Under the pieces are notes generated by a model that ran no database searches, was not told where the DNA came from, and saw only the letters and a program-made list of their open reading frames with translations. Below are positions 1 to 64,000 of a stretch of DNA of 64,000 nucleotides, one piece after another. Numbering within the stretch: position 1 is the first letter of the stretch; every line of letters begins with the position of its first letter. The position numbers and the translations under genes were made by a program. The DNA is from Egibacter rhizosphaerae (GTDB lineage: Bacteria; Actinomycetota; Nitriliruptoria; Euzebyales; Egibacteraceae), in the NCBI RefSeq assembly GCF_004322855.1, contig NZ_CP036402.1, positions 1,922,001 to 1,986,000 on the forward strand, in the 5' to 3' direction.

Positions 1-210
1 ACGATCAAGCACACGAGCATCACACGGGACCGACGGGAAGCCATTCCACATCTCCAGGACAGGCGGGGCCACGCAGGTCGTGGGAGTGTCGGCCCACCGT
101 GTCCCGGCGTTGTCCCGCGAAGCGACCCGCGGGCCACCCCTATCCGGTGGGAGCCCGCGTCCGCACGGCCGCGGACGACCGGTTGGCATGGTCGGGCGAG
201 CCGCTCGGGT
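1..210. other. No gene recognised at left edge
   Basis: This stretch lies downstream of the minus-strand chemoreceptor remnant. I see no convincing reading frame, RNA gene or strong hairpin. It may hold the 3' flank of the remnant or the end of a gene outside the window. Confidence 0.4.
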
Positions 211-1166
211 TCACCGCGGACGGGTCAGGGCGACCCGAGCCTCCTCAGCCGTGCCGGTTGTCGGCGCCACCCCGTCGAACGACCCGGCGGTTCGACCGTC
301 CCCGCTGGGTCGCGCCTGCTCGGGACGCCCGTCCTCGGTCCCCGCGGTGGGCGCGAGCGCGCGGACCTGCCCCTCGATCCCGGTGACCGCCTCCGAGGCG
401 TGGCGCATCCGGCGAACGATGTCCTCGCTCGCGGTCGACTGTTCCTCCACGGCGGCGGCCACGTGCTGTTGCAGCCCGGCGATCTCGTGGACGACCTCCC
501 CGATGCCGTCGAGAGCTGACGACGTCGCACCTGCCTGCTCGCGGACGTTGCTCACCTGAGCACTGATGCGCTCGGTGGCCGAGGCCGTCTGCTGCGCGAG
601 CTCCTTGACCTCCCCGGCCACGACGGCGAACCCCTTGCCGGCCTCGCCCGCCCTCGCCGCCTCGATGGTGGCGTTCAGCGCGAGCAGGTTCGTCTGTTCG
701 GCGATGGTGGCGATCAGGTCGGCGACCTCGCGGATCTCCTCCGACGCGTCGGTCAACCGTTGCACCGTCCCGGACGCGTCGTCGGCGCGGCTGGCGCCGT
801 GCGTCGCGATCTCGGAGGCGCGTTCGGCGTTGCCGGCCACCTCGGTGATGCTCGCCTCGAGTTCCGCCGCGCTCGTCGCCGCCGTCGAGACCGCCTCGCT
901 GGCCTGAGCGACCTCGTGGGTGATCGCCTCCGCGCCCTGGGCGACCCGCGCGGCTTGTTGCGCGGACTCCTCCGCTCGTCGCTCCTGGGCCATGGCGCCC
1001 TGCTGGGCCTGCTCGGCCGCGGCCCGCTGGCCGTCCTCTGCGAACCGAGGACGGCGATCAGTGGGACGTGCAGCACCAGTACGGCGGTCAGCAGACGGTG
1101 ACGCCGTTGCAAGGTCGCCTCGGGCAGTGGGTCCCCGCGGGGGATGAGTTCGCGTAGGCGCAGCAT
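211..1166 (-). pseudogene. Methyl-accepting chemotaxis protein, internally deleted and frameshifted
   Basis: The C-terminal part is a clear chemoreceptor signalling domain: long heptad helices around the hairpin tip EQTNLLALNATIEAARAGE, followed by a second coiled-coil arm. In another frame, starting at the ATG at 1166, there is a plausible receptor N-terminus (MLRLRELIPRG...) leading into one hydrophobic segment (LLTAVLVLHVPLIAVLG). The two frames meet near position 1044, where the hydrophobic segment jumps directly to FAEDGQRAAAEQ. What is missing is the rest of the membrane and sensor region. I infer an internal deletion that also changed frame. A cytoplasmic signalling fragment could still be translated from an internal start, but a full receptor cannot. 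No che gene lies nearby. The family is certain; the broken state is well supported by the frame change. Confidence 0.8.
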
Positions 1167-1341
1167 GGTCCGCGTGCCGGCCCCCGCACCCACCGTCAAC
1201 CGGGGCGTGCGTTCGGCGCTCGCCCGATGACAACGGCGTCCTCTGCGAGCAGCCCGTCAGAGGACGCCGCGAAGCCGCCGAGGACATGCCGCGTCAGGGC
1301 GAGGCTGCCCGCGCACTCGGGCCCCGGACGGCGGGAAGGGA

Positions 1342-1433
1342 TGGCGGAGGCTGAGGGATTCGAACCCTCGAGGAGCCGGAGCTCCAACGGGATTAGCAAT
1401 CCCGCGCCATAGACCAGACTAGGCGAAGCCTCC
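1342..1433 (-). tRNA. tRNA-Ser(GCT)
   Basis: Read on the minus strand, the acceptor arm GGAGGCT pairs with AGCCTCC, the T arm contains GGGTTCGAATCCC, and a long variable arm marks a serine (class II) tRNA. The anticodon GCT sits at 1395-1397 in a canonical loop, so it reads AGC/AGU codons. Discriminator G is at 1345 and a 3' CCA is encoded at 1342-1344. The gene is convergent in orientation with the chemoreceptor remnant's neighbourhood and lies 128 bases from a second serine tRNA on the other strand. Confidence 0.95.
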
Positions 1434-1561
1434 AATGCCCTGCCGCGCAGAGCATCGGCGAGTGTAGCCACGTCTCCTCGTGCCCGCGACCGTGCTCGCA
1501 CAGTCTCGACAGCGGCCATGGACCTGCCCTCATCCGTCCGACTTCCTACACTGCCGTCTCT

Positions 1562-1649
1562 GGAGGCGTGGCCGAGCGGACGAAGGCAGCGGTCTTGAAA
1601 ACCGCCGGGCACTTCGTGTGTCCCGTGGGTTCGAATCCCACCGCCTCCG
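1562..1649 (+). tRNA. tRNA-Ser(TGA)
   Basis: The 88-base cloverleaf has acceptor GGAGGCG (1562-1568) pairing with CGCCTCC (1642-1648), discriminator G, a long variable arm and T-arm sequence GGGTTCGAATCCC. The anticodon TGA is at 1596-1598, reading UCA-type serine codons. The three bases after the discriminator are CCG, so CCA must be completed enzymatically, unlike the neighbouring tRNA-Ser(GCT). It is divergent from that tRNA, with 128 bases between the two. Confidence 0.95.
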
Positions 1650-1847
1650 CCGCGCCAGCCAGCACGTTGACAGGGCAACCTGGCGGTGGTGGCCGCTCAC
1701 GAAGGAAGCTACGTAGTGTCAGGCAGCCACGGCCGAGCTCCCTCGCACAACGCGACATCGGCGTCGGGCAGTTCCTCTACATCACCAACCCGTTGCTGCG
1801 CAGCTTCAGCGAGAGTGGGTAACGGAGACAACGAGGAGGGCCAGCGT

Positions 1848-2405
1848 ATGGCGGCGACCTCGTCGCAGGACGCGGACGACCTCACCGTTCGTGACCTGCT
1901 GGCCGGTGCGGCGTTGAGCACTATCGCCACCGCCGGGCTGTTCGTCGCGCTGAGCGTCGGCACTCTCGCCTACGAGTGGTTCGCCGGCAGGGCGCCGCTG
2001 GCCGACGATCCCCCCTTGGCACTGCTGCTCGAGGTGGTGGAGTTCGCCAGCATTCCCGCCGCCGCGGCGCTGCTGCTCAGTGCGGCAGCGCTGTCCGGCC
2101 CGGTGTGGGTGCAGCGCCGCGTCCGCCGCGTCGATGCGCACTTGGCCGTCTACACCGCGGCTGGCGCAACCCTGGGGACGTTGGCGGGCCTCTGGTTCTT
2201 GGGCGGCTGGGACGGTGTCTTCGGCATCACCTTCATCTTCGCCACTGCGCTGGGCGCTGGAGTCGCTGTCGCAGCCCGAGCGCTGGCCGCGTGGGCCTCC
2301 CGCCGCCCAGCCGTGCCCTCGGTTCTCCTCGTCGCGATCGCGGTCGCGGTCGCTGCCCCGGGCGCGCTGTGGTGGATAGGCGCTCTCGTGCCGCAGTTGA
2401 GCTGA
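1848..2405 (+). CDS. Hypothetical multi-pass membrane protein
   Basis: A 185-residue protein with no family I recognise. The ATG at 1848 is preceded by a good ribosome binding site (ACGAGGAGG, 1831-1839). About five hydrophobic segments are visible, near residues 18-42, 56-80, 95-115, 118-142 and 155-178. Short charged loops such as QRRVRRVDAH lie between the second and third. The first 15 residues are polar and acidic (SSQDADDL). It stands alone between the tRNA pair and the PadR promoter, so the neighbours do not suggest a role. An upstream in-frame extension exists but lacks a ribosome binding site and is less hydrophobic in character. Confidence 0.7.
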   Translation: MAATSSQDADDLTVRDLLAGAALSTIATAGLFVALSVGTLAYEWFAGRAPLADDPPLALLLEVVEFASIPAAAALLLSAAALSGPVWVQRRVRRVDAHLAVYTAAGATLGTLAGLWFLGGWDGVFGITFIFATALGAGVAVAARALAAWASRRPAVPSVLLVAIAVAVAAPGALWWIGALVPQLS

Positions 2406-2491
2406 CGTCTCCCCGGCAGCGAACAAGGCTGCACCGTCAAGCCGGCCTCGACACGTGAGACCTGCTCGCCGCCGTCCCGTCGCCGCGACCG

Positions 2492-2520
2492 TTGCGCTCG
2501 ATGCATACCTCGCATACATT
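2492..2520 (+). promoter_or_regulatory. Candidate promoter with repeated GCATAC half-sites before padR-like gene
   Basis: TTGCGC (2492-2497) and TACATT (2515-2520) are spaced 17 bases apart and could serve as -35 and -10. The direct repeat GCATAC occurs at 2503-2508 and 2512-2517, inside the promoter. AT-rich ATAC-type half-sites stand out in this GC-rich region and resemble sites of PadR-type autoregulators. Assignment is inferential. Confidence 0.4.
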
Positions 2521-2574
2521 CGGCGCAAGCAATAGGGGAGGCCTGTCCGTGCCGCCGAGTCGATTGGGCTGCCC

Positions 2575-3225
2575 ATGGCGATCCGCAATGCACTGTTGGC
2601 TCTGCTGGCCGAGGGGCCCAAGCACGGCTATCAGTTGAAGGTCGAGTTCGAGGCGGCCACAGGGGACTCGTGGCCGTTGAACATCGGGCAGGTGTACACC
2701 ACCCTGCAGCGATGTGCGCGCGACGGGCTCCTTGAGCCGGCTGAGGCGAGTGGTTCGGATGCGCGTCAGCGGCGGTATCAGCTCACCGACGCGGGCCGTG
2801 AGGTGCTCGATGCGTGGTTGGCGGCGCCGGTGGACCGGGATCCGCCGCAGCGCGACGAGCTGGCGGTGAAGCTGCTGGTGGTGCTGGCCGCGAGCGCTGC
2901 GGATCCGGCGGTGGTGATCCAGGCGCAGCGGACCGCGACGTTGGAGCGGCTGCAGCGGCTCAACCAGCTCGCGCGCGGCGCCGATCCTGCCGGGGATCTC
3001 GCGTGGCTGCTGGTGGTGGATCACCTCATCTTCCAAGCCGAGGCCGAGGTTCGGTGGCTCGATCTGTGCGAGCAGCGGCTGGCTCGGGCGGGGCATGAGG
3101 CCGTCGCGGCGGCCGCCCGGCGCGCGGCGGCTGCGGGGCGAGCAGGTGGCGGCGGCGAGGACGCCGAGGGCGCTGCCGCGGACGGTTCGCGCGATGTGCA
3201 GTCCGAGGCGGGGGGATCCCGATGA
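2575..3225 (+). CDS. PadR-family transcriptional regulator
   Basis: A 216-residue regulator. Residues 1-85 form a PadR winged helix: NALLALLAEGPKHGYQLK is the typical first helix and turn. A recognition segment (NIGQVYTTLQRCARDGLLEP) and a wing follow. The rest is a PadR-type helical dimerisation region with Glu/Arg-rich helices, and the last 45 residues are a low-complexity Ala/Gly/Arg tail. The stop overlaps the start of the ABC ATPase gene (ATGA), so regulator, ATPase and permease are almost certainly one operon. By family precedent it should repress its own operon until a drug or envelope signal releases it. The ATG at 2575 lacks a strong ribosome binding site, so the start is moderately certain. 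Confidence 0.9.
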   Translation: MAIRNALLALLAEGPKHGYQLKVEFEAATGDSWPLNIGQVYTTLQRCARDGLLEPAEASGSDARQRRYQLTDAGREVLDAWLAAPVDRDPPQRDELAVKLLVVLAASAADPAVVIQAQRTATLERLQRLNQLARGADPAGDLAWLLVVDHLIFQAEAEVRWLDLCEQRLARAGHEAVAAAARRAAAAGRAGGGGEDAEGAAADGSRDVQSEAGGSR

Positions 3226-3953
3226 GCGGGGCGATGCTGGAACTGGATGCGGTGCGCCGCGTCTTCGGCACCGGTCGCGGCGCGACGACGGCGCTGGATG
3301 GGGTGAGCTTGTCGGTCGCCGCGGGTGAGCTGGTGGCGATCATGGGGCCCAGCGGCTCGGGGAAGTCGACGCTGCTCACGCTCGCGGGCGGCCTCGACCG
3401 GCCCACCAGCGGCGGTGTGCGGGTCGGTGATGCGGATCTGGCGACGTCGGACGCGGAGGCGCTGGCCCGGTTGCGTCGCCGCACGGTCGGTTATGTCTTC
3501 CAGGACCTGAACCTGCTGCCGACGCTGACCGCTGTCGAGAACGTGGCCGTGCCGTTGGAGCTCGACGGTGCGAGTGCGCGGGCGGCGCGCCGGGAGGCCC
3601 ACGAGGCGCTGGCTGCCGTGGGCCTGGCCGGGCTCGCTGACCGCTTCCCCGACGCGCTGTCCGGCGGGGAGCAGCAGCGCACCGCGATCGCCCGCGCGTG
3701 TGTGGGCCCGCGCCGGCTGCTGCTGGCCGACGAGCCGACCGGCGCGCTGGACTCGTTGGCTGGTGAGCAGGTGCTGGCGGTGCTGCGGGAGCGGGCTGAT
3801 GCTGGCCTGGCGGTGGTGCTGGTCACCCACGAGGCGCGCTACGCCGCGTGGGCCGACCGCGTGGTGTTCCTGCGCGACGGCCGCGCCCAGGACCAGGCCG
3901 GGCCGCCGGCGGGCCCCGAGACCTTGCTCGCCGATTCGGATGTCACCCCATGA
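3222..3953 (+). CDS. ABC transporter ATP-binding protein (MacB/LolD type)
   Basis: A 243-residue ATPase. Walker A GPSGSGKST is at about 42-50, the Q-loop lies in YVFQDLNLLPTLTAVEN, the signature LSGGEQQR is at about 146-153, Walker B LLLADEP at 166-172, and the switch histidine is in VLVTHE. The sequence type (LNLLPTLTAVENV, GALDS) is that of ATPases that power FtsX-like permeases for lipoprotein, peptide or drug efflux at the cytoplasmic membrane. It overlaps the upstream regulator and the downstream permease by four bases each. The partner permease is therefore the next gene. Confidence 0.95.
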   Translation: MSGAMLELDAVRRVFGTGRGATTALDGVSLSVAAGELVAIMGPSGSGKSTLLTLAGGLDRPTSGGVRVGDADLATSDAEALARLRRRTVGYVFQDLNLLPTLTAVENVAVPLELDGASARAARREAHEALAAVGLAGLADRFPDALSGGEQQRTAIARACVGPRRLLLADEPTGALDSLAGEQVLAVLRERADAGLAVVLVTHEARYAAWADRVVFLRDGRAQDQAGPPAGPETLLADSDVTP

Positions 3954-6616
3954 GCACAGCCGCGTCTGGCCTGGCTGGCAGGTGGGCGCGGTGGCGCGTG
4001 GCGCTGCGCCTTGCCGCGCGCGACGCCCGACGTCATCGGGGCCGCACGGGACTCGTCGTCACGCTGATCGCCATCCCCGTGGCGCTGTTGGCGGGCGGGG
4101 CGACGCTGTGGGCCACCCAGGACGTGTCCCCGGCCGAGGAAACCGTGCAGCAGTTCGGCGCCGCCGACTTCGAGGTGCGCGCCCGCGACGGCGACGTCGA
4201 CCTGGACTGGGTGCCAGGCGAGCTGCCCGACGGCGCGCAGGCGACACCGCTGAACCGTGGCGAGCTGCTGCTGGCCGGCGAGCTCGGGCCGGTGGGAGCC
4301 GAGTCGATCGGCGTCGACCTCACCGCCTCGGTGCACGAGGGCCGACTCGACCTCGTGGCGGGATCGGCGCCGGAGGGCGAGGAAGAGGTCGCGCTCACCC
4401 CTGCGCTCGCCGACGACCTCGACGTCGACCTTGGCGACGTGATCGCCGACCCTGACGGGGACCCCGTCGGCGAGGTCGTAGGACTGGCCGAGTGGCCCTC
4501 GGCACTGCCGCGGCGTACCGTGTTCGCCGCGCCTGACGCGCTGCCCGGTGCCACCCGGCAGGCTGGGTGGGTGGTCACCGCGGGCGAGGCCGAGCACGAG
4601 GCCGTCGCGACGGCGCTGGCTCCCACCCCTGGCGACGAAGCGCCCCGAGGCGACCAGCCCGGGGCTGACGCCCCCGAGGCTGGGGAGGAGGGCACTACCG
4701 ACGGCGGGGAGGCCTGGCGCGTCACCGCGCGCGCGGACGTCGTGCCGGTGACCGGTGGGGGCGGGTTGGAGGCGGCGTTCGCGGTCGTGGCTGCCCTGGC
4801 GCTTGCCGAAGCCGCGCTGGTGGCCGCCGCCGCGTTCGCGGTCGGGGTCCGCCGCCAGCTGCGCGACCTCGGGCTGCTCGCTGCCGTCGGCGGCCGACCC
4901 GGCGACCTGCGGCGGGTGATGGTGGCCGGCGGGGTGGTCGCCGGCTCGGTGGGCGCGGTGCTCGGCGCTGCCGGCGGTATCGCGGCGGTGGCGCTGCTCG
5001 AGCCGTGGCTGGAGAGCTGGCTCGGCCAGCGCCTGCCCGGCGGGCTGACCGTGCCGGTCGGGCTCGTCGCGCTCGCCGTTGTTGGCGGGCTGGGCGCCGC
5101 CCTCGCCGCGGCAGCAGCGCCGGCGCGCACCGCCGCTCGACTCACCGCCACCGAGTCGCTGGCGGGGCGCCTGCCACCGGGCGCCCCACCGCGGCGCGCG
5201 GCCACGGTCGGCGTCGCCCTGGCTGCCCTCGGCGTGCTGCTGGCCGGCGGCGCCGCATGGCTGGCCCGACCCGCCGCCGGCACGCTCGACCAGGATCCCG
5301 CGCTGGTGGCGATCGCCGTCGGGGCGATGCTGGTCGTGCTCGGCGTCCCGCTGGCCAGCCCCGCCATCGCCGGCGCCCTGGGCCGGCTGGCGGGGCGGCT
5401 GCCGACGCTGCCGCGCCTGGCTCTGCGCGACCTGGCCCGCCACCGCGCCCGCACCGGCGCGGCGCTGGCCGCGGTGACCGCCGCGCTCGCGCTGCCCGTG
5501 GCGATCGGCACGATCCTCGTCTCCGAGGAGCCGCCCCGCCCATCGCTGGCCGAGGAGCATGTCCTACTTCGCCCGCCGCTCGACGGCGACGGTGGCGTAC
5601 CAGCAGCAGCGGTCGATGCGGCCGCCGAGTCCCTCGAGGTCGAATCGGCCGCATCGTTGGCCGCGGTGCGCGACCCCGATACCGGCCAGCCCGCCATGGC
5701 CAGCTTTGAGGGCGGCGGCTTCTCGGGCCGGCTCGCGATGGCCGCCCTCGACGAGCCCGAGGAGGTCGCGGCCGTCCTCGGTCCCGACGAGGCCGCCGAC
5801 GATGACGCCCTCGCCTCCGCGGAGGACGCACTCGCTGCCGGCAAGATCGTGCTGCTCGGCGACGACAACGGGCCACGCGGCCGCACCGTCGAGATCGTCG
5901 TGCCCCTCGACCCGAACGCTCATGCTGACGATCAGCCAGGCGAGGATGAGGGGGAGCCCTCATTCGCAGTGGTGGCCGAGCTCCCGGCCGTCTCGGTGCC
6001 GGGCGGGGACTGGCCAAGCCTGCGAGCGAACGCGCTGATCACCGCCACCGCCGAAGCGCACGACTTGGCTGTCGACAAGGCTGCTTCGACGCTGATCGCC
6101 GCCGCTGAGCCGCCGGCCGCCGCCGACCGCGACGCGATCCGCGGTCACGTCGCCACCGCCACCGAGCAAGTGCAGGTCAACCCCGAGGGGCGGCTGGCCG
6201 ATTCAGCCATGCTCCGGTTCGGCGACACGCCCACCGATCCGGGACGCATCGTGACCCGCGTCGTCCTGGTGCTGGCCGCGCTCGTGGCCGGCGCGGTCGT
6301 GGCGATCGCCACCGCCTTGGCAGCTGCCGAGGGTCGCGGCGAGCGCGCCACCCTCGCCGCCGTCGGCGCCAGCCCCCGCGCCCGCCGCCGGCTCCTCGCC
6401 GCCCAAGCGCTCTCGCTCGCCCTTGTGGCTGGGGCGCTCGCCATACCGGTCGGGCTCGTGCCTGGCAGCGCCGCCGCGCTCGGCCTCATCGGCCGACCCC
6501 CCGCCCCACCATGGGAGACGCTCGCCGTCGCCCTCATCGGGCTGCCGCTGGCCGCCTGGGCGATCACCCGAAGCATCGCCCGCGAGCGCCACCTCGCACT
6601 CCGGCGACCGGCCTGA
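3950..6616 (+). CDS. FtsX-like ABC transporter permease
   Basis: An 888-residue permease. The start is taken at the ATG overlapping the ATPase stop (ATGA at 3950). One hydrophobic segment lies near residues 30-55, followed by a large acidic extracytoplasmic domain (about 60-260). A helix group with the FtsX-like motif RRQLRDLGLLAAVGGRPGDL sits near 300-420. More helices and a second extracytoplasmic domain follow, and a final FtsX block near 750-880 has EGRGERATLAAVGASPRAR. This two-FtsX-block layout is typical of actinobacterial permeases that work mechanically with a MacB/LolD-type ATPase. The substrate is unknown. Control by the PadR gene at the head of the operon suggests stress- or drug-responsive export. 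Confidence 0.92.
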   Translation: MSTAASGLAGRWARWRVALRLAARDARRHRGRTGLVVTLIAIPVALLAGGATLWATQDVSPAEETVQQFGAADFEVRARDGDVDLDWVPGELPDGAQATPLNRGELLLAGELGPVGAESIGVDLTASVHEGRLDLVAGSAPEGEEEVALTPALADDLDVDLGDVIADPDGDPVGEVVGLAEWPSALPRRTVFAAPDALPGATRQAGWVVTAGEAEHEAVATALAPTPGDEAPRGDQPGADAPEAGEEGTTDGGEAWRVTARADVVPVTGGGGLEAAFAVVAALALAEAALVAAAAFAVGVRRQLRDLGLLAAVGGRPGDLRRVMVAGGVVAGSVGAVLGAAGGIAAVALLEPWLESWLGQRLPGGLTVPVGLVALAVVGGLGAALAAAAAPARTAARLTATESLAGRLPPGAPPRRAATVGVALAALGVLLAGGAAWLARPAAGTLDQDPALVAIAVGAMLVVLGVPLASPAIAGALGRLAGRLPTLPRLALRDLARHRARTGAALAAVTAALALPVAIGTILVSEEPPRPSLAEEHVLLRPPLDGDGGVPAAAVDAAAESLEVESAASLAAVRDPDTGQPAMASFEGGGFSGRLAMAALDEPEEVAAVLGPDEAADDDALASAEDALAAGKIVLLGDDNGPRGRTVEIVVPLDPNAHADDQPGEDEGEPSFAVVAELPAVSVPGGDWPSLRANALITATAEAHDLAVDKAASTLIAAAEPPAAADRDAIRGHVATATEQVQVNPEGRLADSAMLRFGDTPTDPGRIVTRVVLVLAALVAGAVVAIATALAAAEGRGERATLAAVGASPRARRRLLAAQALSLALVAGALAIPVGLVPGSAAALGLIGRPPAPPWETLAVALIGLPLAAWAITRSIARERHLALRRPA

Positions 6617-6699
6617 CGACCCGACGCACAACCGAGACCCGGGACGTGTCCGTGGCTCGTCCCGCCGCACCCGAGGACCCCTCTCCTGTGGGTGCACAT

Positions 6700-6733
6700 A
6701 CATACTTGACATGCATGCTCTGTATGTTATGGC
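6700..6733 (+). promoter_or_regulatory. Palindromic operator overlapping a TTGACA promoter element
   Basis: ACATAC (6700-6705) and GTATGT (6722-6727) are symmetrical around the central palindrome CATGCATG (6710-6717), giving a dyad of about 28 bases. A perfect -35 TTGACA is at 6706-6711, inside the dyad; a weak -10 (TATGGC, 6728-6733) follows 16 bases later. The half-sites resemble the ATAC motifs before the PadR gene, so the same regulator may bind here. The promoter would transcribe the small secreted protein gene at 6883. Confidence 0.5.
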
Positions 6734-6882
6734 GTCGCGACGGTCCGGCTCGACGGCCGAGACCGGCGCGACGGGGCCTCGCTCCGCGGCCGCCTGGCCG
6801 TCGGGCGCCGTCTCTCGTGGGGGGAGGCGGCGCCCGACCGGCCCTCGGAGCCCGGGGCCGGTGGAACAGAGGAGGGCGTGTT

Positions 6883-7125
6883 ATGGGCAGCCTGATGAAG
6901 CGAAGTCTCCTGACGGTGCTTGCCATAGGCGTGGTGACCTTCGGCTTGGCCGGTGGCGCTATGGCCGACTCGGGCGAGACAGAGAGCCCCGATGATCCTG
7001 ACGATCACACAGAGCCTGCACTCACGCCCGACGAGGGAGAGCTGGACGAGCCGGTCGAGTCCGTGAAGATCGAGACCGAAGAGCTCGACGGGGGGCACAT
7101 ACTCGAACTCCTCGGTGGTGAGTAG
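6883..7125 (+). CDS. Small secreted acidic protein
   Basis: An 80-residue protein. The ATG at 6883 follows GGAGGGCG (6871-6878). Residues 1-28 form a classical signal peptide: Lys/Arg, a hydrophobic run (LLTVLAIGVVTFGLAGG) and an AMA cleavage site. The mature part of about 52 residues is extremely rich in Asp and Glu with several prolines and has no cysteine, so it is probably disordered or cation-binding. I do not recognise a family. It follows the PadR-ABC operon and has its own palindromic operator, which hints at shared control with the exporter. Confidence 0.65.
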   Translation: MGSLMKRSLLTVLAIGVVTFGLAGGAMADSGETESPDDPDDHTEPALTPDEGELDEPVESVKIETEELDGGHILELLGGE

Positions 7126-7286
7126 CGCGCCGGTCGGATTGGTGGGTGGGGTGAGGTGCGCTTCCGTCGGGCGCCGCACCCCTCCGGCCATCCGCGTGCC
7201 CTCCACATCGAGCAACGACGGCGCGGGTATGGGCACGACCCACTGGGTGACACTGGCATGCGCCTCATGGCAGGAGGCGATCTGCG

Positions 7287-7841
7287 GTGATAAGCCTGCA
7301 CTTCCAAGCCGTCCCGCTGGCGTTGCCCGGCCTGCTGATCTCCGCGGTCATCGCCGCGGTCGCATCACGGTGGCTTGCCAGGCGACTGGGAACCACACGG
7401 CTGCCTGCGGCGCTGCTCATCTTCGGAGCGACCGGTCCGCTCTTCGTGACCTTGACGCCGACCTCGGCGGCACTCGGACCGATGGGGCTGACCGGAGGCG
7501 GCCGCCACTGCGCGTTGGGTCTCGGCACGCTCGCGCCGGCCCACCTCGAGCTTCGTGACGCCCTCAACGCGGCGATGTTCGTGCCCCTCGGCCTCGCCGT
7601 CGGGTTGCTGTGGCGCCAACGCAGCCGGGTACGGCTGCTGCCTGCCGCGCTGCTGCCGGCGGCGGCGATCTTGGCCGCCCAGTTCCTCCTCATGCCATGG
7701 TTCGGGCGAACCTGCCAACTCGCCGACACGATCACGAACACGACCGGGGTCGTTGTGGGCCTGGCAGTCGCAGCGATGCTGCGCCCGCTGATCCGCCGAC
7801 CTTCGGCTGCAACCGAGCACTCGGGACACGGCACGCGTTGA
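7287..7841 (+). CDS. VanZ-family membrane protein
   Basis: A 184-residue protein starting with GTG at 7287 behind AGGAGG (7272-7277). Hydrophobic segments near residues 10-28, 40-60, 88-108, 115-135 and 145-168 give a four- to five-helix topology. The VanZ-type signatures are present: NAAMFVPLGLAVG in the middle, and CQLADTITNTTGVVVG near the C-terminus. VanZ proteins confer low-level teicoplanin resistance in enterococci, but most actinobacterial members have no known role. No van genes are nearby, so only the family is asserted. Confidence 0.85.
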   Translation: MISLHFQAVPLALPGLLISAVIAAVASRWLARRLGTTRLPAALLIFGATGPLFVTLTPTSAALGPMGLTGGGRHCALGLGTLAPAHLELRDALNAAMFVPLGLAVGLLWRQRSRVRLLPAALLPAAAILAAQFLLMPWFGRTCQLADTITNTTGVVVGLAVAAMLRPLIRRPSAATEHSGHGTR

Positions 7842-8023
7842 GCGAGCCAAGGGCCGATCCCGTCGTGTCAGGACCGCGATCCCGCAAGCTGGTGTCGGAG
7901 GCCACAGGGCGGTCGCAGAGTATGGGGAGCCCCCAAGTTCCGCAGGGGTAGCAACTCCGGGCGGGGGTGCGGCGTCTCACCGTGAGCGAACGCGCGAAGG
8001 GCCTCACGGAGAGGGGCAGGGTG

Positions 8024-8404
8024 ATGGCTCAGGCGAGACGTCGATGGATGTTCTTGGTGGGTGGGTGCGTGCTGGCGCTGGCACTGACGTTGACGTGGTT
8101 GCTCACCCAGCCGGAGTTCGCCGAGGTCGAGTTGTACGACTACGAGGTCGGCGAGGGCGGGGAGGCACTGCTCGTCGAGTGGCACTCGGACCAGAACTGC
8201 CTTCAAGAGCGTCGCGATGTGGCGGTCAGCGAGACCGAGGACAGCGTGGTCGTGACCGTGAGCGTGCGCGAGTGCCGCCGGTGGCCCCACTTGTGGCGAG
8301 AGCGGCCTGACGAGACCCCGGTAGCCGTCGGCGGGCAGGACCGAATAGAGCTTGACGAGCCCTTGGACGACCGACAGGTGCTGCTGGGAGCCCCGCCCGA
8401 GTAG
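8024..8404 (+). CDS. Hypothetical single-pass membrane protein
   Basis: A 126-residue protein. The ATG at 8024 follows GGAGAGGGGCAGG. An arginine-rich N-terminus leads into one hydrophobic helix (about residues 10-28). An acidic external domain of roughly 95 residues follows with two cysteines (in QNCLQE and VRECRR) that could form a disulfide. I do not recognise a family. The layout, a single anchor with a small beta-rich-looking domain, resembles other envelope proteins encoded next to sigma factors in this window. Confidence 0.55.
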   Translation: MAQARRRWMFLVGGCVLALALTLTWLLTQPEFAEVELYDYEVGEGGEALLVEWHSDQNCLQERRDVAVSETEDSVVVTVSVRECRRWPHLWRERPDETPVAVGGQDRIELDEPLDDRQVLLGAPPE

Positions 8405-8538
8405 CCGGGCCCAGCCAGCGGGCGGGGAGCCGTTCACAGCGGTGGTGCACACAACGCCGGCGCGGCAGGACGCTCAAGGCGACCACGCCCGGATCGCTCG
8501 TGAGGAGACACAGGTGCCAACCCTGTGAGCCTCTCACC

Positions 8539-8565
8539 AGACCCTCGCGAACTCCCTCGTCAGCG
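8539..8565 (+). repeat. 27-base dispersed repeat, copy 1
   Basis: This segment matches 10318-10344 at 25 of 27 positions in direct orientation; the shared core is CGCGAACTCCCT. The two copies bracket the three-gene sigma factor cassette. Copies 1,779 bases apart could recombine or mark an insertion. No transposase or integrase is linked. Confidence 0.7.
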
Positions 8566-8625
8566 GGATGTGCTCACAAGTCAAGTAAGAGATGAGCATG
8601 TCCAGTAGAACCACGGCGTCGCACG

Positions 8626-9081
8626 TCAGAAGCGGGGTTCCTGCGTTCGTGCCGTCACGTAGCTCGCTGGAATCGACAGGGCAGCGGCGAGGATGTGCGC
8701 GATCAAGACGCTGGGAGTGGCGGGCGCTGCAAGCACAGCGAGCGCACCGGTGTACATGCCCGCAACTGCGATTGCGATTGCCCGGGGGCGCCACGAGCTG
8801 CGACCGGCGAGTTCTCCGATGATGACGCCGGCGGCCCCGGCGACGGCGGCGGTCAGCAGCGTCTGCGTGAGGCCTGGGCCGGTGAGGACAGGCTGCGGAT
8901 CAATGAGTATGCTGTGCGCCTCGAGACGCCAGTAGAGCCGCTGCTGCACGAGCGCTTCCACCAGTCCGGTGACCACTGCGGCGAGCGTCAGCCCCAGCAG
9001 AGGCCACCCAGCCAGGTGCCAGGCTCGCCGCAGCCTCCAGGTCGCACGATCTCGCTCTCGCAGGTCGGTGGGTGCGCTCAT
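8626..9081 (-). CDS. Hypothetical membrane protein of sigma-factor locus
   Basis: A 151-residue protein and the last gene of a three-gene minus-strand operon. Its ATG overlaps the stop of the preceding gene (ATGA). A short Arg-rich cytoplasmic N-terminus is followed by about four hydrophobic helices, near residues 26-46, 70-90, 98-120 and 122-142. The loop between the first two helices contains QRLYWRLEAHSILIDPQP. I do not recognise the family. Tight coupling to a sigma factor and a single-pass membrane protein suggests a signal-sensing or anti-sigma accessory role. Confidence 0.6.
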   Translation of the reverse strand: MSAPTDLRERDRATWRLRRAWHLAGWPLLGLTLAAVVTGLVEALVQQRLYWRLEAHSILIDPQPVLTGPGLTQTLLTAAVAGAAGVIIGELAGRSSWRPRAIAIAVAGMYTGALAVLAAPATPSVLIAHILAAALSIPASYVTARTQEPRF

Positions 9082-9656
9082 GGCTCGGTGACCTCCCCGA
9101 GGTCGTAGCCGCGCAGGTCGAGATCGAACTCCGCCAGCGGCTGCTCGTCCGTTTCGCCTGTGGCGTCGTGCTCGTGCAGTTCGACAATCGCATGATGCTC
9201 ACCGAGGGGGAGGGTGAAGAACAGCTCGGTGACCCCGTCACCCTGCCGGCGTGAGGTGATCTCGGTGACCTCACCATCACCGTCGCCGGGGAACGAGGGA
9301 CTGCGTGCCCAGACGCGCCCCTCGTGTGCCTCGGCCTCGTCGAGCCAGGCCACCGCGCGCACGGCGTACCGGTCGTCGCTGAGTCGGGCGGCGTCGAGCA
9401 GCGCGATCGAGCTCCCTTCGGTCGATTCGACTGCGCCGATGGGGGTGTGGGTGTCGAGAGCGTCGTACCGGTCGGTCAGATGTTGATCGTCGGGGGCGGT
9501 GACCACCAAGATCCCGAGCCCGCCGATACCGCCGACCAAGAGCGTCCAGAAGATCACGCGGCGACGGAAGCGCCGCAGTGCCAGCCCGACGGTCTCCGGT
9601 GAGGGCTCGTCGGCGAGGTCGCGGAGCTCGTGTGGCGCAGGGGAAGGCTCAGTCAT
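9078..9656 (-). CDS. Single-pass membrane protein, candidate anti-sigma factor
   Basis: A 192-residue protein. Residues 1-33 are cytoplasmic (ETVGLALRRFRRR), about 34-54 form one helix (FWTLLVGGIGGLGILVV), and the rest is an acidic external domain with a beta-like pattern. It overlaps the sigma factor gene by eight bases and the next membrane gene by four. The position and topology suit an anti-sigma factor, but the short cytoplasmic part lacks a recognisable zinc-finger (HxxxCxxC) anti-sigma domain. The function is therefore inferred from context only. Confidence 0.6.
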   Translation of the reverse strand: MTEPSPAPHELRDLADEPSPETVGLALRRFRRRVIFWTLLVGGIGGLGILVVTAPDDQHLTDRYDALDTHTPIGAVESTEGSSIALLDAARLSDDRYAVRAVAWLDEAEAHEGRVWARSPSFPGDGDGEVTEITSRRQGDGVTELFFTLPLGEHHAIVELHEHDATGETDEQPLAEFDLDLRGYDLGEVTEP

Positions 9657-10131
9657 CGGGGTAGTGGTCCTTGAAGGCGCGGCGTGCCCGGTGCAGCTTC
9701 ACCTTCAGCGTTGTCGGGGTCGTGTCGAGCATCGTCGCTGCTTCTTCTCGGGGAAGGTCGAGCACGTCGCAAAGCACCAACACCTCGCGGTGGTTGCTGG
9801 GCAGTGCGGCCAAGGCTTGCTCGATCGCGAGCCGCGTGGGCGTGTCGCTGCTGGCAGCGGCAGCCACGTCCCCGGGTTCGGTGTCCGAGGGTTCGGCGAT
9901 TCGGCGTTTGCGCAGGTGCGACGCCACGACCCGGCGAGCGATGGTCAGCAGCCACGTGCGCACGTGCGCGTCGCCCCGGAACCTCAACGCGCCTCGGAAG
10001 GCGCGCACGAAGGTCTCCTGGGTGAGGTCCTCGGCGAGGTGGCGGTCGCCGACCATCCGCAGGATGTAGATGTACACATCCTGTTGATACGCGGCGAACA
10101 CATCGCTGAGGTCGATCTTGGCGCCGTCCAT
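9649..10131 (-). CDS. ECF RNA polymerase sigma factor
   Basis: About 160 residues from the ATG at 10131. Region 2 is seen as FAAYQQDVYIYILRMVGDRHLAEDLTQETFVRAF and RTWLLTIARRVVASHLRKRR. Region 4 is seen as ALAALPSNHREVLVLCDVLDLPREEAATMLDTTPTTLKVKLHRARRAF. Such factors redirect RNA polymerase to envelope- or stress-response promoters. The start is uncertain because an in-frame extension reaches 10227; MDGAKIDLSDVF is chosen as a natural start to region 2. It heads an operon with two membrane proteins, the likely sensors or inhibitors. Confidence 0.9.
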   Translation of the reverse strand: MDGAKIDLSDVFAAYQQDVYIYILRMVGDRHLAEDLTQETFVRAFRGALRFRGDAHVRTWLLTIARRVVASHLRKRRIAEPSDTEPGDVAAAASSDTPTRLAIEQALAALPSNHREVLVLCDVLDLPREEAATMLDTTPTTLKVKLHRARRAFKDHYPDD

Positions 10132-10317
10132 ACATGCCGCATGAGACGCACCCACCCGGCGCGCGGTTACACGCTTCCTTCCGATAGATCGAAGCTCTCG
10201 ACTTGCTTGAGTCGTGCGAGCGAGCAACTGACAGCCTGCGCACCACGTCGCTCAAGTCGACTGCAGCTGCAGCGTTCCTGCGGAGACTCAGGTGCGTAGC
10301 TGTGGACCCTTCCCCGC

Positions 10318-10364
10318 AGACCTTCGCGAACTCCCTGGTCAGCGCGTCATGAGATCAAGCCGCC
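10318..10364 (+). repeat. Dispersed repeat, copy 2 (compound)
   Basis: Positions 10318-10344 match 8539-8565 (25/27). The right part, GGTCAGCG-N6-GAGATCAAGCCGCC (10337-10364), matches 11705-11732 at all 22 fixed positions. This copy therefore sits between the sigma cassette and the toxin-antitoxin cassette and shares sequence with a repeat on the far side of each. Confidence 0.7.
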
Positions 10365-10402
10365 AAGGCCACGCGCGGGTACCTGGCCCGAGGGGCCAAC
10401 CA

Positions 10403-10421
10403 GTTGCATAGTATCTGCAAC
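10403..10421 (+). promoter_or_regulatory. Inverted repeat operator before RHH antitoxin gene
   Basis: GTTGCA (10403-10408) and TGCAAC (10416-10421) form a perfect inverted repeat around TAGTATC. It lies 43 bases before the antitoxin start. Ribbon-helix-helix antitoxins normally repress their own operon through such short palindromes. Confidence 0.55.
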
Positions 10422-10463
10422 CCGGTACCGTAGCCAGCGTTCCCGAGTAGGAAGGCCGTTGCC

Positions 10464-10856
10464 ATGTCAGGCCCGACGATCGGCTTCTCAGTGGGCCCCT
10501 CCGACCAGGAGCGTGTCCAGCGGCTTGCCGACCGCTACGCCCACGGCAACCGTAGCTCGTGGCTGCGTCAGGCCATCGACCTGTTCGAGGAGAAGGCCCT
10601 GTTCGACACCTTGGCGGATGTGCAGGCCAGAGGCGACCGGCTCACGGCGCGGCGAGGCATCGACCGCGACGTTCTCGCCGGTCTGATCGCAGAGGCGGCA
10701 GCGAATCCCGACAGCCGTCATGCCCAGCGTGTGGCGTCCCTGATCGAGCAGTTCGCAGACGGGTCCGAACTCGATGAAGTGGAAGCGAACCACGAAGCCG
10801 CGGAGGCGTTCATGTCCGCTGCCAGCACAGAATCCCCTGCGGCCGCGGATGCCTGA
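10464..10856 (+). CDS. Ribbon-helix-helix antitoxin-like protein
   Basis: A 130-residue protein. Residues 5-45 fit a CopG/RHH fold: a short beta strand (TIGFSVGPSD), then helix ERVQRLADRY, turn HGNRSS and helix WLRQAIDLFEEK. The C-terminal 80 residues are acidic and helical, as expected for a toxin-neutralising tail. The start at 10464 follows AGTAGGAAGGCC. The toxin-like gene begins three bases after its stop. Together with the upstream inverted repeat this makes a self-regulated toxin-antitoxin module likely. Confidence 0.72.
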   Translation: MSGPTIGFSVGPSDQERVQRLADRYAHGNRSSWLRQAIDLFEEKALFDTLADVQARGDRLTARRGIDRDVLAGLIAEAAANPDSRHAQRVASLIEQFADGSELDEVEANHEAAEAFMSAASTESPAAADA

Positions 10857-10858
10857 CG

Positions 10859-11353
10859 GTGCCGCTGGTCGTCTACGACGCGCAGCTGCTCGCTGCCGCC
10901 ACAGCGTTCGCGGGTGCCACCTACCAGTCATGGCCTGACGTGCCCCCATACACGTCCAACCCTGAGGCGGACTGCATCGGCATCGTGTCTTCCTCGCCAA
11001 GGCACGGCACCGATTTCGGTCTTGTGCTCAGCCGCGGCTTGCTAACGCAGGTTCAGGCGGTGCTCGCAGACGACGTCGGCCTGGCCCAGCGTGACATCGA
11101 CGAGTACATCTTCGCCCTGCTCACCTTCGCCCGGGCAAGTGGCGGCAGCATCGTCGCGGACCCGCCATTGCCCGCGACGAATCCTCCGCATGTGGAGGTA
11201 CCGCTTGAGCTTGCAAGCAGAGCCGGGAACATGCTGGTGGCAGCGCATCCCGATCTGGTGAAGCTCGGTCCCCGCTGGGGGCCACAGCGAACCTTCGTGC
11301 TTCGCCCCCGAGACTTCACCGAGAAGGTCGACGCCGCACGGCGGACCCGCTGA
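10859..11353 (+). CDS. Divergent PIN-like toxin
   Basis: A 164-residue protein beginning with GTG three bases after the antitoxin stop. The N-terminus VVYDAQLLAAA resembles the first PIN strand and its metal-binding aspartate (here Asp7). The later segment HVEVPLELASRAGNMLVAAHPDLVKLGP follows the PIN pattern of (D)xxxLELA...ADxIVTxDxDLL found in COG1569-like toxins. Two acidic positions expected there appear changed (HVEV and AAHPD), so RNase activity may be altered or lost. The pairing with an RHH gene supports a toxin-antitoxin role; the PIN assignment itself is moderate. Confidence 0.55.
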   Translation: MPLVVYDAQLLAAATAFAGATYQSWPDVPPYTSNPEADCIGIVSSSPRHGTDFGLVLSRGLLTQVQAVLADDVGLAQRDIDEYIFALLTFARASGGSIVADPPLPATNPPHVEVPLELASRAGNMLVAAHPDLVKLGPRWGPQRTFVLRPRDFTEKVDAARRTR

Positions 11354-11961
11354 ACCCAACGAGGCGACACCCCTACGTGACTTCGTCCCAACGCCGTCAC
11401 ACGGGGGGGCAACCGCACGGACCTCCTTGCCGTTGCTCGAGAACTGCGGAAGGCGGGCGCTCCTGACCCTTCCACGCACCGACGTCCCGGAGTTGCTACG
11501 CGAGGTATCAGGGGAGCCCAAGACCCGCATCAAGTCCTCTCGCAGAGCAACTGACCGACGCGCTCCTCAATCAAGGGGTGCAGGTCTACCCTGGCTCGAG
11601 CACACCACGACCGGAGACAATGTCCGGGTCCAGTATCCGCTGCCCGTGTGGAGACTCGCCTTACTAACCTGTGGAGCCACCTTCAGGTGCCCCACGAACG
11701 CCCAGGTCAGCGAGTTTCGAGATCAAGCCGCCGCGGGCATGGTCTCAAAACTGTGTCGGTGTCGCGCTCAGAACTCGCGTTACGGCGTTGCTGGGGCGGG
11801 TTGACGGGTCGATCGAGCGGGGTCGCCGCAGCGGGGAGCGTCGCCGAGGGGCTGCGGCGGCGCGCTGATGGTTCCGCGGGGCGGCGAGGCGGTCTGATGA
11901 CGCTAAACCGTTGGACGGCGTCGTGCGTGAACTGGGTGAGGCTGCACGATGCGTGGGAGCG
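11354..11961 (+). other. 608-base gap, possible decayed coding sequence
   Basis: No intact gene is convincing here. Short protein-like stretches occur in different frames: TDLLAVARELRKAG near 11420-11460, LAEQLTDALLNQGVQVYPGS near 11545-11605, and DNVRVQYPLPVWRLALL near 11618-11668. Together they look like a broken gene with frame changes, but I cannot name it. The right half contains a dispersed repeat (11705-11732). Promoter elements of the sigma gene at 11962 must lie at the end. Confidence 0.35.
11705..11732 (+). repeat. Dispersed repeat, copy 3
   Basis: The pattern GGTCAGCG-N6-GAGATCAAGCCGCC is identical at its fixed positions to 10337-10364, in the same orientation and 1,368 bases away. 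The two copies flank the RHH/PIN toxin-antitoxin cassette. Confidence 0.65.
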
Positions 11962-12480
11962 ATGGACGAGGGGGCGATGTTCTGTGACCGGATCCGGCCC
12001 CGGCTGGTGGGCTCGCTGAGCTTGCATGTCGGCGATTCGGGGGTGGCCGAGGAGCTGGCGCAGGAGACGCTGGTCCGAGTGTGGTCACGCTGGTCGCACG
12101 TGCGCGGGCTGGATGCCCCGGAGGCGTGGGCCCACCGCGTGGCGGCCAACCTGGCGAACTCGTGGTGGCGGCGCTGGCAGGCGGAGCAACGCGCCAGGCG
12201 CCGCCACGGTCCTGCGGTGCAGGAGTCCGAGGGGGGCGCCGATCCCGGGGACGCGATGGCGGTGCGTGCCGCGGTGGCGGACCTGCCCCGCCGGCAGCGA
12301 GAGGCGCTGGTTCTGCGCTACTACGTTGGCTGCTCGGTCGACGAGACTGCGCAGGTGATGGGACGGGCGCCCGGCACGGTCAAGGCGCTGTGCCACCAGG
12401 CCATCACACGCCTTCGCGCAGCCGGCATTCGCGAGGAGGCCGCCCGGGAGCCGAGCCGGGAGGTTGCCGATGACAGATGA
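11962..12480 (+). CDS. ECF RNA polymerase sigma factor
   Basis: About 172 residues from the ATG at 11962, which follows GTGGGAGCG. Region 2 reads DSGVAEELAQETLVRVWSRW followed by APEAWAHRVAANLANSWWRRW. Region 4 reads LPRRQREALVLRYYVGCSVDETAQVMGRAPGTVKALCHQAITRLR. The tryptophan-rich region 2 and the LRYY motif are typical of actinobacterial SigE/SigM-like ECF factors. The gene overlaps the next one, a large single-pass membrane protein that probably senses or restrains it. An in-frame TTG at 11911 would add 17 residues. Confidence 0.9.
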   Translation: MDEGAMFCDRIRPRLVGSLSLHVGDSGVAEELAQETLVRVWSRWSHVRGLDAPEAWAHRVAANLANSWWRRWQAEQRARRRHGPAVQESEGGADPGDAMAVRAAVADLPRRQREALVLRYYVGCSVDETAQVMGRAPGTVKALCHQAITRLRAAGIREEAAREPSREVADDR

Positions 12481-13981
12481 GGGCCTGGGCGATCGCCTGT
12501 CCCGTGCAGCGGCCACACCCCGCCTCGACCCCCACCTCGCAGCGTCGGAGGTCGCGCGCCGCGGTCGACGCCGTCACCGGCAACGCGTTGCCGGCTGGTC
12601 CGCGCTGCCTGTGCTCGTGGTGCTGGCCGGCGTGTCCTTGGTGGGGCTGCTGCCCGAGGGCGAGACCACTGTCGAGCTCGTCCCGTCCGACGATGATGGA
12701 ACCGTGTCGGAGGTAGCGGTGCCGCCCGAGGGCGAGACCGCCGCCGCTGAGCTCGATGACGGCTCGCCGGTGTTCGTCGTCCACCACGACGACGGCGACG
12801 TCGATGTGCTGTCGGCGGTCAGCACCCACCTCGACCACCTCGTGGTCTGGTGCGCGCCCGAGCAGGTGTTCATCGAGCCGGTGGGCGCGACGGTGTACGA
12901 GGCAGATGGGCAGTGGCAGGGTGGGCCGGCCCATGCCGGCTTGGCCGCCTATGACGTCGAGGTGGTCGAGCACGACGGCCAGACGCGCGCCCGAGTCGGC
13001 TACCTGAATGAGCCGCCGGAGCGCCCCAGCGACGAGGGAGAGGCGCTGCCCGGCGAATGCGACGAGTTGACGATGATCGACGGCGACGGCGACCTCGCCG
13101 CCGAGCCCGACGGGGTGCTCCTGCCCACCCCGTTCCACCGCCACCCGATCGACGTGGCCGATCTCGAGAGCCTCGCGTCGGGGACCACTGCCGTGGTGGA
13201 GGCCACCCTCGACCTCGACGCCGACCCGGCGCGGCTGTGCAATGCCGACCGCGAGGGCTGTAGCGACGCCGGCGTGACGGTTGCCTCGAGCTGGTGGCAC
13301 GACGAGCCCCTCGAGGGCTACCGGGGCGCCACCGTCGGGCGGTTCCTCGTCCGCATCGACGACGGCGCGGTCGGCGCCCTAGCCCAGCTGCGACGCGAGA
13401 CCAGCGACCCCGAGGGGCTCTACCACGCCGACGACGACCTCACCCGCGCCCAGCAACGGCATGACCTCGGCGAGTACGGCGAGCTGTTCATCACCCCCGC
13501 TGGCGAGACCTGCCTCGTCGACGCCGACGGGCGCACGGAGCACTGCGCCGACCTGTCCGAGCACCCCCACGGCGAGCCATCGGTGGCCTTCGTCGACCAC
13601 GGCGCCCGCGAGGCCGACGGGGAAACCGCCCGCTCGCTGTCTCCCGTCGTCCTGGCGCCGGTGCCCGACGGCGTCGAGGCCGCCCAGATGCTCGTCGGAG
13701 CGCGCGGCGGCGTCGAGCCAGCCGAGGTCGAGTTGCTCACCGAAGGCGCGCGTCAGGGCGCTGCCGAGGCCGAGGACGCTGCAGACCACGTGGTCACCGA
13801 GCTCGAGCCCTCAGTGATGTGGGGGCGGGTCCCGCCTGCAGAGGAGTGCGTCGCCTACGCGCTGCTCGACGCCGACGGCGACCTCGTCGAGGTCATCGAG
13901 GACGTCGAGACCGTCATGCCCGACGAGGGCCTCACCGATTTCGAGCGCAACGCTCGCGAAGAGCACTCCCGGGGCTGCTGA
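12470..13981 (+). CDS. Large single-pass membrane protein coupled to ECF sigma factor
   Basis: A 503-residue protein. The ATG at 12470 overlaps the sigma factor gene by 11 bases. The short cytoplasmic part (LSRAAATPRLDPHLAASEVARRGRRRHRQR) matches the N-terminal style of proteins encoded after SigE-type factors. One helix lies near residues 42-62 (LPVLVVLAGVSLVGLL). A very acidic external domain of about 430 residues follows with several cysteines (WCAP, GECDEL, RLCNADREGC, EECVAYA) that could make disulfides. No enzymatic family is recognised. Its role as an anti-sigma or surface sensor is inferred from coupling. Confidence 0.65.
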   Translation: MTDEGLGDRLSRAAATPRLDPHLAASEVARRGRRRHRQRVAGWSALPVLVVLAGVSLVGLLPEGETTVELVPSDDDGTVSEVAVPPEGETAAAELDDGSPVFVVHHDDGDVDVLSAVSTHLDHLVVWCAPEQVFIEPVGATVYEADGQWQGGPAHAGLAAYDVEVVEHDGQTRARVGYLNEPPERPSDEGEALPGECDELTMIDGDGDLAAEPDGVLLPTPFHRHPIDVADLESLASGTTAVVEATLDLDADPARLCNADREGCSDAGVTVASSWWHDEPLEGYRGATVGRFLVRIDDGAVGALAQLRRETSDPEGLYHADDDLTRAQQRHDLGEYGELFITPAGETCLVDADGRTEHCADLSEHPHGEPSVAFVDHGAREADGETARSLSPVVLAPVPDGVEAAQMLVGARGGVEPAEVELLTEGARQGAAEAEDAADHVVTELEPSVMWGRVPPAEECVAYALLDADGDLVEVIEDVETVMPDEGLTDFERNAREEHSRGC

Positions 13982-14124
13982 ACCCACGAGCGCCAACCGC
14001 TCGGGCGCGTGCCATCACCGCCGACTGGCCGACGAAGCGATCGGCTCGGCGTCCTGATGTCGCGAGCCGGTCCCTACCTCGCGGCGGCACCCCGGTCCCA
14101 TCCACCTGGCGAGCGACACTGGCT

Positions 14125-14601
14125 TCACGTGCGGGACCCGGTCCCTGTTTCCGCCAGATCCGCAAGCCGGTCGAGAGATGCCTGCAACATCTCGGACGTT
14201 GTGGACCGAGCGCGGGCGAATCGATTCTCGTCCGTTAGTTGTGACCAGTCATAGGTGTGCGTCACCTTCGTTGTCGACCCTCCCGTCGGCTCAAGCTCCC
14301 ACCGCCACAGGTGACCGGCCGGTCGCTGACCCGGATCGGCCGGCAGCCAGGCAATGCGCCGCGCCTCCTCGAACTCCACGACGTGGTTCTCGCGGACGCT
14401 GCCCCTCGTAAGGACCATGGTGAACACGTCCCCCGCGCCACGGACCCGTTGCCCCACGGGCGCCTCAGCCAGGTTGTCGTTGCCATCCCACCGCGCTTGC
14501 TGGGACGGGTCTGCGATGAGATCAAAGATCACCTCCACGCTGGCGGCCACCTCACGAGTGACCTTCACGTTGCGGGAGACCTCGGCGTCATCGTCGGTCA
14601 T
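14125..14601 (-). CDS. SRPBCC (START-like) family protein
   Basis: About 158 residues from the ATG at 14601. The N-terminus (VKVTREVAASVEVIFDLIADPSQQARWDGN) is typical of polyketide cyclase/START-like helix-grip proteins. The later strand segments GHLWRWELEPTGGSTTKVTHTYDWSQL and a C-terminal helix (RSTTSEMLQASLDRLADLAE) complete the fold. Such proteins bind hydrophobic ligands. No neighbour suggests the ligand. An in-frame extension upstream to 14652 looks non-coding. Confidence 0.85.
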   Translation of the reverse strand: MTDDDAEVSRNVKVTREVAASVEVIFDLIADPSQQARWDGNDNLAEAPVGQRVRGAGDVFTMVLTRGSVRENHVVEFEEARRIAWLPADPGQRPAGHLWRWELEPTGGSTTKVTHTYDWSQLTDENRFARARSTTSEMLQASLDRLADLAETGTGSRT

Positions 14602-14769
14602 GGAACAGCTCCTCGGACTGTCACGTGGCTGCGTGCACCACACCGCAGCCACCCTTACTCGGGCGCGACCCGTGTCTACCAGACTTCGGACGACGAGCCG
14701 ATCGTGGCGCCATCGACACTATGCGCGGCCACAGCCCCCTAGCCAACGCGTACGCAGTTACCGCTCTGA

Positions 14770-15032
14770 ACGCCAGCGAGAACCTCGGTATCCGGGCGAT
14801 GCTCATCGCCGGTGCGGGCGCCGTGATCGGGTCGCTGCTCGGCACGTTCTACGGCTACGTCGGTTCGATGACCGTGCTCGGCGAGCTGGCCGACGGTGTT
14901 CGACTGGCGGTGCCGTGGCTGCAGCTCGCGGCGTTGGTCGCCATCTCGTTGCTCGCCGGTGTCACCGCGTCGGTCCTGCCGGGTCGTCGCGCCGCGCGCA
15001 CCTCACCGGTGGCCGCCTTGGCGAACGAGTGA
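14770..15032 (+). pseudogene. C-terminal fragment of FtsX-like ABC permease
   Basis: Only the last roughly 85 residues of a permease remain. There is a helix (AMLIAGAGAVIGSLLGTFYG), a loop (LGELADGVRLAVPW), a second helix (LQLAALVAISLLAGVTASVL) and the standard ending GRRAARTSPVAALANE. It corresponds to the C-terminal block of the complete permeases at 3950 and 34420. The preceding codons (ANAYAVTALNASENLGIR) do not continue a permease. No ATPase or permease 5' part is nearby, so most of an exporter operon has been lost. Confidence 0.75.
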
Positions 15033-15107
15033 CCAGCTCGCAGCTTGACACCCATAGGAGCTTCACCGCCGCCCTCCGGGGCGACGACGTGGATGTCGGA
15101 GTCAGTC

Positions 15108-15533
15108 TCAAGACCGGTCAGGCAGTGTTGGAACGCCCACTGCCATGGCGGCAGTCGCCAGGCGCGTGTCCCATGTGGCGACAATCAGTCCGTCGGCGTC
15201 GACGAGCAGGGCACTGGCGAGATGGATCGCGTCGAATCCGCTGAGTGCGTGCTCCTCGGCAATATCCCCCGCACGCTGACCCACCCCTTGGGATACTTCT
15301 ACGAGGCGCAATGCTGACCACAGCTGACCCCAAAGACGCCTGGCGCCCTCGTTCTGCTCGGTGGTCAACCGCGCTGCGCGATGCGCGGCAGCGAGGGCCG
15401 CCCGAACCTCAGCGTGCGCGACCCGGCTCGAGAGCACCGCATCAGCGCCATCCCACAGCGCGGCGGCGGCGTCGCTGCCGTGTTCCTCGATCACCAACTT
15501 GACCAGCGCGCTGGAATCGAAGTACGCGATCAC
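15108..15533 (-). CDS. vapC: VapC-type PIN-domain ribonuclease toxin
   Basis: A 141-residue PIN protein with all four expected acidic residues: Asp6 in YFDSSALVKLV, Glu42 in HAEVRAAL, Asp101 in SGFDAIHLASAL and Asp122 in ATWDTRLATAA. Such enzymes cleave RNA, often tRNA, when freed from their antitoxin. Its ATG overlaps the antitoxin stop by four bases (ATGA), the usual antitoxin-first order. The active site looks intact, so the toxin is probably functional. Confidence 0.92.
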   Translation of the reverse strand: MIAYFDSSALVKLVIEEHGSDAAAALWDGADAVLSSRVAHAEVRAALAAAHRAARLTTEQNEGARRLWGQLWSALRLVEVSQGVGQRAGDIAEEHALSGFDAIHLASALLVDADGLIVATWDTRLATAAMAVGVPTLPDRS

Positions 15534-15805
15534 GCCCGGCGAGCCTCACGCTCGCTCGTGACATACTCCGACACTCCGCCCTGTGCCTCGATGCGTCGCA
15601 GCTCACGGGCCGAGAGCCGATCCTGTGCCGGACGGCTTACGTGTCCCTCAGCAGTGAGTCGTTCCAGCATCGACGGGACCCCCGCCCGAATAAGACGCGC
15701 CACCGGTCGGCCCCGATCGGTGATGACCACTTCCTCACCCGCCTGGACCCGTTCGATCCAGCGTTTGAGCTCCCGGCGCAGCTCCGCAACCCCAACCTCG
15801 GACAT
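15530..15805 (-). CDS. vapB: Phd/YefM-type antitoxin
   Basis: A 91-residue antitoxin. The Phd/YefM pattern is clear: VGVAELRRELKRWIERVQAGEEVVITDRGRPVARLI. A charged helical tail (LSARELRRIEAQGGVSEYV) follows that should wrap the toxin. There are two adjacent ATG codons (15808 and 15805); the second is better spaced from AGGAGG. It likely represses the pair through the palindromes just upstream. Confidence 0.9.
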   Translation of the reverse strand: MSEVGVAELRRELKRWIERVQAGEEVVITDRGRPVARLIRAGVPSMLERLTAEGHVSRPAQDRLSARELRRIEAQGGVSEYVTSEREARRA

Positions 15806-15815
15806 CATCACCTCC

Positions 15816-15849
15816 TGTACATCTCGACGTCGGTCGATTGTACATGTAC
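15816..15849 (-). promoter_or_regulatory. TGTACA palindromes upstream of vapBC
   Basis: TGTACA (15816-15821) and the 10-base palindrome GTACATGTAC (15840-15849) lie directly upstream of the antitoxin start, about 25 bases centre to centre. These AT-rich dyads in GC-rich DNA fit an autoregulatory operator of the Phd-type antitoxin. Confidence 0.5.
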
Positions 15850-15945
15850 GCGAGACTCCACCAGGGCGTGCGGCGACGCGTCGGCGCCCGCGGTCCAACC
15901 CCCTCCGCGCTGCCGCCGAGTTCCGCCTCGCCGGGGCGCGGCAGG

Positions 15946-16428
15946 CTACGGCGACTGCTCCGGCGCCGGCGTCGGTGCCCACACGACCTCGAACCGCTCG
16001 CACACCACCGCGAGATCAAGCGTGAACGCCATGCCGAGCGCGTCGCATGTCGCGCCGAGCGCGTCGCGGTGGACCTCGCGCCAGTGGCCCAGCGAACCGT
16101 CCCCCTCCCCCTCCCCCTCCCCCTCCCCCTCGACCCTCGCGAACTCGGTATCCACGTCATCGAAACGACGAACGTCCACGCGCGCGGTCTCGATCACGCA
16201 GACGGGGTCGCCCCCTCCATCAAGGATGACCGAACGATCACCAGCGGCGGGCCGCGGCTGCCCCTCGGCCTCGTACTCCGCGAGCAGCGAGGTCGTCGCC
16301 CGTTTCCGCCCCGCAAGGACGAGCGCGGCGAGTTCGTCGGCCGTCTGCGCGTCGAGCCCGAACGCGAACGACTCCCTCGGTAGCGGCATGCCGGTGGCAT
16401 CCTCATAGGCCCGTCGGAACGCCTCCAC
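15946..16428 (-). CDS. ASCH-domain protein
   Basis: About 160 residues from a GTG at 16428 preceded by GGGGAGGGG. The ASCH pattern (formerly DUF984) is visible. FAFGLDAQTADELAALVLAGRKRATTSLL is followed by the barrel segment AAGDRSVILDGGGDPVCVIETARVDVRRFDDVD and an ending like LAVVCERFEVVW. ASCH domains are thought to bind RNA or modified nucleosides; some are amidohydrolases. An in-frame Glu-Gly repeat from an AGGGGG tract interrupts the domain just after FARVEGEG. It stands alone; a longer in-frame start at 16485 cannot be excluded. Confidence 0.8.
   Translation of the reverse strand: MEAFRRAYEDATGMPLPRESFAFGLDAQTADELAALVLAGRKRATTSLLAEYEAEGQPRPAAGDRSVILDGGGDPVCVIETARVDVRRFDDVDTEFARVEGEGEGEGEGDGSLGHWREVHRDALGATCDALGMAFTLDLAVVCERFEVVWAPTPAPEQSP
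16101..16130 (+). repeat. Hexanucleotide repeat CCCCCT x5 inside ASCH gene
   Basis: Five perfect tandem copies of CCCCCT encode (on the minus strand) alternating Glu and Gly. Changes in copy number keep the reading frame and would change the length of an acidic loop by two residues each. Confidence 0.8.
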
Positions 16429-16867
16429 AGCCCCTCCCCGTTCTCCAGGTTCCGCCAGACGACCAGCGCGCCGGCCTCGCCCCACCCGAATGTGTAAGAC
16501 CCCCGCCGGGGCCCGCCCTCGTGACCAGCATAGGCGTACGGCACCGACCCTCGCTGACGGACATTCACGGGGCCAACCTGGCCAGGGACGGGGCTTTCAG
16601 ACGGTCGCGGGCAACCGACGAGGGGGCCTTGCTGGGGACCGATGAGTTCTCTCCGCGGCAGCAGTCCTCCTTCGACATGGTTGGTGTCCGGGACCACGCT
16701 GGCGCTGACGATGAGGATGACCGGCCGCGCGCCGTACTGCGACGATCTCGAGGGCGAGGGGGTCGCGCTCCTACGCAGCCGCTGCGCTGCGGCGTGACCA
16801 CCGGGGTCGGCGCCGTCGAAGACGCGCGAGCGCGTGTGCTGGCGCTGCTCGTAGGATCCGGGACAGC
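16429..16867. other. Intergenic region without recognisable gene
   Basis: About 440 bases between the divergent ASCH and LuxR-type genes. No open frame here resembles a protein. It must contain the promoters of both flanking genes, but I see no clear -35/-10 pair. A small GC-rich hairpin (GCAGCC...GGCTGC-like, near 16775-16795) is not distinctive. Confidence 0.3.
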
Positions 16868-19683
16868 GTGGAGTCCATGGAGATGCCCAGCGGGCTGCCT
16901 GTGGGGGTCGCGGCGTTCGTCGGCCGCGGGCGTGAGCGTGCGACAGTGACTGGCCTCGTGGTGGATGCCCGCGTGGTCACGTTGACCGGGTCGGGCGGCT
17001 GCGGCAAGACGCGCTTGGCGGTGGAGGTCGCGGGGGACGTGGCGTCGCGATTCCCCGATGGGGCCGGCTGGGTGGACCTGCAAGGCGTAAGCGAGCCTGA
17101 AATGGTTGCTCCGGCCCTCGCCGCAGCGGTGGGCGTCCGCGAGCGGCCCGGGCGGCCGCTGGTCGATGCGCTCGCCGAGCAGCTCCACGCACGGCAGATG
17201 CTGGTGGTCCTGGACAACTGCGAACACGTGGTGGCGGCGTGCGCGGAACTGGTCGCCAGGTTGTTGTCGTTGTGTCCAGACCTGCACGTGTTGGCCACGA
17301 GCCGCGTGCCGCTGGTGGTTGCGGGTGAGGCGACGTTCGAGGTCGCCGGGCTGCCGGTGCTCGACGCCACTGTTGGGTCCGCCGACAGGGTCGCGGCCGC
17401 GGAAGCGGCGCGGCTGTTCGAGGTGCGGGCCCGGCAGGTGGTGGCCGACTTCCGGATCGACGATGGCAACGCCACGGCGGTGGCCGAGATCTGCCGGGGG
17501 CTGGATGGGATCCCGTTGGCCATCGAGCTGGCGGCGTCGCGGGTGCGGGTGCTGGCGCCGGGCCAGATCGCGGCCCGCCTGTCGGACCGCTTCGGGCTCC
17601 TGACCGGCGGAGTGCGCGGCGCACCGGCACGGCAGCGGACGCTGGAGGCGTCACTGGCGTGGAGCTATGACGTGCAGCGGCTGGCGTTGGCACGGTTGTC
17701 GGTGCTCGCCGGCTCGTTCGAGCTCGACGCCGCGGAGGCGGTCGTGGGCGGGGCGGGCACCGACGGCAACGAGGTGTTTGATCTGGTCGGCGGGCTGGTC
17801 GAACAGTCGATGGTGGCCGTCGTCGAGCGTGGTGGCCGGGCCCGCTACCGGCTGCTGGAAACCATCCGGGCTTATGCCGCCAGCGGCTGGCGGAGCTCGA
17901 CGACCCCGACCGGGTGCGCGACCGCCATCTGGCGTTCTACGTGGGGCTGGTGGGGCGCTCCCAGGCGGGCATCAACGGTGACCAGCCCGAGCCCTGGATC
18001 GCGCGGCTGGCGGTGTCTCTGGATGATCTGCGCGCGGCGATGGACTGGGCGGCGGCGTCCGGAGATCTCCCAGCGCTGGTGGACCTCATCGAGCCGATCG
18101 TGCGCTTCTGGTTCGAGCACGGCTTATCCTCAGAGGCGCAGCGACGGCTGCGCGACGCGGCCGATGCCCCGGGCATCCGCGAAGACGAGCGCGTACGGGG
18201 GTTGCTCGCGGCAGCGGCTCTGACCCTCGCCACCCGCTGGGAGCCGGCCACCGCCTATCGGTTGGCCAGTCGCGCGGTCGACGCGGGACGCGCCGCCGAT
18301 GCAGGCGGTGCACTCGCCACCGCGCTGAGCTTGCGAGCCTGGATGGGGGCGTGGTCGGGGCTGTCGCCCAACCACCAGATCGACGCCGACGTCGAGGAGG
18401 CACGTCGCCGCGCGGAGCGGGGTGGCGATGCTGCGACCCACGCCTACGTGCTCGTCATGGCTGCGGGGGCGCTGCTCGTTGGCCGAACGAACGATGTTGG
18501 ATGTGACCTGTTGGAGCAGGCCGTTGGGGTCTGCGAGGCGGGCGAACTCGTCTTCCAGCTGCCGTCCGTCCACGCGGCCCTCGGGCTGTGGTCGGTGTGG
18601 TCTGGGGAGCTCGACCGGGCACGTCGGCACGCCCGACGGGCCGTCGAGCTCGCCCGGCAGATCGGACGTCCCGGATGGGAGGCGATCGGGCTCACCGGGC
18701 TTGCCGCGGCCGCCGTCCTGCAGGGCGATCACGGTCAGGCGCAGCAACGGCTGGCCAAGGCGCAGGAGATGCTGCGATCACGAGCCCTGGAGGGATCCCA
18801 GTTCGAGACGTGGTTGCGTCCCTGGCTCGCGTTAGCGGCCTACGCATCCGGCGATCTGGACACCGCTCGGGCCACCGCGGAGGCGATCGTGCGGATCGGC
18901 CGTGGCAGCGGCAGCCGCTGGGACGAGGCCATCGGCCAGTGGCTGCTGGGCATGCTCGCACACGGCCAGGGCCGCTCCGACGACGCGCGAGCCCATCTGC
19001 AGGCCAGCCGCGCCCTGTCCGCCGACCCGCGCATGCCGTTGCCGCTGGGCCGGTCGCTGCTCGGCCTCGCGGCGCTCGCCAAGCAGGATGAGGACCTCGA
19101 GGACGCGTGGGGGCTGGCCCATGACGGCCTCGAGACCCTCGACGACTACGGTGACCGGGTCGGGGCCGCCGCCGCGCTGGAGACGATCGCCGACCTGGCC
19201 ACCGCCCTGAGCGAGCCCGCGCGGTCGCTGCGCCTGCTCGCCGCATCTGAGCGGTTCCACACCGAGTCGGGCATCGCCCGCTTCCCGGCTCAGGCAGACC
19301 GTTTCGATCGAGCCCGCCACGCCGCACGGGCCGCACTGGATGACACGGAGGCGACCACCTGCTGGGAGGAGGGCGACCCGCTGTCGCTGGCCGACGCGGT
19401 CGCCTACGCCCGCCGCGGACGGGGCGAACGGCTACGCCCGCGGATCGGCTGGGCGTCGCTGACCCCCGTCGAACGCGACCTCGTGCGACTCGTCGCCCAA
19501 GGCCACACGAACGCCGAGATCGGCGAGCGCCTGTTCATCTCCGTCAATACGGTCAAGAAGTACCTGACCCGCGTGTACGCCAAGGTCGACGTCGACGGGC
19601 GCGCCGAACTCGCCGCGGAAGTTGCACGAGCCCGGGATGCACCCGCGCGCGAGTGTTCTCGGGAAGGCTGTGGGTGCGGATGA
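16868..19683 (+). pseudogene. LuxR-family ATPase regulator split by one-base frameshift
   Basis: Two frames together encode one regulator of about 938 residues. The first frame (16868 to about 17881) holds an AAA/STAND ATPase: Walker A GSGGCGKT at residues 41-48 and Walker B MLVVLDNCEH. The winged-helix-like segment LGGLVEQSM-type follows, ending in YRLLETIRAYAA. The second frame continues with RLAELDDPDRVRDRHLAFYVGLV, a long TPR-like helical region, and a C-terminal LuxR HTH (LTPVERDLVRLVAQGHTNAEIGERLFISVNTVKKYL). One missing base near 17881 explains the break exactly. It may be a real pseudogene or a consensus error. Intact relatives are signal-sensing transcriptional activators. The start is GTG 16868, with ATG alternatives at 16877 and 16883. 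Confidence 0.85.
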
Positions 19684-19948
19684 GCCAGTGAAGGTCCTCA
19701 ACCGCGCTCTCGGCGAGTTCCACCCGAGCCAACGGCTATAGCTCGTCCAGCGGGACCGTCTGCCCTGCGGCTGCCTGCCGGACGCTGGTTGCGTTTGATC
19801 GTCGAACCAGATGGCGGCGCCCGGACGGCCAGATCTGACGGTCGACGGGCGGCTTCGACAGCTGATCGATGAGTTCCGTGTCGTCGGGACGTCAAAGTCC
19901 TCCAGAACCGCTGGGAGACTGACGCCCTCGTACGCGAAGGAGACGCAC

Positions 19949-20515
19949 GTGGCCAAGCTCATCTACTCGATGATCACCTCACTCGACGGCTACGTCGAGG
20001 CGGCTGAGGGCGACCTCGGCACCGGGCCCGCCGAAGACCAGGAGGTGCACACGTTCATCAACGACACCTTCCGCCACGTCGGCACGTTCCTCTACGGCCG
20101 GCGGATGTACGAGACGATGGTCTTCTGGGAGACCGCGCACACCGAGCCCGGCCTGCCGCCGCACATGCTGCAGTACGCGCGCGACTGGCAGGCTGCGGAC
20201 AAGATCGTCTACTCCACGACACTGGAGTCGGTGTCGAGCGCGAAGACGAGGATCGAGCGGACCTTCGACCCCGACGCGGTCCGTCGGCTCAAGGCCCACG
20301 TAGATCACGACCTCACCATCGACGGCCCGACCCTCGCCGCCCACGCGATTGCGGCCGGACTGGTGGACGAGTACCACCTCTTCATCACCACGAGCGCGGT
20401 CGGCGGCGGCAAGCGCTTCTTCCCGGATGGCGTGCGCCTTGATCTCGACCTAGTCGAGGAGCGGACGTTCGACGACAGCGGGTTGATCTACGCGCGCTAC
20501 CAACCGCTCAGGTGA
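19949..20515 (+). CDS. Dihydrofolate reductase-family protein (RibD C-terminal domain)
   Basis: A 188-residue protein from a GTG at 19949, preceded by GAAGGAGA. The fold markers are AKLIYSMITSLDGYVEAAEGDLG at the N-terminus, FLYGRRMYETMVFWE, DKIVYSTTLESVSSAKT, TIDGPTLAAHAIAAGLVDEYHLFITTSAVGGGKRFF and a C-terminal GLIYARYQ. These are features of small COG0262 NADPH-dependent reductases, most of unknown substrate. It converges with an ABC-2 permease remnant and overlaps its end by eight bases. Confidence 0.9.
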   Translation: MAKLIYSMITSLDGYVEAAEGDLGTGPAEDQEVHTFINDTFRHVGTFLYGRRMYETMVFWETAHTEPGLPPHMLQYARDWQAADKIVYSTTLESVSSAKTRIERTFDPDAVRRLKAHVDHDLTIDGPTLAAHAIAAGLVDEYHLFITTSAVGGGKRFFPDGVRLDLDLVEERTFDDSGLIYARYQPLR

Positions 20516-20955
20516 CGTCCCGGCGCTTGGTGAGGATCACGCCGAGGACCACGAGCACCAGCGCGTAGGCGAGCAACGCGAGTCCTCCTTCCCAGGCGTC
20601 GAGGTAGGCCCGGTTGGTCAGGGTGCTGCCCGTGAGCGCGCTGCGCGCAGGACCGGGAAGGTAGACCGTCCAGCTGTGGATGGCGCCGACCCCGGTAAGC
20701 ACCGGTTCGACGACGAAGAGGTAGATGAGCAGACCGACGACGGTGACGGTCTGGTCCTCGAGGAGCGCGCCGAGACCCACGCCGATCAGCGCGAAGGCAA
20801 CGGTCGCCGCGCGACGCCGGCGATAGTGGCCAGGTTGCCGGTGTCAGCGAAGTCGAACGTGATCCCTCGGGCGGCGAGCCAGGGCCACGCGATGGCAAGG
20901 GCGACGGCGGTGCAGGTGACGGCGAAGGCGATGGTGACCCAGCGGGCCCGGATCG
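20508..20955 (-). pseudogene. ABC-2 permease remnant, 5' deleted and frameshifted
   Basis: The C-terminal half of an ABC-2 type permease is readable in two frames. WVTIAFAVTCTAVALAIAWPWLAARGITFDFADTGNLATIAGVA is followed, after a one-base loss near 20808, by ATVAFALIGVGLGALLEDQ. It continues to YALVLVVLGVILTKRRDVT. Restoring one base gives the expected GVALATVAFAL joint. The N-terminal half and any ATPase are absent; sequence stops resembling a permease near 20955, right beside the start of a divergent MarR gene. I infer that a deletion removed the shared 5' region of an exporter locus. Confidence 0.75.
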
Positions 20956-20965
20956 GCGCGCCCTG

Positions 20966-21370
20966 TTGGAAGGCGTCTTCGAACTCACGGGCCGCCTCGC
21001 CGACGACATGGGCGATGAGCTGGAGGGCGAAGGGCTCACCCAGGCCCGCGCCGAGCTCTTGTGGCGCCTGCACGTCGCCGGGCCCTCGACCCAGCGCGCG
21101 CTCAGCGAGGCGCTACGGTGCACCCCGCGCAACGTCACGGGACTGGTCGACGCGCTCGAGGCCGCTGGGCTCGTTCGGCGGGAACCCCACCCCGAGGATC
21201 GGCGCGCCATGCTCGTTACCCTCACCCCCCAGGGCGAGAAGCTGCTGGCACGCTGGCGAGAAGGCTACGAACAGCTCGCGGGACGCCTCTTCGGTGACGT
21301 ATCCGCCGGGGATCTGCGCGGCTTCCACGCCACCCTGTCCCACATGCTCGAGCAGCTCCGCCGACAGTGA
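20966..21370 (+). CDS. MarR-family transcriptional regulator
   Basis: A 134-residue regulator as read from a TTG at 20966. The core is typical: LTQARAELLWRLHVAGPSTQRALSEALRCTPRNVTGLVDALEAAGLVRREPHPEDRRAMLVTLTPQGEKLL, with flanking dimerisation helices. Only a few residues of the first helix seem absent. It directly abuts the truncated ABC-2 permease on the other strand, so its native promoter and first codons may have been deleted. Its former targets were probably the exporter genes now lost. Confidence 0.8.
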   Translation: MEGVFELTGRLADDMGDELEGEGLTQARAELLWRLHVAGPSTQRALSEALRCTPRNVTGLVDALEAAGLVRREPHPEDRRAMLVTLTPQGEKLLARWREGYEQLAGRLFGDVSAGDLRGFHATLSHMLEQLRRQ

Positions 21371-21469
21371 CAGTGCCCTTACAGGGGCTGAGAGGGTCGG
21401 AGCAGTACGAGCAGCTCCGACATGAGCGTGCGCGTGCGCGCCCGAACCGCGCGGGTGCGCCCCGGCCGG

Positions 21470-22168
21470 CTAGCAGTCGAGGTGGCCGTTGACGACGGCG
21501 CGGGCGGCGTCGTGGATGCGTTCGCGGCGGCTGCGGGCGGCGCCGCGGAGCCGCTCGAAGGCGGTGGCAGCGTCGAGGCCGTGGCGTTCGGCGAGCTTGC
21601 CCTTGGCCTGTTCGATCACCACGCGGCTGTCGAGCGCGTGTTGCAGCTGCTCGCGAACGGTGTCGCGCTCGACGATGGTCTGGGCGTTGAGGATGTAGGA
21701 CGCGGCCATGTCAGCCAGCACCCCGGCGGCCTCGACCCGGTCGGCAGGCCATTCCTGTGGGCCACGGCGGTAGAGGTCGAGCGCGCCGAGGGGGCGTCCC
21801 GCCGCATACAGCGGGACCCCCGCGACCGCGCACCAACCCTGCTGCAACGCCACCGGGGTGAAGCGGGGCCACCGCGTCTCCGCGGTGAGATCGGCGCTGG
21901 TGACCACGTCCCCGCTGGCATAGGCCTCGTGACAGGGACCGTCACCGACTTCGGTCTGGTGGTCCTCGATGCGCACCACCTGCGCGTCCGACGCGCTCAC
22001 GAACTGCAGCTCTCCGTGCTCGCCCAGCGACACACCGGCGCCATCGATGTCGAGCGCGGCCACGACCTGGTCGGTGAGCCGGTACAACACATCACCAACC
22101 TCGTAGCCGTCCCTGAGCGTGCGCGCGTAGTCGGCGAACACCCGCACCAGCTCAGCCTGATCCACCAT
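21470..22168 (-). CDS. GAF-ANTAR regulator, copy 1
   Basis: A 232-residue protein from the ATG at 22168, preceded by GGAGGGG. Residues about 15-165 form a GAF sensor (VLYRLTDQVVAALDIDGAGVSLGEHGELQFV, GPCHEAYASGDVV, AGVPLYAAGRPLGALDLYR). Residues about 170-230 form an ANTAR domain (HALDSRVVIEQAKGKLAERHGLDAATAFERLRGAARSRR). ANTAR proteins bind paired RNA stem-loops and prevent transcription termination; GAF domains supply the signal. It is a paralogue of the next gene upstream (22379-23077), same length and strand. Confidence 0.9.
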   Translation of the reverse strand: MVDQAELVRVFADYARTLRDGYEVGDVLYRLTDQVVAALDIDGAGVSLGEHGELQFVSASDAQVVRIEDHQTEVGDGPCHEAYASGDVVTSADLTAETRWPRFTPVALQQGWCAVAGVPLYAAGRPLGALDLYRRGPQEWPADRVEAAGVLADMAASYILNAQTIVERDTVREQLQHALDSRVVIEQAKGKLAERHGLDAATAFERLRGAARSRRERIHDAARAVVNGHLDC

Positions 22169-22378
22169 GGCCAGCCCCTCCATGCCTCTTGGGGTCGCCG
22201 CCTTCCCGACGAGAACGGCCACCCGACGAACTCTGGACACCACAGGCGCCGGCGAGGTCAAGGCCGAACGGACACCCACCGTCGGTGGTGGACGTGGGCA
22301 GCGTCGGGGCGCTGCCAGGCAAATAGGCTAGCCGCCCCCTCCGCGCCCGTCACCTTCTCAGGTTGGGCCGTGGCGGCG

Positions 22379-23077
22379 TCACAGATCGAGCTCGCCGGCG
22401 ACGATCTCGGCGGCGACCTCGTGGATGCGGCGGCGTTGGGCGCGCGCGTAGGTGCGCAGCCGCTCGAACGCCTCAGCAACCGGCAGGTCGTGGCGTTGGG
22501 CGAGCATCCCGTTGGCGCGTTCGACGATCACGCGGCTGTCGAGCGCGTGCTGTAGCTGCTCAGCCAAGGTGCGGTGCTCGTCGAGCTTGCGGGCGTTGAG
22601 GATGTAGCCGGTGGCCATGTCGGCCAGCAGCTGCCCGGTCTCGGCTTCCTCGTCGGTCCACTCGTGCGGCGCCTTGCGGTACAGGTTCACCGCCCCGACC
22701 CGCTCGTCGGCCACCGCCATGGGCAGCCCCGCGACCGCGGCCAGGCCGACCCCGGTCGCCCCCGCGCGGTAGGAGGGCCAGCGGTCCTCGTGGCGCAGGT
22801 CGACCACGAACACGGCGCGGCCGGTGGTATAGGCCTCGTAGCAAGGCCCCTCGCCCACCGAGACCTGCGTTTCCTCGACGCGGACCACGTCCTCGTCGGT
22901 GGCCGCGACGAACTGCAACGCCTCGCCCTCCCCGAGCGACACCCCGGCACCATCGATCCCCAGCACCTCGACGCACTGGTCGGTCAACCGGTACAGGACC
23001 TCACCCACCGAGTAGTCGCCGAGGATCGTGCGGGCGTAGTCGCCGAACGCGCGACGCAGCGCGGTCGAATCGATCAT
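22379..23077 (-). CDS. GAF-ANTAR regulator, copy 2
   Basis: A 232-residue paralogue of the gene at 21470, from the ATG at 23077. GAF elements are VLYRLTDQCVEVLGIDGAGVSLGEGEALQFV, GPCYEAYTTGRAV and AVADERVGAVNLYRK. The ANTAR domain is HALDSRVIVERANGMLAQRHDLPVAEAFERLRTYARAQRRR. Conservation throughout indicates a tandem duplication that then diverged. The 210-base spacer upstream of copy 1 could carry a promoter or an ANTAR target hairpin; I could not identify one by eye. Confidence 0.9.
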   Translation of the reverse strand: MIDSTALRRAFGDYARTILGDYSVGEVLYRLTDQCVEVLGIDGAGVSLGEGEALQFVAATDEDVVRVEETQVSVGEGPCYEAYTTGRAVFVVDLRHEDRWPSYRAGATGVGLAAVAGLPMAVADERVGAVNLYRKAPHEWTDEEAETGQLLADMATGYILNARKLDEHRTLAEQLQHALDSRVIVERANGMLAQRHDLPVAEAFERLRTYARAQRRRIHEVAAEIVAGELDL

Positions 23078-23428
23078 GGTGCTCGCCCCTTTCCCAGGGG
23101 TCACGCCGCGGCTAGACGAAGCGGCGACGGAACACCATGGCGAGAAGCATCCAGCCCGCCCTCTTGACCTATGGGCCCCGAGGGATGGGAAACCCCGCGC
23201 AGGATCGCGCGAGCCAGCACCTCACTCCGCAATCAACCACCCTAACGAGTTGCGGGCTCACACGCGGAGACCCCTCCCGCGACCAGGGGGGACCTCGCCG
23301 GGTCGGTCGGTTAGCGCTCTGGGGTCGAGTGGTTCCGCTTCCCACCCGGTCGCATCCCGGCCCCGACCTCCCTGGACGTCCTCGGGCGAGCACGCACCCG
23401 CTGACGACCACCGAGGGGACGCTGACCA
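23078..23428. other. Intergenic region without recognisable gene
   Basis: About 350 bases between the ANTAR copy 2 start and the MerR stop, both on the minus strand. Open frames here look like random high-GC frames. The right end of copy 2's promoter must lie here. No hairpin or repeat stands out. Confidence 0.3.
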
Positions 23429-23821
23429 TCACATCGGCGCGGCCTCGCAGGTCGCGGGGGTCCGCGCGTGACGCTGCTCGGTGATCGCGAGGTAGTTGCC
23501 GAGTTCGTCGCGAGCACGGGTGAGCGCGTCCAGGCGCTCGTCGAGTCCCTGCAGGCGGGAACGCAGGACTGCCAGCAGCTCCTCGCAGGGCTCGAGCTCG
23601 GGTGCTTCGCCGCTCGCGCACGGCAGCAGGTAGGCGATCTCCGCAGTCGACAGTCCGGCGGCGAGCAGTCCCCGGATCTGGCGGACCCGCAGGACCGCGT
23701 CGTCGGCGTACTCGCGATAGCCGTTCGCGCCACGATCGGCCTGGAGCAGCCCCTGGCCCTCGTAGTAGCGCAGCTGGTGGGTGTTCACCCCGGTCCGCCG
23801 GCTGAGCTCACCGATCAGCAC
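23429..23821 (-). CDS. MerR-family transcriptional regulator
   Basis: About 130 residues from a GTG at 23821 preceded by GGGGAGGG. The N-terminal MerR helix-turn-helix and wing are clear (LIGELSRRTGVNTHQLRYYEGQGLLQADRGANGYREYADDAV). A long dimerisation helix (LRSRLQGLDERLDALTRARDELGNYL) follows. Two cysteines (LLPCASG and EPCEEL) are present but not in a standard metal site. It is divergent from an oxidoreductase gene whose promoter has the overlong spacer and central palindrome typical of MerR activation, so that gene is the likely target. Confidence 0.9.
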   Translation of the reverse strand: MLIGELSRRTGVNTHQLRYYEGQGLLQADRGANGYREYADDAVLRVRQIRGLLAAGLSTAEIAYLLPCASGEAPELEPCEELLAVLRSRLQGLDERLDALTRARDELGNYLAITEQRHARTPATCEAAPM

Positions 23822-23864
23822 GACCGCCCTCCCCTCGCCACAAAGCCCGTGCGCGTACCCGCGC

Positions 23865-23896
23865 TTGACCTTCACACCGGTGTGAAGGCTGACACT
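23865..23896 (+). promoter_or_regulatory. MerR-type promoter with 20-base perfect palindrome
   Basis: The perfect palindrome CCTTCACACCGGTGTGAAGG (23869-23888) lies between -35 TTGACC (23865-23870) and a -10-like GACACT (23891-23896), giving a 20-base spacer. Overlong spacers with a central dyad are the hallmark of MerR-activated promoters. The promoter points at the oxidoreductase gene at 23934. Confidence 0.75.
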
Positions 23897-23933
23897 TCTC
23901 GCCGTCAGCCACTCACCCACGTGCAAGGAGACC

Positions 23934-24839
23934 ATGATGCAACCTCACGTTCCCAGCGACACCACCGTCACCGTCCTCGGCCTCGGCCTGATGGGCCGGG
24001 CGCTCGCCCACGCGTTCCTGCGCAGCGGACACCCGACGACGGTGTGGAACCGCACTCCCGCGAAGGCCGAGCAACTCATCGCCGACGGCGCCGTGCCAGC
24101 CGAATCAGCGGCCGAGGCGGTCGCGGCGAGTCCGCTCGTCGTGGTCTGCGTCACCGATGGTGACGCGGTGCGCGACGTGCTCGGCTCCGTCGACGCTCGC
24201 GTGCTCGAGGGGCGGGTGGTGGTCAACCTCACCTCGAGCACGTCAGAGGAGGCACGGCAGATCGCCGAGTGGGCGACGGGGAGCCGCGCGACCTACCTCG
24301 CCGGCGCGATCTCCGCCTCACCGTCCGACATCGGGGGCGAGGGCGCCGCGATCCTCTACGCCGGCCCCCGGTGGGCGTTCGACCAGCACGCGGGGATCCT
24401 CGAGCCCCTCGCGGCAGGCACGACGTACCTCGGCGAGGACCACGGCCTCGCGTCGCTGTACGACGCGGCGACGCTCGGTCTGATGTGGGGAATCCTCAAC
24501 GCCTACCTGCACGGTGCCGCACTGCTCGAGGCCGCAGGCGTGGACGCCGTGACGTTCGCCCCACTGGCCTCCGCAGGGGTGCGCACCGTCGTCGACTGGC
24601 TGCCGGGCATCGCCGAGCAAGTGGACACCGGCAGGTATCCCGCCGTCGATGCGAGCCTCGACATCCACGTGGCCGCTATGGGCCACCTCCTCGACGAGAA
24701 CGAATCCCTCGGTATCGACACGGGGCTGCCGCGGTTCGTGAAGGACCTCGCCGACCGCGCCGTCGCAGCCGGCCACGGCGGCAGCGACTACGCCGCGATG
24801 ATCGAGCAGTTCCGCAAGCCCGCGGGTCACTTCGAGTGA
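23934..24839 (+). CDS. Imine-reductase-like NADPH-dependent oxidoreductase
   Basis: A 301-residue protein of the beta-hydroxyacid dehydrogenase superfamily. The cofactor motif GLGLMGRALAHAFLRSGH is followed by VWNRTPAKA. This GLGxMG...VWNR[ST]xxK pattern is typical of imine reductases, whose arginine indicates NADP preference. The interdomain helix DHGLASLYDAATLGLMWGILNAYLHGAALLEAAGV and the ending GGSDYAAMIEQFRKP also fit that group. It would reduce C=N or a related carbonyl substrate in the cytoplasm. ATG codons at 23934 and 23937 follow AAGGAGA. Divergent MerR and its palindromic promoter imply induction by a small molecule. Confidence 0.85.
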   Translation: MMQPHVPSDTTVTVLGLGLMGRALAHAFLRSGHPTTVWNRTPAKAEQLIADGAVPAESAAEAVAASPLVVVCVTDGDAVRDVLGSVDARVLEGRVVVNLTSSTSEEARQIAEWATGSRATYLAGAISASPSDIGGEGAAILYAGPRWAFDQHAGILEPLAAGTTYLGEDHGLASLYDAATLGLMWGILNAYLHGAALLEAAGVDAVTFAPLASAGVRTVVDWLPGIAEQVDTGRYPAVDASLDIHVAAMGHLLDENESLGIDTGLPRFVKDLADRAVAAGHGGSDYAAMIEQFRKPAGHFE

Positions 24840-24869
24840 GCCCGTCCGGTCAAGGCACATCACCGCCGC

Positions 24870-25366
24870 TCACGCTCGGATGGGCTGGCCCTCGCAGCGG
24901 GCCCTCAACCCGGCGAACATCCGTGGGGCGAAGACCGCGTCGACCAGCTCATAGCCGTGCAGCATCGCCCACACCCACGGGCTGCGCTGGCAGCGATAGC
25001 GCACCCGGACCAGCAGGCGGGCGCGGCCCTCCCCGACCGGTTCCAGGACGAACGCCCACGTGAAGTCCAGGAACGCTCGCGCGTACCCACGGGAGTCGGG
25101 GTCGGTGTCGGCGGGGTCGAGCGGGCGGCCAGTGACCGGATGGATCGTCGCGCGGAAGACCAGCACCCGGGGTTCCTCGAGCCGGGCGACTTTGAAGCTG
25201 AACGGGCCGGTCGCGTCGTCGATGCGATCGCCCACCGCGAGGTGCTGCAGCTCGGGGATGATCCGCGTCGCGCTCGTCTCGCCGGCCACGGCCGCCGGTA
25301 CACGAGATAGCCGCCCGTGGCAAGGACACCGGCAGCCGTTGCGAGGGCGATCGGTCGACTCCGCAT
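24870..25366 (-). pseudogene. SRPBCC-type membrane-anchored protein, internally deleted
   Basis: From an ATG at 25366 with GGAG upstream, the N-terminus MRSRPIALATAAGVLATGG reads as a short membrane anchor ending in YLVYRR. Near 25290 the sequence jumps into another frame at TRIIPELQHLAVGDRIDDATGPFSFKV. That second part is the C-terminal half of an SRPBCC-like protein, including FTWAFVLEPVGEGRARLLVRVRYR. The first half of the SRPBCC domain is missing, so an internal deletion with frame change is inferred. It is divergent from the Ser-x-x repeat gene, with only 38 bases between the two starts. Confidence 0.7.
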
Positions 25367-25404
25367 GCTCGTCTCCAGTCGGATGGTGTGGCAGCCTGCG
25401 GCGC

Positions 25405-25787
25405 ATGGCCGACCGCACGCAATCCTGCCAGGACCGTGGCCGCTGGTCGCTGTGGTCTCGCGACTCGACGCTCAGCATCGCCTCGCACGGCTCGGCGCTG
25501 TCCATCGCCTCCATCGGGTCGACCGCCTCCGTGGGCTCGATCGGCTCGATCTGCTCGATCGTGTCGATCGGTCGGCCGGCTCCATCGGCTCGGTCCTGTC
25601 CGCTGCCAGCCATTGGTCCCTGCTGTCCTACCGGTCCAACCGTGCGATCCGTGCCGCCGGAGTCGCCGGCGACAGCCCTGCCACAACCGCGCTCGTGGTG
25701 GTCGCCGCCGGCGCGTTCGTCGCCGATCAGCTCGCCCGACGACGCGCACGCCGTGGCACGGCTCGTACCGCTGAGGGCACCGAGTAG
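25405..25787 (+). pseudogene. Ser-x-x triplet repeat protein, one-base frameshift
   Basis: Two frames joined near 25570 encode a protein of about 127 residues. From WSLWSRDS at residue 15 to SLLSYRSNR, serine occupies every third position for 22 consecutive triplets (for example SIASHGSALSIASIGS). Aromatic WS(L)xS motifs cap both ends. The frame breaks inside the repeat at ATCGG/TCGG, where one base is missing; restoring it keeps the serine period exactly. After the repeat there is a hydrophobic segment (TTALVVVAAGAFVADQLA) and a basic tail. I recall similar Ser-Ile-Gly repeat hypothetical proteins in actinobacteria but know no function. It may be a real pseudogene, or an intact gene with a sequence error. 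Confidence 0.7.
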
Positions 25788-25846
25788 ATGGGGGCAATCC
25801 CCGATGGGTTCCTCGCACGCCGCTGCGGCATGCTGGCGTTCTCAGG

Positions 25847-26941
25847 GTGGCCGAGCGATGGACGGGGGCGGGCGTGGGGGCCGTGGACAGAGAGCCCGGC
25901 GCGGGAACGGAAGGGGCAGCGTTCGCCATCACGCGGACGACCGCGCTGCTCATCGCGGTCGGCGTGTGGTCGGTCTTGAACCTGGTCGCGGGGACGGCGT
26001 GGGCGATGGGTGCCACCGGCTACCCGTTCGTGGCCGATCCCGCCAGTCCGTTCGACCCGCTGCTCGCAGGGTTGAGCGCGCCGCTGGGGGCGGCGGCCGT
26101 CGCGACAGTGGGGGCCGTGAGCCTGTTGGCCGCCCTCGCGGGCGGACTCGTGCGCCGTCCGGGGCCCGTGGCCACGGCGGTGGTCGCGCTGTTGGCGTTG
26201 GCGAGCGCCGCGACACTGCTGATCGTGCCCGGCATCCGGGTGCTCGCCGCGGTCGCGTACACCCCGCTGCTGCTGCTCGGCGCGCCCTTCGACTGGCCAC
26301 AAGGCGCCTCCCTGGCCATCGTCTGGCCGTGGCCGGTGACCTACGAAGCGCTGGCGCTGACCGGCGGACTGTTGAGCGCGTTCGCAGCCGCGGCCGTGCG
26401 ACGTCGCGCCACCGACGGCTCGCCGCACCCGGTGCCCCAGGCCACAGCAGCCACCGCGCGGCGCTGGGGCCGCCGCGCGGTCGCCGTGGCCGTCGCCGTG
26501 CCCTTGGCGTACGCGGCCACGCGCTACGCCTGGGCGCTCGGGCTCCCGCTCGGGATCTCCGACGAGGTGCATCGTGAAGGGCAGGCCACCGGCCTGTGGC
26601 TCCAGGGAGCGGCGCTCGCCAGTCTCGCGGTGGCCGGAGCAGGCCTGACCCTCGGCCTGCACCAATCCTGGGGCGAGACGGTGCCGCGCTGGATCCCGGG
26701 GCTCGGCGGCAAGACCGTGCCACCCACGGCGGCGACCGTTCCCGCGTTCGTCGTCGCCGCGCTGGTCACGATGGCGGGGCTCTCGTTCGTGCGACTGCAC
26801 CTCGCAGGTGCCTTCGACGACTTCTTCGCGGGCACCAGTTGGGCGGTGCTCGGACCCGAGTTGCTCTGGCCAGTGTGGGGCGCTTCCCTGGCCACCGCGG
26901 CACTCGCCTACCACACGCGTCGCCAACACCCGCGGGGGTAG
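25847..26941 (+). CDS. Hypothetical polytopic membrane protein
   Basis: A 364-residue protein read from a GTG at 25847; the first 25 residues look weak, so the true start may be later. About eight hydrophobic segments are visible, beginning at about residue 31 (LLIAVGVWSVLNLVAGTAWAMG). An Arg-rich loop near 190-205 and a final helix before a basic C-terminus complete the layout. A loop segment, RYAWALGLPLGISDEVHREGQATGLWLQG, contains conserved-looking charged residues. No family is recognised. The gene is intact, in contrast to the two broken genes just upstream. Confidence 0.65.
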   Translation: MAERWTGAGVGAVDREPGAGTEGAAFAITRTTALLIAVGVWSVLNLVAGTAWAMGATGYPFVADPASPFDPLLAGLSAPLGAAAVATVGAVSLLAALAGGLVRRPGPVATAVVALLALASAATLLIVPGIRVLAAVAYTPLLLLGAPFDWPQGASLAIVWPWPVTYEALALTGGLLSAFAAAAVRRRATDGSPHPVPQATAATARRWGRRAVAVAVAVPLAYAATRYAWALGLPLGISDEVHREGQATGLWLQGAALASLAVAGAGLTLGLHQSWGETVPRWIPGLGGKTVPPTAATVPAFVVAALVTMAGLSFVRLHLAGAFDDFFAGTSWAVLGPELLWPVWGASLATAALAYHTRRQHPRG

Positions 26942-27086
26942 CGCCCGGTGGCGGCCGAGCGCCACCACCGACCTCTGCTACGTTGTCCACTGATCCGTGT
27001 GGCCCCGGCTACCGTCGCGCGCATCCGGGTGGGGCCGCCGTGTCACCGCGCATCGCGGCCACAGCGCTCGAGGAGGACACCCGCAG

Positions 27087-28361
27087 ATGTCGGGAGCGGG
27101 CCCGGCACATCGTTGGCCCCAGCCCCAGCACGTCGGCGTGATCGGCGCGGGCGTGGTCGGGCTGTCGACGGCGTGGTTCCTGCAGGAGCAGGGCCTCCGG
27201 GTGAGTGTCCTCGAGCGGCGGAGCGTCGCCGCCGGCCCGTCCTGGGGCAACGCCGGACTGCTCACCCCCAGCTTCTCGACGCCGCTGCCCGAGCCGGGCA
27301 TCCTGCGCTACGGCGCGCGTGCGGTGCTCGATCCCTCGTCGCCGGTGTCGATCCCGATCACCGCCGACCCACGGTTGTGGCGCTTCCTCGCCGCGTTCGC
27401 CCGGCACACGAGCCCGCGCCGCTGGCGGTTGGGGGTGCGCGCACTCGTCCCGCTCAACCGCCAGGCACTCGCCGCTTTCGACCGGCTCGCGACCGGCGGG
27501 GTGCGTGTCGGCGCGCGCGAGGCCGAGCCGTTCCTCGCCTGCTTTCGTGACCTCGAGGAGCGCGAGGAGGTGCTCGCGAAGTTCGCGCGCGAGCAGGCCC
27601 TCGGCCAGGAGATCGACTTCGAACTGCTCGAGGGCCACGAGGCCCGCGCCCTCGAGCCGATGCTCTCGGACGAGGTCGGCGCCGCCATCCGGCTGCACCG
27701 CCAGCTCCAGATCGACACCCCGGAGTTCGTGCACGCCCTCGCGGACGCAGTCACCGCGCGAGGCGGGGAGCTGTGCGAGGGTGTGGACGTCACCGGCATC
27801 CGGCACCGGGGCCGCACGAGCCTGGACGTCACCACCCATCGGGGCGAGACCCAGCCGTTCGACGCCGTCGTCCTCGCCGGAGGCGTCGGGTCGACGGACC
27901 TCGCTCGGCCCTTCGGCGTACGTCAGCCCATCCAGGCCGGCCGCGGCTACAGCTTCTCCGTCCCCGCCGAGCGGCCACCGAGCGGGCCGATCCACCTGCC
28001 GACCCAGCGCGTGGTGTGCACGCCGATGCGCGACCGGCTCCGCGTGTCCGGAATGATGGAGTTTCGCCGGCCGGACGCGCCGCTCGACCACCGACGCGTC
28101 AACGCGATCGCCGACGCCGCCCGACCGATGCTCACCGGCCTCGACCTGGACGCCCGTTCCGACGAGTGGGTCGGGGCGCGGCCGGTCACGCCCGACGGGC
28201 TGCCGCTCATCGGACCGACGCGCTCGCCACGGGTGCTCGTCGCCGCCGGTCACGGGATGTGGGGTCTGCTGCTGGGGCCGGTCACGGGCCAGCTCGTCGC
28301 CGAGTCGATCGCGACCGGCATCGCCCCACCCGAGCTCACGCCGTTCGACCCCCTGCGGTGA
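27087..28361 (+). CDS. FAD-dependent D-amino-acid dehydrogenase-like protein
   Basis: A 424-residue flavoenzyme. The ATG at 27087 follows GAGGAGGACACC. The dinucleotide-binding motif HVGVIGAGVVGLSTAWFLQEQGLRVSVLER is at about residues 15-45. GPSWGNAGLLTPSFSTPL is characteristic of the DadA group, and the C-terminal FAD motif is PVTPDGLPLIGPTRSPRVLVAAGHGMWGLLLGPVTGQLVAE. Such enzymes oxidatively deaminate D-amino acids at the membrane face. It is a single gene; no racemase lies next to it. Substrate assignment within the DAO superfamily is uncertain. Confidence 0.88.
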   Translation: MSGAGPAHRWPQPQHVGVIGAGVVGLSTAWFLQEQGLRVSVLERRSVAAGPSWGNAGLLTPSFSTPLPEPGILRYGARAVLDPSSPVSIPITADPRLWRFLAAFARHTSPRRWRLGVRALVPLNRQALAAFDRLATGGVRVGAREAEPFLACFRDLEEREEVLAKFAREQALGQEIDFELLEGHEARALEPMLSDEVGAAIRLHRQLQIDTPEFVHALADAVTARGGELCEGVDVTGIRHRGRTSLDVTTHRGETQPFDAVVLAGGVGSTDLARPFGVRQPIQAGRGYSFSVPAERPPSGPIHLPTQRVVCTPMRDRLRVSGMMEFRRPDAPLDHRRVNAIADAARPMLTGLDLDARSDEWVGARPVTPDGLPLIGPTRSPRVLVAAGHGMWGLLLGPVTGQLVAESIATGIAPPELTPFDPLR

Positions 28362-28380
28362 GTTCCTCGGTGAGCCACGT

Positions 28381-28490
28381 TCAGACGGTGCAGCCCGCCA
28401 GCTCCCGCCACTCGCGGGCGAGGTGCGCCTGGTCGGCGTAGCCGCACGCGGCCGCCACGAGCCTCATCGGATGATCGTGCCCATCGCACC
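28381..28490 (-). pseudogene. C-terminal remnant of AraC-type regulator
   Basis: Only about 35 residues remain: PMRLVAAACGYADQAHLAREWRELAGCT followed by a stop. This is the second helix-turn-helix of AraC/XylS proteins (typical GYADQAHLxREW...AGxTP). No upstream continuation exists in any frame. It is a gene tail left by deletion. Confidence 0.65.
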
Positions 28491-28538
28491 CGGTGCGCGC
28501 AATGGCCGCGTTCGTCGCCGCTCCCTCGACAGACGAGA

Positions 28539-28571
28539 GCGGCGCAGCCCGGGGTCCGGGGGCTGCGCCGC
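28539..28571 (-). terminator. Hairpin downstream of DoxX-family gene
   Basis: A perfect 12-base stem, GCGGCGCAGCCC (28539-28550) with GGGCTGCGCCGC (28560-28571), has a nine-base loop. It starts 27 bases after the DoxX-family stop. No T-run follows, as is common in high-GC actinobacteria, so termination efficiency is unknown. Confidence 0.55.
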
Positions 28572-28597
28572 GATCCGCGTGGCAGGGGGCCTCCGCG

Positions 28598-29152
28598 CTA
28601 CTTGAGCCAGGGGGCCTTCTGCACGATGGCCAGCTGCTCCCACCGACGACCCAGACCCCAGGTGTGCCCGGCCGCACCCACCGCGAAGGCCACGAACAGC
28701 AGCGCGTACAGCAGGTGATAGGTCATGAACGGGTTGCTCTCCGGCAGCAGGCTGCCCGCCCACATCATCACCACCACCACGCCGCCCAGCACCGCGTTGA
28801 CGCGCAGCCCGATCCCCAGGATCAACGCCAACCCCATGCCCAACATCGCCACCATGTACATCACGTCCGCGAACGCCGTGCCCGCCAACGCCTGAAACGC
28901 CGGCGCGAACGGACCGCTGGTGCCGTGCTCCAACCAGCCCGCCGCCGGACTCCCGCCGGCGACCCACGCCTCAGCCGGCGCGGTCGAGAACCGCAACCCG
29001 AACGCGCTGTCCAAGAAGCTCCACAGAAAGATCCAGCCGGTCGCGATCCGCGTCACCGCGAAGATCCGCGCGAACGCGCGCGACCGCGGCGTCTGCTCGG
29101 CCGCCGGCACGTCGGCGACAGTGATCATGGGCTCGTGAGTGGTGGCGCTCAT
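28598..29152 (-). CDS. DoxX-family membrane protein
   Basis: A 184-residue protein from the ATG at 29152 behind GGAGAGAGGAAG. A soluble N-terminus of about 30 residues is followed by a four-helix DoxX layout. ARIFAVTRIATGWIFLWSFLDSAFGL is the typical first helix with a conserved Arg. Helices near 90-115, 120-140 and 145-165 follow. The loop GSLLPESNPFMTYHLLYAL is characteristic of DoxX/TQO small-subunit-like proteins, which act in thiosulfate or quinone redox chemistry or in envelope redox balance. It stands alone here. Confidence 0.88.
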   Translation of the reverse strand: MSATTHEPMITVADVPAAEQTPRSRAFARIFAVTRIATGWIFLWSFLDSAFGLRFSTAPAEAWVAGGSPAAGWLEHGTSGPFAPAFQALAGTAFADVMYMVAMLGMGLALILGIGLRVNAVLGGVVVVMMWAGSLLPESNPFMTYHLLYALLFVAFAVGAAGHTWGLGRRWEQLAIVQKAPWLK

Positions 29153-29460
29153 CGTTCTTCCTCTCTCCAACCAGGGGCCTCGACGCCCCGATCAGTGGCA
29201 ACGCCCCGCGTGGTGACGTCAACCAGAACTATGCTCGCCCGACCCCACCCGTCACCGTGCCGAACCGCCCCACTTCAGCGGGCCATTTAGGGAGTCCGCG
29301 CGGGACCTCTGGCCCCCCGGCCGCAGGGACCCACGGCCTTCGGGGCGCCGACGGGGCGCGATCCCCGCTACCCCTCGCTCCTTGAGCGCACGGCCCCGAT
29401 GGGCGACGGCCCGAAGGGGCGGCTCGCGGGAAGCTCGTACCCGCGGGCTGCACGAGCGCC
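29153..29460. other. Intergenic region without recognisable gene
   Basis: About 310 bases between the doxX start and the sugar kinase stop, both on the minus strand. The palindrome TGACGTCA (near 29213-29220) lies about 65 bases upstream of the DoxX-family start and may be part of its control region. The remaining GC-rich sequence has no protein-like frame. Confidence 0.35.
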
Positions 29461-30429
29461 TCAACCCGTGGAAGGCGGGGAGCTGGCGCGCGGCGGGGTT
29501 CGCTGCACGAGGGGATCGAGGAGGGTGGGTTCGTCGGCGACGGCGATGCGGTAGGCGCCGTCGAGCGCGTTCCCGCGCGGTGGCCGCAGCGGCTGGCCGG
29601 GCAGGAGGGCCGCGAGGCGTCCCCGGAAGGGCTCGACGAGCAGATCGCCGGCGTCGAACAGCCCGCCGTTCCACGACACCGGGGCCTGCGGATCGAGGGA
29701 CACCCGGCGCGCCGCGGCGGCGAGCGCGTCAGCGAGCGCGGCCCCGGCGCGCGACCAGATGCGCTGCGCGTCCTCATCGCCTTCACGTGCGGCGGTCGCC
29801 ACGTCGACGGCGAACGCTGCGATCGTCTCGGCCGGCCGCTCACTGCCGTACACGAGGGTCGTGAGCGACGCCGGCTCCCCGTAGCGCGCCGTGGCCAGTT
29901 GCGCGAGCCGCTCCGAGCCGCCGCGGCCGTCGGTCGCACGCAGCGCGCTGCGTAGGCCCTGCTGGCCGATCCGGAACCCGCTGCCCGCGTCATCGAGCAG
30001 ATAGCCCCAGCCGTCGACGCGCGCGGTCGCACCGCGGGCATCGATCGCGAGCGCGATCGTGCCGGTCCCACCGGCGACGACGGCACCCGGCTGCGAGCCC
30101 ACAGCCCCGCAGAAGGTCGTGACCACGTCACTGGCGACCCCGCAGGATTCCGCGCCCGTGGCCACAGCGAGCACCTTGAGCACCGTCGCGGCGTGCTGGC
30201 TGGGCGCGTGCACCCCCGTGAGCCCCAGACACGCCGCGTCGACCCGCTGGCCATCGAGTCCGGCCGCGACGACCGTGGCCTCCAGCGCCTCCCGGACCGC
30301 CCGCGGACCGCCGGGCTCGGCGACGTGCGCGAGACCGGGCCCGCGGGCCCGCGCCACCGCCCGCCCGTCCACGTAGCCCGCGAGCGCGGTGTGGCTCTTG
30401 CCGCCGTCGAAGGCGAGGACGCGGGTCAT
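29461..30429 (-). CDS. BadF/BadG-type N-acetylglucosamine kinase
   Basis: A 322-residue ASKHA kinase. The phosphate-1 motif LAFDGGKSHTALAGYVDG is at the start. The second phosphate motif is VVAGGTGTIALAIDARG, and DDAGSGFRIGQQGLR is the loop typical of the BadF/N-acetylglucosamine kinase group. SWNGGLFDAGDLLVEPF closes the C-terminal lobe. It should phosphorylate an aminosugar entering the cell, giving the substrate for NagA encoded nearby. Its ATG overlaps the GntR-family stop by four bases (ATGA), so regulator and kinase are co-transcribed. Confidence 0.88.
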   Translation of the reverse strand: MTRVLAFDGGKSHTALAGYVDGRAVARARGPGLAHVAEPGGPRAVREALEATVVAAGLDGQRVDAACLGLTGVHAPSQHAATVLKVLAVATGAESCGVASDVVTTFCGAVGSQPGAVVAGGTGTIALAIDARGATARVDGWGYLLDDAGSGFRIGQQGLRSALRATDGRGGSERLAQLATARYGEPASLTTLVYGSERPAETIAAFAVDVATAAREGDEDAQRIWSRAGAALADALAAAARRVSLDPQAPVSWNGGLFDAGDLLVEPFRGRLAALLPGQPLRPPRGNALDGAYRIAVADEPTLLDPLVQRTPPRASSPPSTG

Positions 30430-31241
30430 CCCGTCGGCTCGCCGAGCCGTTCGGGGCCGCCGTCGAGCAGCTCGCGGGTGGTCTCCTCGACCGCCGGGTG
30501 GCCGATCTCGCCCTCGCCCGCTGCCGCGTCATCCGGGTGGAGCCGGCTCACGATCCGATAGCGATCACCGCGATACACCGAGGCGACGAACTCGACCACG
30601 CGATGGTCGGCATCGCGCGTGACCCGCTCGAAGAGGAACGCCGGGGAGTGCAGCGGCACGCCCAGCAGCGCCGACTCCCCCTCGTTGGTGACCGTCGGCT
30701 CCGCGGTGCGCAAGCCGTGCTGCACCCGGATGCCGTACCGTTCCCGCAACAGCGCGTAGAACGACTGGGCCTCGAAGTCCTCGCGCGCGAGACCCGGCAC
30801 CAACCCCGCCGGCACGTGCAGCCGCTCGATCGCCATCGGCTCGCCATCGGCCAGCCGCAACCGCGTCGCGCGCACGACCGGATCCGAGGGCGAGACCCAG
30901 AGCCGCCGGCCGATCCGGGCACCCGCCGGCACCGTCTCGAACTCGACCACACGGCTGCCGGGCCACAAGCCACGGCGGCTCGTGTCCTCCGAGAACGACG
31001 ACATCGCGTTCGGGTGCGCCAGCTTGCCGTCCCCCACGAAGCTGCCCTTGCCGTGACGTCGTGCGACCCGACCCTCCTCCTCCAGCTGGTCGAGCACCCG
31101 GCGGAGGGTCATCCGGGCCACCCCCAGCTCCGCGGCCAACTCGCGCTCCGACGGCAACGCATCACCCGACGACAGGCCCTCGATCAGGTCCAGAACCGAC
31201 GCGCGCACCCGCTCCCGCTTCGAGCCCTCGGCCACCGTCAA
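30426..31241 (-). CDS. GntR/UTRA transcriptional regulator of aminosugar genes
   Basis: A 271-residue regulator from a GTG or ATG-like start at 31241. Residues 8-75 form a GntR winged helix (RASVLDLIEGLSSGDALPSERELAAELGVARMTLRRVLDQLEEEGRVARRHGKGSFV). Residues about 95-250 form a UTRA ligand domain (RRLWVSPSDPVVRATRLRLADGEPMAIERLHVPAGLVPGL). This layout matches DasR/NagR, which bind GlcN-6-P-type effectors. Half-sites like those of DasR occur before this gene and before the divergent SIS-nagA operon, so it probably controls both. Confidence 0.9.
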   Translation of the reverse strand: MTVAEGSKRERVRASVLDLIEGLSSGDALPSERELAAELGVARMTLRRVLDQLEEEGRVARRHGKGSFVGDGKLAHPNAMSSFSEDTSRRGLWPGSRVVEFETVPAGARIGRRLWVSPSDPVVRATRLRLADGEPMAIERLHVPAGLVPGLAREDFEAQSFYALLRERYGIRVQHGLRTAEPTVTNEGESALLGVPLHSPAFLFERVTRDADHRVVEFVASVYRGDRYRIVSRLHPDDAAAGEGEIGHPAVEETTRELLDGGPERLGEPTG

Positions 31242-31259
31242 CGTCGCGTCTCCACCCTG

Positions 31260-31279
31260 TGGACCACTGGTCTAATATC
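31260..31279 (-). promoter_or_regulatory. NagR/DasR-like half-sites over the regulator promoter
   Basis: GACCACTGGTC (31262-31272) is an 11-base palindrome, and ACTGGTCTA (31266-31274) matches one complete half of the DasR site. A minus-strand -10-like GATATT covers 31274-31279, about 33 bases before the gene. This suggests negative autoregulation. Confidence 0.55.
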
Positions 31280-31380
31280 AGAGTAGCCCGGGCGCGAACC
31301 TCACCGCAAGCAGCACTCGGTGTCACGACGGTGTGACGCATCATGCCAGTGATATCGGCCCGCGGGGGCAGGACGGGTGG

Positions 31381-31418
31381 TTGACCGAAAGGTGTAGACC
31401 ACTTAGGCTACTGGTCCA
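31381..31418 (+). promoter_or_regulatory. Promoter and everted regulator half-sites before SIS-nagA operon
   Basis: TTGACC (31381-31386) and TAGGCT (31404-31409) are spaced by 17 bases. TAGACCACT (31395-31403) and ACTGGTCCA (31410-31418) flank the -10 exactly and match the two halves of a DasR-type site, but in reversed order. A repressor bound here would block RNA polymerase. Confidence 0.6.
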
Positions 31419-31476
31419 CTGCCGTCGGCGAGCGACCCGCGGGCGAGGAGCCCGTCCGTCATCCCAGGAGCCGCGC

Positions 31477-32226
31477 ATGCCGTCCCCCGAGTCCGCACAC
31501 CCCTACGTCGCCGGCGTCGTCGACCGCCTGCTCGCCGCCGCTGCGGAGCAGGACACGACGCTGCGCAGCTGTGCCGAGCAGCTCGCCGACCGCGTCCGCG
31601 ACGGCGGGGTGCTCCACGTGTTCGGCACCGGGCACTCGCACATCGTCGCCGAGGAGCTGTTCGCCCGAGCCGGCGGCCCCGCGTTCGTGAACCCGATCCT
31701 CGACGAGACCCTGATGCTGCACGCGGGCGGGGGCCTGAGCACCCGCGCGGAACGGTTGCCGGGCTACGCCCGCGTCGTGCTCGACGGTCACGACCTGCGG
31801 CCCGGCGACGCGCTGCTCGTCGTGTCGAACTCCGGACGCAATGCCGTCCCGGTCGAGGCGGCGCTGCGCGGCCGCGAACTCGGTCTGCTCACGCTGGCGC
31901 TCACGTCGTTCGGGCACTCCTCCTCGGTCACCTCGCGCCACGGAAGCGGCCAGCGCCTGATGGATGTCGTCGACGTCGCGCTCGACAACCGTGCCGATCC
32001 CGGCGACGGGCAGCTCGAGCTCCCCGGCAGCGGCGCCCGCTACGGGCCCACCTCGACCGTGGTCGGCACCGCGCTCGCGCAGACGCTCGTCTGCATGGTC
32101 GTCGAGACGCTCGACGGGCAGGGGCACACGCCGCCGCTCATCCGCAGCGCGAACCTCGACGACAGCGACGAGCAGAACCGCGCCCGCAAGGCTCCCTACC
32201 TGGACCGCATCCCCGCGCTGCGCTGA
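31477..32226 (+). CDS. SIS-domain sugar-phosphate binding protein
   Basis: A 249-residue protein from the ATG at 31477, preceded by CCAGGAG. The SIS fold is shown by GVLHVFGTGHSHIVAEELFARAGG and GDALLVVSNSGRNAVPVEAALRGRELGLLTLALTS. The family resembles UPF0309-type SIS proteins rather than GlmS or MurQ. Such proteins isomerise, hydrolyse or sense aminosugar phosphates. It is the first gene of an operon with nagA (24-base gap), opposite a NagR-like regulator and a GlcNAc-type kinase, so a role in N-acetyl-aminosugar phosphate handling is likely. Confidence 0.87.
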   Translation: MPSPESAHPYVAGVVDRLLAAAAEQDTTLRSCAEQLADRVRDGGVLHVFGTGHSHIVAEELFARAGGPAFVNPILDETLMLHAGGGLSTRAERLPGYARVVLDGHDLRPGDALLVVSNSGRNAVPVEAALRGRELGLLTLALTSFGHSSSVTSRHGSGQRLMDVVDVALDNRADPGDGQLELPGSGARYGPTSTVVGTALAQTLVCMVVETLDGQGHTPPLIRSANLDDSDEQNRARKAPYLDRIPALR

Positions 32227-32249
32227 CCGCGCATGCCCCCGGAGACGCC

Positions 32250-33419
32250 GTGCCCCCATCGCTGCTCGTCACCAACGCTCGCCTCGTCACGGTCGACGAT
32301 CCCGCCCCCACCGGGTGGGTGCGCCTCGAGGACGGACGCATCGCGGAGGTCGGGCACGGCGCCACGCCCGACCGCGACGACGTCGAACGGCTCGACGCCT
32401 CCGGCGCGTCGCTGCTGCCCGGCTTCGTGGACTTGCACGTGCACGGCGCGGTGGGCCACGACACGATCGACGGCGACCCCGCGGCGCTCCACGCGATGGC
32501 GGGCCACTACGTTCGCCACGGCGTGACCGCGTTCCTGCCGACGTTGGTGACGGCCGACCCGCCCACGACCCTCGCGGCACTGCGGGCGATCGGGGAGGCC
32601 GTCGGCGCTGTCGCCGACGGGGCGACGATCCTCGGGGCGCACCTCGAGGGGCCCTTCATCAGCACCCGACGCAAGGGCGCGCACCGCGAGGACCTCATTC
32701 GCGCACCGGATCCCGGCGAGGCCGAGGCGCTGCTCGCGACCGGCGTCCTGCGCCTCGTCACGATCGCGCCCGAGCTGCCGGAGAACGCGTGGTTCATGGA
32801 CGCGTGTCGCGACCGCGGGATCGTGCTCTCGGCCGGGCACACCGACGCCACCCACGCCGATCTCCTCGCCGCGGTCGACCGCGGGGCGCGCCACGTGACC
32901 CACGTGTTCAACGGCATGCGCGGCATGCACCACCGCGAGCCCGGCACGGCCGGCGCCGCGCTCACCCTCGACTCGCTGACCTGTGAGGTCATCGCCGACG
33001 GTGTGCACGTGCATCCCGCGATGCTGGCGCTGGTCTGGCGCGCGAAGGGCCCCGACAGGATGCTGCTCGTCACCGACGCCGGTAAGGCCACCGGCATGCC
33101 CGAGGGCCGCTACGAGCGGGGCGGCCGCGAGCTCTTCGTGCAGGAGGGCGCCGTGCGACTCGCCGACGGCACGATCAGCGGGAGCGTCCGCATGGTCGAC
33201 GAGGGACTGCGCACGTTCCTCGCCGCGACCGGCGCGCGGCTCGCCGACGCATGGCCGGTCACCAGCCGCACGCCCGCCCGCGCGCTCGGCCTGGGCGATC
33301 GCAAGGGCGAGGTCGCGCCCGGCTACGACGCCGACCTCGTCCTGCTCGACGACTCGCTGGAGGTCAGCGCGACGATCGTTGGCGGCCGCGTCGCGCACGG
33401 CGGCACCGCGACCCGCTGA
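32250..33419 (+). CDS. nagA: N-acetylglucosamine-6-phosphate deacetylase
   Basis: A 389-residue amidohydrolase starting with GTG at 32250. Metal and catalytic motifs are in place: HVHG (His63, His65), Glu133 in GAHLEGPF, His197 in SAGHTDA, His218 in THVFNGM and the catalytic Asp276 in LVTDAGK. ADGVHVHP is the NagA substrate loop. It removes acetate from GlcNAc-6-P, the step after the kinase encoded by the divergent operon. A nagB deaminase is not in the window. The C-terminal APGYDADLVLLDD strand closes the small beta domain. Confidence 0.94.
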   Translation: MPPSLLVTNARLVTVDDPAPTGWVRLEDGRIAEVGHGATPDRDDVERLDASGASLLPGFVDLHVHGAVGHDTIDGDPAALHAMAGHYVRHGVTAFLPTLVTADPPTTLAALRAIGEAVGAVADGATILGAHLEGPFISTRRKGAHREDLIRAPDPGEAEALLATGVLRLVTIAPELPENAWFMDACRDRGIVLSAGHTDATHADLLAAVDRGARHVTHVFNGMRGMHHREPGTAGAALTLDSLTCEVIADGVHVHPAMLALVWRAKGPDRMLLVTDAGKATGMPEGRYERGGRELFVQEGAVRLADGTISGSVRMVDEGLRTFLAATGARLADAWPVTSRTPARALGLGDRKGEVAPGYDADLVLLDDSLEVSATIVGGRVAHGGTATR

Positions 33420-33446
33420 CGGGCGTGGGGCGTAGGTGGGTCCACC

Positions 33447-33477
33447 GATCCGACCCGCCCTTCATCGGGGTCGGATC
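33447..33477 (+). terminator. Hairpin downstream of nagA
   Basis: The perfect 10-base stem GATCCGACCC (33447-33456) with GGGTCGGATC (33468-33477) and an 11-base loop starts 28 bases after the nagA stop. There is no T-run. Confidence 0.5.
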
Positions 33478-33593
33478 AGGGCCATCCCTCGTGGCGGCAT
33501 GGCCACCCTCGCGAGAACATCGGTCGCGCTACCATCTCGGATAAGCACGGAACGCCCTCATCCTCGTCGGGTAACGGGATACTCGACAAAATC

Positions 33594-33614
33594 TATACGT
33601 TAGGTATTGACATG
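33594..33614 (+). promoter_or_regulatory. Candidate leaderless promoter of ABC exporter operon
   Basis: A -10-like TATACG at 33594-33599 lies 12 bases before the ATG at 33612, with no Shine-Dalgarno sequence in between. Transcription starting about seven bases downstream would leave almost no leader. The -35 region is not clear. The AT-rich stretch is unusual for this genome. Confidence 0.35.
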
Positions 33615-34415
33615 TCGTACTACGCTGCATCCTCCGAGCCGGATGGCCAGCCCCCCGCGGCGGAGGCGGTCGCGCTCAGCAAGGTCTACGGGTCGGGCGA
33701 GGCGGCGGTGCGGGCCGTCGACGCGATCGATCTCGAGATCCCCGCCGGCTCGTTCGTCGCCGTCATGGGGCCGAGCGGTTCGGGGAAGTCGACGCTGCTG
33801 CACTGCCTCGCCGGCCTCGACCGTCCCACGAGCGGAACGGCGCACGTGGGTGGCACCGACCTCTCGGGGCTCAACGACAAGCAGCTCACGCGGCTGCGGC
33901 GCGACCAGGTCGGCTTCGTCTTCCAGGCGTTCAACCTCGTGCCGGTCCTGACCGCCGAGGAGAACATCCTGCTGCCGCTGCGGCTCGGCAAACGCGACCC
34001 GGAGCCGGCGTGGTACATGACCGTGATCGAGGCCCTCGGCCTCGGCGACCGCCTGGGGCATCGGCCCGCCGAGCTCTCCGGAGGACAGCAGCAACGCGTC
34101 GCGGTGGCAAGGGCGCTCGTCACCCGACCGTCCCTCGTGTTCGGCGACGAGCCGACGGGCAACCTCGACCGCACCTCCGGGGGGGAACTGCTCGCGCTGT
34201 TGCGCCGCAGCGTCGACGACCTCGGCCAGACCATCGTCATCGTGACCCACGATGCGGCGGCCGCAGCCCACGCCGACCGCGTGTGGTTCCTCGCCGACGG
34301 CCGCATCGCCGACCGCCTCGACGAGCCCACGATCGACGGCGTCCTCGACCGGATCCGCGCGCTGGAGGGGCACGGTCCCGTACCTCCCGCCACCGAGCCC
34401 GGCCTGGGGGGCTGA
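33612..34415 (+). CDS. ABC transporter ATP-binding protein (MacB/LolD type)
   Basis: A 267-residue ATPase. Walker A GPSGSGKST is at about 53-61, Q-loop FVFQAFNLVPVLTAEEN, signature LSGGQQQR at 155-162, Walker B LVFGDEP at 175-181, and switch IVIVTHD. A 15-residue polar N-terminal extension precedes the domain. It is of the class that drives FtsX-like permeases; its partner follows after four bases. The upstream gene is nagA with a hairpin in between, so this is a separate operon. Confidence 0.95.
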   Translation: MSYYAASSEPDGQPPAAEAVALSKVYGSGEAAVRAVDAIDLEIPAGSFVAVMGPSGSGKSTLLHCLAGLDRPTSGTAHVGGTDLSGLNDKQLTRLRRDQVGFVFQAFNLVPVLTAEENILLPLRLGKRDPEPAWYMTVIEALGLGDRLGHRPAELSGGQQQRVAVARALVTRPSLVFGDEPTGNLDRTSGGELLALLRRSVDDLGQTIVIVTHDAAAAAHADRVWFLADGRIADRLDEPTIDGVLDRIRALEGHGPVPPATEPGLGG

Positions 34416-34419
34416 CACC

Positions 34420-36963
34420 GTGTGGCGCGTGACGATCAAGGGCCTCGCCGCAGCACGTCTGCGGTTCGTGATGACCGGTCTCGCGGTCGTGCTGGGAACC
34501 GCGTTCGTCGCCGGGGCGATGACGCTGGGCGACACCCTGGAGGACGGGTTCGAGGACCTCTTCACCCAGATCGCCGGGGCCGCCGACGTGCAGGTGCGCG
34601 TCGACAGCGAGGCCGACGAGGGGGCGGGCCCGCCGGGTGTCGACGATCCCGCTGCCGAGCGCGAGGGGATGCCACCGGAACTCCTCGAGGACGTTCGCGC
34701 GCTCGACGAGGTCGCGATCGCCGACGGCGAGATCGAGGGCTCGGCGATCCTCATCGGCGACGACGGCGAGGCCATCGGGGAGTTCGGCCCCCCGACGCTC
34801 GCCTACAACGTCTTCGACGAGCCGTCCCTGGACCCCGCGGAGCTGCGCGATGGCCGCTGGCCCGAGCGCGACGGGGAGATCGTCATCGACGCGGCCGCCG
34901 CGGAGGGCCAGGGCTGGCAGGTCGGCGACGAGGTCGAGGTCGTGCTCGACGGTCCGGCCGAGACGGTCGAGCTCGTGGGGATCTTCGGCCTCGGCGACCT
35001 CGACAACCTCGCGGGGGCAACGGTCGTCGTCCTCGACCGTGAGACGGCGGCGGAGCGCCTCGGCACCGGCGGCGACCTCACCGCCATCTACGCGAACGCG
35101 GCCGACGGCACGAGCCCCGACGAGCTGACCACCGCGGTGCAGGAGGCGGTGGGCGACGCCTACGAGGTGCGCACGGCGGAGGACGTCGCCGCCGAGGACC
35201 AGGAGGCGATCGCCGAGTTCACGCAGATCTTCTCCTACGCGCTGCTCGTCTTCGCCGGGGTCTCGTTGCTGGTCGGGGCGTTCCTGATCTTCAACACGTT
35301 CTCGATCGTGCTGGCCCAGCGCCTGCGCGAGCTCGCGTTGCTCCGCGCGGTCGGCGCCGGCCGCGGTCAGCTGCTCGCCTCCGTGCTGGGCGAGGCCGCG
35401 ATCCTCGGGCTCGGCGGCGGTGCGCTCGGCGCGCTGGCCGGCCTCGGCGTGGCGGCGGGTCTCCAGCAGCTGCTCGAGGTGATCGGCCTCGAGCTGCCGG
35501 GCAGCGGGCTCGTGGTGCTGCCCCGAACGGCGATCGTGGCGATCGGGGTGGGCCTCGTCGTCACCCTGGTGGCCGCGCTCGTCCCCGCGCGCCGAGCGGT
35601 GCGCGTCCCGCCGGTCGCCGCGCTCCAGGAGGTCGCGGTCGGGAGCTCGAGCGGTCGACGGTGGCCGCGCGTCGCGTTGGGTGGGCTGCTCTCGGTCACC
35701 GGCGCGGCCGGACTCGCGGCGGGGATCGTCGGCGAGGCCGGCATCGCGGTCGCCGGTGGCGGGGCCGTGGCGATGATCCTCGGTGCTGCCGCGCTGTCGT
35801 CCCTCATCGCGCGTCCACTCGCGGGCGGGCTCGGCTGGCCGCTCATCGCGACGGGCCCGCACGGCGCCCTCGCGCGGCTCAACGCGATGCGCAGTCCGCG
35901 CCGGACGGCCGCCACGGCCTCGGCGCTCATGATCGGCCTGGCCCTCGTGGGCTTCGTCGGGATCTTCGCCGAGAGCCTGCGCGCGAGCGCGTCCGATGCG
36001 ATCGAGCGGGTCTTCGCCGCCGACGTGATCCTGCAGGCCACCACCGCCACCGGCGTGACCAGCGCCGCGCTCGACGAGGTGGAGGCGCTCGACGAGACCC
36101 GGCTCGTCGCTCCCATGCGGGCCGCGTCCCTCGAGGTCGCGGGCGACGACCGATTCGTCGGGGTGATGGAGGCGGACGAACTGCTCACCGTCTTCGACCT
36201 CGAGGCGGTGGACGGGGAGTTCGAGACGTTCCGCGACGGAGGGCTCCTCGTGGCCGAGTCCGCGGCCGACGACCTCGAGCTCGCCGCGGGCGACACCATC
36301 GCGGTGGGGCTGCCCGACGGGGAGGCCGACGTGCCCGTCGCCACCGTCGTCGACGGCAGCGGGCTCGACGTCCAGTGGCTGCTCGCGCAGGAGACCTACG
36401 GCGACGCCGGCGACGAGGCGCCGCTGGGCGTCTACGTCGCGTTGGCGGACGGCGTGGCCGGCACCGACGGCGTGGAGGCGGTGTCCGCGGCGCTCGACGG
36501 CTACCCGCAGGTCACCGTGCTCGACCGGGCGGGGCTCGTGGAGCAGCTCGACGAGCAACTCGGACAACTCGTCGCCGTGGTCGTCGCGCTGCTCGCGCTG
36601 AGCGTGCTCATCGCGCTGCTCGGGATCACGAACACGCTCGCGTTGAGCGTCGTCGAGCGGGTCCGCGAGATCGGCCTGCTCCGCGCGGTCGGCATGGGTC
36701 GTCGGCAGGTCCGCGCGATGGTCCGCGGCGAGGCCGGGATCGTGTCACTGCTCGGGGCCGCGCTCGGCCTCGCCCTCGGGCTGGTGTTCGGGGTGGCGTT
36801 CGTCGAGGCCGCCGAGGGCATGGGCGTGAGCCGGCTCGTCGTCCCCTGGACGCAGGTCGCCATCGGCCTCGTGCTCGCCGCCGTCGCCGGTGTCGTCGCC
36901 GGGGCGCTGCCCGCTCGGCGGGCAGCGCGGCTGGACGTGCTCGACGCGCTCCATCAGGAGTAG
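34420..36963 (+). CDS. FtsX-like ABC transporter permease (MacB-like)
   Basis: An 847-residue permease from a GTG four bases after the ATPase stop. An N-terminal helix (FVMTGLAVVLGTAFVAGAMTLGD) is followed by an acidic MacB-like extracytoplasmic domain (about 45-265). FtsX block 1 contains SIVLAQRLRELALLRAVGAGRGQL. After a second extracytoplasmic domain, FtsX block 2 contains ALSVVERVREIGLLRAVGMGRRQVRAMVRGEA and ends GALPARRAARLDVLDALHQE. The pair likely exports or extracts a lipophilic molecule, lipoprotein or antimicrobial. It is distinct from the PadR-controlled pair at 3.2 kb. Confidence 0.94.
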   Translation: MWRVTIKGLAAARLRFVMTGLAVVLGTAFVAGAMTLGDTLEDGFEDLFTQIAGAADVQVRVDSEADEGAGPPGVDDPAAEREGMPPELLEDVRALDEVAIADGEIEGSAILIGDDGEAIGEFGPPTLAYNVFDEPSLDPAELRDGRWPERDGEIVIDAAAAEGQGWQVGDEVEVVLDGPAETVELVGIFGLGDLDNLAGATVVVLDRETAAERLGTGGDLTAIYANAADGTSPDELTTAVQEAVGDAYEVRTAEDVAAEDQEAIAEFTQIFSYALLVFAGVSLLVGAFLIFNTFSIVLAQRLRELALLRAVGAGRGQLLASVLGEAAILGLGGGALGALAGLGVAAGLQQLLEVIGLELPGSGLVVLPRTAIVAIGVGLVVTLVAALVPARRAVRVPPVAALQEVAVGSSSGRRWPRVALGGLLSVTGAAGLAAGIVGEAGIAVAGGGAVAMILGAAALSSLIARPLAGGLGWPLIATGPHGALARLNAMRSPRRTAATASALMIGLALVGFVGIFAESLRASASDAIERVFAADVILQATTATGVTSAALDEVEALDETRLVAPMRAASLEVAGDDRFVGVMEADELLTVFDLEAVDGEFETFRDGGLLVAESAADDLELAAGDTIAVGLPDGEADVPVATVVDGSGLDVQWLLAQETYGDAGDEAPLGVYVALADGVAGTDGVEAVSAALDGYPQVTVLDRAGLVEQLDEQLGQLVAVVVALLALSVLIALLGITNTLALSVVERVREIGLLRAVGMGRRQVRAMVRGEAGIVSLLGAALGLALGLVFGVAFVEAAEGMGVSRLVVPWTQVAIGLVLAAVAGVVAGALPARRAARLDVLDALHQE

Positions 36964-37120
36964 TCCACCGGTGACACCGGCTGGCGCGGGTTGCCGCCGG
37001 ATGACCTGATCACCCTGGCGCAGGATCTCGCGCCAGGGTGAGCTATGCACGTGGGCGCAAGCCGCTCGACACCCTTTCGGCCGTACGCGCCGTCCGAGGT
37101 GGCGAGCAACCCGACGCCGC

Positions 37121-37167
37121 TTGACAAGCGTGCTTGTCACGCGCGTGTGTGACAAGTACGCTTGTCA
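37121..37167 (+). promoter_or_regulatory. Twin palindromic operators and leaderless promoter of XRE gene
   Basis: Two palindromes of the form TGACAAG-N4-CTTGTCA occur at 37122-37139 and 37150-37167, 28 bases centre to centre. TTGTCA (37134-37139) and TACGCT (37157-37162), with a 17-base spacer, make a good promoter. Its predicted start falls at or next to the ATG at 37170, giving a leaderless transcript. The operators cover both the -35 and the -10. Confidence 0.7.
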
Positions 37168-37169
37168 TC

Positions 37170-37364
37170 ATGCGGAACCGCGTGCGGGAGCTGCGCATCG
37201 AGAAGGGTCTCACCCAGGCCCAGCTCGGCGATGAGCTGGGGGTTTCGCGCAACACGATCAACTCGATCGAGAAGGGTCGCTACACGCCGTCGTTGCCACT
37301 GGCCATCGCCGTGGCGCGGTACTTCGGCGCAATCGTGGAGGAGGTCTTCGATGACCACGGCTGA
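37170..37364 (+). CDS. XRE-family helix-turn-helix regulator
   Basis: A 64-residue protein consisting almost only of a Cro/CI-type HTH: VRELRIEKGLTQAQLGDELGVSRNTINSIEKGRYTPSLPLAIAVARYFG, ending VEEVFDDHG. This size and the NTINSIEKGRYxPSL motif match small autoregulators paired with membrane proteins (YozG/immR-like). It should bind the twin palindromes just upstream. The ATG at 37170 has no ribosome binding site, fitting leaderless translation. It overlaps the next gene by 14 bases. Confidence 0.92.
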   Translation: MRNRVRELRIEKGLTQAQLGDELGVSRNTINSIEKGRYTPSLPLAIAVARYFGAIVEEVFDDHG

Positions 37365-37773
37365 CCGCCCATCGCACCGCCCAGCGGCACCGGGCCGCCG
37401 ACGCCCGGTGTGGGTCCCGCTGTTCAGCCTCGCCCTCGGCGTGATCGGATTGCTCGTCCCGTGGCTCGCGGCCGACGCGCTCGACGTCGGCCTACGGAAT
37501 CTGGGGATCATGACCGCCTTCGCCGCGATCCTCTGGCTGGGCCAGCGCTTCGAGGTCGTGCAGATCCTGAGCCGTGACCATCACACCGAGGAGCGCCACG
37601 CCACGATCCAGCTACGAGCGACGTCCACCGCCTACATCGCCGTCGTCGCGGTCGCGGTCGTCGGCTTCTTCTGGGAGCTCGCGCAGGGCGCGCCCGGCCC
37701 GTTCACGCTGATCGCGGCCGTCGGGGGCTTCACCCACATCGCGGCGACGATCGTGCTGCGGTTCCGCCTGTGA
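37351..37773 (+). CDS. Hypothetical four-helix membrane protein
   Basis: A 140-residue protein. The ATG at 37351 lies inside the XRE gene with GGAGGAGG upstream. A polar Pro/Arg N-terminus precedes four hydrophobic helices, near residues 20-40, 45-65, 90-108 and 115-135. The second helix is followed by QRFEVVQILSRDHHTEERHATIQLRATSTAY, a conserved-looking cytoplasmic loop. The layout resembles DUF2178-like membrane proteins often encoded after small XRE regulators. It probably acts with that regulator, and is followed by a serine hydrolase gene (four-base overlap). Confidence 0.75.
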   Translation: MTTADRPSHRPAAPGRRRPVWVPLFSLALGVIGLLVPWLAADALDVGLRNLGIMTAFAAILWLGQRFEVVQILSRDHHTEERHATIQLRATSTAYIAVVAVAVVGFFWELAQGAPGPFTLIAAVGGFTHIAATIVLRFRL

Positions 37774-39248
37774 GCCGAATCCGCTCGCTGGCGGCCCGCC
37801 CCCGCCTGCGCGTCGCGGGCGTCGCCGTGGTCCTCGCGGGGCTCGCGGCGACCCCGCTCGCCCCCGCGCGGCCGGCCCCGGAGGCCGAGGCGACCGGGGA
37901 GGCCGAGTTGCTGACGCGCGTCCGAGAGGTCGCGGAGGACGCCGACGGTCTCCACGGCCTCGCGGTGGCGGAGGTGCGCGGCGACGACGTGACGGCCGCG
38001 GTGCTGGGCGCCGCTGACGGGCAGCAGGCGATGTCGGCGGCCACGCCGATCGAGATCGGCTCGGTCGCGAAGGCGCTCACCGGCCAACTGCTCGCCGACC
38101 TCGCCGAGGTGGGCGAGCTTGCTCCCACCGACCCGGTCGCCGAGGCCCTCGACACCGACGATCCCGGCTTGGCGGCGATCAGCCTGGAGGATCTCGCGAC
38201 CCACCACGCGGGCCTGCCTCGGCTCCCGCCAGCCAACCTGCCGCGCGCGACCCTCGCGTCGGTGGGCGGCAACCCGTACGCCGGCTGGGATCGCGAGCGG
38301 CTCATCGACGCCGCCGAGGGTCGGGACCTCGACGGGTCGGAGGCGTACGCCTACTCCAACTTCGGCGTCGGGCTGCTCGGCCAGGCGCTTGCCACGCACC
38401 TCGACACCTCGTATCCCGAGCTCTTCCGAGCACGGCTCACCGAGCCGCTCGGCATGGACGACACGGTCGTCGCCCGAACAGCACCCGCCCTGCCCGACGG
38501 ACACGCGCACGGACGCACCGCCGCGGGACTGTCGGCCGACCCGTGGCTCGGGGCCGGGTACGCGCCCGCGGGCGTGGGCGTGTGGTCGACCGCCGAGGAC
38601 CTCGCGACGCTCGTCCGCGCACTGCTGGCGGGCGAGGCACCGGGCACGGCGGCGCTCGAGCCGCGCCGCGCCGCGGGCGACGACACCGAGATCGGGCTCG
38701 GCTGGCACCGCACCGCCCACGACCAAGCGACGGTCACGTGGCACAACGGCGGTACCGGGGGGTTCTCGAGTTTCGTCGGGACGGACCGGCAGCGCGAGCA
38801 CGGGGTGGTCGTGCTCGCCCGCACGACCACGAGCGTCGACCACGTGGGCCTGCGACTGCTCGGCGTCGAGGCCGAGCCCCGGGGCGAGCCGGGGCTGCTC
38901 GGGCTGCCCTTCACCGTACTGCTGACCGCAGCGGTGGTCGGGCCGCCGCTCGTCACCGCGGCGCGGGGCGAGCGCGCCACCCGACCACGCGACCGCGCCG
39001 AGGCCCTCAGCACCATCGCGGGTGTGATCGCCGGGCTCGCGCTCCTGCGGGCGCTCGGCAGCTGGCAGATCCTCACGCCCGCGGCCTGGATCGTCATCAC
39101 CGTCGTCACCGTTGCGGCGATCGCGAGCCCCCTGGCCCGGTGGCCCGACCTTGACACCGTCGCCGGTTCCCGACCTCGGCGGCTCGCGTCGACCGGCCTG
39201 TCGATCGCGGTCTCCCTCGCGCTCGTGGCCGTGCTCGCGTGGGCCTGA
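37770..39248 (+). CDS. Beta-lactamase-family serine hydrolase with membrane C-terminus
   Basis: A 492-residue protein from a GTG overlapping the previous stop. A hydrophobic N-terminal segment exports it. The catalytic motifs are SVAK (Ser98-Lys101), YSN (Tyr195-Asn197) and HNGGTGGFSS in place of KTG, as in class C-like esterases and D-aminopeptidases. After residue 385 come three or four transmembrane helices (LPFTVLLTAAVVGPPLV, STIAGVIAGLALLRAL, TPAAWIVITVVTVAAIA, STGLSIAVSLALVAVLA). It is therefore a membrane-tethered hydrolase, possibly acting on peptidoglycan, peptides or esters, in an operon under XRE control. Confidence 0.9.
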   Translation: MSRIRSLAARPRLRVAGVAVVLAGLAATPLAPARPAPEAEATGEAELLTRVREVAEDADGLHGLAVAEVRGDDVTAAVLGAADGQQAMSAATPIEIGSVAKALTGQLLADLAEVGELAPTDPVAEALDTDDPGLAAISLEDLATHHAGLPRLPPANLPRATLASVGGNPYAGWDRERLIDAAEGRDLDGSEAYAYSNFGVGLLGQALATHLDTSYPELFRARLTEPLGMDDTVVARTAPALPDGHAHGRTAAGLSADPWLGAGYAPAGVGVWSTAEDLATLVRALLAGEAPGTAALEPRRAAGDDTEIGLGWHRTAHDQATVTWHNGGTGGFSSFVGTDRQREHGVVVLARTTTSVDHVGLRLLGVEAEPRGEPGLLGLPFTVLLTAAVVGPPLVTAARGERATRPRDRAEALSTIAGVIAGLALLRALGSWQILTPAAWIVITVVTVAAIASPLARWPDLDTVAGSRPRRLASTGLSIAVSLALVAVLAWA

Positions 39249-39309
39249 CGACCCGGCGCCGGTGCCCGGGCTCCGGATCGCCCCGGCCGCCAGCAACGGC
39301 TCGCCCTCG

Positions 39310-39341
39310 CGACGCTCCCCTACCGATTCGGGGGAGCGTCG
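39310..39341 (+). terminator. Strong hairpin between hydrolase and acetyltransferase genes
   Basis: CGACGCTCCCC (39310-39320) and GGGGAGCGTCG (39331-39341) form a perfect 11-base stem with a 10-base loop. It lies 62 bases after the hydrolase stop and 16 bases before the acetyltransferase ATG. It could terminate the operon, but its closeness to the next start also allows a role in translational control of the acetyltransferase. Confidence 0.55.
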
Positions 39342-39357
39342 ACGAGACTGTGCGCGC

Positions 39358-39891
39358 ATGACCACCATCGACATGCACGAGAGCGGCGAGCTCCCGTCAG
39401 CGTGGGTGCCGACGTTGCGGCGCCTCCTCGACGACGCCTTCGACGGCGAGTTCTCCGATCACGACTGGGAGCACTGCCTCGGCGGCCAGCACGTGGTGGC
39501 GCGCGATGGGGAGGAGCTGCTCTGCCATGCCGCCCTGGTACCGCGCACGCTCGAGATCGACGGGCACGAGTGGCGCTGCGGCTACGTGGAGGGCGTGGCG
39601 ACGGCAGCGCCCGTCCAGGGTCGGGGGCTCGGCTCCACCGTGATGCGACGGATCGGCCAGATGATTGACCACGACTTCGAGATCGGGGGACTGTCGACCG
39701 AGCGTCCCGCCTTCTACGAGTCCCTGGGCTGGGAGCTCTGGCACGGACCCACCTTCGTGCGGCGCGGCCCGCGGCTCGTGCGCACCGAGGACGAGGACGG
39801 CGGCGTCATGGTGCTCCGTGCGGGCCCCAGCCGGTCGGTTGACCTGTCCGCGCCGATCGCCTGCCACGAGCGACCCGGCGACGACTGGTGA
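39358..39891 (+). CDS. Aminoglycoside 2'-N-acetyltransferase-like GNAT protein
   Basis: A 177-residue GNAT enzyme closely resembling AAC(2')-I. FSDHDWEHCLGGQHVVARDGEELLCHAALV is followed by WRCGYVEGVATAAPVQGRGLGSTVMRRIGQMI, where QGRGLG binds acetyl-CoA. Then come FYESLGWELWHGPTFV, RTEDEDGGVMVL and a C-terminal IACHERPGDDW like the family's DWRxGDxW ending. In mycobacteria such enzymes are chromosomal and acetylate aminoglycosides, and possibly cell-wall or thiol metabolites. Clinical resistance cannot be inferred. The start codon at 39358 lies just after a strong hairpin. Confidence 0.85.
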   Translation: MTTIDMHESGELPSAWVPTLRRLLDDAFDGEFSDHDWEHCLGGQHVVARDGEELLCHAALVPRTLEIDGHEWRCGYVEGVATAAPVQGRGLGSTVMRRIGQMIDHDFEIGGLSTERPAFYESLGWELWHGPTFVRRGPRLVRTEDEDGGVMVLRAGPSRSVDLSAPIACHERPGDDW

Positions 39892-39912
39892 CCGGACTCG
39901 CGACGCGGGATC

Positions 39913-39984
39913 GGGCGGGTCGCGCGGGCCGGGCGGGTCGCGCGGGCCGGGCGGGTCGCGCGGGCCGGGCGGGGCGCGCGGGGT
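39913..39984 (+). repeat. 18-base tandem repeat, about four units
   Basis: Three perfect units of GGGCGGGTCGCGCGGGCC (39913-39966) and one degenerate unit follow the acetyltransferase stop by 22 bases. The same repeat type, differing at three of 18 positions in the shifted phase, occurs at 62841-62930. Confidence 0.85.
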
Positions 39985-40000
39985 CGCCTGGTTGTGGCCC

Positions 40001-40318
40001 TCACGTGGGGTCCGACCACGAGAGCGCGGGGTCGATCAGCGCGAGGGCGCGCTGGACCGAGCGCCTGGCCGCGGCAGGGTCGGAGTCGGTCACGATCACG
40101 CCGTAGGCCATGCGCTGGGCCAGGGCCAGGTCCTCGACCCGCAGTTCGGGATCGATGAGCCCCGCGGACTGCGCGCTGGCGAGCGGATCGCGCAGGAGCG
40201 CGAGGAGCCGCCGGGTGTGCGGGCTGTCGCGGAGCTGCGCTCGCGCTTCCACGGCAGCCTCCACGAACGCGGAGGTCTCGAGTGTCAGCTCCATGACACG
40301 GCGCCACACCGCCTCGAA
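40001..40318 (-). pseudogene. TetR-family regulator, C-terminal remnant
   Basis: About 100 residues of a TetR-type ligand-binding domain remain. WRRVMELTLETSAFVEAAVEARAQLRDSPHTRRLLALLRDPLA is followed by ELRVEDLALAQRMAYGVIVT and a C-terminal helix. The DNA-binding half is absent. Going upstream, the frame runs antisense into a steroid dehydrogenase-like sequence. The break lies near 40310, the same place where that divergent gene lost its 5' end. Confidence 0.75.
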
Positions 40319-40321
40319 GCC

Positions 40322-41713
40322 CCTCGGTCCCGCGAGCGCAAGGAGGCGTTCGTCGACTCGGTCGCCGACTTCGTGATCCTCTGCGAACGCCGGGGCATCC
40401 GCTTCGCCCGTGCGACCGACTACCCCGACTACTATCCGGAGCGTCCCGGCGGCAAGATCGGCCGCGCGATCGAGGTCGAGCCGTTCGACACCCACCGCAT
40501 CGGCACGTGGTGGGAGACCGCGCGGGCGCAGGACGGGGTCGTGTTCCCGCTGAAGACCGACGACGTCTGGTTGCTGTCGCGAGCCTGGTCCACCCCGGGC
40601 GGCTTCGTCCGCGGCGCCCGCTTCGTCGGTCGCGCGGTGGCCGGCGCGGCCCAGCGCAAGAAGCTCGTGGGGGCAGGTGCCGCCCTCGTGTGCGCGCTCC
40701 TGGAGGTGGCCCTCAAGCAGGCCACCCCGGTGTGGCTGTCCTCGCCGGTCGAGGAGCTGGTCGTCGACGAGGGCCGTGTGGTCGGCGCGGCCGTCCGACG
40801 TGGGGAACGTGAGCTGCGGGTGCGCACGCGGAAGGGCGTGGTGCTGGCCGGCGGCGGCTTCGCCCACCGTGAGGACTGGCGCGAGAAGTACCACGGCGTC
40901 CCCGGCTACTCATCGGCGATCACGGGAGACCAGGGCAGCGCCATCGAGGTCGGCCAGCGCGCCGGAGGCGCCGTGGACCTGATGGACGACGCTTGGTGGG
41001 GCGCCTCGATCCCGGCCCCAGGAACGGACAAGAGCCCGGCGTTCCTGGTGGGCGAGCGCTCGATGCCGTTCTCGATCATCGTCGACAGCCAAGGCGAGCG
41101 CTTCGTGAACGAGTCCGCCTCCTACATCGATGTGGGCCATCGCATGCTCGAGCGCGCGCAGGCCGACCGTGGGCCCTTCTGGATGATCTCGGACGCGCGC
41201 CACACCCGCCGCTACCTGCGCAGCTTCGCCGTCGAGCCCGGTGCGACCAAGGCCTTGCGCGAGGGTGGGCTGCTCCACAAGGCCGACACCCTGGACGCCC
41301 TGGCTGTGGCGATCGGACTCCCGCCGGAGCGGCTGCGCGCGACCGTCGCCCGGTTCAACGGCTTCGCCCGCACGGGCGTCGATCAGGATTTCGCTCGGGG
41401 CAGCTCGGCCTACGACCGCTACTACGGCGACCCGCTCGTCCGCCCGAACCCCAACCTCGGCCCACTCGCGAAGGCCCCGTTCACCGCGGTCCAGCTCGTG
41501 CCCGGCGACCTCGGCACGAAGGGCGGGCTGCTGACGGACGAGGACGGCCGGGTGATCCGCGAGGACGGCAGCCCGATCGAGGGCCTCTACGCCTCCGGGA
41601 ACAACACCGCATCGGTGATGGGCAACACCTACCCCGGCCCCGGTTCGACCCTCGGTCCCGCCGCGGTCTTCGGCCTCCGAGCAGCGCGCCACATGGCGGC
41701 GCAGCGACACTGA
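40322..41713 (+). pseudogene. 3-ketosteroid dehydrogenase-like flavoprotein, 5' truncated
   Basis: About 463 residues match the middle and C-terminus of KstD-like FAD enzymes: FVILCERRGIRFARATDYPDYYPERPGG, GVVLAGGGFAHREDW and FWMISDARHTRRY. The ending GLYASGNNTASVMGNTYPGPGSTLGPAAVFGLRAARHM binds the flavin. The N-terminal nucleotide-binding segment (GxGxxG and about 100 or more residues) is missing, so activity is unlikely. The frame stays open leftwards but that sequence is antisense to the TetR remnant. The downstream SDR gene (70-base gap) may have been its partner in steroid or lipid oxidation. Confidence 0.8.
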
Positions 41714-41782
41714 GCGAGCGTCGCCGCGCGACCGGGGGCCGCGTGCGGGACCACCACCACCCGAGGAAGGGAGGAGGGCGAC

Positions 41783-42589
41783 GTGCAGGTCTCAGGCAAG
41801 GCGATCGTGGTCGTCGGAGCAGGGAAGGGGATCGGCCGGCACGTGGTGTTCGAGTTCTTGCGGCGAGGGGCCCGCGTGGCGGCGGTCGACGTGGACCAGG
41901 CCAGCCTGGACGAGGTCACCGAACTCGCTGCCGCCGGCGATCGGCTCGCCACGTTCCAGGTCGACATCACCGATCGGGGTGCCGTCGATGCGCTGCCCGA
42001 TCGGGTGGTCGACATCTTCGATCACGCGGACGGGCTGGTCAACGTCGCCGGCATCATCCAGCCCTTTGTGCGGCTCGCCGAGCTCGACGACCGAGCCATC
42101 GAGCGGGTCGTGGGCGTGAACCTCTACGGCACGCTCCACACCGTGCGGGCCTTCCTGCCGCACCTGCTCGCGCGGCCGGAGGCCCACATCGCGAACGTGT
42201 CGAGCATGGGGGGCTTCCTACCCGTGCCGGGGCAGACGATCTACGGGGCGAGCAAGGCGGCGGTGAAGCTCATGACGGAGGGGCTGTACGCGGAGCTGCT
42301 CGAGACGAGCGTCGGCGTGTCGACCGTGTTCCCGGGGGCCGTACGGACGGACATCACGACCAACTCGGGCGTTGATCGGCCCGCCTCCGCCGCGTCGGAG
42401 AAGGCGTCCCGGCGCATGATGGCCGAACCGGACGACGCCGCGAGGACGATCGTCGACGGCATCGAGAAGAACCGGTTCCACGTCTACGTCGGCCGTGACG
42501 CGCGTCTGATGAATCTCCTGAACCGGCTCGCTCCGCGCCGATCGACCCATCTCATCCAACGCCAGATGAAGCAGCTGCTCGCGTCCTAG
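41783..42589 (+). CDS. Short-chain dehydrogenase/reductase (SDR)
   Basis: A 268-residue classical SDR from a GTG at 41783 behind GGGAGGAGG. The cofactor motif GAGKGIGR is at 12-19; Asp36-type acidic end (AAVDVD) suggests NAD preference. NVAG is at 87-90, catalytic Ser near 141 (NVSSMGG), and Tyr154-x3-Lys158 (YGASK). A C-terminal extension (VGRDARLMNLLNRLAPRRS...) is common in the FabG-like group acting on bulky lipid or steroid alcohols. It follows the truncated KstD-like gene and converges with an antiporter gene, overlapping its end by four bases. Confidence 0.92.
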   Translation: MQVSGKAIVVVGAGKGIGRHVVFEFLRRGARVAAVDVDQASLDEVTELAAAGDRLATFQVDITDRGAVDALPDRVVDIFDHADGLVNVAGIIQPFVRLAELDDRAIERVVGVNLYGTLHTVRAFLPHLLARPEAHIANVSSMGGFLPVPGQTIYGASKAAVKLMTEGLYAELLETSVGVSTVFPGAVRTDITTNSGVDRPASAASEKASRRMMAEPDDAARTIVDGIEKNRFHVYVGRDARLMNLLNRLAPRRSTHLIQRQMKQLLAS

Positions 42590-43773
42590 CGTCGAGCCAA
42601 CAGGCGACGGCCGGGGGCCGCCGTCAGCCCGAACACCACCGTGCTGATCGCGACCAGGAGGGTCCCGGCCGCCCACACGGTGTCGTCCACCTGGCCCAGG
42701 TCGCGCTGCTCTGCAAGGTAGAGCAGCGCGGCGGCCCCCACGGGCCCGAACCAGCCCATGAACGCTGCCTCGGAGACCCGCACCCCCAGGACTCGAGTCA
42801 GCGCCAGGAGCACCGGGAGACGACGCAGGGCCAGCACCGCGGCCACGAAGCCGAGCCCCGCCCAGCCGAGCTCCGCCCAAGCCTCCCAGGGCGCGGTCAC
42901 GCCCAACAGGACGAACACGGGCAACACCATGTAACGGTTGATCGCCTCCTGGACCTGCCATTCCTCACGGCGGTCGCTGCGGTCCACCTGCGCGCTGTAG
43001 ACCAGGCCAGCGACGAACACCGCGAGCACCCCGACGCCACCCGCCAGGGTCGCCGCTCCGAGCACCGCGAGCGTCAACGCGAGCGTCAACGCGAGGAACG
43101 CCGACTCCTCGAGGTCACGATGTCGCTCGGACCAGAGCAGGCCGCGGCCGGCGATCCACCCGGCGGCCACCCCGACGGCGGCCGATACGACAAGACTCGC
43201 GGCCGCCTGGCCCACCCCCGCGACCAGGGCACCGGAGCCGGCGCCGGCCAGCATCACCATCGGGGCGGCCAGTCCGTCGTTCGCGCCCGATTCGACCGAC
43301 AGGAGCAACCGGACGCGCTGCGGGAGCTGCCGCTCGGCGGGCTCGCCCTCCACGACGTTGGCCGCCAGCACCGGATCGGTGGGAGTGACGATTACACCGA
43401 GCAGCACCGCGGCGGGGGTCGCCAACCCGAGGATCGCCCCTGCAGCGACCGACGAGAGCAGCGCCATGGCGGCCATCCCCACCAGCAGCAGCACGGTGAG
43501 CGCGCCGAGCCGGGAGCGCATCTCGCCGGGGGAGAACCTGAGCGCCACGGACATCACCGCCATGGCGACGGCCAATTCCGCGCTGATCCGCAGGGCCTCC
43601 TCGCCGACCGCGGGCTCCAAAGAGACCCAGCCGAGCACACCGGGACCGACCAGCGCGCCGAGGAGCAGGGCGAGCAACGGTTCGGTCAGGGGCACGTCCC
43701 GCAGCGGGCGCGACACGAGCCCGAGGGCGACCGCCAACCCGCCGATCAGGGCGAGCAGCAGCGGGAAGGTCAT
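42586..43773 (-). CDS. CPA-family sodium/proton antiporter
   Basis: A 395-residue transporter with about 12 hydrophobic segments. GVIVTPTDPVLAANVV and LLSVESGANDGLAAPMVML contain the ion-binding acidic residues of the CPA1 NhaP/NHE family (the TPTDP and ESGxND motifs). It should exchange cations for protons in the cytoplasmic membrane. It lacks the long C-terminal TrkA-type domain. It begins 17 bases after the DUF2267 gene stop, so the two are co-transcribed. Confidence 0.92.
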   Translation of the reverse strand: MTFPLLLALIGGLAVALGLVSRPLRDVPLTEPLLALLLGALVGPGVLGWVSLEPAVGEEALRISAELAVAMAVMSVALRFSPGEMRSRLGALTVLLLVGMAAMALLSSVAAGAILGLATPAAVLLGVIVTPTDPVLAANVVEGEPAERQLPQRVRLLLSVESGANDGLAAPMVMLAGAGSGALVAGVGQAAASLVVSAAVGVAAGWIAGRGLLWSERHRDLEESAFLALTLALTLAVLGAATLAGGVGVLAVFVAGLVYSAQVDRSDRREEWQVQEAINRYMVLPVFVLLGVTAPWEAWAELGWAGLGFVAAVLALRRLPVLLALTRVLGVRVSEAAFMGWFGPVGAAALLYLAEQRDLGQVDDTVWAAGTLLVAISTVVFGLTAAPGRRLLARR

Positions 43774-43790
43774 CGGCGACGCTCGTGACG

Positions 43791-44186
43791 CTAGTTCCGA
43801 CCGGCCTCGGCGAAGAACTTGACGTACTCGTCGGGCAGCTGCGCGGCCGCCGCCTCGAGCTCGTCGTCGCCCACGGTCTCCTTGAGCGTCTGAACGACGG
43901 CCTCCGCTCGCTCGCGCGCGACCGCCTCATCGACGTCGAGGCCCTGTTCACCGGCTACCCGCTGCATGAACACCTCGATGCCGAAGGGCTCGGGCTGCCC
44001 GCCGGCACGCTCCCTCAGGTAGCCCCCGAGCTCCGCGGTGAGGCGGCCGGCGAGGTCCTCGGCCTCACCCCCCGACAGCCGCTGGCCGAGCACCCGCAGG
44101 GTCGATCGGGTCGCGTTCACCACCTCGATCCGGTCGTGGAAACCCAGGAGGTTCTGCACGCGGTCGAAGAACTGTTCGGTCTGCAT
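43791..44186 (-). CDS. DUF2267 family protein
   Basis: About 131 residues from the ATG at 44186. Helical throughout: FFDRVQNLLGFHDRIEVVNATRSTLRVLGQRLSGGEAEDLAGRLTAELGGYLRE, then FGIEVFMQRVAGEQGLDVDEA and LPDEYVKFFAEA. This is the DUF2267 pattern of two related helical halves ending in LPxxYxxLF. The function is unknown; members are often found near stress or redox genes. Here it is coupled to a sodium/proton antiporter 17 bases downstream. Confidence 0.87.
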   Translation of the reverse strand: MQTEQFFDRVQNLLGFHDRIEVVNATRSTLRVLGQRLSGGEAEDLAGRLTAELGGYLRERAGGQPEPFGIEVFMQRVAGEQGLDVDEAVARERAEAVVQTLKETVGDDELEAAAAQLPDEYVKFFAEAGRN

Positions 44187-44277
44187 CGAGCCCCTCGATG
44201 TCGTATCCGGCGTGGGACGGCACCGGTTGTCCCCGGTCAGGGGGTGTCGAAACGCAGGGTGAGGCCCCCGGGCCGTC

Positions 44278-45285
44278 CTACGAGGCGGCCGCCGCACGGG
44301 CGAGGACGGCGTCCTCCTGCTCGGTGGCGAACACGTGCAACCCCAACCGGTCCGAGAGCTCGCTGCACACATCGATACCGCGCACGCTGTTGCCGTATGC
44401 GTCGAGGCCCGGCGAGAACACGCCGATGCCGAACTTCCCCGGGATCACGGCGAAGATCCCACCGCTCACGCCGCTCTTGGCGGGCAGCCCCACATCGAAG
44501 CTCCAGCTGCCGGCGAAGTCGTACATCCCACAGGAGTACATGACGCTGAGCACGTCCCGCACCAGCCTGCGCGGCAGGACCTGATCCCCGGTGAGCGGAT
44601 TGACCCCGCCGTCCGCGAGCGTTGCGGCGAGCACCGCGAGGTCGCGAGCGGTGACTCCCACCGAGCACTGCTGAAGGTAGAGGCGCAGGACCTCCTCCGC
44701 GTCGCCGTGCAGCATGCCGAGGCTGCGCATCAGGTAGGCGGTACCGCGGTTGTGGTCCGCCGTCGCGAGCTCACCCGCGAAGGTCTCGGGGTCGACCGCC
44801 AGCGCCTCGTTCCCGGCGCAGGCGCGGAGCACCGCGAGGATGCGGGCCAGCCGCTCGTCCGCGTCGTCGCCCGCGACGAGTTCGCTGGTGACGAGCGCGC
44901 CCGCGTTCACCATCGGGTTGAACGGGCGCTTGTGTCGCTCGTCGAAGCGCAGGGAGTTGAAGGCGTCGCCGCTGGGTTCGACCCCGACACGGGCGAGGAC
45001 GTGCTCGCGCCCGCGGTCGGCGAGGGCCAGCGCGTAGCTGAACACCTTCGAGAGGGACTGCAGCGGGAAGACGTGCTCGGCGTCGCCCACCTCGTGGACG
45101 TCCCCGTCGATGGTGACGCCCGCGATCGCGAAGTGCTCGCTCTCGACTCCCGCCTCGTTCGGGGGGTAGTAACCCCGTCCGGACGCGTAGTAGCGCTGCA
45201 CGGCACCGGGTGGCTCGGCTCGGCAACGCTCGTGCAGCTCATCGAGCCGCGCCTGAACACGTCGACGGGCATCCGGCGAGGGCAT
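44278..45285 (-). CDS. glsA: Glutaminase A
   Basis: A 335-residue glutaminase hydrolysing glutamine to glutamate and ammonia. The catalytic Ser77-Lys80 lies in FPLQSLSKVFSYALAL. NPMVNAGALVTSELV, NRGTAYLMRSLGMLHG, LYLQQCSVGVTARDLAVLAATLADGGVNP, and KSGVSGGIFAVIPGKFGIGVFSPGLDAYGNSVRG are all family markers. The length is usual for bacterial GlsA (about 310-330). The start is ATG 45285. It is divergent from the YlbL-like gene and 91 bases upstream of the DUF2267 start. Confidence 0.96.
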   Translation of the reverse strand: MPSPDARRRVQARLDELHERCRAEPPGAVQRYYASGRGYYPPNEAGVESEHFAIAGVTIDGDVHEVGDAEHVFPLQSLSKVFSYALALADRGREHVLARVGVEPSGDAFNSLRFDERHKRPFNPMVNAGALVTSELVAGDDADERLARILAVLRACAGNEALAVDPETFAGELATADHNRGTAYLMRSLGMLHGDAEEVLRLYLQQCSVGVTARDLAVLAATLADGGVNPLTGDQVLPRRLVRDVLSVMYSCGMYDFAGSWSFDVGLPAKSGVSGGIFAVIPGKFGIGVFSPGLDAYGNSVRGIDVCSELSDRLGLHVFATEQEDAVLARAAAAS

Positions 45286-45443
45286 CGGTCACCCCTCCTT
45301 CGGTCGCATCTCGAGAGAGATCGCTGAATCGTCCCCATCATCCGCCGACGGGAGACCATGCACTGGTCGAAAGGACAGTACGCGCTGGTACACTGTTCAG
45401 GTTTGGGAATGACAACAGGGTGGAATCGGCACGGAGGTCCCCA

Positions 45444-46529
45444 GTGACCAGGGTCCGTTCCGCACGACGACGCGACGCCGAGCACCCACGTACTCGCGGG
45501 AGGTGCCGGCGGCTCACGCGGTGGCTGCTGGCCAGGCCCCGGCGCTATCTGAGCGCCCTGGCGGTGCTGCTGGTTGCGGTTCTCGCCATCCCCGTGCCGT
45601 GGCTGCACGTCGTGTCCGATGACCCCCCGGGCACCGCGTGGCGTCTCGACGGCCGACTCGAGGTCAACGGCATCTCCGTGGATCCGCCGGGTGAATGGAC
45701 GTGGCTGGCGGTCGGCCGCCCCCAGCTCGTGGGCGAGATGCTCTACGACCGATTCATCGACAACGAGGAGCGCGCGGCCGACCTCCGGAGCGGATCGGTG
45801 ACCCGGAGACCGGGCGTGGCCGAGCCCGCCGCCGCCGCGGTGGGTCTGCGCCACGCGGGCCACGCGGTGGATCTCGGGTTGCTCGTCGAGGTCCGCGACC
45901 CGCTCCTGGAGGGCTACCCCGCGAGCGCCGAGCTCACCTCGGTCAACGGCATCTCCCTGACCGACCGGGCGGCGTGGCAGCAAGCCGCGACCGGCTGGGA
46001 GGCGACCGCGGGGCTGCCGACGGGCGAAACACCCCAGAGCACCCGCGCCCGAACCGTGAGCGAGCAGGTCACCTTCCAGCTGCGCGACGGTCGGCAGTTC
46101 ACCGCTCCAGGGCCGGATCTGCCCTACGCCACCATCAACATGGTCGATCGCGCGCCAGCCGACCTGCAAGCCGGGATCTCGTTCGAGGTCGCCGAACTCC
46201 TGCCGGGCGACTGGTTTCGGGAACTGTCCCTCGGGCGATCGCACGGAATGATGGTCGCCTTGACGACCTACGCGCACGCATCCGGTCAGGACCTGGCCCA
46301 AGGCCGTCACGTCGCCGGCACCGGTGGCATTCGCGGCGACGGTTCGACCACCCGGGTCGGGGGAGTACCCGCGAAGGCGGGGGCTGCGAACCGAGCCGGC
46401 GCCGACGTGCTGTTGCTGCCGGCGTCCCAAGCCCACGAGGTGGAGGACCTGGCGCTGCCGGGCACCACGGTGGTACCCGTCGAAACCCTCGATCAGGCGA
46501 TCCGCTGGCTGGCGGGCACGACTCCCTGA
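45444..46529 (+). CDS. YlbL-like membrane protein with PDZ and Lon S16 domains
   Basis: A 361-residue protein from a GTG at 45444 behind GGAGG. A basic N-terminus is followed by one helix (ALAVLLVAVLAIPVPWL). A PDZ-like segment contains LLEGYPASAELTSVNGISLTDRAAW. The C-terminal S16/Lon proteolytic domain reads LSLGRSHGMMVALTTYAHASGQDLAQGRHVAGTGGIRGDGSTTRVGGVPAKAGAANRAGADVLLLP. The likely catalytic serine is in GRSHG (usual GPSAG) and the lysine in PAKAGAA. It resembles YlbL proteins, envelope-associated proteases of Gram-positives. The altered serine loop makes activity uncertain. It converges with the GGDEF-EAL gene. Confidence 0.75.
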   Translation: MTRVRSARRRDAEHPRTRGRCRRLTRWLLARPRRYLSALAVLLVAVLAIPVPWLHVVSDDPPGTAWRLDGRLEVNGISVDPPGEWTWLAVGRPQLVGEMLYDRFIDNEERAADLRSGSVTRRPGVAEPAAAAVGLRHAGHAVDLGLLVEVRDPLLEGYPASAELTSVNGISLTDRAAWQQAATGWEATAGLPTGETPQSTRARTVSEQVTFQLRDGRQFTAPGPDLPYATINMVDRAPADLQAGISFEVAELLPGDWFRELSLGRSHGMMVALTTYAHASGQDLAQGRHVAGTGGIRGDGSTTRVGGVPAKAGAANRAGADVLLLPASQAHEVEDLALPGTTVVPVETLDQAIRWLAGTTP

Positions 46530-46588
46530 CGGTCCCCGTCGACCGCCCGGCGACCGGACCCCCTGGTCGGACGGTCGCGCGATCGGAC

Positions 46589-46622
46589 GGTCAGGCCGAC
46601 GGGGCGGTCAGGCCGACGGGGC
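46589..46622 (+). repeat. Tandem 17-base duplication at gene end
   Basis: GGTCAGGCCGACGGGGC occurs twice in tandem (46589-46605 and 46606-46622). The second copy contains the stop and last codons of the minus-strand GGDEF-EAL gene, so the first copy duplicates the gene's tail into the spacer. Confidence 0.75.
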
Positions 46623-48503
46623 GAAGGACCGGGCGTCCACCCCGCCTGCCACGAGGGTCGGCTCGAGCGCCTGCGCCGGCAGCGGCCGAGCCAACCCGTA
46701 CCCCTGGGCCCGTCGGCACCCCACCGCGAGCAGGTGCTCGATGTGTGCGCGGGACTCGACCCCCTCGGCGATCAGCTCGAGGTCGTACGCCGCCCCGAGA
46801 CGCATGATCGCGTCGAGCACGGCACGGTCGGTGGGGACCGTGCCGAGGCTGGTCACGAACGCCCGGTCGATCTTCAGGAAGTCCAGCGGCAGTCGTCGCA
46901 GTTGGGCGAGCGAGCTGTACCCCGTGCCGAAGTCGTCGAGGGCGACCGTCACACCCAGCCCTCGCAGCTCGGCGAGCACGTGGCGGGCCTGTTCGACGTC
47001 GTGCATGACCGCGTGCTCGGTGATCTCCAGCGTCAGGCGCCCCTCGAGCGGCCGACCCTCGAGGCAGGAGGCCACGACACGCGTCAGGCCCGGGTTGCGC
47101 AACTGCAACGGCGACACGTTCACACGCATGTCGATCTTGAGTTCGGGGAAGCGCTCCGCCCACTCGGCGGCCTGGCGAGCAGCCTCCTCGAGGACCCATT
47201 CGCCGAGCTCGAGGACGATCCGGCTCGACTCGGCCACCTCGATGAACGCGTCAGCGCCGAGCAGCCCGCGGTACGGGTGGTGCCAGCGCAGCAGCGCCTC
47301 CACCGCGAGCAGTCGTCCCGAGGCGAGGTCGAGCTCGGGCTGGTAGTACAGCTCGAACGTCCCCTCACGCAGACCTCGACGCAACAACGCCTCGGTGCTG
47401 AAGCGCTCCTGGGCGGCGACCCGGAGCGACTCGTCGAACACCACGGCCTGGTTGGAGCCCAGCTCCTTCGCCCGGTACAGCGCCGTGTCCGCCTGACCGA
47501 CCAGCTCGTCGGCGCTGGTCTCGGGATTGCGAGCCAGCACGACGCCGGCGCTGACGGTGCGTCGCAGCTCGTGCCCCTGGATCGTCACCGGCTGGGCGAT
47601 CAGCGCGACCATCCGTTCCGCGGCAGCCTGCGCCTCACCCTCGTCGGCGACGCCGTCCAGCAGCACGACGAACTCGTCACCGCCGATGCGAGCGGGGAAG
47701 TCCTCTTCCCGGATCATGCTGCGCACGCGTTCCCCGATCGTGATCAGGAGCCGATCCCCCACCTCGTGCCCCAGGACGTCGTTGACGTCCTTGTGGTTGT
47801 CGAGGTCGACGAACACGACGGCCACCTGTCGTCCCGGTGCGGCACGCCGCCGGTCGAGCTCCTCGAAGAGGGCGCGACGGTTGCCCAGCCCCGTCAGCGC
47901 GTCGTGGGTGGCCTGGTGGTGGAGCTCGTCCTCGGCCGCGAGCCGCCCCCAGAGTTGCAAGAGCATCGACGCGATCGCCTGCAGCGCGCCGGTCTCCTCG
48001 GCCGACCAGGCACGATCGGCGAACGAGACGAGACCGAGCACGCCATCGGTCTCCCTTCCCATCAGCGGCACCATCGCCATGGAAACGAACGGGACACCCG
48101 ACCCACGCCGGATGCGCTCCTGGTACTCGTCGTTGCTCGACCTCGGCCGGAGCACGAACGCGTCCCGCAGGTCGCGGCTGGCGAGGAACACCGGGTCCGC
48201 GTCGAACGCAACCTCACCGAGCGGATCGGGATGGGGCGGCGACGGGCGCCGAGGCCATTCGTCGACGAGCACCGAGGCGCCTCGCTCGTGATCGTTGCGG
48301 CGCAGGAACACCGTGTCGACGTCGAAGAAGTGCCGCAGCTGCTGCAGCACCCCCGCCACGGCCTCGTCGGCCTCGTCGCGACGGACCGGCATCAACCGGG
48401 ACGCCACCCAGGTCACGAGCCGGTCGAGGCGACGGCCGGCCTCCGCGTCGGCCTCGAGGTCGCCGCGACGGTCGACGGAGCCTGCGTCACGCTCCACGGA
48501 CAC
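46608..48503 (-). CDS. GAF-GGDEF-EAL cyclic-di-GMP enzyme
   Basis: A 631-residue soluble protein. A GAF-like sensor covers residues about 25-190 (DTVFLRRND, AMVPLMGRETDGVLGLVSFADRAWS). The diguanylate cyclase domain has the intact GGDEF at 274-278 and, exactly five residues before it, an RxxD inhibitory site (Arg265-Asp268). The phosphodiesterase domain has EAL at 402-404, LEITEHAVM, and the loop LDDFGTGYSSLAQLRRLPLDFLKID. Both active sites look competent, so direction may be set by the GAF ligand. The likely effector type, a PilZ-like protein, begins at 63784. Confidence 0.95.
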   Translation of the reverse strand: MSVERDAGSVDRRGDLEADAEAGRRLDRLVTWVASRLMPVRRDEADEAVAGVLQQLRHFFDVDTVFLRRNDHERGASVLVDEWPRRPSPPHPDPLGEVAFDADPVFLASRDLRDAFVLRPRSSNDEYQERIRRGSGVPFVSMAMVPLMGRETDGVLGLVSFADRAWSAEETGALQAIASMLLQLWGRLAAEDELHHQATHDALTGLGNRRALFEELDRRRAAPGRQVAVVFVDLDNHKDVNDVLGHEVGDRLLITIGERVRSMIREEDFPARIGGDEFVVLLDGVADEGEAQAAAERMVALIAQPVTIQGHELRRTVSAGVVLARNPETSADELVGQADTALYRAKELGSNQAVVFDESLRVAAQERFSTEALLRRGLREGTFELYYQPELDLASGRLLAVEALLRWHHPYRGLLGADAFIEVAESSRIVLELGEWVLEEAARQAAEWAERFPELKIDMRVNVSPLQLRNPGLTRVVASCLEGRPLEGRLTLEITEHAVMHDVEQARHVLAELRGLGVTVALDDFGTGYSSLAQLRRLPLDFLKIDRAFVTSLGTVPTDRAVLDAIMRLGAAYDLELIAEGVESRAHIEHLLAVGCRRAQGYGLARPLPAQALEPTLVAGGVDARSFAPSA

Positions 48504-48819
48504 TCCTCACGAGCCATCGGCGGAAGTCGGCACGGGCCGCCAGTACGGCACAGTACCCGCGTTGCGGACTACTTAGGCCCCCATGGCAACTCGGCGGGCA
48601 CCGCTTCCGACGTGTCGGATGGTCGACACTCGCTGACCGATCTCCTCGCTCGCCTTGGCGGTCTGGTTCACAGAACGTGATGGCGCTCACGACGTGCGGG
48701 TGGCCGGTTGCCGGTCGCGAACGGGCTGCGCGTCGCCGGCAGATGCGCGAAGCTGGAGAGCCGTGCCGGGCCACCGTGGCGGAGCGAGCCGATCGTTCGC
48801 GCGCTGGGCCGGCAACACT
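48504..48819. other. Intergenic region between GGDEF-EAL gene and tRNA-Ser(GGA)
   Basis: About 315 bases containing the promoter of the minus-strand c-di-GMP gene and that of the plus-strand tRNA. No protein-like frame and no strong hairpin are visible. Confidence 0.35.
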
Positions 48820-48908
48820 GGGGGCGTGCCCGAGCGGCCGAAGGGGCTCGCCTGGAAAGCGAGCAGGCGTCCTGCGCCTCGAGGGTTCGAATCCCTCCGC
48901 CCCCGCCA
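48820..48908 (+). tRNA. tRNA-Ser(GGA)
   Basis: Acceptor GGGGGCG (48820-48826) pairs with CGCCCCC (48898-48904), with discriminator G at 48905 and an encoded CCA at 48906-48908. A long variable arm and GGGTTCGAATCCC T arm identify a serine tRNA. The anticodon GGA at 48854-48856 reads UCC/UCU. It is the third serine tRNA of the window, 9.5 kb from serS. Confidence 0.95.
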
Positions 48909-48959
48909 GCCATGACCGCACCGCGGCTCCGCCGACGCTCAGCGGAGGGTGCGCCGCCC

Positions 48960-49661
48960 CTAACGGCGCGGGTCCACCCCGCCGGGCGTGACGATCCCGT
49001 GCTCGTAGGCGTACACGACCGCCTGCACGCGGTCCCGGAGCCCGAGCTTGAGCAGCACGTTGCCGACGTGCGTCTTCACGGTCGCCGCGCCGAGGAACAG
49101 GTGATCGGCGATCTCGTGGTTCGACAACCCCTGGGCGACGAGCGCGACGATCTCGTGCTCCCGCTCGGTGAGCTTCTCGAGGCCGGGCGGGTTCTCGCTC
49201 GGCGGGGCCGCTGAACGCGCGAACTCCTCGATCAGCCGCCGGGTGACCGCGGGGGCGACGAGCCCTTCGCCGCGGGCGACCACGCGCACCGCCTGGACAA
49301 GGGCCTCGGGCTCGAGGTCCTTGAGCAGGAATCCGGCCGCTCCCGCGCGCAGCGCCTGGAACACATACTCGTCGAGGTCGAACGTGGTGACGACGAGCAC
49401 GTTGATCGGGTCCTCGACGTCGGGTCCGGCCAGCCGACGGGTGGCCTCCAACCCGTCGGTGCCCGGCATGCGAATGTCCATGAGCACGACGTCGGCCTGC
49501 TCGCGGCGAGCGGTGCGGACCCCGTGGTCGCCGTCGCCGGCCTCGCCCACGACCTCGATCGGATCGCCGCCGTCGGGGTCCGCCGACTCGAGGATGGCGC
49601 GGAACCCTGCGCGGACGACGTACTGGTCATCCACGAGCACGGTACGGATCGGGTCGGTCAT
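48960..49661 (-). CDS. NarL/FixJ-family response regulator
   Basis: A 233-residue regulator. The receiver begins VLVDDQYVVRAGF, with phospho-acceptor Asp62 in VVLMDIRMPGTDG, Thr in VVTTFD and Lys in FLLKDLEP. The LuxR-type HTH is LTEREHEIVALVAQGLSNHEIADHLFLGAATVKTHVGNVLLKLGL. It overlaps the histidine kinase gene by four bases and forms a module with it and with an ABC transporter. Its likely targets include that transporter operon. Confidence 0.95.
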   Translation of the reverse strand: MTDPIRTVLVDDQYVVRAGFRAILESADPDGGDPIEVVGEAGDGDHGVRTARREQADVVLMDIRMPGTDGLEATRRLAGPDVEDPINVLVVTTFDLDEYVFQALRAGAAGFLLKDLEPEALVQAVRVVARGEGLVAPAVTRRLIEEFARSAAPPSENPPGLEKLTEREHEIVALVAQGLSNHEIADHLFLGAATVKTHVGNVLLKLGLRDRVQAVVYAYEHGIVTPGGVDPRR

Positions 49662-51097
49662 CGCTCGATCTCCTCGGATTCCGTCCCCGGCCGTCGGGTC
49701 GAGGGGTTCGCGGGGTCCGGGCCGTCAGCCGAGGGGTCCGGACCGTCAGCCGAGCGGTGCGGGCCCTCTGTAGAGGGGTCCGAATCATCCTCGGAGGGGT
49801 CCGAACCATCCCCCGTCCGTCGTCCGAGGGCCGCGTCCCCGGAGGGCCCACCGTGGGCCGGCTCGAACGGGAGCCGCGCGCGGACCCTCCACCCGCCATC
49901 GCTGCGGGGCCCTGCGGACAGGTCACCGCCCAGCATCGTCACGCGTTCGCGCATCCCCACGAGGCCGACGCCGCTGGAGGGTTCCTCCTCGAGCGGCGCC
50001 CCCTGGTCGGGGTCCGAGGGCGAGTTGGCAATCTCGATCACGAGGTCGCGGGGCTGGTAGCGCACGGTGACCGTGGCGTTCGCCCCCGGCGAGTGCTTGC
50101 GTACGTTGGTGAGTCCTTCCTGCGCAACCCGGAACGCCGCCAGGTCGAGCTCCGGACGCAGGTCCCGCGCCTCCCCCTCGAGGTCGACCGTGACACGCAC
50201 CCCTGCCGCGCGGACCTGCGCGACGACCGTGTCGAGCGCGTCGAGCCCTGGCTGGGGCGCGGTCCCGTCCGTGTCGGCCTCCTCACGGAGGATGCCGATC
50301 AGCTGCCGCATGCTCTCGAGGGTGGACTTCCCGTCCGCGCGGATCTGCCCGAGCATCTCGCGCGCCTGCTCCGGATCCCGGTCCACGAGCCGCTCGGCGG
50401 CGCCGGCCTGCACGACCATCCCCGACAGGTGGTGCGCGACGACGTCGTGCAGCTCACGGGCGATGCGACCGCGCTCGCTGGCGACCGCGCGGTCGGCCTC
50501 GAGCTCCCGCTCGCGCTCGAGTCGCTCGGCACGCTCGACGAGTTCGGCGCGGTAGGCGCGCCGGGTCTGCACGTAGGCGCCGATCAGGATCGCGATCCCG
50601 ATGCTGACGGCGTTGGCGACCGACTCTGCGACGACCAGCTGACCGGCGCTGATCGTGATCTGTCCGGGCAGCTCGCGGGGGATGATCACAAAGCTCAGCG
50701 CGGAGATCGAGGCCGACGCGATCCCGCCGAGCAGGGCGGTCCGGCGCCCGGCGTAGGCCCCGAGGCTGTACAGCGCGATCCAGACCGCGAGGTTCTGGCT
50801 GCCCTCTTCGGCCGGCCCCACGACCGTGGTGACGTACCCGAATGTCGCGGCCAACGCGACGGCCAGCGGTGCCCGTCGCCTCCACGCGAGCGACCCGGAG
50901 GCGAGGAGGACGCCGCCGAGCTCCACCGCCATCGTCAGCGGCGTCCGCTCGATCGGCATCCCCACGGCCGCCGAGACCACATGGTTGCCCGCGAACATGG
51001 CGACGCTCAGCAGCCCGATCAGGACGGCGAGAAGCACGTCGCGCGCGAAGGGCGTTCGGATCCCCACGCGCGCGAGTGCACGGCGCAACCGCTGCAT
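49658..51097 (-). CDS. Sensor histidine kinase (HisKA_3 type)
   Basis: A 479-residue kinase from the ATG at 51097. Five or six hydrophobic helices span residues 20-175 with almost no external domain, as in intramembrane-sensing kinases. The dimerisation motif ARELHDVVAHHLSGMVVQAG has the phospho-acceptor His217. The ATPase domain shows EGLTNVRKHSPGANATV and GVGLVGMRERVTMLGGDL. The last 55 residues are a low-complexity acidic tail of Asp-Pro-Ser-type repeats with no known role. It lies 35 bases after the ABC permease gene and overlaps the response regulator gene. Confidence 0.94.
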   Translation of the reverse strand: MQRLRRALARVGIRTPFARDVLLAVLIGLLSVAMFAGNHVVSAAVGMPIERTPLTMAVELGGVLLASGSLAWRRRAPLAVALAATFGYVTTVVGPAEEGSQNLAVWIALYSLGAYAGRRTALLGGIASASISALSFVIIPRELPGQITISAGQLVVAESVANAVSIGIAILIGAYVQTRRAYRAELVERAERLERERELEADRAVASERGRIARELHDVVAHHLSGMVVQAGAAERLVDRDPEQAREMLGQIRADGKSTLESMRQLIGILREEADTDGTAPQPGLDALDTVVAQVRAAGVRVTVDLEGEARDLRPELDLAAFRVAQEGLTNVRKHSPGANATVTVRYQPRDLVIEIANSPSDPDQGAPLEEEPSSGVGLVGMRERVTMLGGDLSAGPRSDGGWRVRARLPFEPAHGGPSGDAALGRRTGDGSDPSEDDSDPSTEGPHRSADGPDPSADGPDPANPSTRRPGTESEEIER

Positions 51098-51132
51098 CGC
51101 GTCGGACTCCCTCGTTGCCTCCGGTCGGCGGC

Positions 51133-51906
51133 TCAGCCCAGTTCGCGGCGGACCAGCGAGATCGCCGCGGCGACCGCCGCCACCGAAGCGTAGGACGTGA
51201 GCACGAGCCCCGCGCCCAGTGCGCCGAAGGGCGCCTCGCCCAGCGCGCCGGGACCGCCCATGCTCACCATGCCACCCTCGGTGGACACGAGCGCGATCTC
51301 GAGGCCGGTGGGCAGCCACCAACCGAGGTCGAACGGGTTGAGGGCGAACATCGCCGGACCGACCAGGAGCGCGATCACGAGCAGCGCGACGATGCCTGCG
51401 ATCTGGCTGCGCAGGACCTCTCCAAGACCGAGCCCCACCACGCCCATGAGCGCCGCGAAGAGGGCCGAGCGCCCCAGCACGCCGGCCGTCTCGGCGGCGC
51501 TCAGCGCGAACGGCTCCCCGGCGATCGCCAGGGTTGCCGCGAGCAGCCCGGCGGCGCTCACGGCGCTGATCGCCACCAGCGCGACGCCGCCGAGCATCGC
51601 GACGACGACCTTCGCCGGCACGAGCGGCCACCGCCGTGGTGCCACGAGGGCCGCCGGGATGATCGTCGATTGGCGATGCTCGCCGGCCAGGAGCAGCACG
51701 CCGAGGATCGCCGCGAACATCCACGGGTCACCGCCGCGCAGGATCTCCAGCTGCATCGCGGCGGTACCGAGTTCGGCCCGCGCCTCGGGCACCGCGGCGA
51801 ACGCGAGGGCGGGCATGACCGCGAGCGTCACCATCGCGACCGCCAGCACCCAGGGGGTGCGAACGGACGTGAGCTTGATCAGTTCCGCGTGTACGAGCCG
51901 TGTCAT
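51133..51906 (-). CDS. ABC-2 type permease
   Basis: A 257-residue permease with about six hydrophobic helices. The N-terminus LVHAELIKLTSVRTPWVLAVAM is the usual amphipathic start of ABC-2 permeases. EHRQSTIIPAALVAPRRWPLVPAKVV is the conserved coupling region, and ISLVRRELG ends the protein. It overlaps the ATPase gene by four bases. It belongs to the ATPase-permease-kinase-regulator module, so it likely exports an antimicrobial or lipid sensed by the kinase. Confidence 0.92.
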   Translation of the reverse strand: MTRLVHAELIKLTSVRTPWVLAVAMVTLAVMPALAFAAVPEARAELGTAAMQLEILRGGDPWMFAAILGVLLLAGEHRQSTIIPAALVAPRRWPLVPAKVVVAMLGGVALVAISAVSAAGLLAATLAIAGEPFALSAAETAGVLGRSALFAALMGVVGLGLGEVLRSQIAGIVALLVIALLVGPAMFALNPFDLGWWLPTGLEIALVSTEGGMVSMGGPGALGEAPFGALGAGLVLTSYASVAAVAAAISLVRRELG

Positions 51907-52625
51907 CGGGGCACCTCCGTGCTCTGCGTCAGGTCGAGGTAGACGTCCTCGAGGGATGCGCCGTCGGCGACGAGGTCGTCGATCGGCGCGTGGGCGAGCA
52001 GCCGACCGTGGCCGACCACCGCGACGTCGTCGGCGACCTGCACGATCTCGGCGAGCAGGTGGCTCGACACGAGCACCGCGCCGCCGCGGGCCGCGAAGCC
52101 GCGCAGCTCGTCGCGCAGCCAGCGCATCCCCGCCGGATCGAGGCCGTTGGCGGGCTCGTCGAGCACGAGGATCCGCGGCTTCCCGAGCAGCGCGGTCGCG
52201 ATCCCGAGGCGCTGGCGCATCCCGAGCGAGTAGCCGCGCACGCGCCGCTTCGCGACGCCGGGTGCGTCGAGGCCGACGTGCGTCAGGACCTCGTCCACCC
52301 GCTGCCTCGGGATGCCGGCCGCCGTCGCCACCGCGCGCAGATGCGCCCGTCCGGACCGGCCGTCGTGGAACCCGCCGGCGTCGAGGACCGCGCCGACCGT
52401 GCCCGACGGGTCGTCGAGCTCCTGGTACGGGCGGCCCTCGATCCGGGCACTGCCCGCATCGGGTGTCGTGAGGCCTAGCAGGGTCCGCATGGTCGTCGTC
52501 TTGCCCGCACCGTTCGGGCCGAGGAACCCGGTGACCCGTCCGTGGGGCACGGTGAACGAGAGCCCGTCCACCGCCCGTACGTTGCCGTAGTGCTTCTCCA
52601 GATCGACGATCGCGATCGCTGACAC
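51903..52625 (-). CDS. ABC transporter ATP-binding protein (drug/lantibiotic export type)
   Basis: A 240-residue ATPase from a GTG at 52625 behind GAAGGAG. Walker A GPNGAGKTT is at about 36-44, signature YSLGMRQR near 132-139, Walker B ILVLDEP at 152-158, and switch VLVSSH. The LGMRQ-type signature and GLDPAGMRWLRDELR are typical of CcmA/BcrA-like exporters. First gene of a four-gene module that ends with a response regulator. The divergent lipoprotein gene begins 205 bases away. Confidence 0.94.
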   Translation of the reverse strand: MSAIAIVDLEKHYGNVRAVDGLSFTVPHGRVTGFLGPNGAGKTTTMRTLLGLTTPDAGSARIEGRPYQELDDPSGTVGAVLDAGGFHDGRSGRAHLRAVATAAGIPRQRVDEVLTHVGLDAPGVAKRRVRGYSLGMRQRLGIATALLGKPRILVLDEPANGLDPAGMRWLRDELRGFAARGGAVLVSSHLLAEIVQVADDVAVVGHGRLLAHAPIDDLVADGASLEDVYLDLTQSTEVPR

Positions 52626-52830
52626 GCGGGACTCCTTCTCGTCGGGGATCGCCGGACAACCGGAGCACACGATCGCCGCCGAGCCGCCGTACCGCCTCTC
52701 CTGATGGGACCGTTCTGACCTCGGCCGCCGGGGGGACGCGCGTCGTCGACGCTCCTCCGGAAGGTGGAGACGCCGTCGGGCTCCCTGAGGACTCGCCCCC
52801 GACGAGCGCCGTGTTGGTACCGTCGCGAAC

Positions 52831-54426
52831 ATGAACCGGCACACCCGTCTCGCGGGCCTTCTCAGTGCGGGCCTCGTGGTCGTCCTGCTCGCCCTGCTCG
52901 CCGGATGCGAACCCGACAGCCCGTACGAGGAGGATCCGCGCGGCGCCCTCGCCGATGCGCTCGCCGCAACGCTCGACGGGGAGCATCTCGCGATGACGTT
53001 CCGGATCGACGGGCAACTCGACCTCGCCGCCGATCCGGACACGCTCGAGGGGGAGGCCGAACGTCTGGAAGGGCTCATCCTGGACAGCGAGCTGTACATC
53101 GCCGGCGCGAACGGGGATGTCGGCGACGGGCCGGCCGCCCGGCTGCGAGAGCACGACAGCGAGCTCGAGCTCCGCCTGGACGGCTCTCCGGCGTTCGCGG
53201 CGCGGGCCGTCGACGGCGAGGTGTTCGCACGCGTCGACACCGACCGTGCCCTCGACGCCCTCGGGCTCGGCGCGGCCGCGCCGGACGATCTGACCGCCGA
53301 GCTCGAGATGTTCCTGGGCCCCGACGTGGCCGGTGCCGTCGCCGAGGGTCGGTGGCTCCGGCTCGACGGCGCGCTCGACACGCTCGAGCGGACGGGGACC
53401 TCGGAGGAGGCGGAGCGCGAGGAGCTCGGGGACCTCTTCGAGACCTTCTACCGGGAGAATCTCATCGTGGAGCACCTCGACTCCGACGACGGCACGCACG
53501 TCCTGCGGGTCAGCGCCACGGTCGCCGAGCTCGCCGCCTTCACCGACCGGGCGTTCGGAACCCTGCCCGGCGCGGGTGGGCTCTCGGGCCTCCCAGGCTT
53601 GCCGGCACTGCCCGGATCGCCGGGCGGTCCGACCGACGGGTCGCTGACCGACGACGTCCCGGACGAGGTGGCCGAGACCGAGGTCTCGATCGACGTGGGG
53701 GTCGAGAACGACGCCGTGACGTCCGTGCGCGCGCCCATCGGCGAGGGGCTCTCCGACATCGGCGAGGCGTTTGTGGACGCCGGTGAGGCGCAGCCCGAGG
53801 ACGTCGAGCGGCTCCGAGACACGGGGGGCGACTCGCTCGTGCTGCACGTCGACGTCGATGCCGACGGCTCCGCGGTCACCGCACCGGACGAGGCGACCCC
53901 GTTCGACCTGGGCGGCCTGTTCCAGGGCTTCCCGTTCGCGCCGGGAGCCGGCGCGGAGGACGGGGTCGAGGGCGCGGACGACGGGGTCGAGGGCGAGGAG
54001 CACGACGCGTCCGGCGATGCCGAGGCGGACCCGGACGGGCGCGCCTCGGACGGCGGCGTGACCGAGGACGCGACCGACGGCACCGAGGACGCGACCGACG
54101 GCACCGACCCGACGGACGGCACCGACGGGCCCGATGAGCAGGCGGAGACCGACGTCGAGGTGTTGCTGACCGACGCGGAACGGTTGGTGCAGACCGCCGA
54201 TGCGGAGGCGGCGCTCCTGGAGCGCGCCGTCGACGACCCGAGTCTGTGGGACGAGCTCACGACGGAGCTCGGCGACTTCATGCCCGGCACGGAGTTCGAG
54301 GTCGCCGAGACCGACGGCCGAGTCGACCAGGTCGAGCTCACCGAGGGCGAGCACACCGTGTGCATCGACCTTGACCCGGACGACCCCGAGGGCGGCAGCG
54401 AGATCGACGAGGGGGCCTGCCCCTGA
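52831..54426 (+). CDS. Large acidic lipoprotein of unknown function
   Basis: A 531-residue lipoprotein. The signal peptide ends in the lipobox LAGC (Cys about residue 26). Residues 40-290 look like a beta-rich domain with features of LolA/LppX-like lipid-binding lipoproteins (DGEHLAMTFRIDGQLDL, LYIAGANGD, EGRWLRLDGALDTL), but homology is not secure. Then come a Gly/Pro/Leu stretch (GLPGLPALPGSPGG) and an acidic linker with repeated DATDGTED-like units. The C-terminal domain is short and contains two cysteines (TVCIDL and EGACP). It is divergent from the ABC/two-component module, suggesting an envelope role. Confidence 0.7.
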   Translation: MNRHTRLAGLLSAGLVVVLLALLAGCEPDSPYEEDPRGALADALAATLDGEHLAMTFRIDGQLDLAADPDTLEGEAERLEGLILDSELYIAGANGDVGDGPAARLREHDSELELRLDGSPAFAARAVDGEVFARVDTDRALDALGLGAAAPDDLTAELEMFLGPDVAGAVAEGRWLRLDGALDTLERTGTSEEAEREELGDLFETFYRENLIVEHLDSDDGTHVLRVSATVAELAAFTDRAFGTLPGAGGLSGLPGLPALPGSPGGPTDGSLTDDVPDEVAETEVSIDVGVENDAVTSVRAPIGEGLSDIGEAFVDAGEAQPEDVERLRDTGGDSLVLHVDVDADGSAVTAPDEATPFDLGGLFQGFPFAPGAGAEDGVEGADDGVEGEEHDASGDAEADPDGRASDGGVTEDATDGTEDATDGTDPTDGTDGPDEQAETDVEVLLTDAERLVQTADAEAALLERAVDDPSLWDELTTELGDFMPGTEFEVAETDGRVDQVELTEGEHTVCIDLDPDDPEGGSEIDEGACP

Positions 54427-54449
54427 CGCTTCGAGCTGCAGGCCCCCGC

Positions 54450-54489
54450 TGCCGGCCCGAGTCGACGACCCGACGGCACCGGGCCGGCA
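54450..54489. terminator. Weak hairpin between convergent genes
   Basis: TGCCGGCCC (54450-54458) and GGGCCGGCA (54481-54489) form a nine-base stem with a 22-base loop, between the convergent lipoprotein and LLM oxidoreductase genes. It could serve both strands, but the loop is long. Confidence 0.35.
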
Positions 54490-54516
54490 CGGCGCTCACG
54501 GATCAGGCGCCACGGG

Positions 54517-55500
54517 TCACGCGCTCGCGGTCCCCGCGACCCGCGGCACGACCTCGTCGGCGACGAGGTCGAGCATCTCGAGGTCGTCGGGGAGGAAGTC
54601 CTGCAGCATCACCCGGTCGAGCCCGGCCTCGCGAGCCCGGCCGAGCCGGTCCGCGGCCTCCTCGGGGGTCCCGACCACCCCGACGCGACCCATCCGCTCC
54701 AGCAGCTCGTCGATCTCGCGCTCGCTGCCGACGAGCTCGGCGAACCGGCGAGCACGCTCGTGCAGCTCTTCGCGGTGGGCGCCAACCAGCACGGGCAGCA
54801 TCGCCGACAGCCCCACCTCCCCCGGATCACGGTCCAGGTCACCGCACGCAGCGTCGAGCGTCTCGCGCCGCGCGCGGATGTCGTCGCTGGTCGGCAGGAT
54901 GAGGTTCAGCTCGTCGGCGTAGCGGGCGGCGAGCCGCGGGGTGCGGGTCGGCCCCTTGCCTCCGATGATCAGGCGCGGCCGCGGTTCCGGGATGGGGCGG
55001 AACACGGCCTCCTCCACCCGCACGAACTCGCCGTCGAAGGAGAACGGCTGCGCCTGTCGGGACCAGAACCCCTGCAGCACCTCGAGCTGTTCGGTCAGGC
55101 GCCGGTACCGCTCGTCCAAGTCCCCGAACGGCAGCCCGTGCGCACGGTGCTCCTGCTCGAGCCATCCCGTACCCATGCCCAGCTCGATGCGGGGGACGCC
55201 GTCGGGCGTCGTGCCGGCCATCTCCGCTGCCGTCGCTACCGCCTTCGCGAGCACCCCGACGCGGCGGAAGGTCGCGGGTGTCACGAGGGTGCCGAGGCGG
55301 ATCCGGTCAGTTTCCCGGCCGAGCCCGGCGATCGCGGTCCACGCGTCCGTGGCGGCCCTGGCCTCCGTGCCCGTCGTGGAGCCGTAGTGATCGCTGCGGA
55401 ACACGCCCTCGAAGCCCTTGCGTTCCGCGTGTTGCGCAACGGCGAGCTGATCGGCGTACGACAGACCTTCCTGCGGTTCGAGCATGACGATGCAGCGCAT
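54517..55500 (-). CDS. LLM-class flavin- or F420-dependent oxidoreductase
   Basis: A 327-residue luciferase-like protein from the ATG at 55500. Family markers are EPQEGLSYADQLAVAQHAERKGFEGVFRSDHY, RIRLGTLVTPATFRRVGVLAKAVATA, RIELGMGTGWLEQEHRAHGLPFGDLDERYRRLTEQLEVLQGFW and RLIIGGKGPTRTPRLAARYADELN. The GxGxGWxxxEH pattern and the R-x-P-x-L-I-I-G-G strand are typical of actinobacterial F420-linked members. The substrate is unknown. Confidence 0.92.
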   Translation of the reverse strand: MRCIVMLEPQEGLSYADQLAVAQHAERKGFEGVFRSDHYGSTTGTEARAATDAWTAIAGLGRETDRIRLGTLVTPATFRRVGVLAKAVATAAEMAGTTPDGVPRIELGMGTGWLEQEHRAHGLPFGDLDERYRRLTEQLEVLQGFWSRQAQPFSFDGEFVRVEEAVFRPIPEPRPRLIIGGKGPTRTPRLAARYADELNLILPTSDDIRARRETLDAACGDLDRDPGEVGLSAMLPVLVGAHREELHERARRFAELVGSEREIDELLERMGRVGVVGTPEEAADRLGRAREAGLDRVMLQDFLPDDLEMLDLVADEVVPRVAGTASA

Positions 55501-55627
55501 GGGTGCTCCACTGGTCGGGTGTGTGGACGCGCGGCCGGGCGCGCCGCCGGATCGTAGAGTCCGTGCTCGGTCCGAGGCATCCCGAGGGACCCCGACGAGC
55601 CCCACTACCCCCGAGGAGCGGCCCGCC

Positions 55628-56929
55628 ATGTCCCTGGACGCCGGCGGCGAGCCCGTCGTGGTCGCCGCCGCACGCGCCGTGCATCTGCGGGGTGGGCCGG
55701 ACGCGCACGTGTGGGCACGCTGCGCGGGCGGCCTCGAGCGCGAGGCGGCCACGGAGCTGGCCGCACTGGGATGGCGGCCACCCCCGACGACGACGCCGCG
55801 GCCCCCGGACCAACCCGGCGGAACGACCGCCGGGTTGGAGTGGGAACGCGGTGCGGTGTACGGGACGGTCGACCTCGCCACCCTGCGCATGACCCTGCGG
55901 GCGGCTCGCACGGTCACGCGCGTGGTCCTGCTGCTGGGAACCGCCGAGGTCGACGAGGTCACCGAGATCCGCGAGGCCGTGCGCAGCTTGGACTGGGACC
56001 GCCTGCCCTACGCGACCTTCGGTGTGCGCCCCGAACGGCACGGGGAGCACGGCTTCCGCTCGCCCGACATCGGGCGTGAGGCGGGCGCCGGGATCATCGA
56101 CGCCTTCCGCGAGCGGACCGGACAGCGCCTGCCGGTCGACCTCGACGACCCGACCGTCGAGATTCGCGCCGAGCTCCACGATCGGCGGCTGCGCGTCGGC
56201 TACGACCTCGCCGGACGCAGCCTGCACCGACGCACGTGGATCCGTGCGCACCACCACGCGTCCCTCAAGCCGACGGTCGCGGCCGGGCTCGTGGCGCTCG
56301 CTCGGTGGCGGGTCGACGAACGCCTGCTCGATCCCTTGGCCGGTGGCGGCACCATCCCGATCGAAGCGGCGCTGGCCGCGCTCCGACGGCCCGTGGGCCC
56401 GAGAGTGCTCCCACGCCTCGCGCCCCTCGACCTCGACGACACGCGCATCGCCGTCGAGGTCGAGGAGCGCCTCGAGGCCGCGCGCGTGTCCGTGGACACA
56501 GGGGCACGGCCGCTGGACATCCGTGGGGTCGAGAAGTACGGGCGGCACGTGGCCGATGCGCAGCGCAACCTCGCCGCGGCCGATCTCGCCGGGGTCGTAC
56601 GGATCGCGGGGGGCGACGCCACCACGCTCGACGACATCGAAGCGGTGGACTGCGCGATCGCGAACCCACCGTACGGGATGCGGGTGGCGAGCCCGAAGGT
56701 GATCGACCCGCTCTACCGGGGAACGATCGCGCGGCTCGCGGAGCGGTTCACCGACGCGGGGCGGGCCGTCTGGCTCACGCCGGTGCACCACCTCGTGCGG
56801 GCCGCCGGTCGGGAAGCAGGGCTCGAGGCGGTGGCCGCCCGACGCGTGGGGCTCGGCACCATGGATGCGGTCGCGTTCGTCCTCGCCCCTCCGGGGCGCG
56901 TGAGCACGTTCGTCGAGGTCGCGGACTGA
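55628..56929 (+). CDS. THUMP-type RNA N2-guanine methyltransferase
   Basis: A 433-residue protein from the ATG at 55628. The N-terminal 180 residues fit a THUMP/ferredoxin-like RNA-binding region (RCAGGLEREAATELAALGW, DDPTVEIRAELHDRRLRVGYDLAGRSLHRR). The C-terminal Rossmann domain has motif I LDPLAGGGTIPIEAALAA and motif IV CAIANPPYGMRV, the NPPY of N2-guanine methyltransferases (RlmL/TrmN/Trm14-like). It should methylate rRNA or tRNA guanines. The exact target cannot be told from sequence. Confidence 0.88.
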   Translation: MSLDAGGEPVVVAAARAVHLRGGPDAHVWARCAGGLEREAATELAALGWRPPPTTTPRPPDQPGGTTAGLEWERGAVYGTVDLATLRMTLRAARTVTRVVLLLGTAEVDEVTEIREAVRSLDWDRLPYATFGVRPERHGEHGFRSPDIGREAGAGIIDAFRERTGQRLPVDLDDPTVEIRAELHDRRLRVGYDLAGRSLHRRTWIRAHHHASLKPTVAAGLVALARWRVDERLLDPLAGGGTIPIEAALAALRRPVGPRVLPRLAPLDLDDTRIAVEVEERLEAARVSVDTGARPLDIRGVEKYGRHVADAQRNLAAADLAGVVRIAGGDATTLDDIEAVDCAIANPPYGMRVASPKVIDPLYRGTIARLAERFTDAGRAVWLTPVHHLVRAAGREAGLEAVAARRVGLGTMDAVAFVLAPPGRVSTFVEVAD

Positions 56930-57186
56930 GGTGTCCCGGCATCCACGGGGCCGGGACCGCCGACGCGGCGCCCGCTCGTGGAGCGAACGCCGCGTCGGGC
57001 AGGACCGGGACCGCGACCCCCACGGACACGGTTCCGGTCGCGGCGGTCGACCCTCTCCCGACCAGCGCCGACCGCCGAGTCACAGCATCGCACAGCGCAG
57101 GCCTCGTGCCTCCGCAGGTGGGCGGATTCCGGGCTCCCCCTTTCGGGGGAATTTTCCGGCTTCCGACTCCCCTCACGACGCTCACG

Positions 57187-57372
57187 GTGCAGTTACCCGC
57201 GCCCGGGTTGCGCGGCCAACGGCGTGGTGCGGTTACCCGCGCCCGCGCGGGTGACCGCACACCGAGCGGTCGCCGGGCGCACCCCACAACCGCCCCTGCC
57301 GAGCCGTGGTGCGGTTACCCGCGCGGGCGCGGGTAACCGCACCACGGCTCGGCAGACACGACGGCTCGGCAG
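57187..57372. repeat. Cluster of extragenic palindromic repeats
   Basis: The unit GTGCGGTTACCCGCGC occurs at 57187-57202 (one mismatch), 57227-57242 and 57309-57324. At 57227-57260 the unit and its inverse (one mismatch) surround CC. At 57296-57355 arms of 29 bases are perfectly complementary around GG, making a 60-base palindrome; ACGGCTCGGCAG is repeated at 57361. The cluster fills the 540-base spacer between two convergent genes (56929 and 57470), a typical REP location. No other feature is seen in the spacer. Confidence 0.85.
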
Positions 57373-57469
57373 GATCGTGACCGACCGACCGGGCGGGACG
57401 GCCGGGCCGCTCAGCCCGACACGACCCAGACCGTCACGGCGCGCCCCGGGGCGCTCAGCCCGGCACCAC

Positions 57470-58411
57470 TCAGGCCGTCAGGACGCGCTCCCGGGCCAGC
57501 GCCGCCGCCCCGATGACACCCGCGTCGTCGCCGAGCTCGGCGACGACCACCCGACGATCGACGTCGGGCACGAGCAGCCACTCCTGCATCGCACGCTCGA
57601 GCCGCTCGGCCAGCGGCGGGCCCAGCTTCTCGGCGACCCCGCCACCGACGACGATCGCGTCGAGATCGAGCAGGTTGACCGCTCCCCCGAGCGCAACGCC
57701 GAGGGCGTCGATCGCGTCGTCGAACACCTCCACCGCCACGGCATCGCCACGCTCGAGGGCCTCCGCCCAGACGCCGCTGGTCATCCGCCGCTTGCCCTTC
57801 TGCGCCTGCAGTTCGGGCAGCACGGTCTCGCGCCCCGCCTCGATGTGGCCGACCACGATCCGCTCCATCGCCGCACGCCCCGCGTAGGCCTCCAGGCAGC
57901 CGCGGCGACCGCAGCCGCACAGGTCTCCGCCCCGCTGGACGACCACGTGCCCGATCTCGCCAGCACCCCCGAACGCCCCGGTGTACGGCCGACCGTCGAG
58001 CACGAGGCCCGCCCCGATCCCGGTCCCGAGCCATACGCCGAGCAGGAATCGCGCGCCGCGGCCCGCACCGGCGAGCCACTCGCCGAGGGCTCCGACGTTC
58101 GCGTCGTTGTCGACGACGACGGGGAGACCGAGCGCGGCCTCCAGTTGTGCTTGCACCGGGACGCGACCCTGCCAGCCGCTCAGGTTCGGCGCCGTCTGCA
58201 CGACCCCCTCGCGGATCGGACCCGGCACCCCTACGCCCACAGCCTCGGGCGCCGGGTCGAGATCCCCCACCAACCGCGTGATCGCACGCACGACCGACTC
58301 CGGCCCCTCGGTCGGGGTCCGACGGCGGGCGCGCCCCATGATCCGGTGGGCGTCGTCGACCACGGCGGCTGCGATGTTCGTTCCCCCGAGATCGACGCCC
58401 GCGACCGGCAT
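57470..58411 (-). CDS. ROK-family glucokinase
   Basis: A 313-residue ROK kinase. It starts VAGVDLGGTNIAAAVVDD and has the catalytic VVVDNDANVGALGEW. GVWLGTGIGAGLVLDGRPYTGAFGGAGEIGHVVV and the zinc motif CGCGRRGCLE are both present. It phosphorylates glucose or a related hexose with ATP. The ATG at 58411 lies four bases after the serS stop; an alternative at 58435 would overlap serS. No helix-turn-helix is present, so it is an enzyme, not a ROK repressor. Confidence 0.92.
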   Translation of the reverse strand: MPVAGVDLGGTNIAAAVVDDAHRIMGRARRRTPTEGPESVVRAITRLVGDLDPAPEAVGVGVPGPIREGVVQTAPNLSGWQGRVPVQAQLEAALGLPVVVDNDANVGALGEWLAGAGRGARFLLGVWLGTGIGAGLVLDGRPYTGAFGGAGEIGHVVVQRGGDLCGCGRRGCLEAYAGRAAMERIVVGHIEAGRETVLPELQAQKGKRRMTSGVWAEALERGDAVAVEVFDDAIDALGVALGGAVNLLDLDAIVVGGGVAEKLGPPLAERLERAMQEWLLVPDVDRRVVVAELGDDAGVIGAAALARERVLTA

Positions 58412-58415
58412 CGTG

Positions 58416-59672
58416 CTATCCGATGACCTCGGCACCGAGGTAGGCGTGCAGCGCCTCGGGGACCGTGATCCGTCCGTCGGGCCGCTGGTGGGTCTCGAGC
58501 AGGGCGATGATCGTGCGTCCGACGGCGATCGCCGTGCCGTTGAGGGTGTGGCACAGGCGATTCTCGCCGTCGGCGTCGCGATAGCGCGCCCGCAGTCGGC
58601 GGGCCTGATAGTCGGTGCAGTTCGAGGCGCTGGTCAGTTCGCGGTACCGGCCCTGCCCCGGCAGCCAGACCTCGCAGTCGAACTTGCGCGCCGCCGAGGC
58701 GCCCAGATCGCCGGTCGGGATGTCGACGACGCGCCCGTGCAGCCCGAGACCGCTGAGCAGATCGACCTGCAGGTCGCGCAGCCGCTCGTGCTCGGCGGCC
58801 GAGTCCTCCGGCCGACAGAAGCTGAACATCTCGACCTTGTCGAACTGGTGGACTCGGAACATGCCGCGGGTGTCCTTGCCGTACGTGCCGGCCTCGCGGC
58901 GGAAGCACGTCGAGAAGCCCGAGTAGCGCACGGGCAGGTCGCCGTCGTCGAGGATCTCGTCCATGTGCAGCCCCGCGAGCGGCACCTCGCTCGTGCCCAC
59001 CAGGTAGAGCTCGTCCTTCTCGATCTCGTAGATCTGCTCGGCGCCCTCGGGCAGGAAGGCGGTGCCGTACAGGGCCTCCTCGCGGGTCAGTACCGGAGGG
59101 ATCACCGGCACGAAGCCCTCGGGCATGAGGCGATCCATGGCGTAGCGCACGAGCGCGAACTCGAGCAGCACCGCGTCGCGCATCAGGTACGAGAAGCGGG
59201 CGCCGCTCACCTTCGCGGCGCGCGGCAGGTCGATGAGCCCCAGTGCCTCGCCGAGCTCGACGTGATCGCGTGGTTGGTCGATGTCCGGCATCGTGCCGAA
59301 CCGCGCGAGCTCGACCGCGTCCTCCTCGTCCTCCCCGTCCGGCGCCTCGTCCTCGGGGAGGTTGGGCACGCGGGCGAGCAACGCCTCGAGTCGCTGCTCG
59401 GTTTCGGTCTGCTGCGGTTCGAGCTCGTCGAGCCGCGCGGACACGCGCTTGACCTCGTCGATGAGGTGCTGCTTGTCGTCGCCGCTGGCCGCGCCGATCT
59501 CGCGGGACTTCTGCTTCTGCTCGGCACGAAGCTGGTCGCCCTCGGCGATGAGCGCGCGCCGCTGGACGTCGAGCGCGAGCACCTCGTCGACCTGCTCGCG
59601 CGTGACGCCCCGGCGCGCCAACGCGGCCGCGACGCGGTCGGGATCATCGCGCAACGCCCGGATGTCGATCAT
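58416..59672 (-). CDS. serS: Seryl-tRNA synthetase
   Basis: About 418 residues from the ATG at 59672. The N-terminal helical arm (about 30-100, LRAEQKQKSREIGAASGDDKQHLIDEVKRVSARLDELEP) binds the long variable arm of tRNA-Ser. Class II motif 2 is FRREAGTYGKDTRGMFRVHQFDKVEMF and motif 3 is NGTAIAVGRTIIALLE, with GTSEVPLAGLHMDEIL between. It charges the three serine tRNAs found in this window. It lies between YibE/F and the ROK kinase on the same strand. Confidence 0.97.
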   Translation of the reverse strand: MIDIRALRDDPDRVAAALARRGVTREQVDEVLALDVQRRALIAEGDQLRAEQKQKSREIGAASGDDKQHLIDEVKRVSARLDELEPQQTETEQRLEALLARVPNLPEDEAPDGEDEEDAVELARFGTMPDIDQPRDHVELGEALGLIDLPRAAKVSGARFSYLMRDAVLLEFALVRYAMDRLMPEGFVPVIPPVLTREEALYGTAFLPEGAEQIYEIEKDELYLVGTSEVPLAGLHMDEILDDGDLPVRYSGFSTCFRREAGTYGKDTRGMFRVHQFDKVEMFSFCRPEDSAAEHERLRDLQVDLLSGLGLHGRVVDIPTGDLGASAARKFDCEVWLPGQGRYRELTSASNCTDYQARRLRARYRDADGENRLCHTLNGTAIAVGRTIIALLETHQRPDGRITVPEALHAYLGAEVIG

Positions 59673-59742
59673 GGACCTGAGGCTAGCAGGAGGCATCGCG
59701 GCACCGACCTGAACGAGGTCGACGCGGCCCCCGATGCGACGG

Positions 59743-61197
59743 CTACGTCCCGGCGGGGCCGCGGCCGGGATCCTGCGGCCCTTCGGTCCCGTCGCCGGCG
59801 GTGTCGTCGATCTGGTACGCGTCGCGCAGGCGCTGCACCCAGAGGTCCTCCTCGCCGGTCTCGTCGACCGGGTTCACGAGGTCCTCGGTCAGCGACCCGG
59901 CCGCCGGCCCGACCCGCGCCGCGCCGTCCGGCGGTGGGGGGGTGGACCGCGGTGCCGGGGTCGCACCGCCAGCCTGCGAGGTCTCCTCGGGAGCCGCGAG
60001 CACGGCCCCCTCGGCGTCATGCTCGGACCCCTCGTCCGCGAGGTCGTCGGCTTCCTCACGCGCCACGGCGGCCGCCAGCGCGGTCGTGAACGGTACGGCG
60101 GCGATCAACCCGATCGAGCCGACCAGTGTCCGCACGACCTCGACCGCGACGATCTCGCTGGTGAGCACCTGGCTCGCCGGGTCGGTCGCGGTCGAGAAGA
60201 GGATCAGCAGCGGCAACGCCGCGCCCGCGTACGCGAGGAACAGCGTGTTGACCGTCGCCGCGACGTGGTCGCGGCCGACCGCGAGCGCGGAGCGGAACAG
60301 CTCGCCGTAGCCCAGGGTCGGGTCGGCGCGTCGCAGCGCGAAGACCGTCGCCGATTGCGACATCGTGACGTCGTCGAGTACTCCGAGCCCACCGATGATG
60401 ATCCCGGCGAGCAGCAACCCCTGCAGGGACAGCCCACCCACCTGGTAGTTCGCGAGTCGGGCGTCCTCGTCGGTGAACCCGGTGAGCTGCGCAGCCTCGA
60501 TGAAGCCCGCGGCGAGACCCACGGTCAGCAACAACGCGCCAGCGGTGCCGACGATCGCGGCGCTGGTCTTCGCGCTCACCCCGTGGGACAGATAGAGGGT
60601 GATGATCATCACCGCGAGACCGCCGAAGAGCGCGACCCACACGGGGTCGGAGCCGTCGAGGATCGCCGGCACGATGAAGCCGATGATGACCAGGAACGAG
60701 AGCCCGAGGCCGACCAGCGCCCGCACGCCCTGGAAGCGGCCGAGCGCGATGACCGCCAGGGCGAACAAGCCGGCGAGCAGCGCCATCTGCGGGCCACGCC
60801 GGAAGTCGGCCACGTAGTAGGACGTCTCCCCGTCGGCGGTCCCGACCTCGGCGAGGCGTACCCGCTGCCCCTCGGCGAACGTGTCGCCGGTGTCGTCGCC
60901 CATCTCGAACGTGACGACCTCGCCGCCCTCGGTCTCGGCGGTGATGTCGACGATCGCCGCACCCGGCAGGAGGGTCGGGTCGTCGAACTCGTCGGCTCGC
61001 TCGGTGACCTCGAGGATCCGGGCGTCCAGGAGCTCCGCCTCGTCCTCGGGCGCGGCCTCCTCCTGGATGCCGGCGTCCTCGGCACCGACTCCCTCGAGCT
61101 CCCGGTCCCCATCGGGCCACAGCGCCACCATGCCCGCGGCCGCGACGGCCGCCACCACGGCGACCGCGACGAGGAGCCCACGGTGCGACGCGCGCAT
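59743..61197 (-). CDS. YibE/F-family membrane protein
   Basis: A 484-residue protein from the ATG at 61197, which overlaps the pheA stop (TGATG). An N-terminal helix is followed by a beta-rich external domain (about 35-135). Eight or so helices come next, with YibE/F markers RALVGLGLSFLVIIGFIVPAILDG, YLSHGVSAKTSAAIVGT, GLLLAGIIIGGLGVLDDVTMSQSATVFAL and the late segment LTSEIVAVEVVRTLVGSIGLIAAVPFTTALAAAVA. A 95-residue low-complexity cytoplasmic tail ends the protein. Its function is unknown; it may be a transporter. Confidence 0.9.
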   Translation of the reverse strand: MRASHRGLLVAVAVVAAVAAAGMVALWPDGDRELEGVGAEDAGIQEEAAPEDEAELLDARILEVTERADEFDDPTLLPGAAIVDITAETEGGEVVTFEMGDDTGDTFAEGQRVRLAEVGTADGETSYYVADFRRGPQMALLAGLFALAVIALGRFQGVRALVGLGLSFLVIIGFIVPAILDGSDPVWVALFGGLAVMIITLYLSHGVSAKTSAAIVGTAGALLLTVGLAAGFIEAAQLTGFTDEDARLANYQVGGLSLQGLLLAGIIIGGLGVLDDVTMSQSATVFALRRADPTLGYGELFRSALAVGRDHVAATVNTLFLAYAGAALPLLILFSTATDPASQVLTSEIVAVEVVRTLVGSIGLIAAVPFTTALAAAVAREEADDLADEGSEHDAEGAVLAAPEETSQAGGATPAPRSTPPPPDGAARVGPAAGSLTEDLVNPVDETGEEDLWVQRLRDAYQIDDTAGDGTEGPQDPGRGPAGT

Positions 61198-62222
61198 CAG
61201 CCGTCCCGGCGCTCCCCGGCGCCACCGGCGAACCCGCCGTCGATGGATCCGCCCCGTGCCTCTCCGACCTGACTGAGCAGGCCCTCGTACCACTGTCGCG
61301 CGTCCTCGTAGGCCGTCTCGGTATCGGTGACGGGGGGCGTCTCGCGCACGGCATCGGCACGGGGGTAGCTGCCGAGCACGCGCAGGTTGGCGACGTGCCG
61401 GTGGACACTGCGCAGCGCCTCACCGACCCGCGCGTCGCTCACGTGGCCCGCGCAGTCGATGAAGATGCAGTACTCGCCGAGTTGCTGCTTGGTCGGCCGC
61501 GACTCGATCTTGGTGAGGTTGATCCCGCGGAGCGCGAACTCCTCGAGGATCCGCAGGAGGAGGCCGGGGCGGTCCTCCCCGAAGAACACGACCAGGGACG
61601 TCTTGTCCGCGCCGGTGGCCGGGTGCATGGACCGGGAGAGCAGGACGAACCTCGTGGTGTTGCCGGGATAGTCGTGCACGTCCCGGGCGAGCACCCCGAG
61701 CCCGTAGAGCTCCGCCGCGAGCTGCGTGCCCAGGGCGGCGACCGCTCCGTCGCTCTCGGCGGCTTCGCGCGCGGCCTCCGCGGTGCTGGTGGAGGCATCG
61801 TGCTGGGCTGCGGGCAGGTGCGTCTCCAGCCATTCCCGGCATTGCGCCAGCGCGTGCGGCTGGCTGCGCACGGCCTTGATGTCCGACAGCTGGCTGCCGG
61901 GGCGAGTGAGCAGGTTCATCGTGACCGGCAGCGTGACCTCGCCGCGGATCATCGCACCCGGTTCCCCGAAGGCGAGCTCGTCGAGCGTGAGGTTCACCGA
62001 CCCCTCGATCGAGTTCTCGAGGGGGACCACGCCGAGGTCGGCGGTCTCCGCGCGAACGGCGTCGAGAATCTCCCCGATCGACGAGAGCGCGTCGCGCGCC
62101 GCGTCGGGGGCGGCCAGGCGCGCGGCCTCGCTGGCGAACGTGCCCTCGGGGCCGAGGAACGCGACTCGGGGCCCCGCCGGGCGCTCCTCCCGCGGACGCG
62201 ACGGCTCGCGGGTGCTGGTCAT
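61197..62222 (-). CDS. pheA: Prephenate dehydratase
   Basis: A 341-residue enzyme of phenylalanine synthesis converting prephenate to phenylpyruvate. The dehydratase domain has AFLGPEGTFASEAA, VPLENSIEGSVN and the catalytic TRF at 190-192 (PGNTTRFVLLSR). The ACT regulatory domain (about 208-280) has the Phe-binding ESRP motif in LTKIESRPTKQQLGEYCIFID. It is monofunctional, with no chorismate mutase. It overlaps the DUF4446 gene by four bases and the YibE/F gene by one. Confidence 0.96.
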   Translation of the reverse strand: MTSTREPSRPREERPAGPRVAFLGPEGTFASEAARLAAPDAARDALSSIGEILDAVRAETADLGVVPLENSIEGSVNLTLDELAFGEPGAMIRGEVTLPVTMNLLTRPGSQLSDIKAVRSQPHALAQCREWLETHLPAAQHDASTSTAEAAREAAESDGAVAALGTQLAAELYGLGVLARDVHDYPGNTTRFVLLSRSMHPATGADKTSLVVFFGEDRPGLLLRILEEFALRGINLTKIESRPTKQQLGEYCIFIDCAGHVSDARVGEALRSVHRHVANLRVLGSYPRADAVRETPPVTDTETAYEDARQWYEGLLSQVGEARGGSIDGGFAGGAGERRDG

Positions 62223-62746
62223 CGCGCGTCTCCTTGGCTCGAGGACGACACGGGGGCGACCGGACCGGTCTCGAGCGCGACACGCAGCACCTGGCGCTCC
62301 TCGTCGCTCAGGTGGAACTGGCTCTCGCCGGCCCGGATCGGTTTCGCGTACGACCGGGAGTCGTTGCGGCCGTGGATCGCGGTGAACACGACGCCGTCAC
62401 CGCGCTCGTCGATCATCGCGCTCGAGAACGACAGTTGGCCACCGACCTCGTCGAACGCGTCGTAGCGCACCGTGGCGACGCGGCTCACGCAGCCCGAGAG
62501 CAGCCGGCGCAACCCGTCGACGCGGTCCTCGATGCCCACGACCTCGCCCCGCAACGCCGTGACCTCGTCGATGTGGCGCCGCAGGAGGGTGAGCACGTCC
62601 TCGCTGCGCCCCTGGCTGAACACCGCGTAGGCGCGTTGCACACGCCGCGCGCGCATCAGCGAGACGACCGCGATGGCCAGCGCGGCCAGCGCGCACAGCG
62701 CCGCACCGCCCGCGAGCGCTGCCATCACGGTCTCGTTGAACTCCAC
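62219..62746 (-). CDS. DUF4446 family protein
   Basis: A 175-residue protein. An N-terminal helix anchors it (AALAGGAALCALAALAIAVVSLM). A coiled-coil-like segment follows (VFSQGRSEDVLTLLRRHIDEVTALRGEVVGIEDRVDGLRRLLSGCVSRVATVRYDAFDEVGGQLSFSSAMIDERGDGVVFTAIHGRNDSRSYAKPI), typical of DUF4446 (SFxxALLDxxxxGVVxTSIHxRxxSRxYAKPI). In Firmicutes the family is encoded near the origin. It heads the pheA-YibE/F string. No enzymatic role is known. Confidence 0.9.
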   Translation of the reverse strand: MEFNETVMAALAGGAALCALAALAIAVVSLMRARRVQRAYAVFSQGRSEDVLTLLRRHIDEVTALRGEVVGIEDRVDGLRRLLSGCVSRVATVRYDAFDEVGGQLSFSSAMIDERGDGVVFTAIHGRNDSRSYAKPIRAGESQFHLSDEERQVLRVALETGPVAPVSSSSQGDAR

Positions 62747-62840
62747 GGTCGCTGCCCCTGACGTCGTCCCGCCGCGTCGCGCACCCCGAGTCTACGCACG
62801 CACTGCGGCTCTCACGGCCGAGGCCTCGCCGGCCCATTCA

Positions 62841-62930
62841 GGCGGGTCGGACGGGCCAGGCGGGTCGGACGGGCCAGGCGGGTCGGACGGGCCAGGCGGG
62901 TCGGACGGGTCAGGCGGGCCGGACGCGGCA
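62841..62930 (+). repeat. 18-base tandem repeat, five units
   Basis: Units of GGCGGGTCGGACGGGCCA occur three times perfectly (62841-62894), then with one change (62895-62912) and once degenerate (62913-62930). They lie in the spacer upstream of the DUF4446 gene. The unit is a close variant of the array at 39913. Confidence 0.87.
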
Positions 62931-62991
62931 GGGTGCGACTCACCGTCGCGGGCGCCGAGCAGGCCGGTGCCACCCCAGGGGGCACCGCGCA

Positions 62992-63528
62992 TCACTGAAC
63001 GCTGTCCGCCCTGCCGGCTCGATCGCGGAAGGTGGGCTGGCTCGCCGTGCCGAGCACGTACCCGTGGCTTCGCACCGTCCGGATCCGCAGCCCGAGCGGG
63101 GCGAGGCGCCGGCGCAGACGCATGATCTGGACGTCAAGGTTGTTCCGTGCATCCGAGGCCCCGGGCCAGGCGCGCGCGACCAGATCGTCGCGTTCGACCA
63201 GCTCCCCGAACCGCTCGATCAGTGCCCGGGCGATCGCCGTGTCGACCGGGCCGAGACTGACCCAGTCCCCGCGGTACCGCAGGATTCCCGCGCTGTCGAG
63301 CTCCGGACGCAACGAGACCTCCCCGCGCACCGCTCGGGAGGTCAGCGTCGCGGTACGGGCCAGGATGTCCCGCTCCATGGCCGGGATCCGAACCCAGTCC
63401 TCGAGGCAGTCGGTCACCTCGGGGGGGATGGCGTCGTCCTCGACGAGCAGCAGTCGTGGGGTGCCCTCGGCCCGCAACTTGTCGAGATGCTCGGCCTCGG
63501 CCGGCCAGTGCACTAGTTCCACAGCCAT
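62992..63528 (-). CDS. Winged-helix regulator with receiver-like N-terminus
   Basis: About 178 residues from the ATG at 63528 behind AGGAG. The C-terminal OmpR/PhoB-type winged helix is clear: LGPVDTAIARALIERFGELVERDDLVARAWPG, then NNLDVQIMRLRRRLAPLGLRIRTVRSHGYVL. The N-terminal 75 residues (PRLLLVEDDAIPPEV) recall a receiver strand but lack the phospho-aspartate and lysine of a working receiver. It is therefore an orphan, phosphorylation-independent regulator, like GlnR-type atypical regulators. It is divergent from the PilZ-like gene with 255 bases between. Confidence 0.82.
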   Translation of the reverse strand: MAVELVHWPAEAEHLDKLRAEGTPRLLLVEDDAIPPEVTDCLEDWVRIPAMERDILARTATLTSRAVRGEVSLRPELDSAGILRYRGDWVSLGPVDTAIARALIERFGELVERDDLVARAWPGASDARNNLDVQIMRLRRRLAPLGLRIRTVRSHGYVLGTASQPTFRDRAGRADSVQ

Positions 63529-63783
63529 GATGGCGCTCCTTACGGCCGTCATCGCGTCCCCCGCTCGCCGTGGACCGGCGGCTTCGGCCCCGGCTTGACA
63601 GCCCTACGCCAAGTATGCGTGAGTCCGTCAAGAACCTCACGCCGCCGAAGTGTCCGATCGGCCCTCGACCCTTGCTACACCTGGGCCGACACTCGCCGAC
63701 GCAACGAGGGGCGAGATGGTGATCACCCATCGTGACCGCCCGCGTGCGTTCCCCGCATGCCCGAAGAACCTGGCGGGACGACG

Positions 63784-64000
63784 ATGACGGCAAACCAGAT
63801 CTACCCGGAGATCAACGAACGCGTCGAGCTCGCGCGCGACGAGTGGGACGGCCCCGCTCGCTCGCGGGTGGAGGACACGGCTCGGCTGGCCGACGGCACC
63901 ATGGCGCTCGTGGTGTCCGCGCCGCGACGAGCGGGCAGCGGCGCCGCCCGAGCCGGCCCCGGCGACGTCGTCGAGATCACGTGGGCGAACGAACGCGGGC
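63784..64000 (+). CDS. PilZ/YcgR-like protein, 5' part only
   Basis: The first 72 residues of a gene that runs off the window. The ATG at 63784 follows GGCGGGACG. INERVELARDEWDGPARSRVEDTARLADGTMALVVSAPRR and GPGDVVEITWANERG fit the N-terminal YcgR domain (the RSRVED strand and the xLxVxxP strand) that precedes a PilZ c-di-GMP domain in flagellar brake proteins. The PilZ part would lie beyond 64000. Together with the GGDEF-EAL gene and the chemoreceptor remnant, it suggests a motile organism. Confidence 0.6.
   Translation, partial: MTANQIYPEINERVELARDEWDGPARSRVEDTARLADGTMALVVSAPRRAGSGAARAGPGDVVEITWANERG

Follow-up and report, generated by a model that had tools for sequence, protein, structure and literature searches.

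A serine-triplet protein of Egibacter rhizosphaerae and its apparently undescribed actinobacterial family

A protein with serine at every third residue, encoded in the window (the whole stretch of DNA analysed here, 64,000 nucleotides of an Egibacter rhizosphaerae contig), is, judging from sequence comparison, a member of a real actinobacterial family that is strongly conserved and apparently undescribed. The family is made up of small, stand-alone proteins of Actinomycetota, in which conservation centres on an array of nine-residue units with a Trp-Ser-Leu cap at each end, and this array is under purifying selection. For the communities working on protein families and protein structure this provides a conserved protein of compact size, apparently unannotated, with an unusually strict sequence rule.

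The gene in the window and its frameshift

According to the translation, the gene begins with the ATG at 25405 and ends with the stop codon at 25785-25787 (Table 1). The first frame from this ATG reads MADRTQSCQDRGRWSLWSRDSTLSIASHGSALSIASIGSTASVGSIGSICSIVSIG, and from about 25572 the next frame over reads SAGSIGSVLSAASHWSLLSYRSNRAIRAAGVAGDSPATTALVVVAAGAFVADQLARRRARRGTARTAEGTE; when one missing base near 25570 is bridged, the product has 127 residues with 22 consecutive S-x-x triplets. This agrees with the sequence-only reading, which had described the 22 triplets as well as the Trp-Ser-Leu caps followed by a hydrophobic stretch and a basic tail, all of which are present in the translation. Left unbridged, the two halves hold S-x-x runs of 14 and 8, lengths that were each reached in none of 200,000 composition-preserving shuffles, and the run of 14 is the longest S-x-x run in any frame of the window. 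The read-through across one missing base, also proposed in that reading, is justified because the profile of uninterrupted relatives matches each half separately (N-terminal half, E 6.4e-16, profile positions 9-61; C-terminal half, E 9.2e-8, profile positions 70-112).

Since the adjoining minus-strand gene (24870-25366) is likewise frame-split, near 25290, the frameshift in the window copy more likely stems from an assembly error. The alignment of one distant homologue runs across the split of this neighbour. A third gene, an AAA/TPR/LuxR-type regulator at 16868-19683, seems to be frame-split too, as it consists of two overlapping ORFs in different frames with AAA_22 on one and TPR and GerE on the other. 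Multiple frame splits within one window fit residual assembly errors, while they may also mark a decaying region. The minus-strand gene itself has distant homologues within the same class and gave no match in a Pfam search.

Table 1. Features of the serine-triplet gene, in positions of the window
Feature	Position	Strand	Basis or remark
Serine-triplet ORF, 127 aa with the frameshift bridged	25405..25787	+	Translation and homology of both halves
-10-like element GGCAGCCT, predicted leaderless start	25390..25397	+	Relatives carry the element at nearly the same place
N-terminal cap W-S-L-W (RWSLWSRDS)	25444..25455	+	SLWS-x-[DN]-S common to most relatives
Array, 22 S-x-x triplets	25447..25643	+	Family consensus is a nine-residue unit
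One-base frameshift site within the array	25565..25575	+	Frame switch; 26 named relatives uninterrupted in frame
C-terminal cap H-W-S-L-L-S-Y-R	25611..25634	+	Relatives have S-x-W-S-[VLI]-[LM]-S-[WY]-R-S at the aligned place
Hydrophobic segment ATTALVVVAAGAFVADQLA, possible membrane anchor	25680..25736	+	Kyte-Doolittle 1.63 over 19 residues
Basic tail RRRARRGTARTAEGTE	25737..25784	+	Translation; not conserved among relatives

The nine-residue unit, its selection and its distribution

The family unit is S-phi-L, S-phi-G, S-phi-G, where phi is Ile, Val, Ala or Leu, so the third positions of the triplets run in the order L, G, G, and glycine makes up 41% of all third positions. Large third-position residues agree at a lag of three triplets (0.74 versus 0.54 in shuffles, z 10.0) and again at six (z 7.9), with depletion at the other lags, and the array gaps in alignment A2 are nine residues long in six of six cases. 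The lags and the gaps together indicate that the repeat is nine residues made of three serine triplets. The strict three-residue period of the sequence-only reading therefore stands for the serines, whereas the structural period is nine residues. In the window copy the nine-residue phase is visible in part only (STL, SAL, then STA, SIC). Most members enter the array through S-x-L-S-L-W-S-x-D-S and leave it through S-x-W-S-phi-phi-S-W-R-S, and in the alignments the window's RWSLWSRDS and HWSLLSYRS fit these entry and exit caps, so that the Trp-Ser-Leu caps noticed in the single protein proved to be conserved among its relatives.

In the S-x-x frame the array has a pS of 0.46 and a pN of 0.14 (pN/pS 0.31) with a median dN/dS of 0.16, whereas the medians of the other five frames, all at least 0.5 and up to 4.2, are not coding-like; this speaks for a real protein and against the random low-complexity frame that the earlier reading had kept in mind. 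The tails are variable and loosely constrained (pN/pS about 0.74 and 0.85). Serine codon class is preserved by column, with AGY in 24 of 24 sequences at one position and in 19 of 26 at another, which is unlike a freshly expanded DNA repeat. It is true that some relatives (L006, L005) have near-identical 27-base units and that other genomes hold plain SVG or SAG runs which score too, as would be expected if the array were merely an expanded minisatellite read in one frame. However, with purifying selection confined to one frame, codon types kept by column and caps, start element and start codon all conserved, such an origin is extremely improbable, and for the Streptomyces-type members it is refuted.

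The family, as defined by alignments A1, A2 and A4, was recovered at several depths. Besides the window's genome, four of 150 relatives searched were clear matches; among 396 sampled species, 17 were matched by the single protein at E<=1e-5 and 30 by the profile at E<=1e-6. Inspection of the latter by eye showed plain SVG, SAG or SAA runs in six and an ambiguous match in one, leaving about 23. Named genomes, when scanned, contributed 26 loci, of which 21 are in Streptomyces and the others in Sinomonas, Paractinoplanes, Frankia, Streptacidiphilus and an Acidimicrobiales MAG. The sequence-only reading had presumed such relatives in actinobacteria. Matches occurred also in eight Streptomyces plasmid records, where the annotated copies are called 'hypothetical protein', and none occurred in phage records and viral contigs. 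The distribution is patchy, because the genomes listed for the window's own taxonomic family gave no match at the profile threshold. The Sinomonas copy (L069:10001-10333) has 70% identity to the query and is unusually near the Streptomyces copies, which may reflect horizontal transfer. Searches of the array proteins against Pfam, NCBIfam, PHROGs and PADLOC gave nothing convincing, the sole recurrent match being a weak one to HxsA4, and a literature search, with subscription papers mostly outside its coverage, gave no paper on the family; the absence of a characterised relative, as first supposed, thus held in both.

The proposed fold and its alternatives

The nine-residue period and the nine-residue gaps point to a rung-like solenoid or a cross-beta rod more than to a plain three-fold helix. 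Our best explanation, put forward tentatively from sequence features, is a stacked, probably oligomeric rod that would be membrane-tethered in most members. The array, which is uncharged and fairly hydrophobic, would fold into a narrow beta-solenoid or cross-beta stack with each nine-residue unit as one rung or half rung; Ser, Leu, Gly and aliphatic residues would align as ladders, the Trp caps would close the ends of the rod, and the C-terminal hydrophobic helix would fix it to the cell membrane as a surface scaffold or filament. Several observations count against the stacked rod. AlphaFold2 gave the array neither fold nor strands in a Streptomyces protein (26 rows, mean pLDDT 45.9) and in a Frankia protein (11 rows, mean pLDDT 45.0), and no conserved neighbour backs any function. 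The hits of a PDB sequence search were either runs of Gly/Ser-type repeats or marginal matches to unrelated entries, and a rung of nine residues is known to us from no other solenoid.

The tether also varies. Most members have 19-residue windows of hydropathy 1.5-2.5 C-terminal to the array, but about 9 of 41 have no stretch above 1.5 there, and the charges flanking the hydrophobic helix give no single orientation. The membrane anchor is therefore a frequent addition and not part of the core, and the anchoring suggested by the sequence-only reading would apply to most members but not to the family as a whole. The Frankia protein L079 is tail-less. On the insertion scale the segment in the window copy has an unfavourable sum of +5.7, and the array sums are unfavourable as well, which makes it unlikely that the array itself crosses the membrane as a helix.

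A mostly disordered or condensate-forming array of low complexity, elastin- or silk-like and acting as a sticky membrane-bound linker, would agree with the lack of confident AlphaFold structure and with a composition rich in Ser, Gly, Val, Ile and Leu. It is nevertheless somewhat unlikely, as conservation extends to individual positions, Trp, Leu and the nine-residue phase among them, and a dN/dS of 0.16 goes beyond the need of a free linker. Slightly less probable is a three-residue-per-turn helix of the polyproline-II or polyglycine-II type that would present Ser, aliphatic and Gly/Leu faces and pack into bundles. Bundle proteins of this kind, such as the snow-flea antifreeze type, have a three-residue sequence period, which the serine-triplet family shares, but here the fixed residue is Ser and not Gly, and a nine-residue period lies on top. 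The strict serine period would yield three distinct faces and the high share of glycine in third positions would suit such packing, and bundled polyproline-II structures are discussed for antifreeze and other proteins in published work (PMC8409303). However, such a helix needs neither the nine-residue super-period nor the gaps, and bulky Ile, Val and Leu are frequent; the nine-residue period speaks against a plain polyproline-II helix.

It is improbable that the protein is a RiPP precursor with serines modified by a maturase. Lanthipeptides carry S-x-x-S motifs, and the serine spacing recalls these and the His-Xaa-Ser repeat proteins; moreover, 19 of 21 members match HxsA4 (NCBIfam NF038313; best E 2.1e-6), and a LanC-family gene lies near the array gene on one Streptomyces plasmid. 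On the other hand, neighbours are not conserved, and the LanC model had no match in 7 of the 14 carriers tested, the window's genome among them, so that a lanthipeptide with a cyclase of this type is not supported. The His-Xaa-Ser system is not supported either: the window protein and one Streptomyces member both score 18.2 bits for HxsA4 against a curated cut-off of 55, and the radical SAM maturases HxsB and HxsC were below cut-off in all ten carriers searched, including the window's genome. The serine-triplet family thus resembles the His-Xaa-Ser proteins in its three-residue serine register and weak profile matches, but it has no His repeat, and these partners did not reach cut-off in the carriers searched.

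Returning to the stacked rod, other repetitive proteins offer points of comparison. Short Ser/Gly-rich repeats are found in the silk fibroin heavy chain. For this repetitive protein beta-solenoid stacking has been proposed (PMC11217467), a likeness to our proposal, whereas the serine-triplet array is bacterial, much shorter and of another repeat. The RTX beta-rolls have, like the family, a Gly-rich nine-residue repeat, but the Asp-rich calcium-binding motif described for them (PMC3034196) is absent from the serine-triplet array, which has Ser at each third place. If the nine-residue rung holds true, few solenoid repeats would be shorter, and designed rods could take it as a simple template. 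Thanks to the caps and the nine-residue rule, synthetic arrays would offer a direct test of the idea. That the family represents a new fold, in which a very narrow rod of such rungs with three Ser ladders and Trp caps serves as a patchily distributed, membrane-tethered actinobacterial scaffold, is a reading to which we give a low probability.

Start element and neighbourhood

Named relatives share an upstream element, GGGCAGGATGGCCTC-ATG, at positions -15 to -1, with high information at -14, -13, -6, -4 and -1 and with variants such as GGCAGCCTGATCCCC-ATG (L042) and GGCAGAATCGTCCC-ATG (L006); the conserved GGGCAGGATG element ends beside the ATG. The window has GGCAGCCTGCGGCGC at this place, which is near the L042 variant. 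In this position the -10-like element would make the transcript start with the ATG itself, which suggests that the mRNA of the array gene is probably leaderless. Not all of the more distant relatives have the start element.

At the loci of the relatives no conserved neighbour or partner was detected, and the clustering of neighbours reflects lineage synteny only. The genes beside the array gene in the window are beside it in none of the relatives, with reductive-aminase and MerR matches lying kilobases off or at few loci, and its minus-strand neighbour had no match near the array genes of the relatives. In two Streptomyces-like loci the gene ahead of the array gene is, as judged by eye, STAS-domain-like, and one Streptomyces plasmid copy (L054:1-18285) lies amid SpoIIE phosphatase, PAP2 phosphatase, LanC-family and SRPBCC genes; the STAS-like and SpoIIE neighbours are functional leads only. 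Elsewhere in the window, two tandem repeats with 18-base units were observed, one at 39904-39982 with 98% matches and the other at 62839-62925 with 4.8 copies of the unit CAGGCGGGTCGGACGGGC.
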